Positions 1-64,000 of a DNA stretch of 64,000 bases are shown here, in pieces. The notes under the pieces were generated by a model, which searched no databases, was not told where the DNA came from, and saw nothing but the letters and a program-made list of their open reading frames with translations. Both the position numbers and the translations under genes were made by a program. Numbering within the stretch: position 1 is the first letter of the stretch; each line of letters begins with the position of its first letter. The DNA comes from Pontibacter chinhatensis (lineage in GTDB: Bacteria; Bacteroidota; Bacteroidia; Cytophagales; Hymenobacteraceae): assembly GCF_900113285.1 (NCBI RefSeq), contig NZ_FOOT01000005.1, positions 124,001-188,000 of the forward strand, given 5' to 3'.

Positions 1-119
1 TGCAGGGTTTCCTTCAGGGTATTAAAGTCCACTTTGTCCTCCACCATCAACACCGACATAATGCCCAGCCGCGCCCTGCTCTCGAAGGCCTTGTTTATAT
101 TTTCCAGGTACTCTTTCAC
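1..119 (-). CDS. Winged-helix transcriptional regulator (partial, N-terminus only)
   Basis: The gene runs off the left edge; 39 codons are visible from a GTG at 117-119, six bases after the stop of the upstream membrane-protein gene. The visible N-terminus (KEYLENINKAFESRARLGIM, then SVLMVEDKVDFNTLKETL) reads like the first helices of the short winged-helix regulators that Bacteroidota encode next to a small polytopic membrane protein. It presumably binds DNA and may control its own operon (inference). The start is chosen from the match to this helix and the tight spacing. The DNA-recognition helix lies outside the window, so the family assignment is probable rather than certain. Confidence 0.72.
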   Translation of the reverse strand, partial: MKEYLENINKAFESRARLGIMSVLMVEDKVDFNTLKETL

Positions 120-125
120 AGGTGG

Positions 126-749
126 CTAGCGTTCGTATTTAAAGTACATCAAGGTACCATACACCATGTGCAGCACGCCGAACCCTACTGTCCAGGCAAG
201 CAGGCCGTAACCGGTAAAAAAGCTGACCAGCAAGCCAAGTATCACCTCGCAAATGCCCAGGTACCGGATATCGCCATAGGTATACTTGCTCCCGTTTATC
301 AGAGCCAAGCCATAAAAAACAAGCATGGCAGGAGCTATCAGGTATAAAATACCGTGGTAAAGCAGAATGGCACAGAAGATGCCGCCAGCCGCCAACGGAA
401 TGGCCAGGTTCATGAGCAGGCGCCTGGACTTGCTGTCCCACAGGCGGTGATTGTTAAGCTTGGCCTTGCGCGCGGTAAAGTATAGGGCAGAGCCAATAGC
501 AAGGATGAGCACACCCAGGGCCACAGCCACCATAAACTGGATGCTGGACCAGGTAAGGGTGGCGCCGCTGTCCTGGGAATAGGTGACATTGTACTGGCTT
601 AGGTGCCACTTTACAACAGCCGCCCCGGCAAGCGCCGACAGGCCTGCCGCCACCCCGGATAACCCGCTAAGCGAGATAAAACGGGAAGAGCGATCCATGA
701 TGTTGCGGATCTCGTGCAGGGCTTCTAGCTGGTCTTGCTGCTGATTCAT
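126..749 (-). CDS. Conserved polytopic membrane protein, unknown function
   Basis: This 207-residue protein has a short polar N-terminus (about 25 residues) and about six hydrophobic segments, near residues 28-48, 70-92, 110-130, 131-150, 158-178 and 180-200. No catalytic motif is visible. It ends six bases before the winged-helix regulator gene, so the two are almost certainly cotranscribed; this pairing is common in Bacteroidota and suggests that the regulator governs, or is sequestered by, the membrane protein (inference). No signal peptide is needed since the first segment would act as an anchor. Function is unknown; the membrane location is well supported. Confidence 0.85.
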   Translation of the reverse strand: MNQQQDQLEALHEIRNIMDRSSRFISLSGLSGVAAGLSALAGAAVVKWHLSQYNVTYSQDSGATLTWSSIQFMVAVALGVLILAIGSALYFTARKAKLNNHRLWDSKSRRLLMNLAIPLAAGGIFCAILLYHGILYLIAPAMLVFYGLALINGSKYTYGDIRYLGICEVILGLLVSFFTGYGLLAWTVGFGVLHMVYGTLMYFKYER

Positions 750-1025
750 GATAAAGTACTTTGAGTTTCAAAGTTAATAGGGGTTTACGTAAAGTCAAGC
801 ATCGGGTATAAAATATGCAGGAATAATTTATCAACACCGCTTCTGCCACCTGATCAGCTAAAATGGGAAGGCTTATACTTTGGGCAGGACTATCGCAGGA
901 ACCGGAAGCGCAAGTATAAAACCTGTTTAACCAAACCCCCGGCCTTACGTTTAAATGGCAAACCAAGGGGCAGGAAGTATAAAGTATGCATCCTGCCGTT
1001 TGTTATACTTGAAAACAAATAACCT

Positions 1026-1331
1026 ATGAACTACACAGAGAACTACGAAGGCATAAAACTAGACGTACAGGCGGTTGATATTTCCATCTCGGATGCCCTG
1101 CAGCAGGGCGTGCGCGACGTGATAGACAAAGTTAAGCGCCACAACAAGAAGATAGATTCGGTGGATGTATACTTTAAAGAAGAGCCTAACCAGTCGACCA
1201 ATACCAAGAGCGTGCGCATGCGCGTGGGCATTCCGGGCAACGATGTGTTTGCCCATGATGAAGGCGATAACTGGTTTGAGCTGCTGAAAAACGTGGAAGA
1301 CAAACTGAGGCGACAACTGGAGAAGCGCTAA
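1026..1331 (+). CDS. hpf: Ribosome hibernation-promoting factor, HPF/RaiA (YfiA) family
   Basis: At 101 residues this is a short-form HPF/RaiA protein (sigma54-modulation/S30EA ribosomal-associated fold, beta-alpha-beta-beta-beta-alpha). Typical traits are visible: an opening strand with VQAVDISISDALQQGVRD, an Asp/Val-rich second strand (KIDSVDVYFKEE), a basic patch (KSVRMRVGIP) and a C-terminal helix rich in Lys/Arg (KLRRQLEKR). The family binds the 30S decoding region in stationary phase and inactivates ribosomes. The long-form C-terminal dimerisation domain is absent. It stands alone, with a terminator directly behind it. Start ATG follows an AT-rich leader. Confidence 0.93.
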   Translation: MNYTENYEGIKLDVQAVDISISDALQQGVRDVIDKVKRHNKKIDSVDVYFKEEPNQSTNTKSVRMRVGIPGNDVFAHDEGDNWFELLKNVEDKLRRQLEKR

Positions 1332-1353
1332 GCTGCCACCAGCCCGAAACCAC

Positions 1354-1394
1354 AAAACCCGCTGCACTTACCAAGATAAGGCAGCGGGTTTTGC
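1354..1394 (+). terminator. Intrinsic terminator of hpf
   Basis: The inverted repeat AACCCGCTGC...GCAGCGGGTT is followed by TTTTG and an AT-rich run, 23 bases after the hpf stop. The loop is about 15 bases. Confidence 0.8.
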
Positions 1395-1440
1395 ATTTAG
1401 TGCTTTTATAATTCGGGTTTTAAAACCTAAGTTGCGATTA

Positions 1441-1521
1441 ACCCACCCCCGCCCCTCCAAGGAGGGGAATTTCTAAAATTTTATTATTATTCCCCTCCTT
1501 GGAGGGGTTAGGGGTGGGTTT
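1441..1521. repeat. Dispersed G/C-rich inverted repeat (CCCCTCC/GGAGGGG type)
   Basis: Two arms, ACCCACCCCCGCCCCTCC and GGAGGGGTTAGGGGTGGGT, flank an AT-rich centre; each arm also contains the small palindrome CCCCTCCnnGGAGGGG. The same arm sequence recurs at 18068-18098, 21229-21260, 44073-44104 and 62550-62582, three of these inside the large composite element. It lies between two genes of the same direction, with no coding potential. Confidence 0.8.
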
Positions 1522-1600
1522 ACACTTCAGCGAAGTAGGCGTTAATATTTAAAGTATAGCAAAGTATACATCATACTTCACAACCGCACAAAAGTATATC

Positions 1601-2377
1601 ATGAATCACTCCTACTACCAGCAAAAAAACATCCTGATCACGGGTGCTGCGCAAGGCATTGGGCTCGGCATGGCAGAGGCCTTTGCCAGGGCCGGCGCCA
1701 ACGTCATCCTCACCGATATGGACGCGGAGGCGGGCCAGCAGGCGCTGCAGCGGCTAAAAGGGCTGCCTGCGGAGTTTATACCTTGTGATGTAAGTATAGA
1801 AAGCCAGGTGCAGGAACTGATGCGGCAGGTGGGGGAGAAGTATACTTGCCTGGACGCCCTCATCAACAACGCCGGCATAGCCGATCCGTTTCAGGGGCAG
1901 CTGCAGGAGCTATCTATAACTGACTTTGATAAAATTATCTCTGTGAACCTGCGTGGCCCCTTGCTCTGTACCAAGTATGCGCTGCCCCTGCTGCAGAAGG
2001 CCTCGCACCCCGCCATCCTGAATATTACCAGCACCCGCGCCTTTATGTCGGAGCCGGATACCTTTGCTTACTCGGCCTCCAAAGGCGGCCTGGAGGCGCT
2101 CACACATTCTCTGGCCATTAGCCTGGGCAAGGACGGCATCCGGGTAAACGCCATCGCCCCGGGCTGGATCGAGACCGGCGACTGGAAGAAGGATAGCCAA
2201 AAGTATGAACCCCGGCACTCAGAAGAAGACAAGCAGCAGCACCCGGTGGGCCGCGTGGGCCAGCCGCAGGACATCGCCGAAGCCGCCCTGTTTCTCTGCT
2301 CCGATAAAGCCGACTTCATCACGGGCCAAAGCCTTACCATCGACGGCGGCATGACGGTGAAGATGATCTATAGTTAG
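1601..2377 (+). CDS. SDR-family NAD(P)-dependent oxidoreductase
   Basis: A classical short-chain dehydrogenase of 258 residues. The cofactor motif TGAAQGIG lies near residues 14-21, an Asp at the end of beta2 (LTDMD) favours NAD(H), NNAG is near residue 89, the catalytic Ser is in NITSTRAF, and YSASK (Tyr/Lys) is near residue 157. The C-terminus (FITGQSLTIDGG) is typical of the glucose-1-dehydrogenase/FabG-like branch. The substrate cannot be told. It is a single gene with a leader containing three AAGTATA heptamers and no obvious partner. Confidence 0.92.
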   Translation: MNHSYYQQKNILITGAAQGIGLGMAEAFARAGANVILTDMDAEAGQQALQRLKGLPAEFIPCDVSIESQVQELMRQVGEKYTCLDALINNAGIADPFQGQLQELSITDFDKIISVNLRGPLLCTKYALPLLQKASHPAILNITSTRAFMSEPDTFAYSASKGGLEALTHSLAISLGKDGIRVNAIAPGWIETGDWKKDSQKYEPRHSEEDKQQHPVGRVGQPQDIAEAALFLCSDKADFITGQSLTIDGGMTVKMIYS

Positions 2378-2558
2378 GAAGTTGGAGAGTTTAGGAGTTA
2401 AAGAGTTAGAAAGTTTGGTGGGGGATAGCGTGAAATTTATACTTGCGCCATCTTTCAAAGGGTCAAAGGCTTATTAATTCTTTAAAAGATTGGCGTGTGT
2501 GGCCATACAACCCTTGCCAGGTTTAAGGGGTAAAACCTATGGTTAAGATTATACGCTG

Positions 2559-3188
2559 ATGAGAAACCTGCCACCAAACCTGTCGCTGCTTTATATTACC
2601 AACCCGATGTGTGCCTGGTGCTATGGCTTCACGCCTGTCATGCGCCGGCTGCGGGCCCTGTGGCAGGGGCACCTGGACGTGCAGGTGCGCTTCGGCGATT
2701 TGCAGGCGCACGAGTCTCACCCCTTGCAGCACGACCAGAAAGAGCGCCTGGCCATCAGCTGGCACCGGGTGCAGGAGCGCACCTACCTACCTTTCGAGTA
2801 CCGTTTTTTCATCCAGCGCAGTTTTGTGTTTAACACCGAGCCAGCCTGCCGCGCCATGCTCTGTGTGCGTTTGCTGCGCCCCGTCCTTACCCTGGAGGTG
2901 CTGCGCGCCATGCACTCTGCCTTCTTCGTCGACAACATCGACCTGAAGGAAACCCGCGAGTTGGTGCGGTTGGTAGGACTTTTTGGGATACGCGAGAACC
3001 TCTTCCTGACCCTGTTTGAGTCTGATGAAATTATGCAGCAGATGGAGGAGGAGTTTGCCTTTGTAGATGACATCGGCGCCACGACCTTCCCCAGCGTTTA
3101 CCTGAACACCAGCGACGGGCCCCAGCGGCTTACAGCCGGATACGTAGACCTGCACGAACTGGAGCAACGCATCCTGCAGCTACGGTAG
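2559..3188 (+). CDS. DsbA-family (FrnE-like) thioredoxin-fold protein
   Basis: Residues 18-21 are CAWC, the CxxC redox site of DsbA/FrnE-type proteins, preceded by the usual hydrophobic strand and NPM. A long helical insertion follows and a cis-Pro loop (TTFPS) is near residue 176, with a C-terminal strand/helix completing the thioredoxin fold. No signal peptide is present, so a cytoplasmic oxidoreductase or isomerase is more likely than periplasmic DsbA. Length (209) fits the family. The gene is monocistronic. Redox partner unknown. Confidence 0.85.
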   Translation: MRNLPPNLSLLYITNPMCAWCYGFTPVMRRLRALWQGHLDVQVRFGDLQAHESHPLQHDQKERLAISWHRVQERTYLPFEYRFFIQRSFVFNTEPACRAMLCVRLLRPVLTLEVLRAMHSAFFVDNIDLKETRELVRLVGLFGIRENLFLTLFESDEIMQQMEEEFAFVDDIGATTFPSVYLNTSDGPQRLTAGYVDLHELEQRILQLR

Positions 3189-3347
3189 TTGCCCAAGTAT
3201 AAGTCTATACTTGCCTAACGTTTGATTTTGCCTATATAGTGGTTTCATAGCATCTATGACAACCCTTACGCCGCTATTGCCGTATATTAGAACTTCAGTA
3301 TATTTAAGTGTTCTTGAATTTTAATTTAATAGAGAACCAGACTCCCC

Positions 3348-3707
3348 ATGAGAAGCAAGACCACCACGAACCAAGTTGATGAGTATGTAGAGAAGCTGTC
3401 GCCGGAAAAGCGACTGCTTGCCCAGGAAGTACGCCGTATCATAAACACCTCCGTTGCCCACCTGGAGGAGAGCGTGCGCTGGGATTGTGCCTGTTACTTT
3501 TTCTATGGCCCGGTCTGTTACTTCGCCTCCTCGCGCAGCGGCATCCACTTTGGTTTTTTTAGGGGCAGAGAGATGGCAGACCCCCATCGCCGCCTGGTAA
3601 GCCGTAACGGCCAGCACCCGCACATCAAAATCCGCACCATCGCCGACATAGACGAGGCCTACTTTGCCGACCTCGTGCGGGAGGCGGTGCACCTGAACCA
3701 GAACTAA
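3348..3707 (+). CDS. DUF1801 (YdhG-like) domain protein
   Basis: A small soluble protein of 119 residues matching the DUF1801/YdhG fold: the N-terminal helix VDEYVEKLSPEKRLLAQEVR, then the characteristic VRWDCACYFFYGPVCYF stretch (family usually has xWxxPxY) and SGIHFGFFRG. The family is frataxin-like in fold and of uncertain function. It converges on the CDF transporter gene, with only six bases between the two stops, so the transcripts overlap at their 3' ends. No link to zinc transport is implied beyond proximity. Confidence 0.8.
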   Translation: MRSKTTTNQVDEYVEKLSPEKRLLAQEVRRIINTSVAHLEESVRWDCACYFFYGPVCYFASSRSGIHFGFFRGREMADPHRRLVSRNGQHPHIKIRTIADIDEAYFADLVREAVHLNQN

Positions 3708-3713
3708 TTTTCG

Positions 3714-4619
3714 TCAGAGCGCGCCCTCGTGGCTGCAAACTTCGTCGGGGCTTTCGAGTTCCAGCGTTACGTGCTGAATATCCATCTCGGCCATGGCGGC
3801 GCGCACTTCTTTCTTAAGCTCCTCGGCCTGCGCCGGAGGAAGCGAGGTGCCTGTCACAGCGTGTACCGTCAGGATATGGTAGCTTCCGTCCATCGTCCAG
3901 ACATGCAGGTCGTGCACCGAGGAAATGCCGGGGATGGCCTGTAGTTTTGCCTCAATCTCCTGCGGCTTCAGGTGAGGAGGGGAGGCTTGCAAGAGGATGG
4001 TCATCGTGTCGCGCAGGTTGCGCACCACGTTGTAGAGCACATACACTGTAATGGCCACCGACAGGAGCGGGTCTATCCAGGGCAGGTCGAAAAAGTATAG
4101 AATAACACCGCCTACCAGCACGGCCACCCAGCCCAGCACATCCTCCATCAGGTGCAGCCTCACCACGCGCTCGTTGATGGAATTCCCTTTTTTCAGCCGG
4201 AGTACAGCGGCGCCGTTTACGACTATACCAAGTATTGCGAAGCCAATCATGCCGGGCGCATGCACCTCTTCCGGGTTCCAGAGCCGTGGGATGGCCTCAG
4301 AAAGTATAAAAAAGGAACCAACCAGCAGCACAACCGAGTTTATTACGGCACCCAGTATAGAAAACCGCTTATAGCCGAAGGTATACTTGTGGTCGCGGCC
4401 CCGCTTGGCCACTTTCTCAAAATACCAGGCAAGGCCCAGCGAAAGCGAGTCGCCGAGGTCGTGCAGGGCATCCGAAAGTATAGCCACGCTGTTTATCCAG
4501 ATGCCGCCCACTATCTCCAGCAGGGTGAAACCCAGGTTCAGGAAGAAGGCTACCTTAATGTTGCTGCCCTCCCCGTGGTGGTGCCCATGATGATGGTGGT
4601 GGTGATGTCCGTGTGCCAT
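3714..4619 (-). CDS. Cation diffusion facilitator (CzcD/ZitB-type Zn2+ exporter)
   Basis: The 301-residue protein has a His-rich N-terminus (twelve His within residues 4-15), six membrane segments, and the HxxxD pairs of Zn-transporting CDF proteins: HDLGD in TM2 and HLMED in TM5. The C-terminal cytoplasmic domain (SSVHDLHVWTMDGSYHILTVH) carries the expected HDLHVW motif. Proton-coupled Zn2+ (possibly Co2+/Cd2+) export across the inner membrane is the expected role. It is divergent from the two-component operon at 4745, sharing a 125-base intergenic region, but belongs to the opposite strand. Confidence 0.95.
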   Translation of the reverse strand: MAHGHHHHHHHGHHHGEGSNIKVAFFLNLGFTLLEIVGGIWINSVAILSDALHDLGDSLSLGLAWYFEKVAKRGRDHKYTFGYKRFSILGAVINSVVLLVGSFFILSEAIPRLWNPEEVHAPGMIGFAILGIVVNGAAVLRLKKGNSINERVVRLHLMEDVLGWVAVLVGGVILYFFDLPWIDPLLSVAITVYVLYNVVRNLRDTMTILLQASPPHLKPQEIEAKLQAIPGISSVHDLHVWTMDGSYHILTVHAVTGTSLPPAQAEELKKEVRAAMAEMDIQHVTLELESPDEVCSHEGAL

Positions 4620-4692
4620 TAAATATGAAACGATTTGGTGCGTTTAATAGTGCCAGGCCAGTTTTGGCTGTTAAATTTTGGCTTCCAGGTTG

Positions 4693-4700
4693 TACATTTG
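4693..4700 (+). promoter_or_regulatory. Candidate -7 box of the first two-component operon
   Basis: TACATTTG matches the Bacteroidota -7 consensus TAnnTTTG and lies 44 bases before the response regulator ATG. A well-spaced -33 TTG/TTTG is not clear (TTTTG copies lie 12 and 26 bases away), so this is a partial match. Confidence 0.45.
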
Positions 4701-4744
4701 TGTGCCGCGTGAGGTAACCAGCCACTTTGCTAACCCTATTACCC

Positions 4745-5424
<680 letters not shown>

Positions 5425-5428
<4 letters not shown>

Positions 5429-6810
5429 AAATACGCTCTAAACTAACGCTGCAGTTTGCCAGCATCGTGGCCCTGATCATGATCGTGTTCTCGCTGGTGG
5501 TATACTCTTTCACCTCTCTCTACCGCCAGGACGATTTCTACAAGCGTATTCTCCGGAGGGCAGAGGTAACGGCCCTCTACGTGCTGGAATCCGATAATGT
5601 AAGCGCAGAGCAGCAGCGCCAGTTTATGATCGACTTCTACCACGAGCTGCCGCAAGAGGCGGTCCGGGTGTTTGATGCCGAAGGCAAAGAGGTCTTTAGC
5701 CACGGCGAGGGCGACCTGGGCATAACGCCGGCTATACTCGATCTGCTGCGGCAAAGCCAGGTGCTGGAGTATGACAACGACGTGCGTCAGGTGGTGGGAA
5801 TTATGTATGAAAACGATGGGCGTGCGTACCTGGTGTTTGCCTCCAGCATAGACTCCTACAGCCTCCGGAAGCTTCAGAACCTCAAAATTATTCTGGTAGT
5901 TGGTTTTATGGGTTCCCTGGTAGTGGTGGTGCTGGCGGGCTGGCTGTTTTCCAAGCAGGCACTAAGGCCCATCACCAAAGTGGTAGCCGAGGTAGAGAAG
6001 ATCAGCGCCAACGACCTGCACCTGCGCCTGAGCAATGCCGACGGAAAAGACGAGCTGTCGCACCTGGCCCAGACCTTTAACAACATGCTGGACCGCCTGG
6101 AGCAATCCTTCGAGATGCAGAGCACTTTTGTCTCCAACGCCTCGCACGAGTTGCGCACGCCGCTCACCACCATGATCGGGGAACTGGAAGTGGCCCTGAT
6201 GAAGCCGCGTGAGAAAGAAGAGTACCAGCGCGTGCTGCGCAGCACCCTGGAAGATGCCCGCCTGCTCACCGAGCTTTCCAACGGCCTGCTCCAGATTGCC
6301 CAGGCAAGTATAGACCAATCCAAAATAAAGCTGTCCATGCTGCGCTTTGATGAGCTGGTATGGATGGCCCGCGACCAGGCCCTCAAACGCCAACCCAACG
6401 CCCGCATCGAAATTGACTTTGCCAGTTTCCCGGATGATGAGAAGCGCCTGATGGTGCAGGGGAACGAGGCCCTGTTGCTGATCGCGGTGCTGAACGTGCT
6501 GGAGAACGCGATTAAATTTTCGCCGGACGGGCAGGTGGCCAGGGGGCAGATAGAGGTGCAGAGCCGCCAGGTGGTGCTGCGGGTGCAGGACCGTGGCCTG
6601 GGCATTGCCGCCGAAGACCTGAAACACGTGTTTGTGCCGTTCTTCCGGGCAGATAACGTGCGCAATATCACCGGGCACGGCATCGGGCTGCCGCTGGCAG
6701 AACGTATTCTCAAGCTGCACAGAGGCAGTATTGAAGTGCACTCGCAGATAAACAAGGGCACCGAAGTGATGATCTCCCTGCCACAGGCTTACCACACAAT
6801 TTCCGCCTGA
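5425..6810 (+). CDS. Membrane sensor histidine kinase (HAMP-HisKA-HATPase)
   Basis: A 461-residue kinase with TM1 near 10-30, a periplasmic sensor region of about 120 residues, TM2 near 150-172, HAMP to about 228, HisKA with SNASHELRTPLTTM (phospho-His near 240) and an HATPase domain with the N box NVLENAIKFSP, G1 DRGLGIA and G2 GHGIGLPLA. Its start overlaps the regulator stop by 4 bases, so translation is coupled. The sensor domain has no recognisable ligand fold. Downstream neighbours are an anion transporter and a carbonic anhydrase, suggesting an ionic or inorganic-carbon signal (inference). Confidence 0.95.
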
Positions 6811-6816
6811 AACTCA

Positions 6817-6874
6817 TTTTAATCTCCTTTTAATGTCGTTTTAATTTCGCCTTAATCTTGCTCACGTAGGTTTG
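6817..6874 (+). promoter_or_regulatory. Direct-repeat operator with -7 box (probable response-regulator-activated promoter)
   Basis: Four TTTTAAT-type units start at 6817, 6828, 6839 and 6850, exactly 11 bp apart (the last reads CCTTAAT), i.e. one helical turn, as OmpR-type regulators require. Nine bases after the last TTAATC comes TAGGTTTG (6867-6874), a perfect TAnnTTTG -7 box. The layout places the array over the usual -33 region, typical of an activated promoter. It begins six bases after the kinase stop and drives the SulP gene about 95 bases downstream. Confidence 0.7.
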
Positions 6875-6969
6875 TAACAGTTAGGTGAGACAGGTTAATC
6901 TACGCTTGCGCCCTGCATTAGCGGGCGCGGCGTGGAGACTTGTCGGTAGTAGTAAGACTAAGTATAAAC

Positions 6970-8511
6970 ATGACAGAAAGAGGAGAAAGAGTAAATTATT
7001 TGGCCACGCTCGGCAAGGATTTTCCTTCGGGCCTGGTCGTATTCCTGGTGGCGCTGCCGCTATGCCTTGGCATTGCACTCGCATCCGGTGCCCCCTTGTT
7101 TGCCGGTATCATCACCGGTGTGGTAGGTGGTGTGGTTGTGGCATGGCTTAGCGGCTCGCAGCTAAGCGTAAGTGGCCCGGCGGCAGGTTTGACGGTGATC
7201 GTGCTGAACGGCATCGAAACCATGCAGACGTATGAGGCCTTTTTGGCGGCGGTCGTGCTGGCCGGAGCTCTGCAGATAGGGCTTGGTTTAATAAGGGCCG
7301 GGGTGATTGGGTTATACTTCCCCTCCTCGGTAATTAAGGGAATGCTGGCAGCCATTGGCCTAATCCTTATCATACAGCAGGTTCCCCGTTTCATGGGTGC
7401 CAACGAGACGTTCTACAGCACACTTTTTTCTGATGTAACAGCCGGTTTAGCCTCCGTGCACACCGGGGCGCTACTGATTGGTGCTATCTCGCTCGCCATC
7501 CTTATACTTTGGGATACCCCTGCAGTGAAGAAATTTAAAGTGGCAAAGTCAGTGCCCGGTGCTCTGATAGCGGTGCTGCTCTCCATCGGTCTGAATGAGT
7601 TGTTCAAGGCTTCCTTCCCGGCTTTGGCTGTGGGCTCGTCAAACCTGGTGACACTTCCGGTGATTGGCTCCCTGGCTGAAATGGGGGATGTGCTAAGCTT
7701 CCCGGATCTGGGTGCTTTCGCTAACCCGCAACTGTATGTAGTGGCCTTTACGATCGCCATTGTGGCCAGCCTCGAAACGCTGCTTAGCGTAGAGGCCATC
7801 GACAAACTGGATCCGCACAAGCGCCGCACACCGAACAACCGGGAGCTGCTGGCGCAGGGTGTAGGTAACATGACAGCCGGTATGCTGGGTGGCCTGCCCA
7901 TGACAGCGGTAATCGTGCGCGGTACTGCCAACGTTACCTCGGGCGCCCAAACCAAAATGTCGGCCTTTATACATGGCGTGTTCCTGCTCCTGTCGGTGCT
8001 GTTCCTGGCCAACTTCCTGAACCTGATTCCGCTTTCAGCGCTGGCTGCAGTACTCCTGATGGTAGGTTATAAACTCACCAAACCGAGCCTGTACAAGCAG
8101 CAAATCAAGATCGGATCAGAACAGTTCATTCCCTTCATCATTACCATCCTGGCTATCCTGTTCACCGACCTGCTGGTGGGTATTTGCGTGGGCCTGGTAG
8201 TGGGCGTATTCTTTATCCTGAAAGCCAATTACAAGTCGCCATACTTCTTCCATAAGGAGGAGCACCGCGAGCGCGAGGTTATCCGGATCAAGCTGAGCGA
8301 GCACGTGTCTTTCCTGAACAAGGCCAGCATTGTACTTACCCTGGACCACCTGCCGCATAACAGCCACGTGATCATCGACGGCGAAAACTCAGAGTATATA
8401 GACTACGATGTGCTGGAGGCGATACAGGAGTTTAAGAAGACAGCACATGAGCGCAACATCTTTGTGGAGCTGCTCAATATCAAGGAGGTAGCAGTGATGG
8501 ATGTGCATTAA
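6970..8511 (+). CDS. SulP-family anion transporter (bicarbonate/sulfate type) with STAS domain
   Basis: A 513-residue protein with the SulP core (about 10-14 membrane segments, with LGKDFPSGLVVFLVALPLCL at the entry and the conserved SGPAAGLTVIV segment) and a C-terminal cytoplasmic STAS-like domain from about residue 430 (HVIIDGENSEYIDYDVLEAI). The ATG at 6970 is chosen over an in-frame ATG 30 bases upstream because it sets the standard N-terminus. Pairing with a beta-carbonic anhydrase 63 bases downstream favours HCO3- as substrate, as in BicA-like systems; sulfate remains possible. Na+ or H+ coupling cannot be read from sequence. Confidence 0.9.
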   Translation: MTERGERVNYLATLGKDFPSGLVVFLVALPLCLGIALASGAPLFAGIITGVVGGVVVAWLSGSQLSVSGPAAGLTVIVLNGIETMQTYEAFLAAVVLAGALQIGLGLIRAGVIGLYFPSSVIKGMLAAIGLILIIQQVPRFMGANETFYSTLFSDVTAGLASVHTGALLIGAISLAILILWDTPAVKKFKVAKSVPGALIAVLLSIGLNELFKASFPALAVGSSNLVTLPVIGSLAEMGDVLSFPDLGAFANPQLYVVAFTIAIVASLETLLSVEAIDKLDPHKRRTPNNRELLAQGVGNMTAGMLGGLPMTAVIVRGTANVTSGAQTKMSAFIHGVFLLLSVLFLANFLNLIPLSALAAVLLMVGYKLTKPSLYKQQIKIGSEQFIPFIITILAILFTDLLVGICVGLVVGVFFILKANYKSPYFFHKEEHREREVIRIKLSEHVSFLNKASIVLTLDHLPHNSHVIIDGENSEYIDYDVLEAIQEFKKTAHERNIFVELLNIKEVAVMDVH

Positions 8512-8574
8512 TATGGCAACACAGGCATCATATTTAAATAATTTGTAATACTTTTAAAGGCTATAAAAGCATAT

Positions 8575-9216
8575 ATGGAGCAGATTTTTGAGAATAATAA
8601 GAAGTGGGTAGCCACCAAACTGGCTGAGGATAGCGAGTTTTTCCTGAAACTGGCCAACGGGCAGAAGCCACGTTACCTGTACATCGGCTGCTCAGACAGC
8701 CGCATTCCGATAAACGAAGTAACCGGCACAGGCCCGGGCGAGATATTTGTGCACCGCAACATCGCCAACATGGTAGTGCATACCGATATGAACCTGCTCT
8801 CGGTGCTGCAGTACGCAGTGGAGGTACTTAAAGTAAAGGATATTATTGTGTGCGGCCACTATGGCTGCGGCGGTGTAGCGGCGGCGGCCACCAACAAACA
8901 GTTTGGCCTTATTGATAACTGGCTGCGCAATATCAAGGATGTAATACGCCTGCACGAGCAGGAACTGATGAGCATTGCCGATGAGGAGCAGCGCCAGCGC
9001 CGTCTGGTGGAACTGAACATCATCGAGCAGGTGCATAACCTGTCAAAAACCTCTATTATTCAGAATGCCCAGCTTGGGGACAACCCGCCAAGGTTGTGGG
9101 GCCTGGTGTATGATATTAAAGAGGGCTTATTACGCGACCTGAAAGTGCGTGATGGGGAGTTTAAGCAGTTCGAGCATATCTACTGCGTAACTGGCGAAGT
9201 GACCGCTACTACCTAA
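8575..9216 (+). CDS. can: Beta-class carbonic anhydrase
   Basis: All zinc ligands and the Asp-Arg dyad are present: Cys39, Asp41 and Arg43 in CSDSR, His95 and Cys98 in HYGCGG. Length (213) is that of the plant-type beta class, which hydrates CO2 to bicarbonate in the cytoplasm. No signal peptide. It follows the SulP gene by 63 bases with no terminator between, so the two probably form an operon: anion transport coupled to CO2/HCO3- interconversion. A strong terminator closes the unit. Confidence 0.96.
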   Translation: MEQIFENNKKWVATKLAEDSEFFLKLANGQKPRYLYIGCSDSRIPINEVTGTGPGEIFVHRNIANMVVHTDMNLLSVLQYAVEVLKVKDIIVCGHYGCGGVAAAATNKQFGLIDNWLRNIKDVIRLHEQELMSIADEEQRQRRLVELNIIEQVHNLSKTSIIQNAQLGDNPPRLWGLVYDIKEGLLRDLKVRDGEFKQFEHIYCVTGEVTATT

Positions 9217-9244
9217 GTACCTAAATGTTTATGATTAGTTTGTT

Positions 9245-9279
9245 GGAGCCTCCTGTTTTACAGGAGGCTCCTCTTTTTT
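9245..9279 (+). terminator. Terminator of the SulP/carbonic anhydrase operon
   Basis: An 11-bp stem, GGAGCCTCCTG/CAGGAGGCTCC, with a 5-base loop is followed by TCTTTTTTT. It abuts the stop of the convergent barrel gene. Confidence 0.9.
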
Positions 9280-9892
9280 ATCTGTTGTAACCAGGCACGT
9301 AGCTCAGGGTTAGCTGGAACCCAGTGTTGTAGCGCTCGCGGCCTTCATAGCTTCCCTCGTCATCCAGCTTCTTCAGCCCGCCATTGTAGCGCAGGCCCAG
9401 GCCAATGCCGCTCGGGGCGCGGTACCCGATTCCGGCAGCGTAGCCAAAGTCGATAGGATAGGGGTTGTCAGTGATATCAGTTTCAGTGGTAGTGGTGGTG
9501 TTGGAGCGGCTCACTTCTGTAATCTGCTTGCCCTTCAGCAGGAAAGAAACCTGGGGGCCAAGCTCAAAGTATAGACCGCTTACCTGCAGGTGCAGCAACA
9601 CCGGAATGTCCAGGTAGTTCAGGCGAAGGCGGTTCTCGATATCGGTGCCATTGGTGCTGTAGCTGTGCTTGGCGCCTTTGGAGGTGAACAGGGCCTCGGT
9701 CTGCACTCCTATCAGTTCGTTAAGGCCGTAGCGGGCGGTAAGGCCGACGGTATAGCCAGGGCGATAGTCATGGTTTTTTGCATCATCGCCTGTTAGGGAG
9801 CCATAGTTAAGACCGGCTTTAATGCCCACACTTTGGGCGCTGGCTGTGCCTGCCATCAGGGCAAGGCTTAAACCAAGTAGTAATTTCTTCAT
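9278..9892 (-). CDS. Porin-family outer-membrane beta-barrel protein
   Basis: The 204-residue precursor has a signal peptide (MKKLLLGLSLALMAGTASAQ, cleavage after residue 19) and alternating aromatic strands typical of the small barrel family (PF13568-like): VGIKAGLNYGSL at the first strand and GFQLTLSYVP at the last. Function is unknown; such 8-strand barrels sit in the outer membrane. It is monocistronic, convergent with the carbonic anhydrase gene. A second barrel of the same family lies at 38300 and a fossil at 39094. Confidence 0.88.
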   Translation of the reverse strand: MKKLLLGLSLALMAGTASAQSVGIKAGLNYGSLTGDDAKNHDYRPGYTVGLTARYGLNELIGVQTEALFTSKGAKHSYSTNGTDIENRLRLNYLDIPVLLHLQVSGLYFELGPQVSFLLKGKQITEVSRSNTTTTTETDITDNPYPIDFGYAAGIGYRAPSGIGLGLRYNGGLKKLDDEGSYEGRERYNTGFQLTLSYVPGYNR

Positions 9893-9997
9893 GTTAAAGT
9901 ATAAAATGTTAACTTTAAAATAATGGCTGTGGCCATGTAGAGCGGCACATGCTCCGGCAAAAGTATAAAATTCTTTGAATATAGAAGCCTGAAATGC

Positions 9998-10032
9998 AAA
10001 AAGCCCTGCTACCTTGGTAGCAGGGCTTTTTT
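9998..10032 (-). terminator. Terminator behind the SWFGD-motif gene
   Basis: AGCCCTGCTACC/GGTAGCAGGGCT forms a 12-bp stem with a two-base centre and T-rich flanks on both sides, so it can act in either direction; it serves the gene ending at 10096 on the minus strand. Confidence 0.8.
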
Positions 10033-10095
10033 ATTGGATTGATTTGGCTGACTTACCAACGGTTGCCGCTCAGAAACGGCCGCCTGTCGGTATGC

Positions 10096-11094
10096 CTACC
10101 ATTCGTAATCTCTTCTGGAAGAGGAACCGTAAGAGTAGGGAGGTCCGCTATAGGTGTTCCCGTACGAGCTTCCATACCGGTTGCCGGTGTTGTAGTCGCG
10201 GTCCCTGTCGCGGTCGCGCATCTCATCCATTCTTCTGCGGCGCTCGGCCTCCTCATCTCCGAACCAGGATTTTATCTCATCACCGGCACGGTCAAAGAAG
10301 CCTCTGTCATCATCGCGGTATCTGTCGCGGTCATAGCTGGAAGAAGAGTGGCGGTCTCTGTCCCAGTTGCTGCCGCCGCTGTAGCCGGATGATCTGTAGC
10401 CTGTATTGTCTCTGTCGGAAGAGCCATAGCTGGAGCCTGAGCCCAAGCTTCTGCCGGAGTAGCCGGTGCCGTAAGTGCCCATACCGTATGATGAGCCACT
10501 GCCATAGCCTGATGAGCCGCTGCCGCTTCCGTAGTTGCTGCTGCCATAGTTTCCGCTATAGCTGGAGCCGCTGCTGTACGTAGAGCCTGGGCTGTAAGAC
10601 GAGCCGGAGCCATAGGAAGAGCCCGAAGAACCATAGCCGGACGAACGGCCATAGTTAGAAGAGCCATAGTTGCTGCTGCTCCAGCGGTCGCTGTCGCGCA
10701 TGTCGTCTCTTCTTCTGCGGCGCTCGGCATCATCGTCACCGAACCAGGATCTTACTTCATCCTTGGTGCGGTCCCAGGTATCGCGGTCTCCGCTGCTGCG
10801 GCCGTAGTCTGAGCTGTAGCCCGAAGAGCCGTAGCCATAGTTAGAAGATCCGGTACCGGCAGAGCGGCCATAAGATGATGTATTGCCATAGCCCGATCCG
10901 GTGTATGCATCCTGGCCGGAACCAAAACCTGATTGGCGCGATCCGTAGCCGGACGAGGAAGAATCGTAGCCTGTGCGGCGGCTACGGTTTGTCATGTCAA
11001 AATCGTTTGAATAATAGTTTCTGGCAGAACCTCTTGACTGGGTCCTGTCATTGTCGTTGTACGGGTTGTAGCCCGAGTTCTCATAGCTTCTCAT
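10096..11094 (-). CDS. Ser/Gly/Tyr-rich low-complexity protein with two SWFGD motifs
   Basis: A 332-residue protein dominated by S, G, Y, D and R, with dozens of SGYGSS/GSSYGS/SNYGSS-type units. Two homologous segments interrupt the low-complexity sequence: residues 107-134 (WDRTKDEVRSWFGD, DDAERRRRRDDMRD) and 264-294 (FFDRAGDEIKSWFGD, EEAERRRRMDEMRD). The motif resembles the SWFGD element seen in other bacterial proteins of unknown function. There is no signal peptide or membrane segment, so it is probably cytoplasmic and largely disordered. The mix of YG/SG repeats and Arg/Asp-rich patches is like that of condensate-forming proteins (inference only). Monocistronic, with a terminator behind it. 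Confidence 0.8.
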   Translation of the reverse strand: MRSYENSGYNPYNDNDRTQSRGSARNYYSNDFDMTNRSRRTGYDSSSSGYGSRQSGFGSGQDAYTGSGYGNTSSYGRSAGTGSSNYGYGSSGYSSDYGRSSGDRDTWDRTKDEVRSWFGDDDAERRRRRDDMRDSDRWSSSNYGSSNYGRSSGYGSSGSSYGSGSSYSPGSTYSSGSSYSGNYGSSNYGSGSGSSGYGSGSSYGMGTYGTGYSGRSLGSGSSYGSSDRDNTGYRSSGYSGGSNWDRDRHSSSSYDRDRYRDDDRGFFDRAGDEIKSWFGDEEAERRRRMDEMRDRDRDRDYNTGNRYGSSYGNTYSGPPYSYGSSSRRDYEW

Positions 11095-11505
11095 AGCTTT
11101 TCGTTTTAATTTAAAGATGTTACGGCGTTAAAAAAGAACGTTTTACGAACGCATCCATAGTATAGTGCTTTCGCAGTGTTTTTTACGGAGGTCAGGATGA
11201 TATGTTATCCTGCCCGTTAGTTAAGTATGATTTGCTTGCTTGGCCGCTCATCTACTTTAGGTAAAACCCCATAATTTTAGGTGTTGTGTTTTTGGTGCAA
11301 TTGAAAGCTTGCATTGTACTGAAGTGTAGCTTCTGTAAAACTAATTTTAAATTGCACTTTATTTTTATGTATAGCTATCTTGCTTTTTCACTGTTTTTAT
11401 ATTGGACAGCTTTAATATACTATTATTTAACGTGTTGTATATTCGATTTGAGGATTAGTTCCAGGTATAAAATATAATTAAATTTGTAAAATTTAACTGA
11501 ATTGT
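11095..11505. other. AT-rich non-coding region
   Basis: About 400 bases between the divergent SWFGD-protein and lipoprotein genes, distinctly more AT-rich than its surroundings, with no AAGTATA heptamer between about 11100 and 11600. A 63-codon open frame at 11286-11477 looks spurious. The region probably holds the upstream control sites of both genes. Confidence 0.5.
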
Positions 11506-11536
11506 TTTGCAGGTTTGGTGGCAATGTATAACTTTG
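11506..11536 (+). promoter_or_regulatory. Bacteroidota-type promoter of the lipoprotein gene
   Basis: TTTG (11506-11509), a 19-base spacer and TAACTTTG (11529-11536) match both elements and the spacing of the Bacteroidota vegetative promoter. The gene starts about 100 bases downstream. Confidence 0.65.
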
Positions 11537-11637
11537 CGCTGCGTTGGATAAGAGTGGTGGCGGTAAATGCTGGCTAATAAGTGCAATTTTGCTGCGAACC
11601 AACCTGGCAACAGCAAGTTATTTTAGCCAAATTACCT

Positions 11638-12039
11638 ATGAAACTGAAAACAATCCTCGCCTCCTTAGCTGCTGTAGCGGTACTTACCTCCTGCGAGGAC
11701 ATCTTTGAAGGCGGCAGCCTGCAACCAGACGGCTCAACCCCAAGCCTGACCATCAACAACCCTAGCAAGAACCAGAAAGTGACGGCTGCCACTGGCCTGA
11801 GGGTAAACGTTACGGCTGTTGACAAGGACAACGTGGAGAACCTGAACGTTACGCTACGCGGAGAGGGTTCGGAGAGGGCCGTGATAAACTTCAGCACCAA
11901 GCCGGGCAGAAAGGTAGTGGAGTTTGACACCACACTGACCGTAAGCGGTGTAGCGCCTGGTAACTATGAGTTAGCTGTTTCGGCTACGGATAAGCGCACA
12001 AACCTGACTGTGCAGCAAGTGCCTGTACTTGTGAAGTAA
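11638..12039 (+). CDS. Small lipoprotein with an Ig-like (Bacterial Ig) domain
   Basis: The 133-residue precursor begins MKLKTILASLAAVAVLTSC, a lipoprotein signal with the lipidated Cys near residue 19. The rest is one beta-sandwich-like domain (LTINNPSKNQKVTAATGLRV ... VSGVAPGNYELAVSATDKRT) resembling Ig-like modules of surface lipoproteins. The ATG at 11638 is chosen because it gives the lipobox; an upstream GTG would add an unlikely extension. It has its own promoter and terminator, so it is monocistronic. Partner and role unknown. Confidence 0.85.
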   Translation: MKLKTILASLAAVAVLTSCEDIFEGGSLQPDGSTPSLTINNPSKNQKVTAATGLRVNVTAVDKDNVENLNVTLRGEGSERAVINFSTKPGRKVVEFDTTLTVSGVAPGNYELAVSATDKRTNLTVQQVPVLVK

Positions 12040-12068
12040 TTAAACTAACGTATACTTTTCCTGTTGAG

Positions 12069-12103
12069 GCGGCTATAAGCAATTATAGCCGCTTCTTTTT
12101 TTA
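12069..12103 (+). terminator. Terminator of the Ig-like lipoprotein gene
   Basis: GCGGCTATAA/TTATAGCCGC, 4-base loop, then TTCTTTTTTT. It lies between convergent genes and is placed 30 bases after the stop. Confidence 0.88.
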
Positions 12104-12125
12104 GCAGGACTCATGTCCGGTAACA

Positions 12126-14570
12126 TCAGAACTGGTACACGACCTGCCACTGCTCGTTTAGGGTAAGCGAGGCATCGAAGGGTTCTCCGGTTTTTTGGGA
12201 GATGAAGCCCTTAATCTTTGGCGTCTTGCCTTTCAGTAGCAGTGCTGCAATCTGCTTTTCCGACAGCTGTTTGCCGCCCATCTCGAACGGCACTACAAAC
12301 TGGCAGCCCTCCCGGAACCGGCTGCAGCCATAAGCAGCTTTTCCCTTCAACAGTTTACCCTGCTTGCAGCGCGGGCATTGCTCAAACGGGTCTTTGGCGG
12401 CGGCTTTTTCTACCAGCTCTATCTGCAGCTGGTTGTTGGTGTCCAGTTTCAGGATGGCGTCAAAGCTTTCGCCTTGCTCGTTTTTAAGTCCTTTGATGGT
12501 GGGGGTCTTACCTTTGCTGAGCAGGGCCTGCACCTGCTTTTCGGTCAGTTCCTTGCCGTGCTGCTCTATTGGGATGAGGAAGCGGCAGCCCTCTTTGTAG
12601 CGGATGCAGCCATAAGCCTTGGATCCTTTGAGGATGTGGCCTTCTTTGCAGGCAGGGCAGGAGCCCAGCCCTTTGGTTGGAGCCGTTTCCTTCTTTTCCG
12701 CTGCCTTGGCTGAGGCTGGCTTTTTGCCTTTGGCGGCAGGTTTTTCCTCCTGCTGCGGCTCCAGCGTCACGGTGGCGCGGTCATACTTTACCTCCTGCAC
12801 CAGGTTGGTAACAAACTGCTCCAACTCCTTCAGGAACGCCTCAGCCTTAAACTCCCCGCCCTCGATCTGGCGCAGCTTGCGTTCCCATAGCCCCGTCATC
12901 TCTGCCGATTTCAGCGTTTCGTTTTTGATCACGCCAATCAGGTCGATGCCCATCTGCGTGGGCACGATTTTCTTTCTGTCCTTGCGGATATACTGCCGCT
13001 TGAACAGGGTTTCGATGATGGCGGCACGGGTAGAGGGACGGCCAATGCCGTTTTCCTTCAGCGCTTCCTTCAACTCCTCGTCGTCCACCTGCCGGCCGGC
13101 TGTTTCCATGGCGCGCAGCAGGGTAGCCTCGGTATACTCTTTGGGCGGGTTGGTCATCTTCTTTTCCAGCAGCGGCTCGTGCGGCCCATGCTCGCCCTTC
13201 TCAAAATGCGGCAGCACACCGGCGGCTTCTTCTTCCTCCTTGCCTTCTTTGCCTGCAGGTGCGTCCGACGATTTCACGTCTTCGGCGCCGTACAGCACGC
13301 GCCAGCCCGGCTCCAGGATCTGCTTGCCTCTTACTCTAAAAGTATAACCCGCCGACTCGGCCATCACTGTGGTGTTGCTCACGATACAGTCCGGGTAAAA
13401 GGCGGCGATGAAGCGGCGCGTGATGATGTCGTATACATCCGCCTCGCGGCCATAGAGGTTGCTGGCCGAGTCGCCGGTCGGGATGATAGCGTGGTGATCG
13501 GTAACTTTATTGTTGTTGAAGACTTTCTTCGTCTTGCGAATCTTGCTTTGCAGCAGCGGCGCTACTTCCTGCCTGTAGTTCGTCAAACCGCCTAAGATGC
13601 CCGGTATTTTTGGGTAGATATCGTCGGGGAGAAAGGTGGTGTCCACGCGAGGGTAGGAGACAACCTTCTTCTCATACAGGCTCTGCACCGTCTTCAGCGT
13701 CTCGTCGGCCGACAGCCCGTGCTTGTTGTTGCACTCAATCTGCAGCGAGGTCAGGTCGAAGAGCTTGGGCGGAGACTCAGTACCTTTCTTCGTCTCCACG
13801 TCCGTTATCGTCAGCTCATCCTGCTTGATGGCCTCCATGATTTTCTGCGCCTCCTCTTCCTTTTGGAAGCGGCCATTGGTGCTGGCGAAGGTGGTGTCGC
13901 GGTACACGGTTTTAAGCTCCCAGTAAGGCTGCGGCACGAAGTTGGCAATCTCGTGGTGGCGGTTGACGATCATGGCCAGCGTAGGCGTCTGCACCCGGCC
14001 GATGGACAGCGTCTGGCGGCCGCCGTTGGCGTACTTGAGCGTGAACAGGCGCGTGGCGTTCAAGCCCAGCAGCCAGTCGCCGATGGCGCGGCTCTTGCCG
14101 GCCTGGTAGAGCAGGTCAAACTCAGAACCCTCTTTCAGCTTGGCGAAGCCCTGGCGGATGGCGTCCTCGGTGAGCGAGGAGATCCAGAGGCGTTTGAAGG
14201 GTTTTCTATACTTGGCCTCGGTCAGCACCCAGCGCTGAATTACTTCCCCCTCCTGGCCGGCGTCACCGCAGTTAATCACTTCCTCAGCGTTTTCCAGCAG
14301 CCTCTTGATGATGCCGAACTGCTTCTGCACACCGCTGTCGTTCATCAGCTTGATGCCATACTTTTCGGGCAGCATGGGCAGGTCGTAGAGGCTCCAACGC
14401 TTCCACTCAGGGCGATAGTCGTCGGGCTCGCGCAGGGTGCAGAAGTGGCCGAAGGTCCAGGTTACCTGGTAGCCGTTGCCCTCAAAGTAGCCGTCTTTTT
14501 TTGTCTTGGCGCCAATCACCATGGCAATCTCGCGGGCTACACTTGGTTTCTCAGCAATGCAGACTTTCAA
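12126..14570 (-). CDS. topB: DNA topoisomerase III (type IA)
   Basis: An 814-residue type IA topoisomerase. The Toprim domain opens with MKVCIAEKPSVAREIA and carries the acidic motif DAGQEGE; the catalytic Tyr lies in SYPRVDTTFL near residue 310. It relaxes negatively supercoiled DNA and resolves single-strand-linked recombination intermediates. The C-terminus has two related modules (near residues 640-715 and 735-814), each with CPxCKxGxxLKG, an AYGC...EGC pair and a KQ(V/I)xALLxKGKTPxIKG helix, i.e. duplicated Toprim C-terminal repeats with four-Cys, possibly zinc-binding, heads. A long Lys/Ala/Pro linker precedes them. Monocistronic. Confidence 0.97.
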   Translation of the reverse strand: MKVCIAEKPSVAREIAMVIGAKTKKDGYFEGNGYQVTWTFGHFCTLREPDDYRPEWKRWSLYDLPMLPEKYGIKLMNDSGVQKQFGIIKRLLENAEEVINCGDAGQEGEVIQRWVLTEAKYRKPFKRLWISSLTEDAIRQGFAKLKEGSEFDLLYQAGKSRAIGDWLLGLNATRLFTLKYANGGRQTLSIGRVQTPTLAMIVNRHHEIANFVPQPYWELKTVYRDTTFASTNGRFQKEEEAQKIMEAIKQDELTITDVETKKGTESPPKLFDLTSLQIECNNKHGLSADETLKTVQSLYEKKVVSYPRVDTTFLPDDIYPKIPGILGGLTNYRQEVAPLLQSKIRKTKKVFNNNKVTDHHAIIPTGDSASNLYGREADVYDIITRRFIAAFYPDCIVSNTTVMAESAGYTFRVRGKQILEPGWRVLYGAEDVKSSDAPAGKEGKEEEEAAGVLPHFEKGEHGPHEPLLEKKMTNPPKEYTEATLLRAMETAGRQVDDEELKEALKENGIGRPSTRAAIIETLFKRQYIRKDRKKIVPTQMGIDLIGVIKNETLKSAEMTGLWERKLRQIEGGEFKAEAFLKELEQFVTNLVQEVKYDRATVTLEPQQEEKPAAKGKKPASAKAAEKKETAPTKGLGSCPACKEGHILKGSKAYGCIRYKEGCRFLIPIEQHGKELTEKQVQALLSKGKTPTIKGLKNEQGESFDAILKLDTNNQLQIELVEKAAAKDPFEQCPRCKQGKLLKGKAAYGCSRFREGCQFVVPFEMGGKQLSEKQIAALLLKGKTPKIKGFISQKTGEPFDASLTLNEQWQVVYQF

Positions 14571-14870
14571 GCTGTTAAGGGGTTAGGTACGTGATAAACA
14601 GAATCCAAATTTAACGTTTTTATACCGCATCTGCGAATATTATCCCCACATAAACCTGCCCGCCGCGGAAGTGAATGTGTAAACATTTATCTGGATGGAT
14701 GGTTAAGGATGCACATCGTATACGAAGTATAAAAACGGCTAGGGTAAAGTATAAACCTAAGACTGCAACCAACTGATTGAGAGTATAGTGCTACTATTAA
14801 GGCCTTTAGTGCTAAACATTGCGCCCTTTGTGAATGTAAAACCGGATGAAAGACTACTACAGAATAATAC
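14571..14870. other. Intergenic region between topB and phosphoesterase gene
   Basis: A divergent spacer of 300 bases. TAAATTTG on the minus strand (14606-14613) matches the -7 consensus for topB, 36 bases before its start, with only a weak -33. Two AAGTATA heptamers lie at about 14725-14750. No coding or RNA structure is recognised. Confidence 0.5.
14606..14613 (-). promoter_or_regulatory. Candidate -7 box for topB
   Basis: The minus strand reads TAAATTTG, a full TAnnTTTG match, 36 bases upstream of the topB ATG. A -33 element is not convincing. Confidence 0.4.
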
Positions 14871-15695
14871 ATGCTTCCTATCAATAACAAGTATAGCCGC
14901 GGTTTTATAGCTGCGGGTATATTATCGCTGGGGCTGCTGGGGCAGGCTTGCGAAGAGTTTGAGTACAGCCCCTACGAGATTAGGCTGCGCGAGGACGAAA
15001 AGAACATCAACGCGCGGAATCTGGCACGCATCCATGACCTGGGCCTGACCGCATCCGACACGCTGCGGTTTATACTTACGGCCGACACCCAGGGCTTTTA
15101 TGCCGAGAATGAGCAACTGGTGGCGCACATCAACCAGCGCGACGACATCGACTTTGTGCTTATCGGGGGCGATTTGACGGACTTTGGCCTGACGAAGGAG
15201 TTCCGGCTTGTGCACCAGGATTTTAAGACGCTCAAGGTACCGTACCTGGCCGTGGTGGGCAACCACGACGCCATCAACAACGGCAAGCAGGTCTTCTCAG
15301 CCATGTACGGCGACTACGACCTGAGCTTTACGGTGGGCAACTCCCGGTTTATACTTCTCAACACCAACTACCTCGAGTTCGATAAAAAGGTGCCTGACCT
15401 GGACTGGCTGGAGGGCGAACTGCAAGCTGCGCAGGAGTCTGAGAACATCTTTGTCATCTCCCACATCCCGCCTACCAACAAAGAGTTTGGGGAGGAAAAC
15501 GGCGTGCGCTATGGGCAGTTGATGAACCAATATAACGTGACCTACTCCCTCCACGGCCACAACCACGGCTACAAGCTGCACTTTCCGTTCGGAGAGGGGG
15601 TGCCGGTGCTGGAAACCGCTGCCACCGAGAAACTGGAGTACATCGTGTTCACGGTGATTGGAGGTAAGGTCAGCTTTCAGCGTGTTTTAATTTAG
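14871..15695 (+). CDS. Calcineurin-like metallophosphoesterase, lipoprotein
   Basis: The 274-residue precursor has a lipobox (LSLGLLGQAC), so it is exported and lipid-anchored. Metallophosphoesterase motifs follow in order: ADTQ (replacing the usual DxH), GGDLTDFG, GNHD, SHIPP and GHNHG. The Asp, Asn and His metal ligands of the later motifs are present; the first motif has Gln where His is common, as in some Bacteroidota members. The substrate (phosphomonoester, diester or nucleotide) cannot be told. A barrel-like protein gene follows after 12 bases, so they are cotranscribed. Confidence 0.9.
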   Translation: MLPINNKYSRGFIAAGILSLGLLGQACEEFEYSPYEIRLREDEKNINARNLARIHDLGLTASDTLRFILTADTQGFYAENEQLVAHINQRDDIDFVLIGGDLTDFGLTKEFRLVHQDFKTLKVPYLAVVGNHDAINNGKQVFSAMYGDYDLSFTVGNSRFILLNTNYLEFDKKVPDLDWLEGELQAAQESENIFVISHIPPTNKEFGEENGVRYGQLMNQYNVTYSLHGHNHGYKLHFPFGEGVPVLETAATEKLEYIVFTVIGGKVSFQRVLI

Positions 15696-15707
15696 CCTCA
15701 TCCCTTT

Positions 15708-16310
15708 ATGCAGATAAAATTACTAGTATCTATCGCCTGCCTTCTGAGCCTGCCGTTTTATACGTTGGCACAGGAGGATACCACGACTACCTCCCGAAAA
15801 TGGTACGCGCCCGACGCGGTGACGCTTCAGTTTGCCGGAAACGTAGGCATGTTTGCCGTGGGGCCGAACTACAGTTTCTCTGATGGCAAAGTGAATGCGG
15901 AACTGCTCTATGGCTTTGTGCCCAAGTTCGATGCCGAGGAGGTGTTGCACCTGCTCACTATCCGGGGCATTTATAAGCCTATTAAGCGCGTGGAGCTAAG
16001 CGACAAGTATAAACTCACGCCCCTTCGCCTGAACATGGGCCTGAGCTACTACTTCCGCGACCAGTTTTCGACCTCCTGGGACAGCTCTTACCCCAAGAAC
16101 TACTACTGGTGGACGAGCAGCCTGCGCCTGACTGGCGGGCTTGGTGCCGAGCTGCACCGCCCCATCCCCAACAGCCGAAGTATAAAAGAATTGACGCTCT
16201 ACGGCGAGATTGGTACTTACGACCTGATTGTGACCTCGGCCGTGAAAGACCCTACGCTTACCGCCTGGGATATTGTGAGTTTTGCGCTGGGCGTGCGGGC
16301 AGGGTTTTAG
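15708..16310 (+). CDS. Probable outer-membrane protein, unknown
   Basis: A 200-residue precursor with a signal peptide (cleavage after LPFYTLAQ near residue 21). The mature part alternates polar and hydrophobic residues with many aromatics (VTLQFAGNVGMFAVGPNYSF; LRLNMGLSYYFRDQF) and ends in a terminal Phe (ALGVRAGF), the mark of an outer-membrane barrel. No known family is recognised. It lies 12 bases behind the phosphoesterase lipoprotein, hinting at a shared envelope function, and 38 bases before a DUF2905 gene. Confidence 0.75.
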   Translation: MQIKLLVSIACLLSLPFYTLAQEDTTTTSRKWYAPDAVTLQFAGNVGMFAVGPNYSFSDGKVNAELLYGFVPKFDAEEVLHLLTIRGIYKPIKRVELSDKYKLTPLRLNMGLSYYFRDQFSTSWDSSYPKNYYWWTSSLRLTGGLGAELHRPIPNSRSIKELTLYGEIGTYDLIVTSAVKDPTLTAWDIVSFALGVRAGF

Positions 16311-16348
16311 CCGAAGCCGTATATTGGAGCTGAAGCAACGCAGATAGG

Positions 16349-16570
16349 ATGCAGCCAATTGGGAAAATTATTGTTATACTGGGAGTTATACTTGTCGTAA
16401 TCGGCTTGGTCGTGTGGCTGGCCGGCGACAAGTTCAGCTGGTTCGGTCACCTGCCCGGCGACATACGGGTAGAGAAAAAGAACATGCGCTTCTACGCGCC
16501 CATCACCAGCATGATCCTGCTCAGCATCCTGCTCTCACTGGTGATGTGGCTGGTGCGGAAGTTTCTGTGA
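16349..16570 (+). CDS. DUF2905 small membrane protein
   Basis: At 73 residues, with two membrane segments (5-27 and about 50-68) joined by the conserved loop GDKFSWFGHLPGDIRVEKKN, this is a typical DUF2905 protein. The function of the family is unknown. It likely ends the operon that begins with the phosphoesterase. Nothing unusual in length or start. Confidence 0.9.
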   Translation: MQPIGKIIVILGVILVVIGLVVWLAGDKFSWFGHLPGDIRVEKKNMRFYAPITSMILLSILLSLVMWLVRKFL

Positions 16571-16828
16571 GTATAGGCCATACTTTATACTTTGGCCATA
16601 CTTTTCTAACTTGCCGCCGCCAAAGTATAAACCCTGACACGGAACAGTTTCCCCAAGGATAGTTGGGGCGACAAATGAAAGTATGACAAAGGACTTCTGA
16701 TTGAGGCAATCTGAACTGGTATGCACCTTAAACGGCTATACTTGTGCAGAGTGCCTTTTCCAGCAAAGTCTTTCATCCTTTGTCCTACGTCTTTTGTCTT
16801 AGTGGTGCTTTGGCTTTTCTACTGAGCC

Positions 16829-17593
16829 ATGTTCTTTATACTTTCCAAGACCCTTGATTTTCTGCTGATGCCCCTGGTATGGGTGCTCGCGCTTTTGTTT
16901 CTGGCGGTGTTTCTGAAGTCGGTTAAATGGCGGCGCATTAGCCTGGTGAGTGCGCTGGTGATGCTCCTGTTTTTCAGCAACCCGTTTTTCGCTAACCTGG
17001 CCTGGCGTGCCTGGGAGGCCAAACCGGTGCCGGTAAGTGAGGTGGGCAACTATGACGTGGCTGTGGTGCTAACAGGCGTTACTTCCTTTAAACCCGACAT
17101 CACCGACCGTGTGCACACCAACAAGGGGGCCGACCGCTTTCTGCACACCCTGCAGCTCTACCGCCTGGGTAAGGTGAATAAGATTCTGATAACCGGTGGC
17201 AAGGGCTTTTTGATGGACGAGATGGTGCCGGAGGCGGAGCAACTGAAGCGCGTGCTGCTGCTGGCTGGTGTGCCCGAGAAAGACCTCATTGTAGAGACCG
17301 GCGCCGTCAATACACGTGAGAATGCCGTGTATGCTGCCCAAGTGCTGGCGCAACACCCCAGCTGGAAGAAAGTGCTGCTGGTCACCTCTGCCTTCCACAT
17401 GCGCCGCTCCGAGGGCTGTTTCCGCAAAGTAGGTGTCACCTTCGACAGCTACCCCACTGATTTCTATTCCTCCGAGCCTATTTTTACCCCGGATTATACT
17501 TTCATGCCCAGCGCCGTCGCCTTCGAGAACTGGCACCACTTAATTCATGAAATAGCGGGGTTTGTAGTGTATAAGGTGTTGGGGTATAGTTAA
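16829..17593 (+). CDS. YdcF/ElyC-family (DUF218) envelope protein
   Basis: Two N-terminal membrane segments (about 5-30 and 35-55) precede a periplasmic DUF218 domain with the motifs VVLTG, KILITGGKG, VETGAVNTRENA and LLVTSAFHMRRS. This arrangement (254 residues) matches ElyC, which affects peptidoglycan and lipid-carrier metabolism in the periplasm; YdcF-like proteins have the same core. The exact reaction is not established. It is convergent with the aldehyde dehydrogenase gene, the gap being filled by the composite repeat. Confidence 0.9.
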   Translation: MFFILSKTLDFLLMPLVWVLALLFLAVFLKSVKWRRISLVSALVMLLFFSNPFFANLAWRAWEAKPVPVSEVGNYDVAVVLTGVTSFKPDITDRVHTNKGADRFLHTLQLYRLGKVNKILITGGKGFLMDEMVPEAEQLKRVLLLAGVPEKDLIVETGAVNTRENAVYAAQVLAQHPSWKKVLLVTSAFHMRRSEGCFRKVGVTFDSYPTDFYSSEPIFTPDYTFMPSAVAFENWHHLIHEIAGFVVYKVLGYS

Positions 17594-17689
17594 CTTTTCG
17601 AGTTTATTTCTTGGTGTAAGCATCCGCTTGTGCCGCTAGTCGCGGCTGTTCCCCCCGCCGGCGAGGTTGCAACTTAACTAACTTGAAGA

Positions 17690-18262
17690 GCCATACTCAT
17701 ACTTTGGCCATACTTTTTATGCTTACCAGTTTATACTTTCATAGCCACTGCTTCCTGTAACTGGACACAAGCTATCCTTGCTAGCTCCCGTTCTTTCTCT
17801 AGTTCCTACTAACCTAACGTTGCATCTCTAACTTGGCTCCCTCCTAGGCCGGGAGGGCTCGCCTTCGGGCATCGCGCGGTGTACATTTCCTTTGCTCCTA
17901 ACGTCACAATTTCGCTGAAGCGAAACCAGAAATCTACAAGGCGCTCAACCCAAAGGCTGGGATAATGTACGATAGCCACTGCCTCTGCTGTTATCTCGAC
18001 CATTGGGAGAGATTTGATTAGAATCTCTCAATGCGTTCGAGAGGACATGGAAAATGGTAAATATAAATTCCCCTCTTGGGAGGGGCTGGGGTGGGTTTAT
18101 ACCTTGTGCGGACAGGTCGCGACCTGTCCGCACAAGGACTGAGGCTATGGAATTCATACTTTGGCTAGAGCAGCTACAGACTCCCCACCTTAGACTACCG
18201 AGAACGGGAGTTCGAAGGTAGCGAGCGTAGCTCTGAGGGGTTAGGGGTGGTTGGACCTGGTA
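17690..18262 (+). repeat. Composite palindromic element, copy A
   Basis: Non-coding element of about 570 bp in a convergent gap. Modules in order: CATAGCC..GCTAGC segment; CCTCCTAGGCCGGGAGG with TCGCCTTCGGGCATCGCGCG; ACAAGGCGCTCAACCCAAAG with its own hairpin; an ATCTCGACC..GGGAGAGATT..AATCTCTC hairpin; CCCCTCTTGGGAGGGG then GTGGGTTTATAC; a 34-bp perfect palindrome; and TTAGACTACCGAGAAC... ending AGGGGTGGTTGGAC. The same order is found in copies B (43.7 kb) and C (62.4 kb, inverted). No ORF in it resembles a protein. Confidence 0.82.
18103..18136. repeat. 34-bp perfect palindrome
   Basis: Arms of 17 bp (CTTGTGCGGACAGGTCG and its exact complement) meet without a loop. The inner 20 bp, GGACAGGTCGCGACCTGTCC, recurs exactly at 44115-44134 and 62519-62538 inside the other two composite copies. 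Confidence 0.9.
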
Positions 18263-18305
18263 AAGTACACTCCCTCCCCTGTATTTAGGGCTGGCGGTTT
18301 TTAAT

Positions 18306-19670
18306 CTACTCCACCCAAATACTCTTCTGGTTTACAAACTCGCGGATGCCCAGGTAGGACAGTTCGCGGCCGTAACCGGACTTTTTGATACCACCAAACG
18401 GCATTTCGGGCGAGGAGGCTACTATAGCATTGACGAACATGGCGCCGGTCTCTACCTTGCGGGCTACGCGCAAACCGCGCTCCTTGTCCTGCGTCCAGAC
18501 GGCGCCGCCCAGCCCGAAGCGGGAGTCGTTGGCTACCTGAATGGCCTCTTCCTCGTCTTTTACCACCATCACGGCGGCCACGGGGCCAAACATTTCCTCC
18601 TCGTAGGCGGGCATGCCGGGCCTCACGTTCTTCAGAATCATCGGCTTAAAGTAGGCGCTGTCCTTGCTCTCGCGGCCGCCATCAAGCACTACCTCAGCTC
18701 CCTGCTCTACAGATTGCCGCACCTGTTTTTCCAGATCCTCGGCCAGGTCCACGCGTGCCAGGGGGCCAAAGTCAATCTCGTCTTTCAGCGGGTCACCGGT
18801 TTTTAGGGCCTGCATTTTCTCCCTGAACTTCTGCAGAAACTGCTCGGCTATACTTTCCACCACAATGAAACGCTTGGCTGCAATACAGCTCTGGCCCCCG
18901 TTCACCATCCTCGACTTCACCGCGGTTTCAGCGGCTTTGTCCAGGTCGGCATCCTCCAGCACTATAAAGGCGTCGCTGCCGCCCAGCTCCAGCACGGTCT
19001 TCTTTATCTCCTGTCCGGCTTTCTCTGCTACCTTCGCGCCCGCGCCTTCACTGCCTGTCAGGGTTACCGCCTTCACATGAGGGTGCTCTATCACCGCATT
19101 CACCTCCTTCGAGCCAATGAGCAAGGTCTGGAAAACGTTGTCGGGGAAGCCGGCTTTGCGCACAATCTCTTCTATAGCCAGGGCACATTGCGGCACATTG
19201 GAAGCATGCTTGAGCAAGCCCACGTTGCCAGCCATCAGCGCCGGGGCCAGAAACCGGTAAGCCTGCCAGAAAGGGAAGTTCCAGGGCATAATGGCCAGCA
19301 CCACGCCCAGCGGCTCAAAAGCAATCAGGCTGCGATTGGCCTTCGTTTCTACCTCTTCGTCAGCCAGAAAATCAGCGGCGTTCTCAGCATAGTAGCGGCA
19401 GGCCAGCGCGCATTTTCTGACCTCGCCGATAGCTTCTTTCAGCGGCTTTCCCATCTCCAGCGAAATGATCCGGCCATACTTTTCCGCTTCGTTTTCCAGG
19501 ATCTCGGCCTGTCTGTTCATGTAGGTTGCACGCTCTTCGAAGCTGGTGTGGCGCCAGCTCCGGAAGGCTTCTTCAGCGGCCTCAATTTTCTGATTTACTT
19601 CCTCCGAAGTATGTGGCGTAAAGGTTTTCACTACCTCGCCGGTGGCTGGATTAACGGTTTCTATCGGCAT
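18306..19670 (-). CDS. NAD(P)-dependent aldehyde (succinate-semialdehyde-type) dehydrogenase
   Basis: A 454-residue ALDH-superfamily enzyme. Visible motifs are PWNFPFW (substrate/cofactor Asn), LTGSEGAGA, the general base Glu in VLELGGSDAF and the catalytic Cys in GGQSCIAAKRF, then EEMFGPVAAV and PFGGIKKSGYGRELS. The opening IETVNPATGEVV and overall length match the succinate-semialdehyde dehydrogenase (Sad/GabD-like) branch, which oxidises SSA to succinate. No GABA transaminase is nearby, so physiological substrate is open. Monocistronic. Confidence 0.93.
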   Translation of the reverse strand: MPIETVNPATGEVVKTFTPHTSEEVNQKIEAAEEAFRSWRHTSFEERATYMNRQAEILENEAEKYGRIISLEMGKPLKEAIGEVRKCALACRYYAENAADFLADEEVETKANRSLIAFEPLGVVLAIMPWNFPFWQAYRFLAPALMAGNVGLLKHASNVPQCALAIEEIVRKAGFPDNVFQTLLIGSKEVNAVIEHPHVKAVTLTGSEGAGAKVAEKAGQEIKKTVLELGGSDAFIVLEDADLDKAAETAVKSRMVNGGQSCIAAKRFIVVESIAEQFLQKFREKMQALKTGDPLKDEIDFGPLARVDLAEDLEKQVRQSVEQGAEVVLDGGRESKDSAYFKPMILKNVRPGMPAYEEEMFGPVAAVMVVKDEEEAIQVANDSRFGLGGAVWTQDKERGLRVARKVETGAMFVNAIVASSPEMPFGGIKKSGYGRELSYLGIREFVNQKSIWVE

Positions 19671-19789
19671 AGTTTTATTTCTTCAGGTTGCGGTGTAAAT
19701 ATACGCATCGTGGCGCACCCGGGCCGAACAATCGTGCGTAAAGCAGCCTGTCCGCCCTGACATGGATAACATTTGCGGCCGGTTTAAGT

Positions 19790-19873
19790 TTTGCATACGA
19801 TTGATGTTAAAAATGCTTAGATTTGGAGAGTAAATCTTGCAACCTGTTGCTTTTCAGGTACTAAGCAAGATTT
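19790..19873 (+). promoter_or_regulatory. Candidate promoter and alternative hairpins ahead of the rhodanese gene
   Basis: TAGATTTG (19818-19825) is a full -7 match, with TTTG at 19790-19793 (spacer 24, a little long). Two mutually exclusive pairings follow from the sequence: TGCTTAG (19814-19820) with CTAAGCA (19861-19867), and AAATCTTGC (19832-19840) with GCAAGATTT (19865-19873). If transcription starts near 19831 only the second forms in RNA. Confidence 0.4.
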
Positions 19874-19911
19874 GATGCCATTGTTAAAATCATACTTTAG
19901 TTAAGGTCGCT

Positions 19912-20430
19912 TTGAAGAAACTGCTGCTTTTCTGTGCCTTATGCTGGCTAACCTTGTTGCAAGCCTGTGGGCAATCCACAGACAGGGCATACGTGCTGAT
20001 GCTGGAGGGGCTTTACCAAAAAACAGTGCCCACGATAGACCCGCTTGAGCTTAGAACTGCCCTCACCTTCGATGCTGTAAAGCCCCTGCTGATAGACACG
20101 CGGCAGCGGGAGGAGTATGAGGTGAGTCATCTGAAGGGCGCCCGGTTTATGGATTATGAAACCTTTGATGTAGATGCGCTGCAGGAGGTGCCCAAAGACA
20201 CGCCGATTGTAGTATACTGCTCGGTTGGCTACCGTAGCGAGCGGGTGGGGGAGCTGCTGAAAGCGGCCGGCTTTACCAAAGTGCGCAACCTGTACGGCGG
20301 CTTGTTTGAGTGGGTGAACCGCGGGTATGCTGTGCACAACAGCCAGGGCAGAACAAACAAAGTACACGCCTACTCCAAAACCTGGGGAGTGTGGCTGCAG
20401 AAAGGGGAGAAAGTATATGGAAAAGAGTAA
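19912..20430 (+). CDS. Rhodanese-like lipoprotein
   Basis: The 172-residue precursor starts at TTG and has a lipoprotein signal (KKLLLFCALCWLTLLQAC). One rhodanese domain follows, with LIDTRQREEYEVSHLKGA and an active-site loop VVYCSVGYRSE holding the catalytic Cys, so sulfur transfer or thiosulfate/persulfide handling in the periplasm is possible. TTG is the only start that keeps the signal peptide. The 3' end overlaps the next gene by 14 bases, so the two are translationally coupled. Confidence 0.87.
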   Translation: MKKLLLFCALCWLTLLQACGQSTDRAYVLMLEGLYQKTVPTIDPLELRTALTFDAVKPLLIDTRQREEYEVSHLKGARFMDYETFDVDALQEVPKDTPIVVYCSVGYRSERVGELLKAAGFTKVRNLYGGLFEWVNRGYAVHNSQGRTNKVHAYSKTWGVWLQKGEKVYGKE

Positions 20431-21025
20431 GCTGCTGTTGCTGTTTGTGCGCAACCCGGAGTTGGGTAAGGTAAAAACCCGGCTGGCTGCCTCTGTAGGC
20501 CCTGAAACGGCATTGGAAGTATACCTGCACCTGTTGCAACACACCAAACAAGTAACACAGGATCTGCCGGTAGAGAAGCTGGTATACTATGCTGGTGGCG
20601 TACAGGAACAGGATGTATGGCACAACAGCCGCTACAAAAAACGCGAGCAGGCGGAAGGCGACTTAGGAGCGCGCATGCAGGCTGCCTTTGCTGATGCTTT
20701 TCTGGAGGGCTATACGTCGGTAGTCATCATCGGGAGCGACTGCCTGCAGCTGACACCAGAAATAATTATGCGCGCCTACAAGGAGCTGGAAACGCACGAA
20801 GTAGTGATCGGACCAGCTCTGGACGGCGGCTATTACCTGCTAGGGATGAACTGCCTGTACCCGCAGCTTTTCCAGAACAAGCACTGGAGCACTGAGCGTG
20901 TGTTCTCCGAAACTATCCAGGACCTCCAGCGCCTGCACCTGTCATACGCGCTTTTGCCCCGCCTCTCCGACATCGACCAGGTGGAAGATCTGGATGAGGA
21001 GTTGCTGCGCAGCTTTGGGTTGTAG
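20417..21025 (+). CDS. DUF2064/TIGR04282-family glycosyltransferase-like protein
   Basis: A 202-residue cytoplasmic protein. The opening LLLFVRNPELGKVKTRLA is the nucleotide-binding signature of the DUF2064 family (GT-A-like fold), followed by VVIIGSDCLQLTP and GPALDGGYYLLG. Members occur with glycosyltransferases of arsenosugar-type or other small-molecule pathways; no such partner is present here, so substrate is unknown. The ATG at 20417 (inside an AAGTATATG) is chosen because it starts directly at the first beta strand and overlaps the rhodanese end. Confidence 0.87.
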   Translation: MEKSKLLLLFVRNPELGKVKTRLAASVGPETALEVYLHLLQHTKQVTQDLPVEKLVYYAGGVQEQDVWHNSRYKKREQAEGDLGARMQAAFADAFLEGYTSVVIIGSDCLQLTPEIIMRAYKELETHEVVIGPALDGGYYLLGMNCLYPQLFQNKHWSTERVFSETIQDLQRLHLSYALLPRLSDIDQVEDLDEELLRSFGL

Positions 21026-21375
21026 GATAGTGCTTCTTTATACTTTTCCAGTAGATGCCCACCCCTATTTCTCCAAGGAGTAAGAGCGTTTCATTCTGGT
21101 AAACTTGCTTTATATGGCGCGAGCGTCCACGCTCGTGACCGGCCATCGTTGGGCCTCCGGCCCAGTCGGATTACAAGTCCGACCTCATAAATAAGGCACG
21201 GGCTGCAAACCCGCGCCAGCGTGTTCTATTCCCCTCCTCGGAGGGGTCAGGGGTGGGTTTGAGAGTAAACAGAAATCAGTTGAACTCTTCAGCTAACAAT
21301 TTTATACTTGAACAGCTGCAGCCTGCCTCTTCCAGCACCAAGCTACAGCCATAAGTATACTTTGAACAGACTAAA
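21026..21375. repeat. Convergent spacer with stacked small palindromes
   Basis: Between two convergent genes lie several hairpins in a row: GCGCGAGCGTCCACGCTCGTG (21118-21138), GGGCCTCCGGCCC (21151-21163), GTCGGATTACAAGTCCGAC (21167-21184), GCACGGGCTGCAAACCCGCG (21197-21216), then CCCCTCCTCGGAGGGG with GGGTGGGTTT (21232-21260). The GCACG..CGCGCCAGCG unit recurs at 62945-62970. AAGTATACTTTG lies just before the next stop. No gene is seen. Confidence 0.7.
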
Positions 21376-22575
21376 TCATTCGGTCAAAGAAATTACTTTC
21401 TGCTGATTGGCTTCCTGGATTTGCTGCTTTTCCAGCAAGGCGTCGTAGCCGTACACATCTTCCCGGAAATGCACCTCCATCTGCTCGTTTACCCAGGAAG
21501 TGAAGTATACGATGTGCAACGGTATGGGCTTTCTAACACGCACGTAGTGGTTCGGCTTACCCTGCACCCACAGTTTATCCACTCCCTCGGTCGTATAACC
21601 GGAACCGCGCCTGAGCAGGTAATACGCCAGTTCCACTGGTTTTTCCAGGCGCACGCAGCCATGGCTAAAGTCGCGGTGCGGATGGTTGAAAAGCGCCTTG
21701 GCCTGGGTGTCGTGGAGGTACTGCGGCAGGCGGTTCGGGAACGGGAACTTCACCTGGCCCAACTCGTTGTCCAGTCCGCTTAGCTGCGTGATGCGGTAGT
21801 TAAAGTTGGCCCGGTTTATACTTTGCCAGTCCACCTCCGCGGGGTTGACACGCACCCAGCTGCCGTTGTCGTTGCGCTCCAGTATCATGTTCTTTTTAGA
21901 CAGGTAACCGGGATTGCGCCGGAGTATAGGCACAATCTCGTTCACGGCGATAGACGTGGGCACCTGCCAGTACGGGTTCAGCACCACCATGTCGAGCTTG
22001 GAGTGGATGGGGTATGTTTTTAGCGTAGGCTTGCCAATCACCACCCGCATCTGCAGGTACACCCGGCCGCTGTCCACCACCAGCATTTTATACTCCGGCA
22101 GGTTTATCACAGCATAGGGCTCCTGCTCTTTTACAAACGTGGAATCGTAGCGGGTGAGGTTGATGCGCAGCTGCTCCAGCCGCCTGGCGGGGGGCACGTT
22201 GAGGGCAGCCACTGTGTTTGGGCCAACAACGCCATCGGGTTTGAGTCCGTGGCGGCGCTGGAAAAGCTTTACCGCCGTGCTCAGCCCTGAAGTATACTCC
22301 GGGGTGTTGTAAGAAGAGTCCAGCGGTAAATCGCCGGTGAGCAGGAGATTGTCCTGCAGTTGCGCGACAAACAGGCTGCTGTCGCCGGGGCGTAGCAGGA
22401 GGGTGTCGGGGAAAGTGTGCCAGTGGTCAGACTGGGCGATGGACTCGTACCGAAGTATGGCCTGCTCCATGCGTGCTTTGCTGTAAGGGGCATAGCTTGG
22501 CTGCTCCTGCCCCTGCGCAAACACCCTTGCCACCCCGGCCAGGATGAATAAAAGTATGTGCAGTAAGTTGAGCAT
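21376..22575 (-). CDS. L,D-transpeptidase with peptidoglycan-binding domain (YcbB-like)
   Basis: The protein has a signal peptide (MLNLLHILLFILAGVARVFAQ), a peptidoglycan-binding domain (LSTAVKLFQRRHGLKPDGVV) and a YkuD catalytic domain with HPHRDFSHGCVRLEKP, which supplies the active His and the SHGC nucleophile. It forms 3-3 crosslinks or attaches proteins to peptidoglycan in the periplasm. The ATG at 22575 is preferred because it puts the signal peptide first; an in-frame ATG at 22647 would add 24 residues. Length (399) is somewhat shorter than E. coli YcbB. Divergent from the DUF2461 gene. Confidence 0.92.
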   Translation of the reverse strand: MLNLLHILLFILAGVARVFAQGQEQPSYAPYSKARMEQAILRYESIAQSDHWHTFPDTLLLRPGDSSLFVAQLQDNLLLTGDLPLDSSYNTPEYTSGLSTAVKLFQRRHGLKPDGVVGPNTVAALNVPPARRLEQLRINLTRYDSTFVKEQEPYAVINLPEYKMLVVDSGRVYLQMRVVIGKPTLKTYPIHSKLDMVVLNPYWQVPTSIAVNEIVPILRRNPGYLSKKNMILERNDNGSWVRVNPAEVDWQSINRANFNYRITQLSGLDNELGQVKFPFPNRLPQYLHDTQAKALFNHPHRDFSHGCVRLEKPVELAYYLLRRGSGYTTEGVDKLWVQGKPNHYVRVRKPIPLHIVYFTSWVNEQMEVHFREDVYGYDALLEKQQIQEANQQKVISLTE

Positions 22576-22662
22576 GCGGAACAGAGTTGTGTCTGTTAAA
22601 GTATACGTTGCAACGCTTCTGCCTGCCATCGGTGTTCTCTTTTTCATATCCGGCTAAGGTAG

Positions 22663-22670
22663 TAGCTTTG
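22663..22670 (+). promoter_or_regulatory. -7 box for the DUF2461 gene
   Basis: TAGCTTTG is a full TAnnTTTG match, 46 bases upstream of the ATG at 22716. The -33 region has only a T-rich run. Confidence 0.5.
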
Positions 22671-22715
22671 CAAAGCATTAAAAATGACATATATCCCTCA
22701 ACAACCAAGTATAAA

Positions 22716-23399
22716 ATGACATCCACCATTGATAAGCACACCCTAACTTTTCTGGCAGACCTGTCGCGGAACAACACGCGTGAGTGGTTTAACGAGCACA
22801 AGCCACGTTACGAGAAGGCACGCAAAAATTACCTGAGCTTTCTGGATGAACTGTTGCGGGAAATGGAGCACTTCGAACCCGCCGCCCGAGGGCAGCAGGG
22901 CAAAGACACAGTTTTCCGGATCTACCGCGACGTGCGCTTCTCCAACGACAAACGTCCTTATAAAGACCACTTTGGCGCCTATGTGGCAGAGGGAGGCCGC
23001 AAATCCGTACTTCCAGGCTATTACCTGCACCTGGCCGGCGATAACCGGTCATTCCTGGCAGGAGGCCTCTGGTACCCGCCGGCTGCTGAGCTAAAGGCCG
23101 TGCGGCAGGAGCTGGACTATAACCTGGAGGAGTTTAAGCGCATCGTAGAGGCCGCGGAATTTAAGACCCGGTTTGGGGAGATAGAAGGGGAGCAGCTCAA
23201 AACCACTCCGAAAGGCTACGAAAAGGACAACCCGGCCATCCACTACCTGCGCTTCAAGAGCTGGAATGCCGTGATGCCGCTATCAGATGAACAAGTGCTG
23301 CGCCCGGATTTCCTGCAACTGGTGCTGGAGTCTTTCAGGATGCTAAAACCGCTAAATGATTTCCTAACGCACCCGCTGAAGGACATGGGGGAGGAGTAG
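22716..23399 (+). CDS. DUF2461/TIGR02453-family protein
   Basis: A 227-residue soluble protein with family signatures FLADLSRNNTREWFNEHKPRYE near the N-terminus, DTVFRIYRDVRFSNDKRPYKDHFGAY and GGLWYPPAAELKAVRQEL. The function of this widespread family is unknown. The ATG at 22716 is selected because it starts at the conserved helix; a longer in-frame start at 22587 lies upstream of the promoter box and is unlikely. Monocistronic. Confidence 0.9.
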   Translation: MTSTIDKHTLTFLADLSRNNTREWFNEHKPRYEKARKNYLSFLDELLREMEHFEPAARGQQGKDTVFRIYRDVRFSNDKRPYKDHFGAYVAEGGRKSVLPGYYLHLAGDNRSFLAGGLWYPPAAELKAVRQELDYNLEEFKRIVEAAEFKTRFGEIEGEQLKTTPKGYEKDNPAIHYLRFKSWNAVMPLSDEQVLRPDFLQLVLESFRMLKPLNDFLTHPLKDMGEE

Positions 23400-23528
23400 A
23401 TAGGTTATTAGTGGTTTATCATGAAGCCCGAGTCCATAGCAAGGAACATGATTTTTTATACTTGTGTATATCTCCGAGAGAGGTCTGTTTCGCTTTAGCC
23501 TGAAGTATGATTTTACTTCAGGCTAAAG

Positions 23529-24029
23529 CTATTTCTCCAACTCACCCAACAGGCCGGCTACATCAAGCGGGTGGGTGTACATGTCCAGGGAGCCATCCGG
23601 CTTCTGCGGCCATTGGTCCTTGGGCCTGTCCCAGTACAGTTCCACGCCATTTTGGTCCGGGTCATTGAGGTAGATGGCTTCTGATACGCCGTGGTCGGAG
23701 GCGCCCGTCAGCGGGTAGCCGGCATCCACGAGCCGCTTCAGAATGGTAGCCAGGTCTTTACGGGTAGGGTAGAGGATGGCTGTATGGAATAATCCTGCTG
23801 AATTTCTGGGGGCAGGAGGGCCGTTTTTGCTGTACCACACGTTCAGGCCCAGGTGGTGGTGGTAACCTCCGGCGGAGATAAAGGCAGCATCTTTCCCGTA
23901 CATCGTCGTTATCTCGAACCCGAGCAGCCCGCAGTAAAAGTCGATGGAGCGCTGCAGGTCTGCCACCTTCAGGTGCACGTGCCCAATGTAGGTTGCTGCC
24001 GGAATTTTATACTTGTCATCGTTTTCCAT
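23529..24029 (-). CDS. VOC-family (extradiol-dioxygenase-like) protein
   Basis: A 166-residue glyoxalase/VOC protein with two beta-alpha-beta-beta-beta modules. The three metal ligands of the family are visible: His in YIGHVHLKVADL, His in GLFHTAIL and Glu in NGVELYWDRP. It resembles CatE-like catechol-2,3-dioxygenase half-size proteins, but substrate is unknown. The ATG at 24029 is favoured since an in-frame start ten codons upstream adds a non-conserved tail. No aromatic catabolism genes lie nearby. Confidence 0.87.
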   Translation of the reverse strand: MENDDKYKIPAATYIGHVHLKVADLQRSIDFYCGLLGFEITTMYGKDAAFISAGGYHHHLGLNVWYSKNGPPAPRNSAGLFHTAILYPTRKDLATILKRLVDAGYPLTGASDHGVSEAIYLNDPDQNGVELYWDRPKDQWPQKPDGSLDMYTHPLDVAGLLGELEK

Positions 24030-24297
24030 AGATGCCGGTTTTGGTGTTATACTATGCAAGGCGCACGAGCCAAGCCAAAGAAAGTATAGTAATTACCTTA
24101 TGCTTCGCTTAGTCCCTTTGCGCCTGAATTGTCGTGTGCTCAGTACATATACGGCAGGCCTGTGATAAAAGCTTTGGCAGGACACGGCGGCAGCCGAAAC
24201 CAGGCAGTTGAGTGAAGCATGGGGCTGTTATACTTGTATATCCGGGCAGCATTTTCAGCGTTTAAGCCGCATCCGCTGCGTATGTTTATACTTTCTT

Positions 24298-25647
24298 TTA
24301 AAGAACCATACTTAGCAGCAGCACCATCAGAAAACCGGTAAGCGCAATCAGCGTGGTCATGACGGTCCAGGAGCGGAGGGTTTGGCGCTCGGTCAGGCCA
24401 AAGTATTTGCTCACCAGCCAGAAGCCGCTGTCGTTTACGTGCGAAAGTATGCTTGCCCCGGACGCGATGGCGATCACCATCAGGGCGCGGTGCATGTCGC
24501 TGGTGGCAGTGCCTTCCAGGAAAGCAGCCGTCATGCCGGCTGCGGTGATCATGGCCACCGTGGAGGAGCCCTGCAGAATGCGGATGGCGGCTGCCGTCAG
24601 GAAAGCGAACAGGAAGGCGGATAGGCCGTAGCTTGTCATCACCTCGGCCAGCATTTTGCCCGCCCCGGTTTCTGTGAGTATCTGCTTAAACACGCCACCC
24701 GCCCCGGTTATAAGTATAATCATACCTGCCGGAGCTAAGGAACTGGAAGTGATGGAGAGCAAATCCTGGCGGCTGAAGCCTCGTTTTAGGCCCAGCAGGT
24801 ACCAGGCCAGCAGGTTTGCCAGGATAAGCGCCACAAAAGGATGCCCCAGCATTTTTATCCAGCTTTTGGAAGTATCGGTAAGCGGAATGCCGGCACCAAG
24901 CGGACTGTCCAGGTAGGTGTTCATCAGGATGAGCAGCAGGGGGAGGCCAAGCAAACCCAGGATCATGCCCGGAGAGGGAAGTTTTTGCGGAGTGGCCTCT
25001 GCCTCGATAAACGAAGCAGGTGTTTTGATGTGCATTCTCCTGGAGATGAAGCTGGCAAAAAGCGGTCCGGCCACGATGGTGGCAGGGATTCCTGCCATAA
25101 ACCCCGCTGCAATCACCATCCCCAAATCTGCCCCCAATATATCGGCTACGGCCACAGGACCGGGCGTAGGCGGTATAAACGCATGCGTCACGGCCAGTCC
25201 GGCGAGCAGGGGCAAGCCATAAAACAGCAGCGAGCGTCCTGTTTTCTTCTGCAGCGCATACACCACCGGCACCAGAATCACAAAAGCCACATCAAAGAAA
25301 ACCGGTATACTTACCAGAAAGCCCGTAACTGCCAGTGCCCAAGAGGCGCGTTTCTCGCCGGTTTTCTGAAGTATAAATGCCGCCAGCGACTGCACCCCGC
25401 CCGAGCTTTCCAGGATAGCGCCGAACATGGCACCCAGGCCCACCACCACAGCGATAAACCCGAGGGTGCTGCCCATGCCCTGCTGAATGTTGAGGATGAT
25501 ATCCGCAGCAGGCATACCCGCCAGCAGGCCCACCGCAATGCTGGCAATGAGCAGCGACAGAAACGCCTGCAGCCTGAAGTATAAAATCAGCAAGAGCAGC
25601 AGCGCAATACCAGCGACAACGGCAAACAGCAGCGTAGAATCTATCAT
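24298..25647 (-). CDS. GntP-family gluconate:H+ symporter
   Basis: A 449-residue polytopic permease with about 12-14 membrane segments. Signatures of GntP include FIPPTPGPVAVADILGADLG and the region HVNDSGFWLVSKYFGLT near residue 400, typical of the gluconate/idonate permeases. It imports a sugar acid with H+. No gluconate kinase is obvious beside it, so the exact substrate (gluconate, glycerate, fructuronate) is open. Monocistronic. Confidence 0.93.
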   Translation of the reverse strand: MIDSTLLFAVVAGIALLLLLILYFRLQAFLSLLIASIAVGLLAGMPAADIILNIQQGMGSTLGFIAVVVGLGAMFGAILESSGGVQSLAAFILQKTGEKRASWALAVTGFLVSIPVFFDVAFVILVPVVYALQKKTGRSLLFYGLPLLAGLAVTHAFIPPTPGPVAVADILGADLGMVIAAGFMAGIPATIVAGPLFASFISRRMHIKTPASFIEAEATPQKLPSPGMILGLLGLPLLLILMNTYLDSPLGAGIPLTDTSKSWIKMLGHPFVALILANLLAWYLLGLKRGFSRQDLLSITSSSLAPAGMIILITGAGGVFKQILTETGAGKMLAEVMTSYGLSAFLFAFLTAAAIRILQGSSTVAMITAAGMTAAFLEGTATSDMHRALMVIAIASGASILSHVNDSGFWLVSKYFGLTERQTLRSWTVMTTLIALTGFLMVLLLSMVL

Positions 25648-25707
25648 GTATACTTTGTTTTCAGGGTGAGGGAAGTATAAACTAAGCAGCTCTCATGTTA
25701 GATGCGC

Positions 25708-26694
25708 TTAAATTTTAATGTTATGGAACAGCATCCACTGGTTCACGGTCTGGAGCCAGTATTTCAGAAAGTCCTCGCTGAGAAACTGGTTGGAGAAATC
25801 ATTGAACCGCTGCACATGAATCCCGTGGTAGTAAAGCCAGATAGCCAGGCCGCCATACGGAATCAGCCTCTTTTCCTCTTCTGTGATGCTGGTAACGGAC
25901 TCATACCCCCTGAAAAAGCTGTCCCGCTTCTTTATAAATACCTCTTTATCCGGCTCATTTCTGAAAAAAAGCATAACACTATACGCCATATCCAGGAACA
26001 GCCACCCGTTGCCACAGTTGTCGAAGTCGAAGATGGTGATGTGAGCCGCATCCTTGATTTTCATGTTCTCATACCACAAATCCAGGTGAACAACGCCATT
26101 CCTGAGATTGTCTGAGTCTGCTTTTTCAAACACTGAGGATACCAGCAGGCTCGCCCGCTCCAGGTACTGCATCTCGTCCGAGGTGGATAGGAAGTGGTTC
26201 CGGGATAGCTCATAAGCCCAGCCGGCAAGTGTTTCCGCATCATACTTTTTGCGGTTCAAGGTTTTGTTCACCGTTGTCTGATGCAGTTTGGCCATGGTGG
26301 TGCCGAGGTGATAGCAAACCTGCTCGCACGGATTTCTGATAGATTCTCCCTCTGCAAAGGAGAATAAAACGCCGAAACGCTTCCCTTCAACAGCGCTTAG
26401 TAGCTGTATGTAAACAGAGCTTTTATCCTGGATGGGATATGAAACCGGGATGCCTTGCCCTTTTAAATAGGTTAATAGGCTCAGCTCTTCGGCAATTTCA
26501 GTTTCGGTTTTCCAGTCGAGGAAGTAAACCCTGAACACATACTTTTTATCAGGAGTGGAGACCAGGTACGTATGGTTGATGCCGGTTTTTAGGATCCGGC
26601 AAGTGGTGTCCTGCGCAAATCCGTATTGCCTGATAACAAACGCTGCCAGGTGCTCCGGGGAAAGTATGGAACTTAGCGCAGGGATATACTGCAT
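25708..26694 (-). CDS. Aminoglycoside-phosphotransferase-fold kinase-like protein
   Basis: A 328-residue APH/ChoK-fold protein. The catalytic loop VVHLDLWYENMKI (HxDxxxxN) and the metal-binding segment ITIFDFDNCGNGW are intact, and the N-lobe has a Lys-containing strand (KKYVFRVYFLDWKTE). The substrate could be a homoserine- or choline-like small molecule or an antibiotic. The gene is lower in GC than its neighbours and contains no AAGTATA heptamer over its full length, which may point to recent acquisition (inference). Confidence 0.85.
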   Translation of the reverse strand: MQYIPALSSILSPEHLAAFVIRQYGFAQDTTCRILKTGINHTYLVSTPDKKYVFRVYFLDWKTETEIAEELSLLTYLKGQGIPVSYPIQDKSSVYIQLLSAVEGKRFGVLFSFAEGESIRNPCEQVCYHLGTTMAKLHQTTVNKTLNRKKYDAETLAGWAYELSRNHFLSTSDEMQYLERASLLVSSVFEKADSDNLRNGVVHLDLWYENMKIKDAAHITIFDFDNCGNGWLFLDMAYSVMLFFRNEPDKEVFIKKRDSFFRGYESVTSITEEEKRLIPYGGLAIWLYYHGIHVQRFNDFSNQFLSEDFLKYWLQTVNQWMLFHNIKI

Positions 26695-26804
26695 GTGATC
26701 GTGTCGTTAGGTAGATACAAACGCAACGCCTATTCCGCCTGCAAAGCCAGGTTCAGCGGCAAAACGAATACGCCCCCCTAAATATAATTAATTCTCTTTA
26801 TACT

Positions 26805-28142
26805 TTACCCATTCAGGTTGGTGTGGTGGCGGCGCTGGCGGTAGAGGTATAACTCCACCACAAGCCATAGCAGCACCAGGCTATACTCCAGCGCCACGAG
26901 CAGCAGGTCCTCGCGGTAGGCAGGGGTGCGGTAGGTGGCGTAGGAAAGTATGGCCAGCCCCGTCCAGGTAATGGCGAAGCGGAAGTGGCTCATCACGGTC
27001 AGGGCCAGCAGCGTGGTCAGGTACCAGGGATGCACCGTGGTGGAAAGCAGCAAGTATACTGTCAGGGCCGCTGCCATGTAGCCGGCCAACCTCCTCACCG
27101 AGCCCAGCTTTTTAACCGAGGCCATACTTAGAATGGCGATGAAAGTAACCAGCGAGAGCAGGGGGCCAATCAGGGCAATGGCGTTGTAGCCCACCAGCCG
27201 GAAGCCCAGCCAGCGCAGCAGGTAGTAAATGCTGGCGTTAAACTCAAACTTCTGGAAGTATAAATCCAGGCTCTGGGAGATGTTCTGCAGCACCTGCAGG
27301 TTTACGAGCGGCGCAAACTGGGCCACCACCGTTATCAGCACCACGGTGCCGTAAAGTATAAACTGCCGCCACCCCAGCTTGCGCAGCACGAAGGGCAGAA
27401 ACATGAGCGGCAGCAGCTTGGCGCCAATCGCCAGGCCAAAGGCAAAGCCCGACCACACCAGCCGGTGGTAAAATAGCTGGTAGAGCGCCAGCAGCAGGAA
27501 GAAGATCATCAGGGCCTCGAAGTGCAGGTTGCCCACCAGCTCAATTATCACCAAGGGGTTGAGGGCGTAGAGCAGCACGTGCTTTTCGGGCAGGGCCATT
27601 TTGCGGAGCAGGCGCCAGAGCAGCAGTATACTTCCCGCCTCGGCCAGCAGAAGTATAAGCCGCATCACCACCACACTGCCCAGTATACTGTTGGGAGAGA
27701 GCTGCGCCGCTAGCCAGAACACCGCCTGCGACACCGGCGGGTATACGCTGTAATAGTTCTGGGAATTGAGCTGCGCGAACAACTCCTGCGTAATGCCCGG
27801 CACCTGCGGCGCCTCCGGCTGCATCAGGAAAGTGGGCAGGTATAAGTATGGGTTTATCCCTGCAGCCAGCAGCCTTCCATCCCACACAAAGCGGAAAAAA
27901 TCGTCGGTTAGGGCAGGGGTGGCGAACAGAAAGATGAGCCGGAAAAGTATAGCCGCTACAAGGCTGTGCCGCAGGTTAAGGCGCTGCCTGTTGAGCTGCA
28001 GGTAAGCGATAAAAGCGGCGGTGTAGAGCAGTAGCAGCTGGGTGAAATCAGTGCGTGGGGTGGCATAGGCCAGCACCACATACGCCGCCGCCGAAACAGC
28101 GAGGGCTGCATAGCTAAGTGCGTTGCTCTTTGCGGCTACCAT
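26805..28142 (-). CDS. Polytopic mannosyltransferase-like glycosyltransferase (GT87/MptB-like)
   Basis: A 445-residue membrane protein with about 12 segments. The first large loop contains FRFVWDGRLLAAGINPYLYL, the FxxYxxWDG-type signature of GT-C enzymes that use polyprenyl-phosphate-linked sugars; HPWYLTT near residue 390 is also typical. It would transfer mannose or another hexose on the periplasmic face. The gene 51 bases upstream encodes a dolichol-phosphate-mannose-synthase-like enzyme, giving the expected donor-maker plus transferase pair. Confidence 0.87.
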   Translation of the reverse strand: MVAAKSNALSYAALAVSAAAYVVLAYATPRTDFTQLLLLYTAAFIAYLQLNRQRLNLRHSLVAAILFRLIFLFATPALTDDFFRFVWDGRLLAAGINPYLYLPTFLMQPEAPQVPGITQELFAQLNSQNYYSVYPPVSQAVFWLAAQLSPNSILGSVVVMRLILLLAEAGSILLLWRLLRKMALPEKHVLLYALNPLVIIELVGNLHFEALMIFFLLLALYQLFYHRLVWSGFAFGLAIGAKLLPLMFLPFVLRKLGWRQFILYGTVVLITVVAQFAPLVNLQVLQNISQSLDLYFQKFEFNASIYYLLRWLGFRLVGYNAIALIGPLLSLVTFIAILSMASVKKLGSVRRLAGYMAAALTVYLLLSTTVHPWYLTTLLALTVMSHFRFAITWTGLAILSYATYRTPAYREDLLLVALEYSLVLLWLVVELYLYRQRRHHTNLNG

Positions 28143-28193
28143 ACGTTACTGGGCTTCTGCTACCTTAATTTTACCCGATACGGCGAAAGGCGC

Positions 28194-28895
28194 CTACAGG
28201 TATCTAAATATAGTAAGTATGATTTTATACCCGGCCATGACTGTACCCTTTACGGTGCCCGAAACCTTGGACACGCCGATGCGCCTGCGGTACGACACGG
28301 GCAGCTCCGTATACTTTACTTTCTGTTTGGCGGCCTTTGCCTGCATCTCCACCGTCCAGCCATAGTTGCGGTCGCGCATGCCCAGGGCCTGCAGCGTTTC
28401 CAGTTTTATCGCCCGGAAGGGGCCAAGGTCGGTGAACCGCGCGCCGTAAAGGAAGCGGATAAGGGTGGTGGCCAGCCAGTTACCGAAAATCTGCTGCGGC
28501 ATCATGGAGCCGCTTTCGCGCTGCCCCAGCGCCCTGGAGCCAATTACCATGTCGGCCTGCCCCTGCACAATGGGCTGCACCAGCTGCACCATCTCCTCGG
28601 GGTAGTCCGAGTAGTCGCCGTCCAGAAAAACGATGATGTCGGGGCGCAATGCTGCGGGCTTGCCGGCAGCGTAGGCAATACCCTTGAGGCAGGCGTTCCC
28701 GTAGCCGGGATTGGGCTCGTGCAGCACGGTGGCGCCTGCGGCGGCGGCAACCTCGGCGGTGCTGTCGGTGGAGTTGTTGTTCACCACAATCACATCCGCC
28801 ACAAAACCTGCAGGGATATCCCGCACCACCTGGGCGATGGATTGCTCCTCGTTGTAGGCCGGGATGATAACGTTAATGCTGGGGCTTGGTAACAT
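28194..28895 (-). CDS. Family 2 glycosyltransferase (polyprenyl-phosphate mannose/glucose synthase-like)
   Basis: A 233-residue GT2 enzyme opening with NVIIPAYNEEQSIAQVV, with DVIVVNNNSTDST and the DxD-type site FLDGDYSDYPEEM. A QxxRW-like end is not needed in this DPM1-like group. There is no C-terminal membrane domain, so it is a soluble or peripheral enzyme. The ATG at 28895 is chosen as it starts at beta1. It is the first gene of an operon with the GT-C mannosyltransferase and is divergent from bcp. Confidence 0.9.
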   Translation of the reverse strand: MLPSPSINVIIPAYNEEQSIAQVVRDIPAGFVADVIVVNNNSTDSTAEVAAAAGATVLHEPNPGYGNACLKGIAYAAGKPAALRPDIIVFLDGDYSDYPEEMVQLVQPIVQGQADMVIGSRALGQRESGSMMPQQIFGNWLATTLIRFLYGARFTDLGPFRAIKLETLQALGMRDRNYGWTVEMQAKAAKQKVKYTELPVSYRRRIGVSKVSGTVKGTVMAGYKIILTIFRYL

Positions 28896-28987
28896 AGTAG
28901 CAAAGATGCCCAAAATCCTTCACACCACATTCTTGTGCCTATACTTAATAAAGCGCTGCTTCTTTTAGTTTCTGAGGTTTGTGGTAT

Positions 28988-28995
28988 TACCTTTG
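28988..28995 (+). promoter_or_regulatory. -7 box of bcp
   Basis: TACCTTTG, a full TAnnTTTG match, 56 bases before the bcp ATG. The -33 region offers only TTTTAG 21 bases upstream. Confidence 0.5.
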
Positions 28996-29051
28996 CACCG
29001 AACTTTTTGCCTGTAAGCAGGTTATACATTTTAAAACTTATCGCAACACGT

Positions 29052-29543
29052 ATGAAAGAGGAAGCCATAAAGGTAGGAGACAAAGTGCCTGACTTTGAGC
29101 TGGAGCGCCAGGACGGGGGCTTTTTTCGCCTGTATGACCTTATCGGGAAGAAAAACATTGTGCTGTACTTTTACCCAAAAGACAGCACACCCGGTTGCAC
29201 CAAACAAGCCTGCGAGTTCCGCGACCAGTACGAGGTGTTTCAGGAGCAGGGGGCCGAGGTAATAGGCATCAGTTCAGACTCTGTGGCATCGCACCAGAAG
29301 TTTGAGAAGGCGTACAAACTACCCTTCACGCTGCTCAGCGACAAAGACGGTCAAATCCGGAAGCTGTACAAAGTGCCGCGCAAGCTGGGGCTGCTGCCGG
29401 GCCGCGTTACCTACATCATCGACAAGGAAGGGGTACTGCGCTACATCTTCAACTCCATGACCAAGCCGTTGGAGCACGTAAGTACAGCCTTAGAGGTGCT
29501 GCGCGAGATAAATAGCGAGGAAAAGCACTACAAGAAAGTATAA
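29052..29543 (+). CDS. bcp: Thioredoxin-dependent thiol peroxidase (Bcp-type peroxiredoxin)
   Basis: A 163-residue peroxiredoxin with VGDKVPDFEL at the start and the peroxidatic Cys in PKDSTPGCTKQACEF; the second Cys five residues on (CTKQAC) is the resolving residue of the atypical 2-Cys Bcp/PrxQ group. It reduces H2O2 and organic peroxides using thioredoxin in the cytoplasm. The ATG at 29052 fits the family length; an upstream frame lies over the promoter. The last codons and stop (GTA TAA) are part of an AAGTATA heptamer. Confidence 0.95.
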   Translation: MKEEAIKVGDKVPDFELERQDGGFFRLYDLIGKKNIVLYFYPKDSTPGCTKQACEFRDQYEVFQEQGAEVIGISSDSVASHQKFEKAYKLPFTLLSDKDGQIRKLYKVPRKLGLLPGRVTYIIDKEGVLRYIFNSMTKPLEHVSTALEVLREINSEEKHYKKV

Positions 29544-29574
29544 ACAACCCAAAGTATAGGATTTTAAAACAAGA

Positions 29575-29615
29575 AGGGCCTCCGGATGCACCAGCACCGG
29601 AGGCCCTTTATACTT
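29575..29615 (+). terminator. Terminator between bcp and the convergent lipoprotein gene
   Basis: AGGGCCTCCGG/CCGGAGGCCCT, 11-bp stem, loop 11 bases, followed by TTATACTTTC. It can serve both convergent genes. Confidence 0.82.
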
Positions 29616-29642
29616 TCTGATTTATGCGGCAGCTTTTAGGCC

Positions 29643-30230
29643 TTAAGGAGTTGTCTTGGTTTTCAGCTCAATAAGCTCCAGCGTTTTACCGTTCTTCAGC
29701 TCCACTCTCAAGAAGCCATACTCCTTGTTGAAGTATACCAATTTAGGGTCATTGTCGGCGGTTGGAGTGGCGGTATAGACATACGCATTGTAATCATCGC
29801 CATTAACTTGTACTGGTTGAGGTACATCAGTGTTTTTAATTTCCCAGGCAACTTTGCTGCCCACTCCGATTTTTACAATCAGGGAGTCTGGTTTTTTCAG
29901 GATGTAAGTGCCCATGTAAGGCAGTTTACGTTCCTTGTCTTCGATGATGTTGGTCAGCTGCGTGTCGCGCTTGTCGATGCACTCGTCGTTGATGGAGTAG
30001 CCCGCGCCGGGCACGTTCTGCACATAGGTTCCGGTGCGCAGATAGGTAAGGGTATCAACTGTACCTCCGTCGGTTATTTTAAACAGAGCGGTGTCGTTCT
30101 GGCCGTACACCAGCCATTTGGTGTCCTCAACGGTGGGTTCTGTGATGGTAATATCGCCGCAGCTCTCGCAGGAGGAAAGGGTGGCCGAGGCAAACAGCAG
30201 CAGCAAAAACGATGTTACGGTAGTCTTCAT
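29643..30230 (-). CDS. Hypothetical lipoprotein
   Basis: A 195-residue precursor with a lipoprotein signal (SFLLLLFASATLSSCESC; lipidated Cys near 21). The mature part is beta-rich (TKWLVYGQNDTALFKITDGG; KPDSLIVKIGVGSKVAWEIK) without a recognised domain, and resembles copper-resistance NlpE-like or lipocalin-like sheets only loosely. It is alone in its transcription unit. Function unknown; being a gene is well supported by codon structure and the signal peptide. Confidence 0.8.
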   Translation of the reverse strand: MKTTVTSFLLLLFASATLSSCESCGDITITEPTVEDTKWLVYGQNDTALFKITDGGTVDTLTYLRTGTYVQNVPGAGYSINDECIDKRDTQLTNIIEDKERKLPYMGTYILKKPDSLIVKIGVGSKVAWEIKNTDVPQPVQVNGDDYNAYVYTATPTADNDPKLVYFNKEYGFLRVELKNGKTLELIELKTKTTP

Positions 30231-30375
30231 GGTAGAATGACGTGTAAAAGAGTTGGTTCTAATGTACAGAATAATTTTAGCTTTTATCTACTACACAGAC
30301 CCCGGTACAGGGGCGAAGGGTTGCATGGGGCAAAATATTTAGTGCCATTTGTTAAATGCTGCAATCAGGGCACCA

Positions 30376-30419
30376 AAAAGCCGGCACCCGAAATTAAGTT
30401 AGCTTCGAGTGCCGGCTTC
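30376..30419 (-). terminator. Terminator of the small membrane protein gene
   Basis: Minus strand: GAAGCCGGCACTCGAA ... TTCGGGTGCCGGCTT then TTTGG; stem of about 15 bp with one mismatch. Confidence 0.78.
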
Positions 30420-30437
30420 ATCAGAGGCTCCGGTGCC

Positions 30438-30671
30438 TTACTTTTTGACAGGTATGGGCTGCGGCTTTAGCTTAGGCCTTAAGAGCAACCAGGCAAGTGC
30501 ACCGGCTATCGTGCCGGAGAAGAACGTCAGCAGGGTTATGATCAAACCATTCAGACCGCGTTGCTCGGCATCGAAGTATACGTACGCCAGTATCACTCCC
30601 AGCAGCACCAGGTACAGTCCTACCAGTGTCAGGAAGAGCACGTTGGTTATATCAAAAGTAATCGGTTCCAT
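30438..30671 (-). CDS. Small two-segment membrane protein
   Basis: A 77-residue protein with two hydrophobic helices (about 8-32 and 40-63) separated by the short loop FDAEQRGLNG and a basic tail (LRPKLKPQPIPVKK). This topology and loop are seen in short uncharacterised inner-membrane proteins of Bacteroidota. No function can be given. It has its own terminator and is spaced 200 bases from the neighbouring lipoprotein gene. Confidence 0.75.
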   Translation of the reverse strand: MEPITFDITNVLFLTLVGLYLVLLGVILAYVYFDAEQRGLNGLIITLLTFFSGTIAGALAWLLLRPKLKPQPIPVKK

Positions 30672-30943
30672 AACATGTAAGCTAAATTGTACAACTGCGA
30701 AGGGTGTATCTCACCCTTCTATACTTGTTAAACCGATTTGCTGCAGTAATGTTTATGACTATAAAAAGAATAATATAGGACTGCAGGATACTTTTACATG
30801 TTATTTTTGTACTATGACGAAGATTATGTGAAAAAAGCCAAATATCTTTCTTGCACAGCTACACATACTAATGCGCAGATGGCTGCATGGCAGCGAAATA
30901 AGAGCCCGTCTTAAAGCCTGATGAGAGGTGCCAAAGTATACTT

Positions 30944-32323
30944 TTACTGTGGCTGGTGCTGTTGCAGTTGCCGGAGCATGATCTCAGTCAGGTAGCTGCC
31001 GCTGTAGGGGCCGAAGAAGTTCATGCTGCGGGTTTCATACTCCTTCAGGTTGTAGTATTTATCGGGCGTGATGTAGCCGATATAGCCTCCGTTAAAGCTC
31101 GTGACAATCGCCTGCTGGCCCTGTTGCTGTGCCTGCGCCGCGATACCGGCCACAAACTCACCGGAGTAATCGGCAGGTGCGCCCAGAAACACCACATCGC
31201 CCACCTGCAAGCTGGTCACGTAAGCCGGGTGCTCGCCAAATATGCTGTTGAAGAGGAAGGGGGCCATCCGCCATCCCTTGCCGATGCGCCAGCTGGGTTT
31301 TGGCAGCTCCAGCTCCACGCGTCCGTAGCCCAGCGTGGAAACATACTTCGGCTCTACACGCCGCAGCTCCTCCCGCAGCAGTTTTGCCAGCCGATCGCCC
31401 ACTGCCTCGGTGCTTTCAAAAGTATCGCCCTCAAAGTATACGGTGCTGTGGCTGCCCACCGCGCCGGCCGAGAAAGAGGCGAAGTCCACGCGCTCTTCCA
31501 GCGCATCTACCAACACGCCCGGGTAATCGCGGGAGAGGGTCGGGTCGTCGGAAGGCAAAATAGTAGGGTGCGCCGAGAAAACGGAAAGTATGGCCATGCT
31601 GCCATCCGGGCGCTCAAACTTGAGGAAACGCAGCTCGGTATCGCGGTTTTGCAGGCGCTCTTGGTAATAAGGGTTGTCCGGGTCGTCGAGCAGGCGGTTT
31701 TTCACCAGGCTGGCGGCGCTCGTGCTGCCGAAACCAATTTTGGTGGGCTGCAACTGCTGGCGGGCAAGCTTTATACTTTGCACAATCTGCTGTGCCAGCC
31801 GCTCCACCAGCTCTTCATCATACTTACCCGACATCAGCTTGATGCCCAACTTCTTTCCCCAACCCCCGAAGCTGGTATGGCTGTGGGTGGCGGTCAGGTA
31901 TACTTGCTCCGGCTTCAGGCCCAGCGCCGGGTATACTTTCTCCAGCTCCTGCAGCACCTCCATCGGTACAATCAGCAGGTCCAGGGCCACGTAGTAGGCC
32001 TCTGTCTGGCCATTGCTGAAGGCAAACGTACGCGCCCAAGCCGAATCGTGCACCTGCTCATAGGCCATGCCCATGCGCTTGCCATAGCCGGCCAGCGGCG
32101 TGCCCACAGGCGGCGTAATGTTCACTTTCGCCCAGCCTACCTGCACCGTGTCGCCGTGGCTTATGATAGCCGGGGTTTCGTGCAGGTCGCTGATGGTTTC
32201 CTGGTAGTAGTCCGACTGCTGGTAAGGGGTGCGGTCCAGGGGGCGCACCACGCAGGCCGTGAGCAGCAGCAGGAAGAGCAGCAGGTACAGGTATTTGTAG
32301 CGGTCGGGGCTTTTCGGGTTCAT
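30944..32323 (-). CDS. Neutral/alkaline ceramidase-family lipoprotein
   Basis: A 459-residue precursor with a lipobox (LLLFLLLLTAC) and the N-terminal domain of neutral/alkaline non-lysosomal ceramidases (PF04734-like): VGWAKVNITPPVGTPLAGYG at the start, then LTATHSHTSFGGWG with the zinc-binding His residues and FSAHPTILPSDD. The family cleaves the amide bond of ceramide to sphingoid base and fatty acid; some relatives act on other amides. Bacteroidota can make sphingolipids, so endogenous or dietary ceramides are plausible substrates. The ATG at 32323 gives the signal peptide; an in-frame ATG 24 bases upstream is less likely. Confidence 0.87.
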   Translation of the reverse strand: MNPKSPDRYKYLYLLLFLLLLTACVVRPLDRTPYQQSDYYQETISDLHETPAIISHGDTVQVGWAKVNITPPVGTPLAGYGKRMGMAYEQVHDSAWARTFAFSNGQTEAYYVALDLLIVPMEVLQELEKVYPALGLKPEQVYLTATHSHTSFGGWGKKLGIKLMSGKYDEELVERLAQQIVQSIKLARQQLQPTKIGFGSTSAASLVKNRLLDDPDNPYYQERLQNRDTELRFLKFERPDGSMAILSVFSAHPTILPSDDPTLSRDYPGVLVDALEERVDFASFSAGAVGSHSTVYFEGDTFESTEAVGDRLAKLLREELRRVEPKYVSTLGYGRVELELPKPSWRIGKGWRMAPFLFNSIFGEHPAYVTSLQVGDVVFLGAPADYSGEFVAGIAAQAQQQGQQAIVTSFNGGYIGYITPDKYYNLKEYETRSMNFFGPYSGSYLTEIMLRQLQQHQPQ

Positions 32324-32394
32324 TTCAGTCTGATAGCAAAACAGCAAGCACCCAAAGGAGCGCTTGCTGCGGCTGCATTTGCAAATATCCTGCC

Positions 32395-33717
32395 TTAATT
32401 CTGCATGGCCTCCGCCACATAGCCCGGCATGCGTGTGCCAGCCAGGGAATTACTCAGGTAGCGCATATCATCGGCTGCCGGGTGCTCAAACACTTCCAGG
32501 TCGAAGTACTTGACCGCTGCCAGCAAGTGGTCGAAGATATCTGCCATAATGCCCTCATAGTACGCCCAGCGCACATCGTTGGCAAACACATAGAGCTCTA
32601 TCGGCATGCCGGTGGTGGTGGGCTCCAGCTGGCGCACCATCATCGTGAGCTCCTTGTGCACAAACTGGTTCTTCTCGATATAGGCACTGGCGTAAGCCCT
32701 GAAAACGCCTGCGTTGGTCAGGTTACGGCCGTTGATGAGCAGGCTTTTGTCTATCTCGTTCTCCTTGTTATAGGTGTTTATCTGCTCGTTGCGCTCCTCC
32801 AGGTACTTTTGGATAAGCTGAATCTTGCTCAATCGCTTGATATCATCCTGAGAGAGGTACTTGATGCTGGAGATTTTCAGGTGAATGGAGCGTTTAATGC
32901 GCCTGCCGCCCGTGCGCTGCATGCCGCGCCAGTTCTTAAACGAGTCTGAGATAAGGTAGTAGGTGGGGATGGTGGTGATGGTCTTGTCCCAGTTCTGCAC
33001 CTTCACGGTGGTCAGGTTTATCTCTATCACATCGCCGTCGGCGCCATACTTTTCCATCGTAATCCAGTCGCCGATGCGTACCATATCGTTGGTGGAAACC
33101 TGGATGCTGGCCACAAAGCCCAGGATGGTGTCCTTAAACACAAGCAGAAGTATGGCTGAGGCCGCGCCCATGGCCGTGATAAAGGCCCATACTTCCTTGC
33201 CCGTCAGCAGCGAGAAAATCAGCAGGCCGCCCACAAAGTATAAAAAGATGGAAATGACCTGCAGGAAACTGTCCACGGGCTTATCCCGGAAGAGGTCGGT
33301 GCCCTTCATGAAATCCTTTATCGTGCGCAGGAAAGCCCGGATTACCCAGATGGAGAGCAGCACGGTGTACACATCGGTGAGCGTGCGCAGCGGCTTTATC
33401 CAGGCCGGGAAATCAGCGAAAACAAGGGGCAGCGCCTGCACCACAATGATAAGCGGCACCACCTTGGCCAGGTGGGTGAACACGTTGTTGCGGATAAGTA
33501 AATCATCGAACTGGGTAGTCGTTCTGCTGGAGAACTTCTGCGCAGCGCCCACCATCAGTTTCCTAGAGACAGTACCGGCCGCATACACCAGCAGGAGCAC
33601 CACGGTAAACAACAGCAGCATGTTCAGGTAAATTGCCGTGGTTTCGGGCACGCCCATAGTTACAAGTTGGTTATAGGTCCAGTGGGTGAGGAAGGCGGAA
33701 TGGGTTGCAGTTTCCAT
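32395..33717 (-). CDS. MscS-family mechanosensitive channel (YbdG-like)
   Basis: A 440-residue channel with about five membrane segments, the pore helix VWAFITAMGAASAILLLVFKDTI, then the beta domain entry VSTNDMVRIGDWITMEKYGADGDVIEIN and a long C-terminal domain. The length and the insert after the beta domain match YbdG/MscM-like members. It opens under membrane tension to release solutes. The ATG at 33717 is chosen over an upstream one 105 bases away, which lies beyond a -7 box. Monocistronic. Confidence 0.92.
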   Translation of the reverse strand: METATHSAFLTHWTYNQLVTMGVPETTAIYLNMLLLFTVVLLLVYAAGTVSRKLMVGAAQKFSSRTTTQFDDLLIRNNVFTHLAKVVPLIIVVQALPLVFADFPAWIKPLRTLTDVYTVLLSIWVIRAFLRTIKDFMKGTDLFRDKPVDSFLQVISIFLYFVGGLLIFSLLTGKEVWAFITAMGAASAILLLVFKDTILGFVASIQVSTNDMVRIGDWITMEKYGADGDVIEINLTTVKVQNWDKTITTIPTYYLISDSFKNWRGMQRTGGRRIKRSIHLKISSIKYLSQDDIKRLSKIQLIQKYLEERNEQINTYNKENEIDKSLLINGRNLTNAGVFRAYASAYIEKNQFVHKELTMMVRQLEPTTTGMPIELYVFANDVRWAYYEGIMADIFDHLLAAVKYFDLEVFEHPAADDMRYLSNSLAGTRMPGYVAEAMQN

Positions 33718-34041
33718 GTTGAATTGTAAAAGGTTGAAAGATGGATTGCGGTGCAAAGGTAGCAAAAATATAGGGAGGGGACGCGGAAAACCCGACGGTA
33801 GCCGCCTGCACACCACCAGCAAAACCGTTTAATTTTATACTTTCTGCCCCCGCCATTTCAGCAGATAAAGTTTTCTGGTTAGGCAATAAGGTTTAATTTT
33901 GGCGTTTCTTAAGTCCTTGTTTATACTTTGATAGCGCGGACAAAGGCTTTGGAAGCAGGAAGGGAGGAGTTTTTTTACTTATTTATACTTTTTCTGCCAC
34001 AGCACCACAGCGCAACACCAGAAATTGGCTTATAGCATTAT
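33718..34041. other. Divergent spacer between mscS-like gene and tex
   Basis: 324 bases with no gene. The minus strand carries TACCTTTG (33754-33761) for the channel gene. Towards tex lie three AAGTATA heptamers (near 33836, 33921, 33983) in a T-rich context. No TAnnTTTG match for tex is convincing. Confidence 0.5.
33754..33761 (-). promoter_or_regulatory. -7 box of the MscS-family gene
   Basis: On the minus strand this reads TACCTTTG, full consensus, 37 bases before the ATG at 33717. A clear -33 is not found. Confidence 0.45.
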
Positions 34042-36294
34042 ATGGAACCGAATTTAGAACATCTTTTAAAGATAGCCACCGAGCTGTCTGTTACCATTAA
34101 GCAGGTAGAGGCCACGGCCGGCTTGCTCGACGAAGGCGCCACGGTGCCGTTTATCTCGCGTTACCGAAAAGAGGCCACCGGTTCCCTGGACGAGGTGCAG
34201 ATTGCCGCCATCCGCGACAGGCTGGAGCAGCTGCGCGAGCTGGACAAGCGCCGCGAAAGTATCCTCAAATCCATCCGCGACCAGGAGAAGCTGACACCGG
34301 AGCTGGAGGCCCAGATTATGGCCGCCGAGACCATGGCCGCCCTGGAGGATATTTACCTGCCCTACAAGCCAAAGCGCCGCACCCGCGCCACCATCGCCCG
34401 CGAAAAGGGCCTGGAACCGCTGGCAGAGCGCCTGTTTGCCCAGGAGAACTTTGATTTGGAAGCCGAGGCCGCCAGCTTTATCTCCGAGGAGAAAGAGGTG
34501 AAGGATGTGAACGAGGCCCTTGCCGGCGCCCGCGACATCATGGCCGAGTGGATGAACGAGAACGCCGAGGCACGTGCCGCCATGCGCCAGCTCTTCGAGA
34601 AGCAGGGCGTGTTCAAGAGCCGCGTGATGATGGGCAAGGAAGAGGATGGCCAGAAGTTCAAGGATTACTTTGAATGGGAGGAGCCGATTGAGAAAGCCCC
34701 CTCGCACCGCATCCTGGCCATGCGCCGCGGCGAAACCGAAATGGTGCTGATGCTGACTGCCCAGCCTGACGAGGAAGCCGCTTTGGCCAAACTCGAAAAC
34801 ATGTTCGTGAAGGGTAATAACGCCGCTTCCGAGCAGGTGAAGCTGGCAGCCAAGGATTGCTACAAGCGCCTGCTGAAGCTGAGTATGGAAACCGAGGTAC
34901 GCCTGAGTTCTAAAAAGCGTGCCGATGAAGAAGCCATCCGCGTGTTTGCCGATAACCTGCGCCAGTTGCTGCTCTCTTCGCCGCTTGGCCAGAAAACAGT
35001 ACTGGCCCTGGACCCTGGTTTTAGGACCGGTGTAAAGTCGGTGGTGCTGGACAAGCAGGGCAAGCTGCTGCATAACGAAACGATTTACCCGCATACCGGC
35101 CAGCACAAGGAGCAGGAGGCTGCTCAGGCCGTGCGCTACATGGTGACCCGTTTTGAGGTAGAGGCCATTGCCATTGGCAACGGTACTGCCAGCCGCGAAA
35201 CCGAAGCCTTTGTGAAGAGCCTGAAACTGCCGGCTTCGGTGCTGGTGGTGATGGTGAACGAGAGCGGTGCCTCTATCTACTCTGCCTCCGAAGTTGCCCG
35301 CGAGGAGTTCCCCGACCAGGACGTGACCGTGCGCGGTGCCGTTTCCATTGGCCGCCGTTTGATGGACCCGCTGGCAGAACTGGTTAAAATCGACCCGAAA
35401 AGCATCGGCGTAGGCCAGTACCAGCACGACGTGGACCAATCCGCCCTGAAGCACTCGCTGGACGACGTGGTGATGAGCTGCGTGAACGCCGTGGGCGTGG
35501 AGGTGAACACCGCCAGCAAGCAGCTGCTGACCTATGTTTCGGGCCTTGGCCCGGCCCTGGCGCAGAACATTGTAGAGTATAGAAACCAGAACGGCCCGTT
35601 CCGTACGCGCACGGAGCTGAAGAAAGTGCCTCGCTTGGGCGACAAAGCCTTTGAGCAGGCGGCAGGCTTCTTAAGAATCCGCGACGCGAAGAACCCACTG
35701 GATGCCTCTGCCGTGCACCCGGAAAGCTACCCGATTGTAGAGCAGATGGCCAAAGACCTGGGCGTTACGGTGCAGGACCTGATGAAGAGCGAAGAACTGC
35801 GCAAAAAGATTAACCTCAAAAACTACGTTACCGACACGGTTGGTCTGCCTACCCTGCAGGACATCCTGAGCGAACTAGCCAAGCCGGGCCGTGACCCGCG
35901 CCAGACATTCGAGGCCTTCAGCTTTACAGAGGGCGTGAACGAAATCAAAGACCTGCGGGCAGGCATGAAGCTTCCGGGCATCGTGACCAACGTAGCGGCC
36001 TTTGGTGCCTTCGTGGACATCGGGGTGCATCAGGACGGCCTGGTACACGTGAGCCACCTCTCGGACCGCTTTGTGAGCAACCCGCACGAGGTGGTGAAGG
36101 TAGGGCAGAAGGTAGAGGTAACCGTGCTGGAGGTAGACGAAAACCGCAAGCGTATTTCCCTCAGCATGAAAGGCGACCCGGCTGCTCCGAAGCCAGCGGG
36201 CGGAGGCCGTGGCAAAGGCGGCAGCAAGCGCGAGGAAGAGCCGATGAACGACTTCCAGGCGAAACTGGCGCAGCTGAAAGGCCGCTTTAAATAA
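34042..36294 (+). CDS. tex: Tex-family RNA-binding transcription accessory protein
   Basis: A 750-residue Tex protein: N-terminal helical domain (TVPFISRYRKEATGSLDEVQ), YqgF/RNase H-like domain beginning VLALDPGFRTGVKSV near residue 323, helix-hairpin-helix pair (YVSGLGPALAQNIVEYR) and a C-terminal S1 domain (GIVTNVAAFGAFVDIGVHQD, then LVHVSHLSD) near 635-705. The family binds RNA/DNA and influences transcription and toxin expression; the reaction is not defined. The gene has no AAGTATA heptamer inside, unlike most genes of the window. Terminator follows at 36319. Confidence 0.97.
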   Translation: MEPNLEHLLKIATELSVTIKQVEATAGLLDEGATVPFISRYRKEATGSLDEVQIAAIRDRLEQLRELDKRRESILKSIRDQEKLTPELEAQIMAAETMAALEDIYLPYKPKRRTRATIAREKGLEPLAERLFAQENFDLEAEAASFISEEKEVKDVNEALAGARDIMAEWMNENAEARAAMRQLFEKQGVFKSRVMMGKEEDGQKFKDYFEWEEPIEKAPSHRILAMRRGETEMVLMLTAQPDEEAALAKLENMFVKGNNAASEQVKLAAKDCYKRLLKLSMETEVRLSSKKRADEEAIRVFADNLRQLLLSSPLGQKTVLALDPGFRTGVKSVVLDKQGKLLHNETIYPHTGQHKEQEAAQAVRYMVTRFEVEAIAIGNGTASRETEAFVKSLKLPASVLVVMVNESGASIYSASEVAREEFPDQDVTVRGAVSIGRRLMDPLAELVKIDPKSIGVGQYQHDVDQSALKHSLDDVVMSCVNAVGVEVNTASKQLLTYVSGLGPALAQNIVEYRNQNGPFRTRTELKKVPRLGDKAFEQAAGFLRIRDAKNPLDASAVHPESYPIVEQMAKDLGVTVQDLMKSEELRKKINLKNYVTDTVGLPTLQDILSELAKPGRDPRQTFEAFSFTEGVNEIKDLRAGMKLPGIVTNVAAFGAFVDIGVHQDGLVHVSHLSDRFVSNPHEVVKVGQKVEVTVLEVDENRKRISLSMKGDPAAPKPAGGGRGKGGSKREEEPMNDFQAKLAQLKGRFK

Positions 36295-36318
36295 GCCTGG
36301 TAAAGTATAAAGTATAAA

Positions 36319-36355
36319 AAAGCCCCTGCTAAAGTATAGCAGGGGCTTTTTCTTT
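36319..36355 (+). terminator. Terminator with AAAGTAT loop (copy 1)
   Basis: GCCCCTGCT/AGCAGGGGC, 9-bp stem, 7-base loop AAAGTAT, then TTTTTCTTT. The loop plus first stem base is the iterated heptamer. A near-identical hairpin is at 38151-38183. Confidence 0.85.
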
Positions 36356-36367
36356 AGAGAAAGATGA

Positions 36368-37723
36368 CTAGTTTCTGATAACCTTCAATGTCTGTGAAAA
36401 TCCGAGCACATCAACCTTGATAAAGTATAGCCCACGTATTTGCTTGCTCAGGTCAATTCTGCTTAAATCCTGATTGTTTTTGTAAACCTGTTTCGAGAGA
36501 ATCGTTCCATTTGAGTTCATGAGCGTGATGGTAATAGGAAAGATTTCGGGGGGTAGCTTTATCTCAAAGAAACCATCGGTGCTGGGGTTAGGAAAAACGA
36601 TGATTGGCCCTACGTGGATGGGGCGATCGAAGTGCGGGTGTTTACCGGTTACAGTTACAGTCTGCCGGCTTACATCAGTCATGCCGGAGCTGCTGGAAGC
36701 CCTTAACTCAACAGTATAGGTTCCTGGTTTACGGTACGCGTACTCCGGCGATTTCTCGTTGCTAACCATGCCGTCCCCGAAGGCCCAATAGTACAGCTTC
36801 GCATCCTTAGTCTTGTTTATCAGTTTTACCTTGTGGGGTGTGCTCACAGCTTTAAACCTGGCCTCTGGGGTTGGCCCGGTAACAGGAAGGTTCACCACAT
36901 CCGCTGTATAAATCTGCTTCAGTTTAATGCCTTTATAGAGGAATGGATTTTCCCAGAGGTGAGTTCGTTCTGTTGTGAGCAGCCCCCAGGGTTGCTGGTG
37001 TTCCGGTGCATAGTATGGGTAGTTCCAGTGTGTTTGCATCACGCTGTGGTCAGCTACCTCTGCTGTCTCTTCCACCTCAGCCGGGTGCGATAATCCGAAG
37101 GCGTGGCCTAGTTCGTGGGCCATCGTTCCGTGGGGCACGCAGGGCCAGGCATTTACGCCGGTGCCGCCTGAGCATACGCCAGTGTTGTTAAATTCGGGGA
37201 AGTTCTCAACCCCAGCCATGGCTACCCCACAATAGCCGTCGCACCATTGCGCCCCCAAACCGATGCCGTAAGGCTGACCTGTCTTAATCCAAAGGCTTGC
37301 AACCGTACCGTCCTGCCAGATAGGTAGACCTTGCTGCTCCATTTCGGGAAGTAGCATGCTCCACCAATCATCTGCGTAGTAAGCAGTGTTTTCCAAAGCC
37401 TCGTACACCACCACGGTGTCCGGGAAGCTGAAGGTATAGGTTACTCCGCCAGTGTTTATCTGAAACCAGGCCTGTATCTCTCTTGTGGCTTTTCTGATAG
37501 CGTCATACTCCTCCTGGCTATAAGAAGCATCCCTGGGCAGGACATAATATACAGCCACCTTATTGGCCCGTGTTGTGTCTGATGCCTGACGCAGCAGCTT
37601 TTGCTGCGAAATTGTAACGGGATTAGGCTCCCTGGTGCAATCCAACACCGGCTTTGTTACCTGGGCAAGTAGAGGCTGCAGCGAAAGGATAAGAATTGTG
37701 ATGGAGAGTAAGTATGTTTTCAT
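36368..37723 (-). CDS. Secreted zinc metalloprotease with PKD domain and type IX sorting domain
   Basis: A 451-residue precursor: signal peptide (MKTYLLSITILILSLQPLLAQ), metzincin-like catalytic domain with HELGHAFGLSH (three zinc His and catalytic Glu), a PKD domain (YYWAFGDGMVSNEKSPEYAY, then PGTYTVEL) and a C-terminal type A sorting domain (FPNPSTDGFFEI ... GLYFIKV), so it is exported by the type IX system and likely attached to or released from the surface. The ATG at 37723 gives the signal peptide; an in-frame start 78 bases earlier does not. Its GC is lower than neighbours. Peptide specificity unknown. Confidence 0.88.
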   Translation of the reverse strand: MKTYLLSITILILSLQPLLAQVTKPVLDCTREPNPVTISQQKLLRQASDTTRANKVAVYYVLPRDASYSQEEYDAIRKATREIQAWFQINTGGVTYTFSFPDTVVVYEALENTAYYADDWWSMLLPEMEQQGLPIWQDGTVASLWIKTGQPYGIGLGAQWCDGYCGVAMAGVENFPEFNNTGVCSGGTGVNAWPCVPHGTMAHELGHAFGLSHPAEVEETAEVADHSVMQTHWNYPYYAPEHQQPWGLLTTERTHLWENPFLYKGIKLKQIYTADVVNLPVTGPTPEARFKAVSTPHKVKLINKTKDAKLYYWAFGDGMVSNEKSPEYAYRKPGTYTVELRASSSSGMTDVSRQTVTVTGKHPHFDRPIHVGPIIVFPNPSTDGFFEIKLPPEIFPITITLMNSNGTILSKQVYKNNQDLSRIDLSKQIRGLYFIKVDVLGFSQTLKVIRN

Positions 37724-38150
37724 GATACAGTAATAAAGTGACAACCTACAAGTAGCTACCAGTATGTTAATCCCTTTCGGCTGGAGATAGCGAGGGAACA
37801 TTGAAGGAGGAGGGTGACAATTATACTATATTAGAACTCATGCAACAGGCTGCTTTCTTAGCAGAAGACTGTCTTTGGGTGGGGCTCAGCCAGACCGAGC
37901 TGGCGCAAGCATTAATATTTCTTTAAATACGGGATATAGAATTGGGTTAACAAATAATTGATTTTTATTTAGTTGCAGCTGTTTTATTGTAAGTAGATAA
38001 CAAGATTTGCCTAGGGATAAGTCTGATTATAGAATATGGCGCCGCTTATATAGGTATAGAGAGGAAGAGTTAATGAAAGACTTGTCATGTATAACTAGCG
38101 CAGCTGGAAATGCAAGGTTTGACAAAGTTTGGGAAGTATGAATTTATATA
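37724..38150. other. AT-rich non-coding region
   Basis: Spacer of about 430 bases upstream of the protease gene (minus strand). A 28-codon frame at 37840-37926 has no support. There is no AAGTATA heptamer from about 36430 to 38160. No structure is recognised other than the terminator at its right end. Confidence 0.5.
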
Positions 38151-38183
38151 AAAGCCCCTGCTAAAGTATAGCGGGGGCTTTTT
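38151..38183. terminator. Terminator with AAAGTAT loop (copy 2)
   Basis: GCCCCTGCT/AGCGGGGGC with loop AAAGTAT and TTTTTAG behind: nearly identical to the tex terminator at 36319. No plus-strand gene precedes it within 400 bases, so here it looks like a duplicated or orphan hairpin. Confidence 0.7.
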
Positions 38184-38299
38184 AGTGTTTAAAACAACCG
38201 GGTTCTGTAAAACAGGTCGAAAATAATGATATAGTACAAAGCATATATATGATAAAGATTTTGGATATTTGCCACATCCAATCATTTTAAAACCTATTT

Positions 38300-38995
38300 A
38301 TGAAAAACAAATTTTTACTTACCCTGCTGTTTGTGGTTGCCTTAGGCTACACTTCTATGGCACAGTCAATTACCATCGGCCCTCGGGTAGGGGTTAATTT
38401 TGCTACCATGAGAGCCGTCGGCGGGGACGAAAAGGAAGATCGCAAAGACATGAACGATCATGCAAAATCAATAACCGGAGCTCAGTTTGGCGTGGTTGCC
38501 AACTTTGGTATCAATGAAATGTTCTCCATACAGCCTGAACTGCTTTACTCTCAGAAAGGACTAAAGGCAGAAGAATCTGATTATGACATGTCTTTGAAAA
38601 TTGAACACAAGAAAAATTACCTTGAAATCCCTGTATTAGCTAAGCTGTCATTTGGTTCTGAAGACTTTCAGGGGTTTGTTACAGCAGGCCCTTATCTGGG
38701 ATACTGGATGAGCGGCAAAGTGAAAGCAGAATTCATGGGGAGGAAAATTGAGGATGATTATGAGTTCACAAAAAACTATGACGAGGATGATTACAAGGAG
38801 AACAGACTTGATTTAGGTGCAAGCATTGGTATAGGTGCCGCATATAGGGTAGGCCCGGGCTCCCTTAACCTGGATGTGCGCTATGGCTACGGTTTCTCAG
38901 ACGACACCAAGTATAAAGATGGTCGCCCGGATGGTGCTTTTAAATCCTCTAATAGAGTGATCGGCGTTTCCCTGGCTTACCTGTTCAGCCTGTAA
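38300..38995 (+). CDS. Porin-family outer-membrane beta-barrel protein
   Basis: A 231-residue precursor with signal peptide (MKNKFLLTLLFVVALGYTSMAQ) and a PF13568-like barrel: ITIGPRVGVNFATM first, FGINEMFSIQPELLYSQKGL in the middle, VIGVSLAYLFSL last. An acidic insert (DDYEFTKNYDEDDYKENR) forms an outer loop. It is clearly lower in GC than average for the window. Role unknown; outer-membrane location well supported. Upstream lies an orphan terminator, downstream its own terminator and a barrel-gene fossil. Confidence 0.88.
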   Translation: MKNKFLLTLLFVVALGYTSMAQSITIGPRVGVNFATMRAVGGDEKEDRKDMNDHAKSITGAQFGVVANFGINEMFSIQPELLYSQKGLKAEESDYDMSLKIEHKKNYLEIPVLAKLSFGSEDFQGFVTAGPYLGYWMSGKVKAEFMGRKIEDDYEFTKNYDEDDYKENRLDLGASIGIGAAYRVGPGSLNLDVRYGYGFSDDTKYKDGRPDGAFKSSNRVIGVSLAYLFSL

Positions 38996-39019
38996 TCTTT
39001 ATTGATTTAATGCTTTAAG

Positions 39020-39053
39020 GCGGCTCCTGCACCAGCGGGAGCCGCATTTTTTA
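39020..39053 (+). terminator. Terminator of the barrel gene
   Basis: GCGGCTCC/GGAGCCGC, loop 10 bases, then ATTTTTT. Confidence 0.85.
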
Positions 39054-39093
39054 TTGCATGTGCAAAAAGATATTAGGCACTTCTACTAGCTGA

Positions 39094-39234
39094 TTAAACA
39101 AGGCAGGAATTAACCTCGGAGCCGGTTTAGTTTATCCCATCACCGAAACGCTGGACCTCAACGCACAACTAAAGTATAAAACGCCGCTGGAGCAGATTGC
39201 CATTCAGGTAGGCATTGCCTTCCCTATAAACTAA
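39094..39234 (+). pseudogene. C-terminal remnant of an outer-membrane barrel gene
   Basis: An open frame without a start codon, entered after a TGA at 39091, encodes about 46 residues ending in a stop: GINLGAGLVYPITETLDLNA, then QLKYKTPLEQIAIQVGIAFPIN. The alternating pattern, the YPITETLDLNAQLKY strand pair and the last strand are those of a small outer-membrane barrel C-terminus. Everything upstream is lost. A terminator follows ten bases after the stop, as for a real gene. The protein it came from is not the neighbour at 38300, judging by sequence. Confidence 0.7.
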
Positions 39235-39243
39235 GCGACACAT

Positions 39244-39282
39244 AAAACGCCTCCGGGGAACTTGCTCCGGAGGCGTTTTATA
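39244..39282 (+). terminator. Terminator behind the barrel remnant
   Basis: AAAACGCCTCCGG/CCGGAGGCGTTTT, 13-bp stem with a 10-base loop; T-rich on both strands, so it may also serve the convergent symporter gene. Confidence 0.85.
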
Positions 39283-39345
39283 TTGATTGGGTGTACGGAT
39301 TGGTGGTTTGATTAGTACGGAATCTGTAAAAATAGCGACCAGGTT

Positions 39346-40755
39346 TCAGCGGGCAACTTGTTCTCGTACTTTGTCCTGTTTTGGCACACGGTTTTTGGGG
39401 AGGAGTTGGCCTAAAAAGAGCCCGCCTATACTTCCGGCCAGCCCGTAGAGCATGGGATTGACGGCAGTGTCCAGGTATAAAGCCAGCAGCCATACGCCCA
39501 TTCCGGCCAGCATAGAGAAAATGGCCGCAGCAGAGGTGGTTTTGCGCCAGAACATGCCCGCCACCAGCGGCACAAACAAGCTCACCAAACTCAAAGCCGA
39601 AGATTCGCTCACCAGTTCATGGATATTGCTGCGCATCAGCGCCATGCCCAGCGACACGGCTGCCACCAGCAACACGCTCAGCCGGGAGAGCAGCAGCAAT
39701 CCCTTGTCGTTGATGTTGGGGAGGAGAGGCCGCAGCATGTTTTCGCTTAGCACGGCGGCCGGGGCAAGTATAGCGCCGCTGGCCGTGCTGATGATAGCCG
39801 ACAGCAGGGCCCCGAAAAACAGTACCTGCACCGCCAGCGAGGAGGAACCCATCACAAGGCCGGGTACCAGCAGTTGGGTATCTTCCTGGAGCAGGTTCGG
39901 GTGTAGCTCTTTGGCGTAAAGCGCTAGCACAAGGGGCATAAAGGCTACTGTCAGGTATAAAAAGCCGGCTGCTATAGAGGAGGCCACCGCCACGCGCTCC
40001 GACCGCGCCGACATCACCCGCTGAAACACATCCTGCTGCGGAATGGAGCCCAGCCCAATCGTGATCCAAAGGGCAAAGTAGTTGAGCCAGCTGATGCTGT
40101 CGCGCTCCTGCGGCACAAACCGGAAAAAGCCTTCGGGCAGCGCGGCAGTGACCTGCTGCAGCGGCACTTCCTGCATCAACTCCCACGAAATAAAAATCAG
40201 CCCACCGATGATCATCACCGTCTGCACAAAATCCGTGACCGACACCGACCACATGCCGCCCATAAAAGTATAGCCCACCACCAGCGTGCTTCCCAGCACA
40301 ATACCTGTGGCTGTGGAGATGCCGAACACCTGGTTCATGACGATGCCCAGGGCCACCATTTGCGCTGCGATCCACCCGAAATAGGAGATGATCATGAAAA
40401 AGCCGGCGATTTGCTCGGTCAGGCGGTTGTAACGCACCCGGTAGTAGTCGCCCATGGTGAGCAGGTTCATGCGGTAAAGCCGTTTGGCAAAGAACAACCC
40501 CACCAGCACCAGGCAGAGCGCGGCGCCAAACGGGTCTTCAATCACCCCCAGCAGCCCGTGCTGCGCGAATTCAGAGGAGGCCCCCAACATAGTTTCGGAG
40601 CCGAACCAGGTGGCAAACACCACCGCGGTGGACATGTAGAAGGGCAGCTGCCTACCCGCCAGCAGAAAGTCCGTGGTGTTTTTAACGCGCCTGGAGGCCC
40701 AGAATCCTACCCCCACGTTGAAGAGCAGGTAAAGCAGCACAAGAAGTAGAAGCAT
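39346..40755 (-). CDS. Sodium:solute symporter family (SSS) transporter
   Basis: A 469-residue protein with about 13 membrane segments. SSS features include LLAGRQLPFYMSTAVVFATW in the first helices, GSETMLGASSEFAQHGLLG and the conserved Na+-site helix region QVLFFGALLSAIISTASGAI. It imports an organic solute with Na+; substrate (proline, sugar, panthothenate, urea) cannot be assigned. Monocistronic, with divergent M48 peptidase gene upstream and the terminator at 39244 behind. Confidence 0.92.
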   Translation of the reverse strand: MLLLLVLLYLLFNVGVGFWASRRVKNTTDFLLAGRQLPFYMSTAVVFATWFGSETMLGASSEFAQHGLLGVIEDPFGAALCLVLVGLFFAKRLYRMNLLTMGDYYRVRYNRLTEQIAGFFMIISYFGWIAAQMVALGIVMNQVFGISTATGIVLGSTLVVGYTFMGGMWSVSVTDFVQTVMIIGGLIFISWELMQEVPLQQVTAALPEGFFRFVPQERDSISWLNYFALWITIGLGSIPQQDVFQRVMSARSERVAVASSIAAGFLYLTVAFMPLVLALYAKELHPNLLQEDTQLLVPGLVMGSSSLAVQVLFFGALLSAIISTASGAILAPAAVLSENMLRPLLPNINDKGLLLLSRLSVLLVAAVSLGMALMRSNIHELVSESSALSLVSLFVPLVAGMFWRKTTSAAAIFSMLAGMGVWLLALYLDTAVNPMLYGLAGSIGGLFLGQLLPKNRVPKQDKVREQVAR

Positions 40756-40932
40756 GGCTAAAGGTTAGAAAAGCGAAAATAAGCGATCCGGAAAAATGAT
40801 AAAAGAGGGAGCTGCCAGCGAATGGTACAAAAGTGCATGGATACTGCATTTTTGGCAGCATACTTGCTATTATACTAGCCGTGCCGGAACCTGCGTTCTC
40901 AGGTATAGCCGCTTCATACTAAAGATTTTACC

Positions 40933-41829
40933 ATGCCATACTTCAAAAAAATAGCTGTAGTACTTAGCCTTGTACTTGCCCCGGTGCTGGTGCAAGAGGC
41001 TGCAGCCGCAGCAGTGCCTCCTGCCGCTGTGGCTGTGCAATCCGATACCCGCGATATTGTGCAGGAGATAATCAACGTGGTGGGCCTGAAGCCCCGCTTC
41101 GAGCTGCGTGCCGCCGATATAGACAATGCCGCCGCTGTCATCTACAACGGCAAGCGTTACATCCTTTACAGTGAACGCTTTCTGGATGCCATCAATAATG
41201 CCGTGCACACCGACTGGGCCGGCGTAAGTATACTGGCCCATGAGATAGGCCACCACCTGAATGGCCATACCCTGAGCCGCAGCGGCAGTAACCCCGCCGA
41301 TGAACTGGAGGCTGATGAGTTCTCGGGTTTTGTGCTGCGGAAGATGGGAGCCAGTTTGGCCGAGGCACAGGCCGCCATCAACCTGCTTTCGGAAGAGGAA
41401 ACCTCGCGTTCGCACCCGGGCCGTAGTTACCGCCTGGCCGCCATCAGCAAAGGATGGCGCAGCGCTGACGAGCAACTGCTGGCCAGCGCCAGCAATCCCA
41501 AACCCGATAGCCGGGCTATAGAGCCAGCGCCACGCCAGCCGCGTGTGGCCCAGCAGCAGCCCGCCGCTCAGTCGGCTTCGCTCAGCAGCCGCATGGTGCT
41601 CTCCAAGGTGGTGTTTAGCCAAGCGCCCCGCGAGCAGTTTTACCTCACCACGCGCCTCCAGCTGGTGCACCTGACCAAAGATGGCCCCCGGGTAATCGGG
41701 AAGCTGGTGAAAACCGGAGATGCGCGCTACCCATATTATTTTGAGAGCGAGTACCTGAGAACCGTTTTCATTACCGAAAGGGGCGAACTGGTGAACAAGC
41801 AAGGACAGCGGGTAGGGCACCTGGCATAA
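40933..41829 (+). CDS. M48-like metallopeptidase, exported
   Basis: A 298-residue precursor with signal peptide (VVLSLVLAPVLVQEAAAA). The zinc site is HEIGHHLNGH with a downstream ELEADEFSG supplying the third ligand (Glu) as in the M48/BepA group. A Gln/Pro/Ala-rich linker (residues about 195-220) and a beta-rich C-terminal domain (FYLTTRLQLVHLTKDGPRVI) follow. It would act in the periplasm on envelope proteins. The usual transmembrane segments of HtpX are missing. A terminator lies 24 bases behind. Confidence 0.85.
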   Translation: MPYFKKIAVVLSLVLAPVLVQEAAAAAVPPAAVAVQSDTRDIVQEIINVVGLKPRFELRAADIDNAAAVIYNGKRYILYSERFLDAINNAVHTDWAGVSILAHEIGHHLNGHTLSRSGSNPADELEADEFSGFVLRKMGASLAEAQAAINLLSEEETSRSHPGRSYRLAAISKGWRSADEQLLASASNPKPDSRAIEPAPRQPRVAQQQPAAQSASLSSRMVLSKVVFSQAPREQFYLTTRLQLVHLTKDGPRVIGKLVKTGDARYPYYFESEYLRTVFITERGELVNKQGQRVGHLA

Positions 41830-41853
41830 AGTATAGCACAAAAGCCGCAGGTA

Positions 41854-41888
41854 AGGCCACATCGCAGGGAAGCGTCGTGGCCTTTTTT
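41854..41888 (+). terminator. Terminator of the M48-like gene
   Basis: AGGCCAC/GTGGCCT with a 16-base loop then TTTTTTAT. Confidence 0.7.
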
Positions 41889-41938
41889 ATACTTTGAAAA
41901 TTAATATATTGCAGCAAAAAGTATAAAATCTATAAACT

Positions 41939-42655
41939 ATGAAAATCCTGAAACTGCCGCTGTCCCTTTCCCTGCTCATGCTGGTGGGTGCGTTCACTTC
42001 CTGTAACCTGAACTGCCTCCGGGGCGAGGGCGATGTGGAAAGCCGCACCCTAGAACTCGCGCGCCTCAGCGGTGTTGACGTGAGCGGCGGCACTAAAGTA
42101 TACATCTCCAGGGGAGAGCGGCAGCAGGTGGAGGTAAAGGGGCAGGCGAACATCCTGAACGAGCTTAAAACCGACATAAACGGCGACGGCACTTGGGAAA
42201 TAGGTTTTAAGCAATGCCTGGGCAACCATGAAACCGTGGAAGTATACATCACGGTGCCGGAGCTGCACACTGCGCGGGTAAGTGGTTCCGGTGCGGTGGA
42301 GTTGCAGGATGTGTTCGAGAGTCGGGAATTTAATGCGGGTGTGTCGGGTTCTGGTAAGGTGCTGCTGCGTTTGGCAGCCGAGAAAGTGAGCGCCCGTATC
42401 AGCGGCTCTGGCACAATTCATGCGGCAGGCGTAGCCGACGTGCAGGACATCTCTATCTCGGGCTCCGGCAAGTATAACGCCTATGACCTGAACAGCCGCA
42501 CAGTGCAGGTGGATATTTCCGGCTCGGGCAGGGCAGAGGTAACGGCCGAAGAAGAGATGAAGGCCGACGTGAGCGGCAGCGGCCAGGTATACTACGCCGG
42601 CAACCCAAGCGTTTCCTCGGATATGTCGGGCTCCGGGAAAGTAATGAAAAGGTAA
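41939..42655 (+). CDS. Head-GIN/DUF2807 lipoprotein
   Basis: A 238-residue precursor with a lipobox (LLMLVGAFTSC). The mature part is a DUF2807 right-handed beta-solenoid: one SGSG turn every 20-25 residues (RVSGSGAVEL, GVSGSGKVLL, RISGSGTIHA, SISGSGKYNA, DISGSGRAEV, DVSGSGQVYY, MSGSGKVMKR), seven in all. These surface lipoproteins are common in Bacteroidota; their role is thought to be adhesion or envelope structure. The next gene starts eight bases after the stop, so the two share an operon. Confidence 0.92.
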   Translation: MKILKLPLSLSLLMLVGAFTSCNLNCLRGEGDVESRTLELARLSGVDVSGGTKVYISRGERQQVEVKGQANILNELKTDINGDGTWEIGFKQCLGNHETVEVYITVPELHTARVSGSGAVELQDVFESREFNAGVSGSGKVLLRLAAEKVSARISGSGTIHAAGVADVQDISISGSGKYNAYDLNSRTVQVDISGSGRAEVTAEEEMKADVSGSGQVYYAGNPSVSSDMSGSGKVMKR

Positions 42656-42663
42656 TTTTAGGA

Positions 42664-43251
42664 ATGAGAATGAAGAAGATAAGTAACTACGCGCTCTTGC
42701 TGATGCTGTTGGTTGTTGGCTTTGCGTGTAAAACAAAGAATGACGTAGAGGCCTTCAAGGAGGCAAAATATGATTTGCAAAGTATAGATCAGATGGAGGT
42801 GAACGGCGTTGATTTGCTTAAGAAGAAGCGTCCGCAGGATTTCTCCTTCAACGATGCCGCCACGCTTTACACGGCCTTCTCCCAAAACGCGCTGACCGCT
42901 GTATCCACTATAGGGTTGAACGTGGAGCTACCTGAGGGGAGCCAGGAGCGCACCATGACGGTAACGCAACTGAAATGGCAACTGCTGGTGGACGACAAGC
43001 ATACGCTGAATGGTTTGGTAAGCGAGCCGGTAGAACTCAAAAACGGGCTGAACACCATCACCATCAGCTCGCCGTTAACTTTTGCCACCGATGGCGGCAA
43101 CCAGCCAGACCTGAACAACCTGCTCCGCCTGGCCACGCTCCTGAACAAGGACAGCGCCGACCGGCCTAAGATAACCCTGCAGATAAAGCCCACGATTCAA
43201 ACCTCAGTCGGACCCTTCGAGCTGCCCGCCTTCATCAAGATAAAAGGATAG
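42664..43251 (+). CDS. Lipoprotein with LEA type 2-like domain
   Basis: A 195-residue precursor with lipobox (LLLMLLVVGFAC). The mature region resembles the LEA14/WHy beta-sandwich: YDLQSIDQMEVNGVDLLKK, STIGLNVELPEGS, LQIKPTIQTSVGPFELPAFI, though the match is by pattern only. It follows the DUF2807 lipoprotein by eight bases. The likely location is the outer membrane facing the periplasm. Function unknown. Confidence 0.78.
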   Translation: MRMKKISNYALLLMLLVVGFACKTKNDVEAFKEAKYDLQSIDQMEVNGVDLLKKKRPQDFSFNDAATLYTAFSQNALTAVSTIGLNVELPEGSQERTMTVTQLKWQLLVDDKHTLNGLVSEPVELKNGLNTITISSPLTFATDGGNQPDLNNLLRLATLLNKDSADRPKITLQIKPTIQTSVGPFELPAFIKIKG

Positions 43252-43254
43252 TAT

Positions 43255-43288
43255 AAAGACCAGGTTTGCCGCCTGGTCTTTGTGTTTC
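43255..43288 (+). terminator. Terminator of the two-lipoprotein operon
   Basis: AAAGACCAGG(C)/GCCTGGTCTTT with a short loop, then TGTGTTT; it starts four bases after the stop. Confidence 0.78.
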
Positions 43289-43416
43289 CGGAAGTTTATT
43301 TAAAATTTTATGATGGGTTTGTAACTTTTAAGGGAATGCAATCGTAGTGGCACGATTTTTTAGCACCTTCTGTTGGAGTACTGAAGCAAATATCCAATTT
43401 TCAACCAACGAAGAAG

Positions 43417-43635
43417 ATGACCTACAACGATTTAAAAACGGAAGAACTGTTTGTAGAAGCAAGTGCCATCAAATTTTACATGCGCCACTCCGGTTGGGTA
43501 AATCCGGGTGAGATTATAGGAAGCCGCAGTACCGTTACAGCCCAGGAAACCCATTCCTCCAATTCACATCAAGATACTAACAGCAATCAACCGCACCGCC
43601 AGCGCAACTGGATTGAGTGGGTGAGGTCGCTGTAA
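43417..43635 (+). CDS. Small hypothetical protein
   Basis: A 72-residue, Asn/Ser/Gln/His-rich protein with no membrane segment; the N-terminal half (DLKTEELFVEASAIKFYMRH) may form a helix and the end (QRNWIEWVRSL) is tryptophan-rich. Support for it being real is the ATG behind an A-rich leader, the lack of overlap with other genes and an excellent terminator 25 bases behind. No homologue is recognised. Confidence 0.6.
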   Translation: MTYNDLKTEELFVEASAIKFYMRHSGWVNPGEIIGSRSTVTAQETHSSNSHQDTNSNQPHRQRNWIEWVRSL

Positions 43636-43659
43636 GATATAAGTCATTGCCAAAGGTAG

Positions 43660-43708
43660 CAGCCTCTGCTGTGCCGGTTTTCCGGTGTAGCAGAGGCTGT
43701 TTTATTTA
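43660..43708 (+). terminator. Terminator of the small hypothetical gene
   Basis: AGCCTCTGCT/AGCAGAGGCT, with an inner CCGG/CCGG hairpin, followed by GTTTTATTTAT. Confidence 0.85.
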
Positions 43709-43729
43709 TACTTTATACTTTCCGGCTTA

Positions 43730-44230
43730 TACTTTATGCTTTCATAGCCGCTGCTTCTTTCCACTTGAACCAAGCTATACTTCCAAACCACCGTTCATCC
43801 TCCATCCCCACTTGCCTAAAGTTGCATCTATACTTTAATGCCCTCCCAGGCCGGGAGGCCTCGTTTTCCCGCTCGGCGCTGGGAGCTTTTCCTGCCCTCG
43901 TGCCTCGGGCTGCCTGCGGCACCGGAAAAACTCGCATAGGCGCCTCCCAGAAAAACTGGGAATCATTTAGATTTCTACCTTATTTGTCATCTCGACCTTT
44001 GGGAGAGATCTAAATAGAATTCCGATAGATCTCTCGCGCTGCTCGAGATGACAGTGAATGTGGAATGTATAAATTCCCCTCTTGGGAGGGGCAGGGGTGG
44101 GTTTATACTTGTAGGGACAGGTCGCGACCTGTCCGCACGATAACAGCAGCTATGCAACTTATACTTAAGAAACAGTAATCACAGACTCCCAGCCTTAGAC
44201 AAGGAGGGGCCAGGGGTGGTTGGACCGGGT
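43730..44230 (+). repeat. Composite palindromic element, copy B
   Basis: Same module order as copy A: CATAGCCGCTGCTTC..AAGCTATAC; CCCTCCCAGGCCGGGAGG; a TGTCATCTCGACC..GGGAGAGATCT..AGATCTCTC..CGAGATGACA hairpin (43988-44053); CCCCTCTTGGGAGGGG with GTGGGTTTATAC; GGACAGGTCGCGACCTGTCC (44115-44134); and CCTTAGAC..AGGGGTGGTTGGAC. The last module is shortened and the ACAAGGCGCTC module is replaced. The stretch 44235-44351 holds two AAGTATA heptamers and a -7-like TACCTTCG before the peptidase gene. Confidence 0.82.
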
Positions 44231-44351
44231 ATGGCAGCATTTCTCTAAAGCTAAGGAAAGGCTAACTGTAGGCATATAAAGTATAAGCAGACTATGCTCA
44301 TCCCAAACTTGCCATAACCGCGCGCAACGCTTACCTTCGGTTTTTATACTT

Positions 44352-45269
44352 ATGAAGAAACTACTCACATTCGCTTTTATACTTGCTACTCCTGTTTTGG
44401 GGCTGGCGCAGAAAAGTAAACCCGATGCCGCCACGTTGCTGCGGGATGTAAAGGTGCTGGCCGCCGACTCCATGCAGGGGCGCTTAAGCGGCACCGAAGG
44501 AAACCTCATGGCGCAGGAATACCTCCTGAAGCGTTTTCAGGACCTAGGACTGAAGCCGTTTGGCGATACTTACAAGCAGCATTTCCGAATAGACTCCAGA
44601 AGGGCGCAGGTGGAGCAGGCTACTAACCTGATTGGCTACATTCCCGGAAAGTCAGATAAAGTGATTGTGGTAACCGCTCATTACGACCATGTGGGGCAGC
44701 GCAACGGGGATATCTACAACGGGGCTGACGACAATGCCTCCGGGGTAGGTGCCTTGCTGGCCGCAGCGGCGCATTTCACGAAGCATCCTCCCAAGCACAC
44801 CATCATCTTTGCCGCCCTGGATGGCGAGGAATTGGGTCTGCAAGGCGCCAAAGCCTTTCTGGACAACCCACCGGTGCCTCTGGCCAATATCCTGCTCAAC
44901 GTGAACATGGACATGCTCAGCATTAACAACAAAGGCGAACTATATGCCAGCGGCGCTTACCATTACCCGCAGCTGAAGCCATACTTGCAGAAAGTGAAGC
45001 CCCGCAAGCACGCACGCCTGCTTTTAGGCCACGACAACCCTGCACAGGGCCGCGACGACTGGACCGGCCAGTCGGACCATTTCCGGTTTCATGAGCGGGG
45101 CATCCCCTACGTATACTTTGGGGTAGAGGACCACCCGCACTACCACAAGCCTTCCGACGATTACGAGAACATCAACCCAAACTTTTACCCGGATGCAGCG
45201 GCCCTGGTGATAGACTTTCTGGAGCTGATGGATAATCACTTGCACCGGCTGCCGGCGCGTGCGCAATAG
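44352..45269 (+). CDS. M28-family zinc aminopeptidase/exopeptidase
   Basis: A 305-residue precursor with a signal peptide (MKKLLTFAFILATPVLGLAQ). M28 motifs are complete: VTAHYDHVG (zinc His), NGADDNASG (bridging Asp), DGEELGLQG (catalytic and zinc Glu), NVNMDML (Asp) and a late zinc His in DHPHYHKPSDD. It removes N-terminal residues from peptides in the periplasm or outside. Monocistronic as far as spacing shows. Its start follows a TATACTT heptamer directly. Confidence 0.93.
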   Translation: MKKLLTFAFILATPVLGLAQKSKPDAATLLRDVKVLAADSMQGRLSGTEGNLMAQEYLLKRFQDLGLKPFGDTYKQHFRIDSRRAQVEQATNLIGYIPGKSDKVIVVTAHYDHVGQRNGDIYNGADDNASGVGALLAAAAHFTKHPPKHTIIFAALDGEELGLQGAKAFLDNPPVPLANILLNVNMDMLSINNKGELYASGAYHYPQLKPYLQKVKPRKHARLLLGHDNPAQGRDDWTGQSDHFRFHERGIPYVYFGVEDHPHYHKPSDDYENINPNFYPDAAALVIDFLELMDNHLHRLPARAQ

Positions 45270-45471
45270 TTAGCCAGGTAGGCGCCCAGGTACCATCCGG
45301 GATGGGGTGCTCCGTTTATCAATATTTTATACTTTAATTATTCTGATATTTCCATATATTTATCAGGAAACTGCCATCCTTCTGCCCGATAAAACGTAGA
45401 GAAGAGGACAATTAAGGCACCTGAAGGGATTGCCTGCCTACTCAAAAAAGATGTTTAACCTGTCTGATGAT

Positions 45472-46236
45472 ATGAACAGGAAGCGATACTATCTGCTTAC
45501 ACTTTTACTTCTTCTCTTACTAAACCCCTGGGATGCACTGGCGCAGCAATACCGCTATAAGCGCGGAAGCAAGGAAACCAATGTGCTGGAGCGGGGTTGG
45601 GTAATTCTGCTCGGAGGCGGGGTAACGGCCGTGCGCAGCGACATTTGCGGCAGCTGGGACTGCAACGACTTTGGCCCGAATGTAAGCGTGGGGGGGCTGT
45701 ATAAGTTTTCGCCATACTTCGGGGTGAGCGGTACGATAGACTATGTAAAGCTTGGGGCAGTGGAGAAAAATACAGATGCACCGCTCAATATTGCCTTCGA
45801 GTCGGAGGTGATAGAGGTGGCGGCGTCTGCGGTGGTTAACCTGCTCGACAGTTATGCGGGCTCCGGTAATTACCGGGCTAAGCGTAAGCGCTTTATGGTG
45901 CCCTACATACGGGTAGGCTTGGGCGGTTTATACTATAACGCCACTTCCTTCCCCGCCGACCGCAAGCTCAACGACTCGCAGGTGACCTATGATCCGCAGC
46001 AGAAGTACCCGGCTTTTGCGGCAGTTGTGCCGGTGGGCGGGGGTATCCGGTTCTACATCAACGACGAGTTTAGCCTGGCTGGCGAGCTGGGGTACCGCAT
46101 CACCAGCACCGATTTGCTCGATAACATTCCTGCCACCCTTACCAACGGCTCCCGCAAGGATGAGTATGGTGTGCTGGCCATCAAGCTGCAGTATACCCCG
46201 GTTTTTAAAAACAAGATCTTCTCCAAGAAACCCTAG
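45472..46236 (+). CDS. Outer-membrane barrel-like protein, unknown
   Basis: From the ATG at 45472 a signal peptide (RYYLLTLLLLLLLNPWDALAQ) leads into a 230-residue beta-rich domain with Gly/aromatic alternation: WVILLGGGVTAVRSD, VSVGGLYKFSPYFGVSGTID, GLGGLYYNATSF, AVVPVGGGIRFYIND, FSLAGELGYRIT. A CGSWDCND segment has two Cys that could pair. Earlier in-frame starts (45451 ATG, 45430 TTG) would lengthen the signal region. Best taken as an outer-membrane barrel of unknown role. Confidence 0.8.
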   Translation: MNRKRYYLLTLLLLLLLNPWDALAQQYRYKRGSKETNVLERGWVILLGGGVTAVRSDICGSWDCNDFGPNVSVGGLYKFSPYFGVSGTIDYVKLGAVEKNTDAPLNIAFESEVIEVAASAVVNLLDSYAGSGNYRAKRKRFMVPYIRVGLGGLYYNATSFPADRKLNDSQVTYDPQQKYPAFAAVVPVGGGIRFYINDEFSLAGELGYRITSTDLLDNIPATLTNGSRKDEYGVLAIKLQYTPVFKNKIFSKKP

Positions 46237-46278
46237 CCAGTTTATACTTAACCCCGCTAATTCTACCGACGTAGAGGT

Positions 46279-46315
46279 AAGGGCAGGTGCACAAAGGCAC
46301 CTGCCCTTATTTTAT
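46279..46315 (+). terminator. Terminator of the barrel-like gene
   Basis: AAGGGCAGGTGC/GCACCTGCCCTT, 12-bp stem with a 6-base loop, followed by ATTTTAT. Confidence 0.88.
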
Positions 46316-46327
46316 ACTTCTACCGCT

Positions 46328-47350
46328 ATGAAAACAAAAGACGGAAATAACCTCTTCTGGCTGGCCGCGGGCGTCAGTGCGCTGGCTGTGGGACGCGCCG
46401 TAATCCGGAGCCTTACCGCCTATGACTTTAACGGCAAGACTGTGCTGATAACGGGCGGCAGCCGTGGGCTTGGGCTGGTGATGGCGCGGCAACTGGCAAA
46501 GGAAGGAGCCAGGCTGGTGCTCTGCGCCCGCGACGAAACCGAGCTGGAAAATGCACGCATGGAGCTGGCCGGGAACGGTGCCGAGGTGCTGGTGCAGAAA
46601 TGCGACGTAACCGACGAGCAGCAGGTAAACGACATGATTACCAATGTGCAGAACGAGTTCAGCCCGATTGACGTGCTGATCAACAATGCCGGTATCATCC
46701 ATGCCGGTCCGGTGGCAGAGATGACGGTGCAGGAATTTGAGGAGGCCATCAACATACATTATTGGGGACCGATTTACACGACCCTGGCTGTGCTGCCCGC
46801 CATGAAGGCCCGGGGCGGCGGCCGCATCCTCAACATCGCCTCCATTGGCGGCAGGATAAGTGTGCCGCACCTGGTGCCCTACAGCGCCAGCAAGTTTGCC
46901 CTGGTAGGTTTGTCGGAGGGGCTGCGGGCCGAGCTGAAAAAGTATAACATCCTGGTTACCACCGCTACCCCGGGGCTGATGCAAACAGGCAGCCCACGCC
47001 ATGCCTATATCAAAGGGCACCACAAGGAGGAGTATACGCTGTTCAAGATCATGGACTCGAGCCCGATTACCTCTATTTCCGCAGAGCAATCTGCCCGCCA
47101 GATGCTGAACGCCCTGCGCCACGGAGATGCTACCGTGACTACTACTGCCTTTGCTACAATCGGTGAGTTGCTGCACAGGCTCTCGCCGGGCCTCACCACG
47201 GATATACTGGCGCTGGTAAATGCCATACTTCCCGGTGAGGGAGGCATTGGGAAAAACAGGGCCAGGGGCTACGAGAGCGAAACGCCGCTGTCGGAGTCGT
47301 GGCTGACGGAGCGCACGCAGAAGGCTGAGACTAAAAACAACGAAGTATAG
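46328..47350 (+). CDS. SDR-family oxidoreductase with N-terminal membrane anchor
   Basis: A 340-residue SDR. A hydrophobic stretch (NLFWLAAGVSALAVGRAVI) precedes the Rossmann fold; cofactor motif TGGSRGLG, an Arg in CARDE favouring NADP(H), NNAG, Ser in NIASIGGR and Tyr/Lys in YSASK are all present. The C-terminal 80 residues are longer than in classical SDRs. Such membrane-linked SDRs often act on lipids or sterol-like compounds (family knowledge; substrate not seen). The stop codon (GTA TAG) is part of an AAGTATA heptamer. Confidence 0.9.
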   Translation: MKTKDGNNLFWLAAGVSALAVGRAVIRSLTAYDFNGKTVLITGGSRGLGLVMARQLAKEGARLVLCARDETELENARMELAGNGAEVLVQKCDVTDEQQVNDMITNVQNEFSPIDVLINNAGIIHAGPVAEMTVQEFEEAINIHYWGPIYTTLAVLPAMKARGGGRILNIASIGGRISVPHLVPYSASKFALVGLSEGLRAELKKYNILVTTATPGLMQTGSPRHAYIKGHHKEEYTLFKIMDSSPITSISAEQSARQMLNALRHGDATVTTTAFATIGELLHRLSPGLTTDILALVNAILPGEGGIGKNRARGYESETPLSESWLTERTQKAETKNNEV

Positions 47351-47424
47351 TTTATACTTACACAAAGTATAACTGGCCTATAGGTCAGATTTGCTAATTT
47401 TATACTTGCCAAACATTCACCCTT

Positions 47425-47943
47425 ATGGATATCAAGAGCAGAGAAAAGGCCTATGATGGCTACTTTAAGATTTATAAACTAACCGTAGAGCAGCAGGGGC
47501 ACACCTTCACCCGCGAGCAGTTTGACCGTGGCGATGCCGTGGCCGCCTTGGTGTTTGATACCGAGAAGCAGCAGTACATCCTGACCAGACAATTCCGGGT
47601 GGGTTCGGAGTCGGAGCTGGTGGAGGTAGTGGCTGGCATGGTAGACAAAGGCGAGCAGCCCGAGGAAAGTATAACCCGCGAAATTGAGGAGGAAACCGGC
47701 TACCACGTCGATAGGCTGCAGCACCTGTACACGTTCTATTCCTCGCCGGGCGGCACTACCGAGCGGGTGATGCTATACTATGCCGAGGTGACGAAGCAGA
47801 ACGGCGCAGGCGGCGGCAACGCCCATGAGCACGAATTCATCGAAATCCTGCACCTGACGCCGGAAGAGCTGGACGCTCTCGAGACACCGGATGCTAAAAC
47901 CATCATCGCGCAGCAGTGGGCCAAGCTGAGCAGGAGGGGGTAA
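47425..47943 (+). CDS. Nudix hydrolase (ADP-ribose/GDP-mannose pyrophosphatase-like)
   Basis: A 172-residue hydrolase with a perfect Nudix box: G-x5-E-x7-REIEEETGY (start GMVDKGE). The preceding VAALVFDTEKQQYILTRQFR and following YSSPGGTTERVMLYYAEV are typical of the ADP-ribose/nucleotide-sugar pyrophosphatases (NudF/NudK-like). It hydrolyses a nucleoside diphosphate linked to a sugar moiety with Mg2+. The exact substrate is open. Monocistronic. Confidence 0.93.
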   Translation: MDIKSREKAYDGYFKIYKLTVEQQGHTFTREQFDRGDAVAALVFDTEKQQYILTRQFRVGSESELVEVVAGMVDKGEQPEESITREIEEETGYHVDRLQHLYTFYSSPGGTTERVMLYYAEVTKQNGAGGGNAHEHEFIEILHLTPEELDALETPDAKTIIAQQWAKLSRRG

Positions 47944-48000
47944 GAAGACTGCGAAGTTCCTTCAGCGCGCAAGAGTAAGTATAAAACTTAAGTTCCGATA

Positions 48001-48045
48001 AACCCACCCCATGAGCTCTCGAGCGTAGCTCTAAGGGGGTGGGTT
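48001..48045. repeat. Inverted repeat with composite-element sequence
   Basis: AACCCACCCC ... GGGGTGGGTTT flanks GAGCTCTCGAGCGTAGCTCT. The arm and the CGAGCGTAGCTCT core also occur in the last module of composite copies A and C, so this looks like a fragment or a related short unit. Confidence 0.65.
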
Positions 48046-48157
48046 TACACCTTCACATCAAATTAGTAATCGTAACTTGAGTGTTATAGTATACTTGAGT
48101 GATAAAGTATAAATGCGGTACTGGCAAGGTCCCAAAAACCGGCACGGCCAAAATGCT

Positions 48158-48165
48158 TACCTTTG
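48158..48165 (+). promoter_or_regulatory. -7 box directly before the second response regulator
   Basis: TACCTTTG, full consensus, ends only five bases before the ATG at 48171. If used, transcription would start at or within a few bases of the start codon, giving a leaderless or nearly leaderless message. Confidence 0.5.
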
Positions 48166-48170
48166 CCCCC

Positions 48171-48857
48171 ATGAGGATACTGATAGTAGAAGACGACCCT
48201 ACCCTGAACAGCAACATCATCAAAGCCCTGAAGCATGAAGGATTTCAGGCAGAAGGCGTTTTTGACGGTTTGCTGGCAGAGAAACTGCTGCGCAGAGAGG
48301 CGTACGACTGCATTGTGATGGACATTAACCTGCCTGGCAAGACAGGCTACGATCTGTGCAAGGACTACAGAATCCTCAACACCACCACCCCGGTACTGAT
48401 GCTAACGGCTTTCTCCGAGCTGGAAGACAAGGTAAAGGGGTTTGAGTGCGGCGCGGACGACTACCTGACCAAGCCCTTTTTTATGCGGGAGCTGGTGATG
48501 CGCGTCAAGGCCCTGCTGAAGCGGGCAAACCAGCAGCAGACAGCTTCTGGCGTAAACGACATAATCGTTGCCGGTGATATCAGCATCCATACCGCACAGA
48601 AAAAGGTGACGAGGCAGGGCAAGGAGATAGCCCTGACGCCGCGGGAGTACCAGATTCTAAAAAGGCTTTGCGAGCATGCCGGGGAAGTCGTTTCTAAAAA
48701 AGACCTTATCAGCGAGATTTGGGGAAGCGCCCTGGATGTGAACACGAACACGGTGGAGGTGTACGTAAACTTTCTGCGCAACAAGGTGGACAAGCCCTTT
48801 GGAAAGGAAAGCATCAAGACAAAAGTAGGGTTCGGGTACTTTATTGCGTTTGAATGA
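48171..48857 (+). CDS. OmpR-family response regulator (second two-component system)
   Basis: A 228-residue regulator: receiver with MRILIVEDDP at the start, phospho-Asp in YDCIVMDINLPG (near 51) and Lys in TKPFFM; winged-helix effector with TPREYQILKRLCEH and VEVYVNFLRNKVD. The ATG at 48171 is chosen because it opens on beta1; a GTG 72 bases earlier is in frame but not conserved. Stop and kinase start overlap (ATGA). Expected targets are the direct repeats at 50211-50253 before the efflux operon (inference). Confidence 0.95.
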   Translation: MRILIVEDDPTLNSNIIKALKHEGFQAEGVFDGLLAEKLLRREAYDCIVMDINLPGKTGYDLCKDYRILNTTTPVLMLTAFSELEDKVKGFECGADDYLTKPFFMRELVMRVKALLKRANQQQTASGVNDIIVAGDISIHTAQKKVTRQGKEIALTPREYQILKRLCEHAGEVVSKKDLISEIWGSALDVNTNTVEVYVNFLRNKVDKPFGKESIKTKVGFGYFIAFE

Positions 48858-50221
48858 AGCTACAGAACAGAATACTTTTATACTTCTCTAGCACTGTCAT
48901 CACCCTGACAGCCATTTCGCTTACCGTTATTTACTTGCTTTTCGCAGAGCACCGGGAGCAGGAGTTCCGGCAAAGGCAGCGGGAGAAAATCAAGCTGACG
49001 ATTGAGCTGCTGGCCAAGTATAAGGAGATGAGCGAGAACCTCACCGAGATGATGGACCGGCTCACCATCCACGACTTCTACGACGAGAAGGTGCTGATTT
49101 TTGACCGGCACAAGGACCTGATTTATGAAAGCGTGGACGACCTGCCCATCGCCAACAGAAACGCTATACTTACCCAACTGTCTCCTGCCATGCGGGAGCT
49201 GGAACTAAAGGAAAACGGCTACGAGATTATTGGTGTCTACGAGGAAAGGGCGAACACCCACTTCTATGCCATCAGCAAGGCGTACGACAAGTTTGGTTAT
49301 ACCAAGCTCACCTTCCTGCGCAATACCCTGATTTTTATCTTTATCTCCATCTCTGCCCTGGTGGTGTTTATCTCGCTGTTCCTATCCAAGCGTATTTCGG
49401 AGCCTATCATCAGGCTTGCGCAGAAGCTGGGCCGTTTTAAGGTGGGCGATAACCCTGACTACACCGCGCTGCACACCAACACCTACGAGCTCAATTACCT
49501 GAACGAGAAGTTCCACCAGCTGCTGAAGCGCACCAACGAGTCGTTTGATTTCCAGAAACATACCATCCACCACATCTCCCACGAGCTAAAGACACCCATT
49601 GCAATTCTGGTATCTGAGCTGGAGCGGATTGGGCAAAACCAGCTCCCCGGCGACCTGAACCGGCAACTGGAGGAGCAAATCACAAACGGCAAATCGCTGG
49701 GCGACATCATCAACACGTTGCTCGAAATCTCCAAGCTGGAGGCTGGGCAGGAGGTTTTTACGCAGGCCGTCCGGGTAGATGAGCTGATTTTTGATTTAGT
49801 GGAAGGCTTCAACCTCATTCACCCCACCTTTACCTTTGAGCTCAACTTTTTCCCGGAGAACATTGATGAGACCAGGCTGGAGATAAGAGCGAACAGGATG
49901 CTCCTGCGGCAAGCATTTCAGAATATTCTGGCCAACTGCATTAGCTATGCGGATAACGGCTCGGCAAAAATCAGCATCGACTGCTCCAGCCCCAGTCAGC
50001 TAAAGGTGCAGTTTAGCAACTCAGGCAAGGCCGTGAGCCAGGAGGAGCAAAAGTACCTGTTCAATCATTTCTTCCGGGGGGAGAACAGCCGCGGCAAGGG
50101 CGGTTTTGGACTGGGCCTGGTGCTGGTCAAGAGAATCATCAACCTCCACCACGGCACCATCGAGTACGCGCACGCCGACAACCAATTCAATGTGTTTGAA
50201 CTGACCTTCCCCTTAAGGTAA
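48854..50221 (+). CDS. Membrane sensor histidine kinase (second two-component system)
   Basis: A 455-residue kinase: TM1 near 8-28, periplasmic region of about 125 residues, TM2 near 155-177, a HAMP-like linker, HisKA with TIHHISHELKTPIAIL (phospho-His) and HATPase with NILANCISYADNG and GGFGLGLVLVKRI. It overlaps the regulator gene by four bases. The sensor region has several His (TIHDFYDEK, NTHFYAI) but no clear metal-binding signature. Followed directly by an RND efflux operon, so a metal or toxic-compound stimulus is likely (inference). Confidence 0.95.
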   Translation: MKLQNRILLYFSSTVITLTAISLTVIYLLFAEHREQEFRQRQREKIKLTIELLAKYKEMSENLTEMMDRLTIHDFYDEKVLIFDRHKDLIYESVDDLPIANRNAILTQLSPAMRELELKENGYEIIGVYEERANTHFYAISKAYDKFGYTKLTFLRNTLIFIFISISALVVFISLFLSKRISEPIIRLAQKLGRFKVGDNPDYTALHTNTYELNYLNEKFHQLLKRTNESFDFQKHTIHHISHELKTPIAILVSELERIGQNQLPGDLNRQLEEQITNGKSLGDIINTLLEISKLEAGQEVFTQAVRVDELIFDLVEGFNLIHPTFTFELNFFPENIDETRLEIRANRMLLRQAFQNILANCISYADNGSAKISIDCSSPSQLKVQFSNSGKAVSQEEQKYLFNHFFRGENSRGKGGFGLGLVLVKRIINLHHGTIEYAHADNQFNVFELTFPLR

Positions 50222-50268
50222 TTTTTATCCGCCTTAAGGCTTTTTTAATCTCGCTGCCCGGACCTTTG
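50211..50268 (+). promoter_or_regulatory. Direct-repeat operator and -7-like box of the efflux operon
   Basis: Two units with a 21-bp period: CCTTAAGGTAATTTTTATCC (50211) and CCTTAAGGCTTTTTTAATC (50232). The first overlaps the kinase stop. Ten bases after the second TTAATC comes GACCTTTG (50261-50268), one base off TAnnTTTG. The layout (repeats ending in TTAATC, 9-10 bases, -7 box) is the same as at 6817-6874. Confidence 0.65.
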
Positions 50269-50294
50269 CCTGCAGTTAAAAGCAGCGAGGTAAA

Positions 50295-51602
50295 ATGGAT
50301 ATCATTAAGTTCGGCACGTTATACTTTCTTCTTCTCTTACTTTCTTTCCCGGCCAGGGCACAGGATACGCTACGGCTCAGCCGTGAGCAGAGCGAGACCC
50401 GCTTTCTAAAAGAAAACTTACTCTTGATGGCCGAGAGCTTGCAGATTTCGCAAGCAGAGGCCGTGCTGTTGCAGGCAAAGCTGTGGCCCAACCCCAGCCT
50501 CTCCGTGGATGAGGTTAACCTGTGGGCAACCGACAGGCAGTTGCGTGTTTTCGGGGAGGAGCTGCAAGGGTTTAACGGGGGCAGCTTCGGCAGAAACCAG
50601 CAAATCAGCCTCAGCATTGAGCAGCTGGTGCTCACGGCGGGCAAGCGCAAAAAGCTGATGGCCCTGGAGCAGGTAAGCGTGGATAAATCACGCCAGTATT
50701 TCGAGGACCTGCTGCGCCACCTGAAAATGGAATTTCGTGGCCAGCTGACCAACCTGCAGTACCTGCAGGGCGTCCGGGATACGTATCATGGGCAGCTCAA
50801 ATCTGTACAGCAGCTCACTCAGGCCTACAAACGGCAGGTAGCGCAGGGTAGCATCCCCCGGGGAGAGTACATCCGCCTGAAGGCGCTGGAGCTCGAGCTC
50901 GCCAAAAACATCAGTGCGCTGAACGAAGACCTGAACGAGGCGCAAAAGGAGCTGAAGCTGCTCATGCGACTGCCCGCCCATACGCACCTGGAGCTTACCG
51001 ACGACGGGTATACCCGGGATACCCAGCAGCTGCAGGCGCTGGCACTCGAGCACCTGGTGTCGCAGGCCAAAGAGGCCAGGCCGGATTACAAACTGGCTGA
51101 GTTGGAGCAGACCTACTTCGACAAGCTTTATACTTACGAGCGCGCCCAGCGGGTGCCTGACCTGACGCTGAGCGGCGGCTACGACAGGGGCGGCAACTTC
51201 ATGTATAACTTTGTTGGCTTCGGCGTGGCCATGGACCTGCCGTTCTTTAACCGCAACCAGGGCAATATCAAGGCTGCCAAAATCGGCAGAGAACAAGCGA
51301 AGTTACTCTTCCAGCACAAAGACCAAAGTATAGAAAGCGAAACGGTATTGGCCTACCAGAACCTGCGCAACGCCTTGCACTTCTACAGCCAGATTGAGCC
51401 GGATTATGAGCGCTCGCTCGATGAGTTGCTCAGCAGCTATACCCGCAACCTGACGGGCAGAAACATCAGCCTGCTCGAGTACCTCGACTTCATGGAGGCT
51501 TACCTGGAAAACAAGAAAATCATACTGGAGGCGGGCAAGGAGCTCAACGACAAAGCCGAGGAGCTGAACTTCGCTATAGGCCAGGATATCATCAATTACT
51601 AA
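50295..51602 (+). CDS. TolC/CusC-family outer-membrane efflux protein
   Basis: A 435-residue precursor with signal peptide (LYFLLLLLSFPARAQ) and the TolC fold: two structural repeats of long coiled helices and short strands (LWPNPSLSVDEVNLW near residue 60; LTLSGGYDRGGNFMYNFVGF near 285; FNRNQGNIKAAKI). It forms the outer-membrane duct of the tripartite pump. First gene of the operon: 12 bases to the adaptor gene. The operator at 50211 lies upstream. Confidence 0.92.
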   Translation: MDIIKFGTLYFLLLLLSFPARAQDTLRLSREQSETRFLKENLLLMAESLQISQAEAVLLQAKLWPNPSLSVDEVNLWATDRQLRVFGEELQGFNGGSFGRNQQISLSIEQLVLTAGKRKKLMALEQVSVDKSRQYFEDLLRHLKMEFRGQLTNLQYLQGVRDTYHGQLKSVQQLTQAYKRQVAQGSIPRGEYIRLKALELELAKNISALNEDLNEAQKELKLLMRLPAHTHLELTDDGYTRDTQQLQALALEHLVSQAKEARPDYKLAELEQTYFDKLYTYERAQRVPDLTLSGGYDRGGNFMYNFVGFGVAMDLPFFNRNQGNIKAAKIGREQAKLLFQHKDQSIESETVLAYQNLRNALHFYSQIEPDYERSLDELLSSYTRNLTGRNISLLEYLDFMEAYLENKKIILEAGKELNDKAEELNFAIGQDIINY

Positions 51603-51614
51603 CGGATAAGAAAG

Positions 51615-52721
51615 ATGAAAATAACACAACATGCTGCTTGGTCATGTTTAGCCGCACTGGTGTTCAGTGGGTGTGGCAGCAATAATCCGGAGGTGTCACA
51701 ATCGGAGCGCGTGGAGACGTTTTGCTTGGAAGACTCTTTCCGGCAGAAACTGGCGTTTGAGCAACCTGTCAGCAAGCAGGTAACCGAAGGCATCCCGCTT
51801 ACCGGAGCCGTGGAGACCAACCCGGACAAGGTAGTGCAGTTCGTGAGCCTGGTGGGGGGCGTTATCTCCAACACCTACTTCTCGCTGGGGGACAAAGTGG
51901 CGAAAGGGCAGGTGCTGGCCGAGCTGCGCAGCTCCGAACTGAGCAGCCTGCAGGCCGAAAAGAAAAACCTGGAGCTGCAGCTACAGGTGGCCGAGAGCAG
52001 GCTGCAATCCACTAAGTCTATGTATGAGGACGGCGTTTCGTCGCAGCGCGACCTGCTGGAGGCGCAAAGTGAGCTGGACATACTTAAGTCCCAACTGCAG
52101 CGGGTAAACGCCAACCTGACCCTGTACAGCGCTAGCCCCGAGAAAGGCGTGTTCCAGATAAAGGCCCCTACCTCCGGCATTATCACCTCCAAATCCATCG
52201 CAGCCGGGACGCAGATTTCGGCAGAGGGAGAGCCCCTCTTCACGATTTCTGACCTGAGCGAAGTATGGGTGATGGCCAATATCCATGCCTCCAACGTGCA
52301 GTATGTGCAGGAGGGCATGTCGGTTGATATTAAATCCCTCTCTTATCCGGATGAAACCTTTAAAGGAAAGGTGGCGGCTGTCTCGCAAGTATACGATAAT
52401 GAGGCCAGGGTGCTGAAGGCGAGGATTGTGCTGCCCAACACAGACTTGAAGTTTAAGCCGGGAATGCTGGTAGATGTGATGGCCTTGAAAGAGCGAGACA
52501 TCGAGGCCCTGAGCATCCCGACCAGGGCGCTGGTGTTCGACAACAACCAGGACTTCGTGATTGTGCACCGCTCGGATTGCGAACTGGAAATCCGGAAAGT
52601 GGAGGTCCTGACCAGTAGCAACGGCACCACCTTTCTCGCCGCCGGGCTAAAGGAAGACGAGACACTTGTTTCAAAAAATCAGCTTCTGGTTTACGAGCAG
52701 CTTAAGAACTTACAGGATTAG
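51615..52721 (+). CDS. RND efflux periplasmic adaptor (membrane-fusion lipoprotein)
   Basis: A 368-residue precursor with lipobox (SCLAALVFSGC). Adaptor domains in order: beta-barrel start (VSLVGGVISNTYFSLGDKVA), lipoyl half GDKVAKGQVLAEL, a helical hairpin (residues about 115-170), second lipoyl half FQIKAPTSGIITSKSIAAG, and beta-barrel/MP domains (VWVMANIHASNVQYVQEGMS). The CusB methionine-type metal site is not seen. It bridges the inner and outer membrane parts. The RND gene starts five bases behind. Confidence 0.92.
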   Translation: MKITQHAAWSCLAALVFSGCGSNNPEVSQSERVETFCLEDSFRQKLAFEQPVSKQVTEGIPLTGAVETNPDKVVQFVSLVGGVISNTYFSLGDKVAKGQVLAELRSSELSSLQAEKKNLELQLQVAESRLQSTKSMYEDGVSSQRDLLEAQSELDILKSQLQRVNANLTLYSASPEKGVFQIKAPTSGIITSKSIAAGTQISAEGEPLFTISDLSEVWVMANIHASNVQYVQEGMSVDIKSLSYPDETFKGKVAAVSQVYDNEARVLKARIVLPNTDLKFKPGMLVDVMALKERDIEALSIPTRALVFDNNQDFVIVHRSDCELEIRKVEVLTSSNGTTFLAAGLKEDETLVSKNQLLVYEQLKNLQD

Positions 52722-52726
52722 GACGC

Positions 52727-55700
52727 ATGCAAAAGTTTATACAAGGCATTGTCGCCTTCTCGCTGAAGAACTCCATCATCGTGTTCTTTCTGACGGGATT
52801 GTTATTAGTGGCAGGGGTTATCAGCTACATCAACACACCCATCGAGGCGTTCCCGGATGTAACCAACACCCGCGCCCGTATCATTACCCAGTGGCCGGGC
52901 AGAAGCGCCGAGGAGGTGGAGAAATTCATCACACTGCCCCTCATGAAGGAGATGAACACCATCCCCAAGAAGTCGGAGGTGCGCTCCATCTCGCTTTTTG
53001 GCCTGTCGGTGGTGACGGTGATTTTTGAGGATGGGGTGGAAGATTTCTACGCGCAGCAGTATGCCGCCAACCGCTTGCAGGGCGTGGACTTGCCGGACGG
53101 TGCGGATGCAGGCATTGAGCCGCCTTACGGGGCCACCGGTGAGATTTTCCGGTATGTGCTCAAGAGCAAAAGGCCCATTAAAGAGCTCACCGCTATCCAC
53201 GACTGGGTGATTGAGCGGGAGCTAGTCGCAGTGCCCGGCGTGGCCGATGTGGTGAGCTTTGGAGGCGAGGAAAAAATCTACGAAATCCGGATTAACCCTA
53301 CCAAGCTGGCCAACTACGACCTGTCTCCCCTGGAAGTATACGAGGCAGTGTCGAAGAGCAACATCAACGTGGGGGGCGACGTGATAGAGCGCGGAAGCCA
53401 GGCCTATGTCGTGCGCGGCGTAGGCTTGTTGGAGAGCATTGCCGATATCGAAAACATTCTGATAGAGGTAAGGGGAACCAACCCCATCCTGGTAAAGCAC
53501 GTGGCTGAGGTGGAAGTATCTGCCAAGCCGCGCTTAGGCGTGGTGGGCCTGCAGGACGAGGATGATTTGGTGCAGGGCATCGTCATCATGCTTCGCGGAG
53601 AAAACCCGGGCGACGTTATCGCGCGGCTAAAGGATAGAATTGCCGACCTGAACGACCGCATCCTACCGAAGGATGTACAGATAGAACCCTTTATCGACCG
53701 CACCGACCTGGTGGATGCCACAGTGAGCACCGTGAGCAAGAACCTGGTGGAGGGAATCTTCCTCGTATCTGTCATCGTCTTTATCTTTCTGTTCAACTGG
53801 CGCACTACCGTTATCGTCGCCTCCGTTATCCCGCTTTCCTTTTTGTTTGCCATTGTGATGCTGCGCATCCAGGGCCTGCCGGCCAACCTGATTTCCTTGG
53901 GCGCCATTGACTTTGGCCTGTTGCTGGAAGGTACGCTGGTGATTGTGGAGACGGTTTTTGTGGCGATGGAAAGGCGGGCGCACCAGCTCGGGATGGAGCG
54001 GTTTAACCGAATGAGTAAATCAGGGCTGATAAAGAAGAGCGCGGGCAGTGTGGCTACCTACATCGTGTTCGCCCAGATTATCCTCATCGTGGCCCTGCTT
54101 CCTATCTTCTCTTTCCAGAAAGTAGAAGGGAAGATGTTCTCTCCGCTGGCCTTTACGCTGGGGTACGCTCTGCTTGGGTCGCTGCTGCTGAGCATCACCT
54201 ACGTACCTGCCCTGTGCAAAGTGATGCTGAAAAGAGACATCAAGGAGAAGGAGAACTTCATCTCCCGCTTCTTCCGCAATAACCTGTTCAACCTGTTTCT
54301 GTGGAGCTTCAGGCGTAAAAAGGCCGTTGTGGCTGGCTTTGTGGGTATCCTGGCCGTCTGCACGGCAAGCTTTCTGTTCTACGGCTCTGAGTTTATACCC
54401 AAGCTGAACGAGGGAGCCCTCTACGTAAGGGCCACGCTGCCCAACAGTGTGAATATTGAGGAATCGCAGCGGCTGGCCAGGGAGATGAAGGCCAAGCTCC
54501 GGGAGTTTGAAGAGGTGAAGTTTGTGCTCAACCAGGTAGGGCGACCCAACGACGGCACCGACCCGACAGGCTTCTTCAACATCGAGTTCCACATCCAGCT
54601 GTACCCAGAAAAGGAGTGGAGCCGGAAGATAAATAAGGACGCACTGATTGATGAGATGAGGCAGGCGCTGCAGGCCTACCCGGGCATTGTATTGGGTTTC
54701 AGCCAGCCCATCCAGGACAACGTGGAAGAGTATGTGGCAGGCGTGAAGAGCTCTTTGGTGGTGAAAATATTTGGGGACGACCTCTTTGAGCTGGAAGGGT
54801 ATGCCGAGCAGGTGGCCAATAGCCTGCGGGATGTGAAAGGCATCGAAGACCTGAACATTTACCGGAACATCGGCCTGCCCGAGCTACGGGTGCAACTGCA
54901 CGACCACAAGCTAGCCCGCTACGGGGTGGATATTTCCGATGCCCAGGCGGTAGTGGAGATGGCCATAGGTGGCCGGGCGGCTACCAAGTTCTATGAGAAT
55001 GAGCGCATGTTTGATGTGCGGCTGCGCTTTGCCAAAGAGTATAGGGATGATGACCAGAAAATCGGCAACATCCTCATCCCGACCAAAGACAACCGCAAGA
55101 TTCCTCTGAAGGAGATAGCCACGATACAGTACCTGACGGGCCCGGCCTTTATCTACCGCGAGGGCAGTAGCCGCTACATTGCCGTTGGCTTTAGCATCGA
55201 GGGAAGGGATTTGGGCAGCACGATTGCGGAGGCGAAGGCAAAAGTTGCCAGTGAGGTGCAGCTGCCGGCTGTGAACAAAATGGTGTGGGCGGGCGAGTTT
55301 GAAAGCAAAGAGCGGGCAAGCAAGCAGTTGGCCGTGATTGTTCCGGCGGTTTTGCTGCTCATCCTCTTCCTGCTATACTTTAACTTCGGCACCGTCAAGG
55401 ACACGCTCATTGCAGCTAGCACTATCCCTTATGCCTTTATTGGGGGCTTTATCTCGCTTTGGGCAACGCAAACCATCTTTGGCATTTCGGCGGGAATTGG
55501 ATTCATCATCCTGTTCGGGGTCAACACCATAAACAGTATCATTCTGATTGCCGTGATGAAAGAGAACATGAGGCGAATGTCGCTGAAAGAGGCCATCAGC
55601 AACGGCGTGTATACCCGCATCCGGCCTATCGTGATGATTGCCCTGATGGGCTCTATGGGCTTGCTTCCGGCCGCGCTCTCGACGGGGATGGGCTCTGAGA

Positions 55701-55834
55701 TCCAGAAACCCCTGGCGATCATGATTGTGGGTGGCTTGCTTATATGTATGATTTTGTCGCTGACGGTGTTGCCGCAGGTGTTCTTTTTGGCTTACCGTAA
55801 AGCGGGGCAGGCGAAACAGCGGCAGGTCAGGTAG
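52727..55834 (+). CDS. CusA/CzcA-type RND efflux transporter
   Basis: A 1035-residue inner-membrane RND pump with 12 membrane segments and two large periplasmic loops. The heavy-metal-efflux subfamily is shown by the N-terminus (AFPDVTNTRARIITQWPGRS, EEVEKFITLPLM) and by the TM4 motif IDFGLLLEGTLVIVE, equivalent to DFGxxVDGxxVxVE of CzcA; here the second Asp of the proton relay is Glu. It exports monovalent or divalent cations (Cu+, Ag+, Zn2+, Co2+, Cd2+) or, less likely, organic compounds. It ends the operon of 50295-55834. Substrate is inferred from the family only. Confidence 0.94.
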   Translation: MQKFIQGIVAFSLKNSIIVFFLTGLLLVAGVISYINTPIEAFPDVTNTRARIITQWPGRSAEEVEKFITLPLMKEMNTIPKKSEVRSISLFGLSVVTVIFEDGVEDFYAQQYAANRLQGVDLPDGADAGIEPPYGATGEIFRYVLKSKRPIKELTAIHDWVIERELVAVPGVADVVSFGGEEKIYEIRINPTKLANYDLSPLEVYEAVSKSNINVGGDVIERGSQAYVVRGVGLLESIADIENILIEVRGTNPILVKHVAEVEVSAKPRLGVVGLQDEDDLVQGIVIMLRGENPGDVIARLKDRIADLNDRILPKDVQIEPFIDRTDLVDATVSTVSKNLVEGIFLVSVIVFIFLFNWRTTVIVASVIPLSFLFAIVMLRIQGLPANLISLGAIDFGLLLEGTLVIVETVFVAMERRAHQLGMERFNRMSKSGLIKKSAGSVATYIVFAQIILIVALLPIFSFQKVEGKMFSPLAFTLGYALLGSLLLSITYVPALCKVMLKRDIKEKENFISRFFRNNLFNLFLWSFRRKKAVVAGFVGILAVCTASFLFYGSEFIPKLNEGALYVRATLPNSVNIEESQRLAREMKAKLREFEEVKFVLNQVGRPNDGTDPTGFFNIEFHIQLYPEKEWSRKINKDALIDEMRQALQAYPGIVLGFSQPIQDNVEEYVAGVKSSLVVKIFGDDLFELEGYAEQVANSLRDVKGIEDLNIYRNIGLPELRVQLHDHKLARYGVDISDAQAVVEMAIGGRAATKFYENERMFDVRLRFAKEYRDDDQKIGNILIPTKDNRKIPLKEIATIQYLTGPAFIYREGSSRYIAVGFSIEGRDLGSTIAEAKAKVASEVQLPAVNKMVWAGEFESKERASKQLAVIVPAVLLLILFLLYFNFGTVKDTLIAASTIPYAFIGGFISLWATQTIFGISAGIGFIILFGVNTINSIILIAVMKENMRRMSLKEAISNGVYTRIRPIVMIALMGSMGLLPAALSTGMGSEIQKPLAIMIVGGLLICMILSLTVLPQVFFLAYRKAGQAKQRQVR

Positions 55835-56389
55835 CGCAACTCCGCTGAAGTTTATACTTTGGCATTTATACTTGAAGGTTAGTTGTTTGTGTGAGCAGGC
55901 CAGGCCTCGGAGCCTCCCTTAGCGGAAGTTCCGGGCGCCTGGCCTGCTGCGTTGATAGGGTTGGGTGTGCGGGTGCTTTATGATATGAAATGGTTATACT
56001 TTGTAGCCTATGTAGCGAATGACCCACTGCTGAGAGCTTTGTTGGCTAAGACGAAATGCTATTTAGTCAGCTATGAGGAAGGGAACCACTACGTGTGTAA
56101 TGTGATTCCTTGGTGTAAGAGCGTTTCATCCTTTTCCTTTTGTTATCCTGAAAGGATCCTGGTGGCTAGTAGTTCAGGCTTACCCCCCTTCTACCAAGTT
56201 TATTAACAGAATGACAGATAGTTTAGAGGACGTTGCGAATAGAATTAATTGGCCCTGCCTCTGGGGTGAGTAGACTGTAAGTTAGGTTTTATACTTCCCT
56301 TGGGAGACAATAGGCGCTACAGGTTCCCCATACCTAAGGGGCATGCTGGCGACAGAAAAAGTAAGGGTATGAGATGTATAGCAGCCAGC
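55835..56389. other. Non-coding region with inverted repeat
   Basis: Convergent spacer between the efflux operon and a lipoprotein gene. GCAGGCCAGGC/GCCTGGCCTGC (55895-55947, loop about 30 bases) may end the operon, though no T-run follows. GTAAGAGCGTTTCAT at 56114-56128 recurs at 21080-21094. TATCCTGAAAGGATC (56144-56158) is another small palindrome. Five AAGTATA heptamers lie within it. An 84-codon frame (55952-56206) is not believed. Confidence 0.55.
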
Positions 56390-56432
56390 AAGTATAAAAG
56401 CTAACCATAATTGCTGGTTAGCTTTTATACTT
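56390..56432 (-). terminator. 18-bp perfect inverted repeat built on AAGTATA
   Basis: Left arm AAGTATAAAAGCTAACCA, loop of seven bases, right arm its exact complement. The heptamer is at the outer end of both arms. It lies 17 bases behind the lipoprotein stop and can act as a terminator on either strand. Confidence 0.75.
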
Positions 56433-56448
56433 TGGATGTGTTTATACT

Positions 56449-57156
56449 TTACTCTTCTACGTCCCTAAACATATCTTTGGTGTCGGCGGCGCCTTCCAGG
56501 GCCAGGTACTCTGCCTGCAGGGTGCGGATTTTGAGGTTATCAGATGTGCTGATTTGTCCTTCAAGCTGGCGGCGACGGTCATTCAGCTGGCTGTACACAT
56601 GGTCCACGTAGTCCCAGTCGTTCTGGGTCCAGTTGCTCTTTTTGGTGCGTACGGTGCCGATAAAGGTTAAATAGGCCTCCCGGAGCTGCGCTGGTTGCAG
56701 CTGGTCGATGCTGGCGTACTCGCGCAGCAGGTCCTTCTGCCAACTGGTTACTTTTTCTGCCTGCAAGGGCTGTTGCATACGGCGATCCTGGCGCTCCTCC
56801 CAGCTGCGGTAGCGTCTCTGCAGGTCTCTGTACTCGGCTTTAGACTTCTCGGAGAGGCTGTCGAAGTTCTCTTCCAGTTGGGCGTTGCGGCGGCGAAGCT
56901 CCTCTTTTGCCTGCGGCCACTCACGGCGGATGGCCGTATCGCCTTTATCTGCCTGCTTGTTCAGCCAGCCCCTGAACTCCTCCAGCTCCCGCTCTGCCGT
57001 TTTTCCAGAGCGCACCACGGTGGCCGTATCGCGTTCTTCCGTTGTGGTCACGTCTCCTTCCTCACTCGCTACCTCACGGCGGCCATCGCAGCTCCACAAC
57101 AGGGCAGCCAGGCAAAGTATAAAAGTGATATTTAAAGTATAGGTGGCCTTTTTCAT
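56449..57156 (-). CDS. Coiled-coil lipoprotein, unknown
   Basis: From the ATG at 57156 a lipoprotein signal (NITFILCLAALLWSC) leads to a 210-residue, strongly charged, helical protein (EELRRRNAQLEENFDSLSEK; DLQRRYRSWEERQDRRMQQP) with heptad-like spacing, ending QAEYLALEGAADTKDMFRDVEE. It is probably anchored to a membrane facing the periplasm. Starts 6 and 24 bases upstream are possible but not better. No family recognised; no partner gene in the same direction. Confidence 0.8.
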   Translation of the reverse strand: MKKATYTLNITFILCLAALLWSCDGRREVASEEGDVTTTEERDTATVVRSGKTAERELEEFRGWLNKQADKGDTAIRREWPQAKEELRRRNAQLEENFDSLSEKSKAEYRDLQRRYRSWEERQDRRMQQPLQAEKVTSWQKDLLREYASIDQLQPAQLREAYLTFIGTVRTKKSNWTQNDWDYVDHVYSQLNDRRRQLEGQISTSDNLKIRTLQAEYLALEGAADTKDMFRDVEE

Positions 57157-57217
57157 CAGCATGTTTCTAGCATTTTTCATTTGATGCTATAGTACGAAAC
57201 TTGCCGGTTCAGGATGC

Positions 57218-59077
<1,860 letters not shown>

Positions 59078-59273
59078 GATACTTCTTTTATAACGCACCA
59101 ATTTGTACTTTCTTGCCTTAAACTGGTGTCTCTTTGACAGGAGTATACCTGATAGTATACCTTTTACGGTGTAACAGGCAATTGCGTATGATTCGGTTGG
59201 TTGAATAAGGTAACGGCATCCAGCCCGCTTTTTGTTCAATTTGGTTTATCTTTAGCCAAACACAGCTTCACTT

Positions 59274-60086
59274 ATGGCCCTCTTTTCATCCAGAGATTAT
59301 ATACCGCAAACAGGGGGTGAGCCTCCTCATTTTGGCTACAGCTTTCTGCCGGGTTTGCTGTTTGTGGCGCTTATGTGGCTGGTTAGTTTTCTGAGCTACC
59401 TTACCAATGTCAACCTGGCCTTTCTGGGGATTATGCCGCGCAATTTCCTGGGACTGATCGGGGTCTTTCTGGGCCCTTTGATACACAGCGACCTGCTGCA
59501 CCTGCTCTCTAATACCTTTCCGCTGGTGCTGCTCTCGGGGTTTATACTTTACATGCACCGCCGTGTGGCGCTAAAGGTAGTGGTGCTGGTATACCTGCTC
59601 AGCGGCTTGCTTACGTGGGTTATTGGCAGGCAGGCCTACCATATCGGAGCGAGTGGGGTGGTGTATGGCTTGGCGGGCTTTCTGCTGTTTAACGGCTTTC
59701 TGCGGCAAAACCGGGGCGCTATGGCGGTATCGCTGGCGGTGCTGTTTCTGTACAGTGGCTTGTTTTACGGGATTTTCCCCGGTGAGGAGCGGGTGTCGTG
59801 GGAGGGACATTTGGCTGGCCTGCTCAGCGGCTTGATAGCAGCCATTGCCTTTGGGGAAGGGGAGCTAACCAAGGAGGCGAACAGGCCTCTGGAACCGGAT
59901 GTGGTGCAGCGCCATGTAAGTAGTACAGCAGGCAAACACTACCAGCACATGTTCATCAGCTACAGCGTGCAGCCGGAAGAACTGAGCAAGCCTTACCATT
60001 ATACTTTTGACGCAGCCAGTTTATCGGCTAAAGTGTCAACCCCCGCCGCGCCTGCTCCGTCTAAGGATAAGGCCAAACCAAAGTGA
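59274..60086 (+). CDS. Rhomboid-family intramembrane serine protease
   Basis: A 270-residue protein with six membrane segments. The catalytic Ser is in GASGVVYGLAGFLLF (GxSG) and the His in WEGHLAGLLSGL of the last segment; the Asn-type oxyanion segment is HLLSNTFPLVLLSG. It cleaves other membrane proteins within the bilayer. A C-terminal tail of about 70 residues, unlike a standard rhomboid, ends in Lys/Pro-rich sequence. The next gene begins four bases after the stop, so they are cotranscribed. Confidence 0.92.
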   Translation: MALFSSRDYIPQTGGEPPHFGYSFLPGLLFVALMWLVSFLSYLTNVNLAFLGIMPRNFLGLIGVFLGPLIHSDLLHLLSNTFPLVLLSGFILYMHRRVALKVVVLVYLLSGLLTWVIGRQAYHIGASGVVYGLAGFLLFNGFLRQNRGAMAVSLAVLFLYSGLFYGIFPGEERVSWEGHLAGLLSGLIAAIAFGEGELTKEANRPLEPDVVQRHVSSTAGKHYQHMFISYSVQPEELSKPYHYTFDAASLSAKVSTPAAPAPSKDKAKPK

Positions 60087-60090
60087 ACCT

Positions 60091-60885
60091 ATGCGAGAGA
60101 AGCAAGAAGAAACCCGCCAATACCCCCAACAAGTAAGCGAGCCTAAGAGCCGCTTTGACACTGATCCATCCGAATCCCGCCCTGATACCCGGCAGCAGGA
60201 CGAGGAAGTAAAACAGAGCAAGTTGCCCCTGTTTATAACCGCGGCGCTTATTGGCTGTCTGGTTGCCTCGTACTTTATTTTTCCTGGCTTTCAGCAGGGG
60301 GTAAAGGAGGGCTGGGAGGTGCTCACGAGCGGCGACGAGCAACGCATATCGGAGTGGGTAGGCCAGTTCAGTTTCTGGGGGCCGGTGTTTATTATCCTGG
60401 CCATGGTTGCCCAGATGTTCTTGCTGGTGGTGAATGTGGTGCTGCTGATGTTGGTGGCTATTATCGCCTACGGGCCTGTCTGGGGCTCCCTTATAGCGGT
60501 GGCGGCCGTGATGGTAGCCTCTACTGTCGGGTATATGATTGGCCGGGGCATAGGCGCTGCGGGGGTAAGCAAGCTGATTGGGCAGAAATCGCAGCAGAAG
60601 GTATCGCAGTGGATGGATGAGTATGGCATCTGGGCTATCGTGATTGCCCGCATATCCCCCTTCCTGTCAAACGATGCGGTGAGCCTGGTGGCCGGGCTGG
60701 CCTGCATGGGATACCTGCGCTTTATGGCGGCCACGCTGGCTGGCATCGTGCCGCTTACCATACTGCTGGCCTGGCTGGGTGAGGATAACGACCGCCTCAT
60801 GAATGGCTTGATCTGGGTTTCAGCCGCCAGCCTGGCTGTGTTCCTGGGCTACCTGGGGTATAAAAAGTTCATCAGCAAGAAGTAA
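60091..60885 (+). CDS. TVP38/TMEM64 (VTT/DedA) family membrane protein
   Basis: A 264-residue protein with a polar N-terminus of about 45 residues and six hydrophobic stretches. The VTT domain holds AIIAYGPVWGSLIAVAAVMV, STVGYMIGRGIG, the conserved ARISPFLSNDAVSLVAGLA and MAATLAGIVPLTILLAWLG. The family includes lipid scramblases and flippases. The ATG at 60091, four bases behind the rhomboid stop, is favoured over an in-frame start inside that gene. Confidence 0.92.
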   Translation: MREKQEETRQYPQQVSEPKSRFDTDPSESRPDTRQQDEEVKQSKLPLFITAALIGCLVASYFIFPGFQQGVKEGWEVLTSGDEQRISEWVGQFSFWGPVFIILAMVAQMFLLVVNVVLLMLVAIIAYGPVWGSLIAVAAVMVASTVGYMIGRGIGAAGVSKLIGQKSQQKVSQWMDEYGIWAIVIARISPFLSNDAVSLVAGLACMGYLRFMAATLAGIVPLTILLAWLGEDNDRLMNGLIWVSAASLAVFLGYLGYKKFISKK

Positions 60886-61144
60886 GCCTACAGTTATACT
60901 TTATTGGCGGTGCAGCCCAGTGGCAGGGGTTATCTTCCCCCTCCTTAATGCGCAAAAGTTATCTCCTTCTTTAGGTTTGTACTTTGTTTATTTATAATGA
61001 ATATTATAAAAATCTTACGTATTTGAATTTTCTCTAAAAGGCCCTTTAGCAGCATTTCGGATAACATTGCAAAACCCAAACAAAAATCCATCGTTTAAGC
61101 GGTTTATTGTTTAGAAAATCGATGTTTCACGAAATGGACTGCTT

Positions 61145-61669
61145 ATGTTTAGGATCAAAGTACTCGCAGCCGTGTTCTATGTAGTAGTGGCACTGGCTGA
61201 AGAATTATCCTTCTTCCAAGCTGATTATTCCGCTCCGAATATCGAAGAAACGCCCTCCGGAATAACCCTAGAATGGCCCCCGCTGGAACCAGAAGACAAG
61301 GCCACCAACCCGGAAGCGTTACCCGAACCCACCCCGACCCTCACAGTTACTGCTTCCATATACCACCCAGAGCCAGGCCAGACCGATTCCACGCCCTACA
61401 TCACCGCCGACGGCTCACGCATCAACAAAAAAGACCCCAAGAAACACCGCTGGATTGCCGTCTCCCGTGACCTGCATAGCAGGTGGGGAGGAGTCATGGA
61501 GTTTGGTGACTCGCTTTGGGTAACAGGCATATCAGAGGAGCTGGATGGCCTGTACATTGTGCGTGATGTGATGAACCAGCGGATGCGCAACAAAATAGAT
61601 ATTCTGGTAGGCAGACACGATCCCATCTACGGCAAGTGGGAAAACGTGCAGATCGCGAAGCTGGATTAG
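61145..61669 (+). CDS. 3D-domain (RlpA-like double-psi barrel) envelope protein
   Basis: A 174-residue protein with an N-terminal hydrophobic stretch (VLAAVFYVVVALAEELSF), a Pro/Glu-rich linker and a C-terminal 3D domain: LTVTASIYHPEPGQ, WIAVSRDLHS, GDSLWVTG, LDGLYIVRDVMNQRMRNKID. The family occurs in lytic transglycosylases and peptidoglycan-binding proteins; an enzyme is possible only if the late Asp (RDVM, KIDI) is catalytic. Probably secreted or inner-membrane-anchored. Monocistronic; TAGGTTTG at 60972 could be a distant -7 box. Confidence 0.83.
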   Translation: MFRIKVLAAVFYVVVALAEELSFFQADYSAPNIEETPSGITLEWPPLEPEDKATNPEALPEPTPTLTVTASIYHPEPGQTDSTPYITADGSRINKKDPKKHRWIAVSRDLHSRWGGVMEFGDSLWVTGISEELDGLYIVRDVMNQRMRNKIDILVGRHDPIYGKWENVQIAKLD

Positions 61670-61741
61670 CGGGCAATTATACCTTGTGCTGCTGCAGGAT
61701 TATCGTTATTTTGGGTGCTTAAAACCTAAAATAATAGCGAA

Positions 61742-62305
61742 ATGATAACCTACCAGGAGGCCAGGGAACTGCTCGAAAGTATGACCCGAAGTGAAAGCTT
61801 GCTGCGCCATGCTTATACCGTGGAATTGGTGATGCGCGCCTATGCGGCCAAATTGGGGGAAAACGAAGAGCAGTGGGGCATCACCGGCCTGCTGCACGAC
61901 GCTGACTACGAGGCCCACCCGGATCAACACCCTAATGTGATTGTAGGCTTGCTGCGGGAGCGTGGTGAGGAGGAGATGGCGCATGCTATTTCGGCGCACT
62001 ACACCAAGTGGGGTGTACCCTACAACTCGCTGCTGGATAAGGCGCTGCTTGCCTGTGATGAGATCACGGGCTTTATTGTAGCCTGCGCCTTAATCCGTCC
62101 GGGAAGGTTGCAGGGGCTGGAGGCAAAGTCGGTGGTGAAGCGGCTGGGGCAGAAGAGTTTTGCCGCCTCCGTTGACAGGGAGGAGGTACGCCTCGGTGCC
62201 GAGAAGTTTGGCGTGGACCTGAAGGAGCACATCAGCTTCATCATCGGGGTACTACAACAGCACCAGCAGGAGCTGCAACTGGAGCCAGTGGGAGAGCAGG
62301 CGTAA
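61742..62305 (+). CDS. HD-domain phosphohydrolase-like protein
   Basis: A 187-residue protein. The HD superfamily motifs are visible: His in LLRHAYTVELVM, the HD doublet in TGLLHDADYEAHPDQHP, His in AISAHYTKW and Asp in LACDEITG. These bind two divalent metals and cleave phosphoester bonds, often nucleotides. The family resembles YedJ/HDIG proteins used in many contexts; substrate unknown. It stands alone with a terminator behind it, next to composite copy C. Confidence 0.88.
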   Translation: MITYQEARELLESMTRSESLLRHAYTVELVMRAYAAKLGENEEQWGITGLLHDADYEAHPDQHPNVIVGLLRERGEEEMAHAISAHYTKWGVPYNSLLDKALLACDEITGFIVACALIRPGRLQGLEAKSVVKRLGQKSFAASVDREEVRLGAEKFGVDLKEHISFIIGVLQQHQQELQLEPVGEQA

Positions 62306-62325
62306 GTTACTGGAAGCAAAGTAAA

Positions 62326-62368
62326 AAAGCGGCAGCTGCTGGTAAAGCAGCTGTCGCTTTTATTTTTT
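62326..62368 (+). terminator. Terminator of the HD-domain gene
   Basis: AAAGCG-CAGCTGCT/AGCAGCTG-CGCTTT with one mismatch and a short loop, followed by TATTTTTT. Confidence 0.82.
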
Positions 62369-62387
62369 AGATAGGTTTTAGTGATAC

Positions 62388-62930
62388 CGGGTCCAATCAC
62401 CCCTTACCCCTCAGAGCTACGCTCGCTACCTTCGAACTCGTGTTCTCGGTAGTCTAAGGAGGGGAGCTCTGTGATTGCTTTGGCTGAAGTATAAATCACA
62501 TAGCCTCGGTTCTCGCGCGGACAGGTCGCGACCTGTCCCTACAAAGTATAAACCCACCCCTAACCCCTCCCGAGAGGGGAATTATACTTACTTCTTCTCC
62601 TGTCATCTCGAGCTGCGCAAGAGATCTATCGGGAACTCTAACCAGATCTCTCCTAAGGGTCGAGATGACAGCAAGGGCAGGAGCTATCGACCTCTTCCCA
62701 GCCTTTGGGTTGAGCGCCTTGTGGATGTTGCGGTGCCCGAAGGGCAGCCCGCAGCGGAGCGAGGAGCAGCTTCAGGCACACCGCGCGATGCCCGAAGGCG
62801 AGGCCTCCGGCCTGGGAGGGAGCCAGAGCTGGAGGTGAAACAGTAGCTTAAGTAAGTCTTGAGGATGAACTGGAGCTAGTAAGGATAGCTTGGTTCGGAT
62901 TGCGGGAAACGGCGGCTATGAAAGTATAGC
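62388..62930 (-). repeat. Composite palindromic element, copy C (inverted)
   Basis: Read on the minus strand it repeats copy A: CTCCCTCCCAGGCCGGAGGC with TCGCCTTCGGGCATCGCGCG; ACAAGGCGCTCAACCCAAAG; TGTCATCTCGACCC..AGAGATCT..AGATCTCT..CGAGATGACA; CCCCTCTCGGGAGGGG with GTGGGTTTATAC; GGACAGGTCGCGACCTGTCC (62519-62538); and TTAGACTACCGAGAAC..GTAGCTCTGAGGGG. It fills a convergent gap. Runs of up to 20-50 identical bases with copy A. Confidence 0.82.
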
Positions 62931-62944
62931 CAAAGTATAAAAAG

Positions 62945-62970
62945 GCACGAGCTACAAGCTCGCGCCAGCG
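62945..62970. repeat. GCACGAGC..GCTCGCGCC small palindrome
   Basis: GGCACGAGCTACAAGCTCGC forms a short hairpin and is followed by GCCAGCG. The same pattern (GGCACGGGCTGCAAACCCGC, then GCCAGCG) is at 21196-21222. Confidence 0.7.
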
Positions 62971-63029
62971 GGAAGGGGCTATGAAAGTATAAGCCAGCAA
63001 GTACAGCTGGCTCTAAGCAAAATCCACTG

Positions 63030-63221
63030 CTACGAAGTATAATCCTTCAAAATCTCAAACCCCTCCTTATCATCCTTTGCCTCTACCACCTCATCTATCA
63101 CATATTGGATTTCCGGCTCCGTCCAATTCTCTTTCTCAGCAGCCTTTATAAATATATCGAGGGCGGCAAAGCGGGAGCCCTGCGCAGGTATAGTGGCTTT
63201 CACCTTTTTCCGGATACGCAT
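63030..63221 (-). CDS. Small hypothetical protein
   Basis: From the ATG at 63221 a 63-residue soluble protein (MRIRKKVKATIPAQGSRFAA, then an acidic helical part EAKDDKEGFEILKDYTS) is read; a longer in-frame start at 63269 would add 16 less plausible residues. No family is recognised. The charge split (basic N-terminus, acidic C-terminus) and the TEPEIQYVIDEV helix suggest a small folded protein, perhaps a regulator. It converges on copy C of the composite element. Confidence 0.62.
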   Translation of the reverse strand: MRIRKKVKATIPAQGSRFAALDIFIKAAEKENWTEPEIQYVIDEVVEAKDDKEGFEILKDYTS

Positions 63222-63403
63222 CGTTCTGTTTTTGCCCCAATTTACGAAGTATACCCCAATTCTCGCCACTTTATACTTTGCTAATCCCTTTGCTGGAGGG
63301 CCATCAGGCGCTAACTGCCTATAATCATACTTGCCAAAGCCAATGCAAGGCTAACCCTTTTGCGCGCTGGTCGTTTTAATAGGCTACATAAAGCTTCCTG
63401 CCG

Positions 63404-64000
63404 ATGGAGAAAGAGCTATACACCTTCGACGACCTTACCCGACTCAACGACCTTACCATGATGCACTACGCCGCCCCGATCATTGTGCTGTCGGTGGTGG
63501 GGGAGTGGCTCTATGGGGTTTATAAAAACAGAAACACCTACCATCCAACGGAGTTTGTCTCTGCCCTGACCATTGGGGGCGTGAACGCTGTGATGGGAGC
63601 CATGCTGAAGTTGTGGCTTTTCGGACTGGCGCTGGTTATCTATAACACGGTGCCCTGGGCCATACCCCGAGGCTGGGTGGCCTTTGTGGTATGCTTTGTG
63701 GCGGTGGATTTCTGTCGCTACTGGGCACACCGGATAGCGCACGAGCAGCGGTTTTGGTGGGCTACCCACGTGACGCACCACTCCTCAGAGCGCATGAATT
63801 TCTCGGTTTCTTTCCGCACCGGCTGGACACAGCATATCAAGTTCATCTTCTTCATACCAGTGCCGCTGCTGGGCATCGATCCGTTCACGTTCTTCATCTG
63901 CCACCAGGTAGCCGTGCTGTACCAGTTTTTTGTGCATACCGAGCTGGTGCGCAAACTGCCTAAACCGATTGAGTACATTTTCGTTACGCCGTCGCACCAC
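63404..64000 (+). CDS. Sterol desaturase/fatty-acid hydroxylase family protein (partial)
   Basis: The gene runs off the right edge after 199 codons. Several membrane segments and the His boxes of the di-iron family are visible: HRIAHE, HVTHHSSE, VHTEL and the start of a last box at PSHH. Such enzymes hydroxylate or desaturate sterols, fatty acids or carotenoids, or cleave alkylglycerols, using O2. The ATG at 63404 follows an AT-rich leader. The C-terminus and any partner gene lie outside. Confidence 0.88.
   Translation, partial: MEKELYTFDDLTRLNDLTMMHYAAPIIVLSVVGEWLYGVYKNRNTYHPTEFVSALTIGGVNAVMGAMLKLWLFGLALVIYNTVPWAIPRGWVAFVVCFVAVDFCRYWAHRIAHEQRFWWATHVTHHSSERMNFSVSFRTGWTQHIKFIFFIPVPLLGIDPFTFFICHQVAVLYQFFVHTELVRKLPKPIEYIFVTPSHH

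Follow-up and report, generated by a model that had tools for sequence, protein, structure and literature searches.

The closest described kind of element to the one we report here is the composite intergenic mosaic of the REP/BIME and NIME type. REPs are described as high-copy intergenic palindromes that lie mainly between convergent and unidirectional genes (PMC3733652), and an account of other repeat families gives NIMEs a length of 70–200 bp and presents the BOX element of pneumococcus as an ordered modular repeat that has a predicted fold and varies in size at orthologous sites (PMC3049150). REPINs are described as intragenomic sequence populations that show compensatory hairpin changes and are duplicated by a RAYT (PMC3116915, PMC8049555). 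Whether REPs undergo gene conversion is the question in the title of Higgins et al. 1988, a paper cited in PMC12306157 and PMC3116915. Among the matches listed from open-licence full texts, we found no description of the present family or of linkage equilibrium among intergenic repeats.

The 64,000-nucleotide stretch of Pontibacter chinhatensis DNA that we analyzed as a whole (the window) contains three copies of the element, A, B, and an inverted C, which are colinear along the whole element when compared within the window. A left arm is followed by a core (a top hairpin and a three-way junction), the hairpin modules M3, M4, and M5, and finally a right module (Table 1). By ORF calls, copies A and C each lie between convergent genes, whose ends are at 17593 and 18306 for A and at 62305 and 63416 for C, and copy B lies between tandem genes on the plus strand (42664–43251 and 44352–45269). 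The ORF listing holds only small frames whose place and strand vary between copies, and no protein-coding capacity is evident. The first-pass annotation of this DNA had described hairpin modules in one shared order, present three times in intergenic gaps, twice between convergent genes, and without an encoded protein, and the profile and ORF calls bear it out on each of these points. It had placed copy A at 17690–18262; the right end stands, and the left end is to be moved to about 17666.

Table 1. Positions of the element copies, their modules, and isolated modules in the window.
Feature	Position	Strand	Basis
Element copy A, whole	17666..18262	+	Profile match, model 3-574, 541.5 bits
Copy A core top hairpin, GGCC / loop GGGA / GGGC, one mismatch	17846..17858	+	Covariation helix 1
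Copy A core three-way junction, stem GCCTT/AAGGC	17861..17957	+	Covariation helices 2-6
Copy A mid hairpin M3, TGTCATCTCGA...TCGAGATGACA type	17989..18049	+	Alignments, slot typing
Copy A M4, CCCCTC..GAGGGG-type hairpin then GGGGTGGG	18067..18098	+	Window comparison, profile
Copy A M5, perfect palindrome around GGACAGGTCGCGACCTGTCC	18102..18137	+	Inverted-repeat search
Copy A right module, sharp end, optional ~40-base insert	18138..18262	+	Alignments, slot typing
Element copy B	43702..44231	+	Profile match, model 41-574, 414.4 bits
Element copy C, inverted	62385..62941	-	Profile match, model 51-574, 472.8 bits
M4 alone, two inverted copies, outside any element	1436..1528	.	Profile search of window
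M4-to-right-module fragment, outside any full element	21226..21321	+	Profile search of window

Aligned copies share a sharp right end (...GGGGTTAGGGGTGGTTGGACCCGGTA) and a ragged left end that is rich in other palindromes. An inverted-repeat search of copy A returned a single inverted pair, the M5 palindrome, and no terminal inverted pair of 12 or more bases. The outer arms of its junction (17874–17890 with 17928–17944) enclose hairpin 1 (17891–17909) and hairpin 2 (17910–17925). Other copies carry a hairpin of the CTGTCCCCTTGAGG type in the M3 slot instead, or none, and the M5 of copy B is tagged, with GTAG at 44111–44114 followed by 44115–44134. A further hairpin outside the element, a unit of the CTCCCTCCCCTGTTTTTAGGGGAGGG type, directly follows several copies (18270–18299 in the window, and L012, L017, and L018).

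Used as a DNA query against the genome, copy A gave 278 first-look candidates and at least 40 scored places, and an iterated profile of 575 positions matches these 40 loci together with the window copies. Counting window copy B with the 40 loci, 40 of the 41 own chains span the profile from position 65 or below to position 543 or above; the remaining chain, L022, ends at position 452. Copies do differ by module loss, as had been proposed: six chains (L011, L024, L027, L035, L036, and L039) have a middle gap of 68–183 positions. Several chains carry an extra left-part fragment upstream (e.g., L004, L014, L024, and L032). A 25-base core pattern, with up to three mismatches allowed, matches 137 times in the 5.07-Mb genome (69 on the plus strand, 68 on the minus strand), whereas its reversed control has no match, and the family has one main module order. 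The pattern named beforehand as refuting a single unit, with modules randomly ordered and never joined, was not found, though some modules stand alone in places.

The exact 29-base core pattern occurs in 34 stretches, all from Pontibacter records and 31 of them from P. mucosus. The whole consensus is matched in 26 of 39 genomes, comprising all 25 Pontibacter sampled (our own included) and, weakly, one distant genome. In a survey that scored five candidates per genome, the core alone is matched in 54 of 150 genomes of the family, representing three of six genera; 39 of 50 Pontibacter genomes have it and 11 give no match. Elsewhere among the species, the core is followed by different hairpins, often M5. 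Chaining of matches gave 243 chains, 129 with at least 200 aligned columns, of which 119 are distinct (41 own, 65 from P. mucosus, and 13 from others); the scanned P. mucosus loci include 31 that derive from the exact 29-base match, a biased sample. A check found no double-counted copy among the 119. Copies differ by ≈22%, and no exact 150-mer is common to two of the 119 within one species.

The window is also rich in the heptamer AAGTATA: its 64 kb have 164 occurrences, where base composition would predict 5.5, and 85 of them fall within predicted genes, which make up 81% of the window. Counts over the whole window and the stretches L064–L083 give comparable densities for P. mucosus, G021, G014, and G023 (2.2–2.9 per kb) and lower ones for G012, G001, and G020. 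The heptamer is rare in G018, with 5 occurrences in 20 kb, and AACTATAG takes its place there with 36. We read this as an iterated short motif that varies from lineage to lineage. By eye, heptad-like repeat runs of the AACTTTCTAACTTCTAAACTC type also lie near gene ends at site A in several of the farther Pontibacter species (G042, G018, G047, G045, G048, and G054).

The 120-nt core is predicted to be a three-way junction with strong covariation. Across 54 cores, taken from several species of Pontibacter and from one other genus (seven of the 61 extracted, with cut or shifted ends, were left out), 90.3% of the cells in 36 pairs and six helices are paired, compared with 81.3% after shuffling and 34–48% when the structure is slid, a comparison favored by the structure having been drawn partly from the same sequences. 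Both sides have changed in 23 of the 36 pairs, in 143 cells against 42.5 after shuffling, which substantiates the paired stem changes already suspected from the three copies. Four of five covariation measures lie above all 500 shuffles, the exception being the number of pair types (35 further types against 33.7, no excess). Five matched types of outer arm occur, and the two arms match in 94 of the 105 copies with both arms typed (110 cores were extracted from the 119 copies) though they lie 60–70 bases apart (Cramer V 0.83). In addition, a triplet in the loop of the top hairpin is complementary to an upstream triplet in 51 of the 58 cores, out of 61, that the script read; five of the other seven read as CTC/GAG by eye.

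Such a fold could belong to a structured noncoding RNA family with compensatory evolution of its stems, such as an element acting in 3'-UTR stability or in termination, and the three-way junction with its covariation across several species and another genus, the loop-triplet complementarity, and the placement after genes would all suit it. By longest-ORF calls, 18 of 40 copies lie between convergent genes, 19 between tandem genes, and three between divergent genes, a convergent over divergent preference (P = 0.0015) in a genome whose window holds 11 gene pairs of each of these two kinds. However, the tandem copies point about equally in both directions relative to the genes (10 and 9), and the window has no Rfam match at gathering score. 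Structured RNAs usually show far more G-U pairs than we find: such pairs fill 8 of 1898 cells on the window strand and 34 on the other. Their near-absence points to pairing maintained as a DNA palindrome. We regard the RNA family as a possible reading, though on the unlikely side; of the RNA-structured element first suggested, the covarying fold stands. Pairing could be kept at the level of DNA by hairpin-templated correction, whole-hairpin exchange, or selection on DNA structure.

The sites of the element are stable, with no sign of current transposition. Comparing 264 kb of our genome, window included, with the matching stretches of P. mucosus (G013), we found the core at the same site in P. 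mucosus for 18 of 19 own core-bearing sites; reciprocally, all 18 P. mucosus core sites are occupied in our genome, and the orientation is identical in all 18. At the nineteenth site, contig position 477408, only the right part remains in P. mucosus, and no whole-element insertion polymorphism exists among the 19. Places with single modules partly differ between the species: position 469527 has M3 in our genome and the right module in P. mucosus. The idea of a non-autonomous mobile element finds no support as regards present-day mobility, and an active transposon or MITE is rejected for the present, by these shared sites. Neither a clean empty site nor a target-site duplication was seen; at site A, the flanks in the farther Pontibacter have diverged too far for a duplication to be delimited. 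Among 30 Pontibacter genomes examined, site A has the element in seven (G000, G013, G012, G021, G023, G051, and G060), only the right-hand part in G014 (13509–13635), single-module matches in G020, G001, G006, G017, and G039, and no profile match in 17. Site B is occupied in G013, G021, G012, G014, and G023 (52884–53198 in the last), and site C in G013, G021, G012, and G014; the comparison with G023 covered sites A and B. At site A of G060 (L174), both core-stem arms carry a palindromic insert, GGGGGTAGGGGCCCTC with its complement, and G051 (L173) has a shorter insert (GGGGGATACCCCC) on one side.

Element content is not inherited with the site, and a weak orthologous signal remains. Genes of the two species are 92.6% identical (80.6% at 4-fold degenerate sites; n = 8375), and other intergenic DNA is 89.8% identical with 0.9% gaps and 11% unaligned. 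Of orthologous elements A and B, 52% and 43%, respectively, do not align, and the remainder is 80–83% identical; element C shows 84% identity, with gaps making up 8% and unaligned sequence 2%. Over 25 pairs drawn from copies similar enough to the profile, two of them (L002 and L038) resting on one aligned flank and with the one-flank candidates L007, L025, and L027 left out, orthologous copies have a mean identity of 0.763 against 0.755 for nonorthologous ones (all segments; P = 0.054). Only one of eight segments, the right module, is above chance (0.806 versus 0.786; P = 0.004), and in 11 pairs the ortholog came no higher than 11th by identity, and at worst last, among up to 65. In several pairs, orthologous mid hairpins were even below random; inversion of the hairpin was considered and rejected, as the alignments show a different hairpin type. 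The same allele is shared in 6 of 19, 3 of 18, 5 of 15, 7 of 25, 11 of 25, and 14 of 23 sites for six slots, with 5.0, 4.0, 3.9, 9.2, 13.4, and 14.6 expected, so that all six are at chance level. Rare variants of own copies, by comparison, recur in the ortholog in 17 of 347 cases (4.9%) and in nonorthologs in 166 of 8686 (1.9%; P = 0.008), a weak sharing that points to eroded common ancestry and not to independent insertion. Identity within the two genomes (0.784 and 0.774) is no higher than between the species (0.778), and the consensus of one species matches that of the other at 95.5% identity; the allele pools therefore look old and shared.

Linkage along the element decays over tens of bases. 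Between two-state columns of the 41 own copies, mean r2 is 0.33 at 1–5 bases, 0.17 at 6–15, and 0.045 at 16–30 (shuffled, ≈0.03), and beyond ≈60 bases it is at the shuffled level. In the 65 P. mucosus copies it falls with distance from 0.27 to 0.041 and 0.023 (shuffled, 0.02), and in 30 copies of the two-contig genome G021 from 0.30 to 0.13, 0.080, 0.062 at 31–60 bases, and 0.045–0.054 beyond (shuffled, 0.040–0.047). A simulated family without exchange holds r2 at 0.53–0.59 at every distance; being a Kingman tree less diverged (0.879 identity) than the real family, it illustrates how the statistic behaves and is no fitted null. In both our genome and P. mucosus, most pairs of segments have uncorrelated distance matrices, except for the neighboring core segments c3 and c4 (r 0.61 and 0.39), mid with M4-5 in our own (0.41), and a few further weak pairs (r 0.08–0.17; P 0.015–0.025), whereas within a segment the odd columns correlate with the even ones at r 0.21–0.83, save c1 (0.08 and 0.17). 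Adjacent core hairpin slots are still associated (Cramer V 0.44–0.61 overall and 0.61–0.67 in own copies; all P ≤ 0.01), so shuffling inside the core is not free, and the coupling of the two outer arms exceeds this level both overall and in own copies (0.84 in the latter). Short tracts thus seem to be exchanged between dispersed copies, and without crossover, because the shared sites keep both flanks; our genome and P. mucosus are the closest strain pair compared, and no event was caught directly. The modules are probably alternative cassettes swapped between copies, a pattern beyond the reach of reading one genome.

We consider it probable that the family consists of old noncoding composite palindromic spacers, similar to REP/BIME elements, whose hairpin alleles are re-assorted by non-crossover exchange at fixed sites. 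Each copy is a series of ordered slots, each filled by one of several hairpin alleles, and the alleles are re-assorted between copies over tens of bases while the flanks stay put. The exchange may proceed by ectopic gene conversion or by hairpin template switching between copies, in either case without crossover, and repair or selection might then restore full pairing to mismatched stems. The element could persist through a role of the folded DNA after genes, buffering or terminating convergent transcription, or else as a remnant substrate of RAYT-type HUH transposases.

As the agent of exchange we take general non-crossover recombination as the default, with a hairpin nuclease of the RAYT-type HUH class as a live alternative. 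The genome contains three Y1_Tnp (RAYT-type) genes with open frames of 181–188 aa (L041, L042, and L043); within ≈1.5 kb on each side of these loci the element profile has no match. By eye, each of the three genes lies beside palindromes of its own (GGACATCCTTGTCC, GCCAGTTTGCAACTGGC, and GCGAATCTGTGATTCGC), which are unlike the element. Among 50 Pontibacter genomes, 37 have both RAYT and the core, six RAYT only, two the core only (G002 and G011, where no RAYT was detected), and five neither (Fisher P = 0.0036, phylogeny uncorrected). Copying by reverse transcriptase was also considered and rejected, our genome having no RVT_1 match. A stronger version of the nuclease alternative would make the copies an intragenomic sexual population, with fixed docking sites between which a dedicated hairpin nuclease (RAYT-type HUH or similar) exchanges folded single-stranded cassettes; allele classes would thereby be kept alive across species and the arms paired as a unit. 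We think this version unlikely.

Missing linkage and a missing orthologous signal are also what a hypermutable, vertically inherited element would produce if it mutated fast between a few fold-allowed states without any exchange, and the core fold is indeed constrained. The alleles, however, are multibase words (both outer arms of type t4, for instance, differ from those of t1 at numerous positions), and identical words turn up in unlinked copies and across several species, which does not readily follow from point mutation; moreover, the other intergenic DNA is not hypermutable. Hypermutability is accordingly improbable in our judgment. Independent insertion, or replacement of whole elements at hot-spot sites by newly transposed copies, would account for different content at the same sites, and the three Y1 transposase genes and the co-occurrence of RAYT and core in Pontibacter, uncorrected for phylogeny, could be read in its favor. 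We judge it quite improbable, as a whole-element swap would keep linkage along the element, of which we find little or none, and orientation at the shared sites is invariant, rare variants are residually shared between orthologs, the RAYT genes have no element nearby, and no copy pair is nearly identical. That the mosaics are assembly chimeras of short-read genomes is scarcely credible: our genome (25 contigs) and P. mucosus are drafts, but the copies differ by ≈22%, contigs reach 1.28 Mb, and the linkage pattern recurs in the two-contig G021.

On the favored reading of exchange at fixed sites, the place and the sequence of a repeat, usually inherited together, are separated here. The family suggests that, within a single genome, intergenic repeats of bacteria can come close to linkage equilibrium, and it offers a natural assay of short-tract ectopic exchange in bacteria. 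Its stems, covarying almost without G-U pairs, provide a test case for the upkeep of DNA palindromes versus selection on RNA. Dating of repeats, repeat phylogenies, and covariation-based discovery of RNAs can all be misled by families of this kind. The old question of gene conversion among REPs becomes directly testable, and our ortholog and linkage tests lend it population-genetic support in a larger element.

Like REP and BIME sequences, the element consists of high-copy intergenic palindromes with a similar preference of gene setting, in a genome with RAYT-type genes. It differs from them in lining up different hairpins in a set order over half a kilobase, in having a core that occurs in three genera of the family, in the apparent exchange of content at fixed sites, and in that none of the three RAYT genes is seen flanked by it. 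The GTAG-tagged REP, a 20–40-bp palindrome with an unpaired GTAG at one end, fits only M5, whose palindrome is by eye preceded by GTAG in 13 of the 18 copies aligned (copy A is without the tag), and not the whole element. Where a BIME spaces its REPs evenly in alternating orientation, the element has several different palindromes in fixed order and no single alternating REP. NIMEs resemble it as composite intergenic mosaics of repeat units, but it is ≈570 bp long, has a fixed module order, and belongs to another phylum. The repeat units of NIMEs are bounded by ≈20-bp inverted repeats (dRS3). With BOX it has in common a modular and ordered build, a foldable sequence, and a size that varies at orthologous sites; set apart from BOX (boxA-boxB(n)-boxC) by description, the element is larger, shows no tandem central module, and varies in alleles, not in copy number. 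REPINs are a parallel at the level of populations, since both are intragenomic sequence populations with compensatory hairpin changes; whereas REPINs are duplicated by RAYT, the element keeps its sites fixed while its cassettes appear to recombine.
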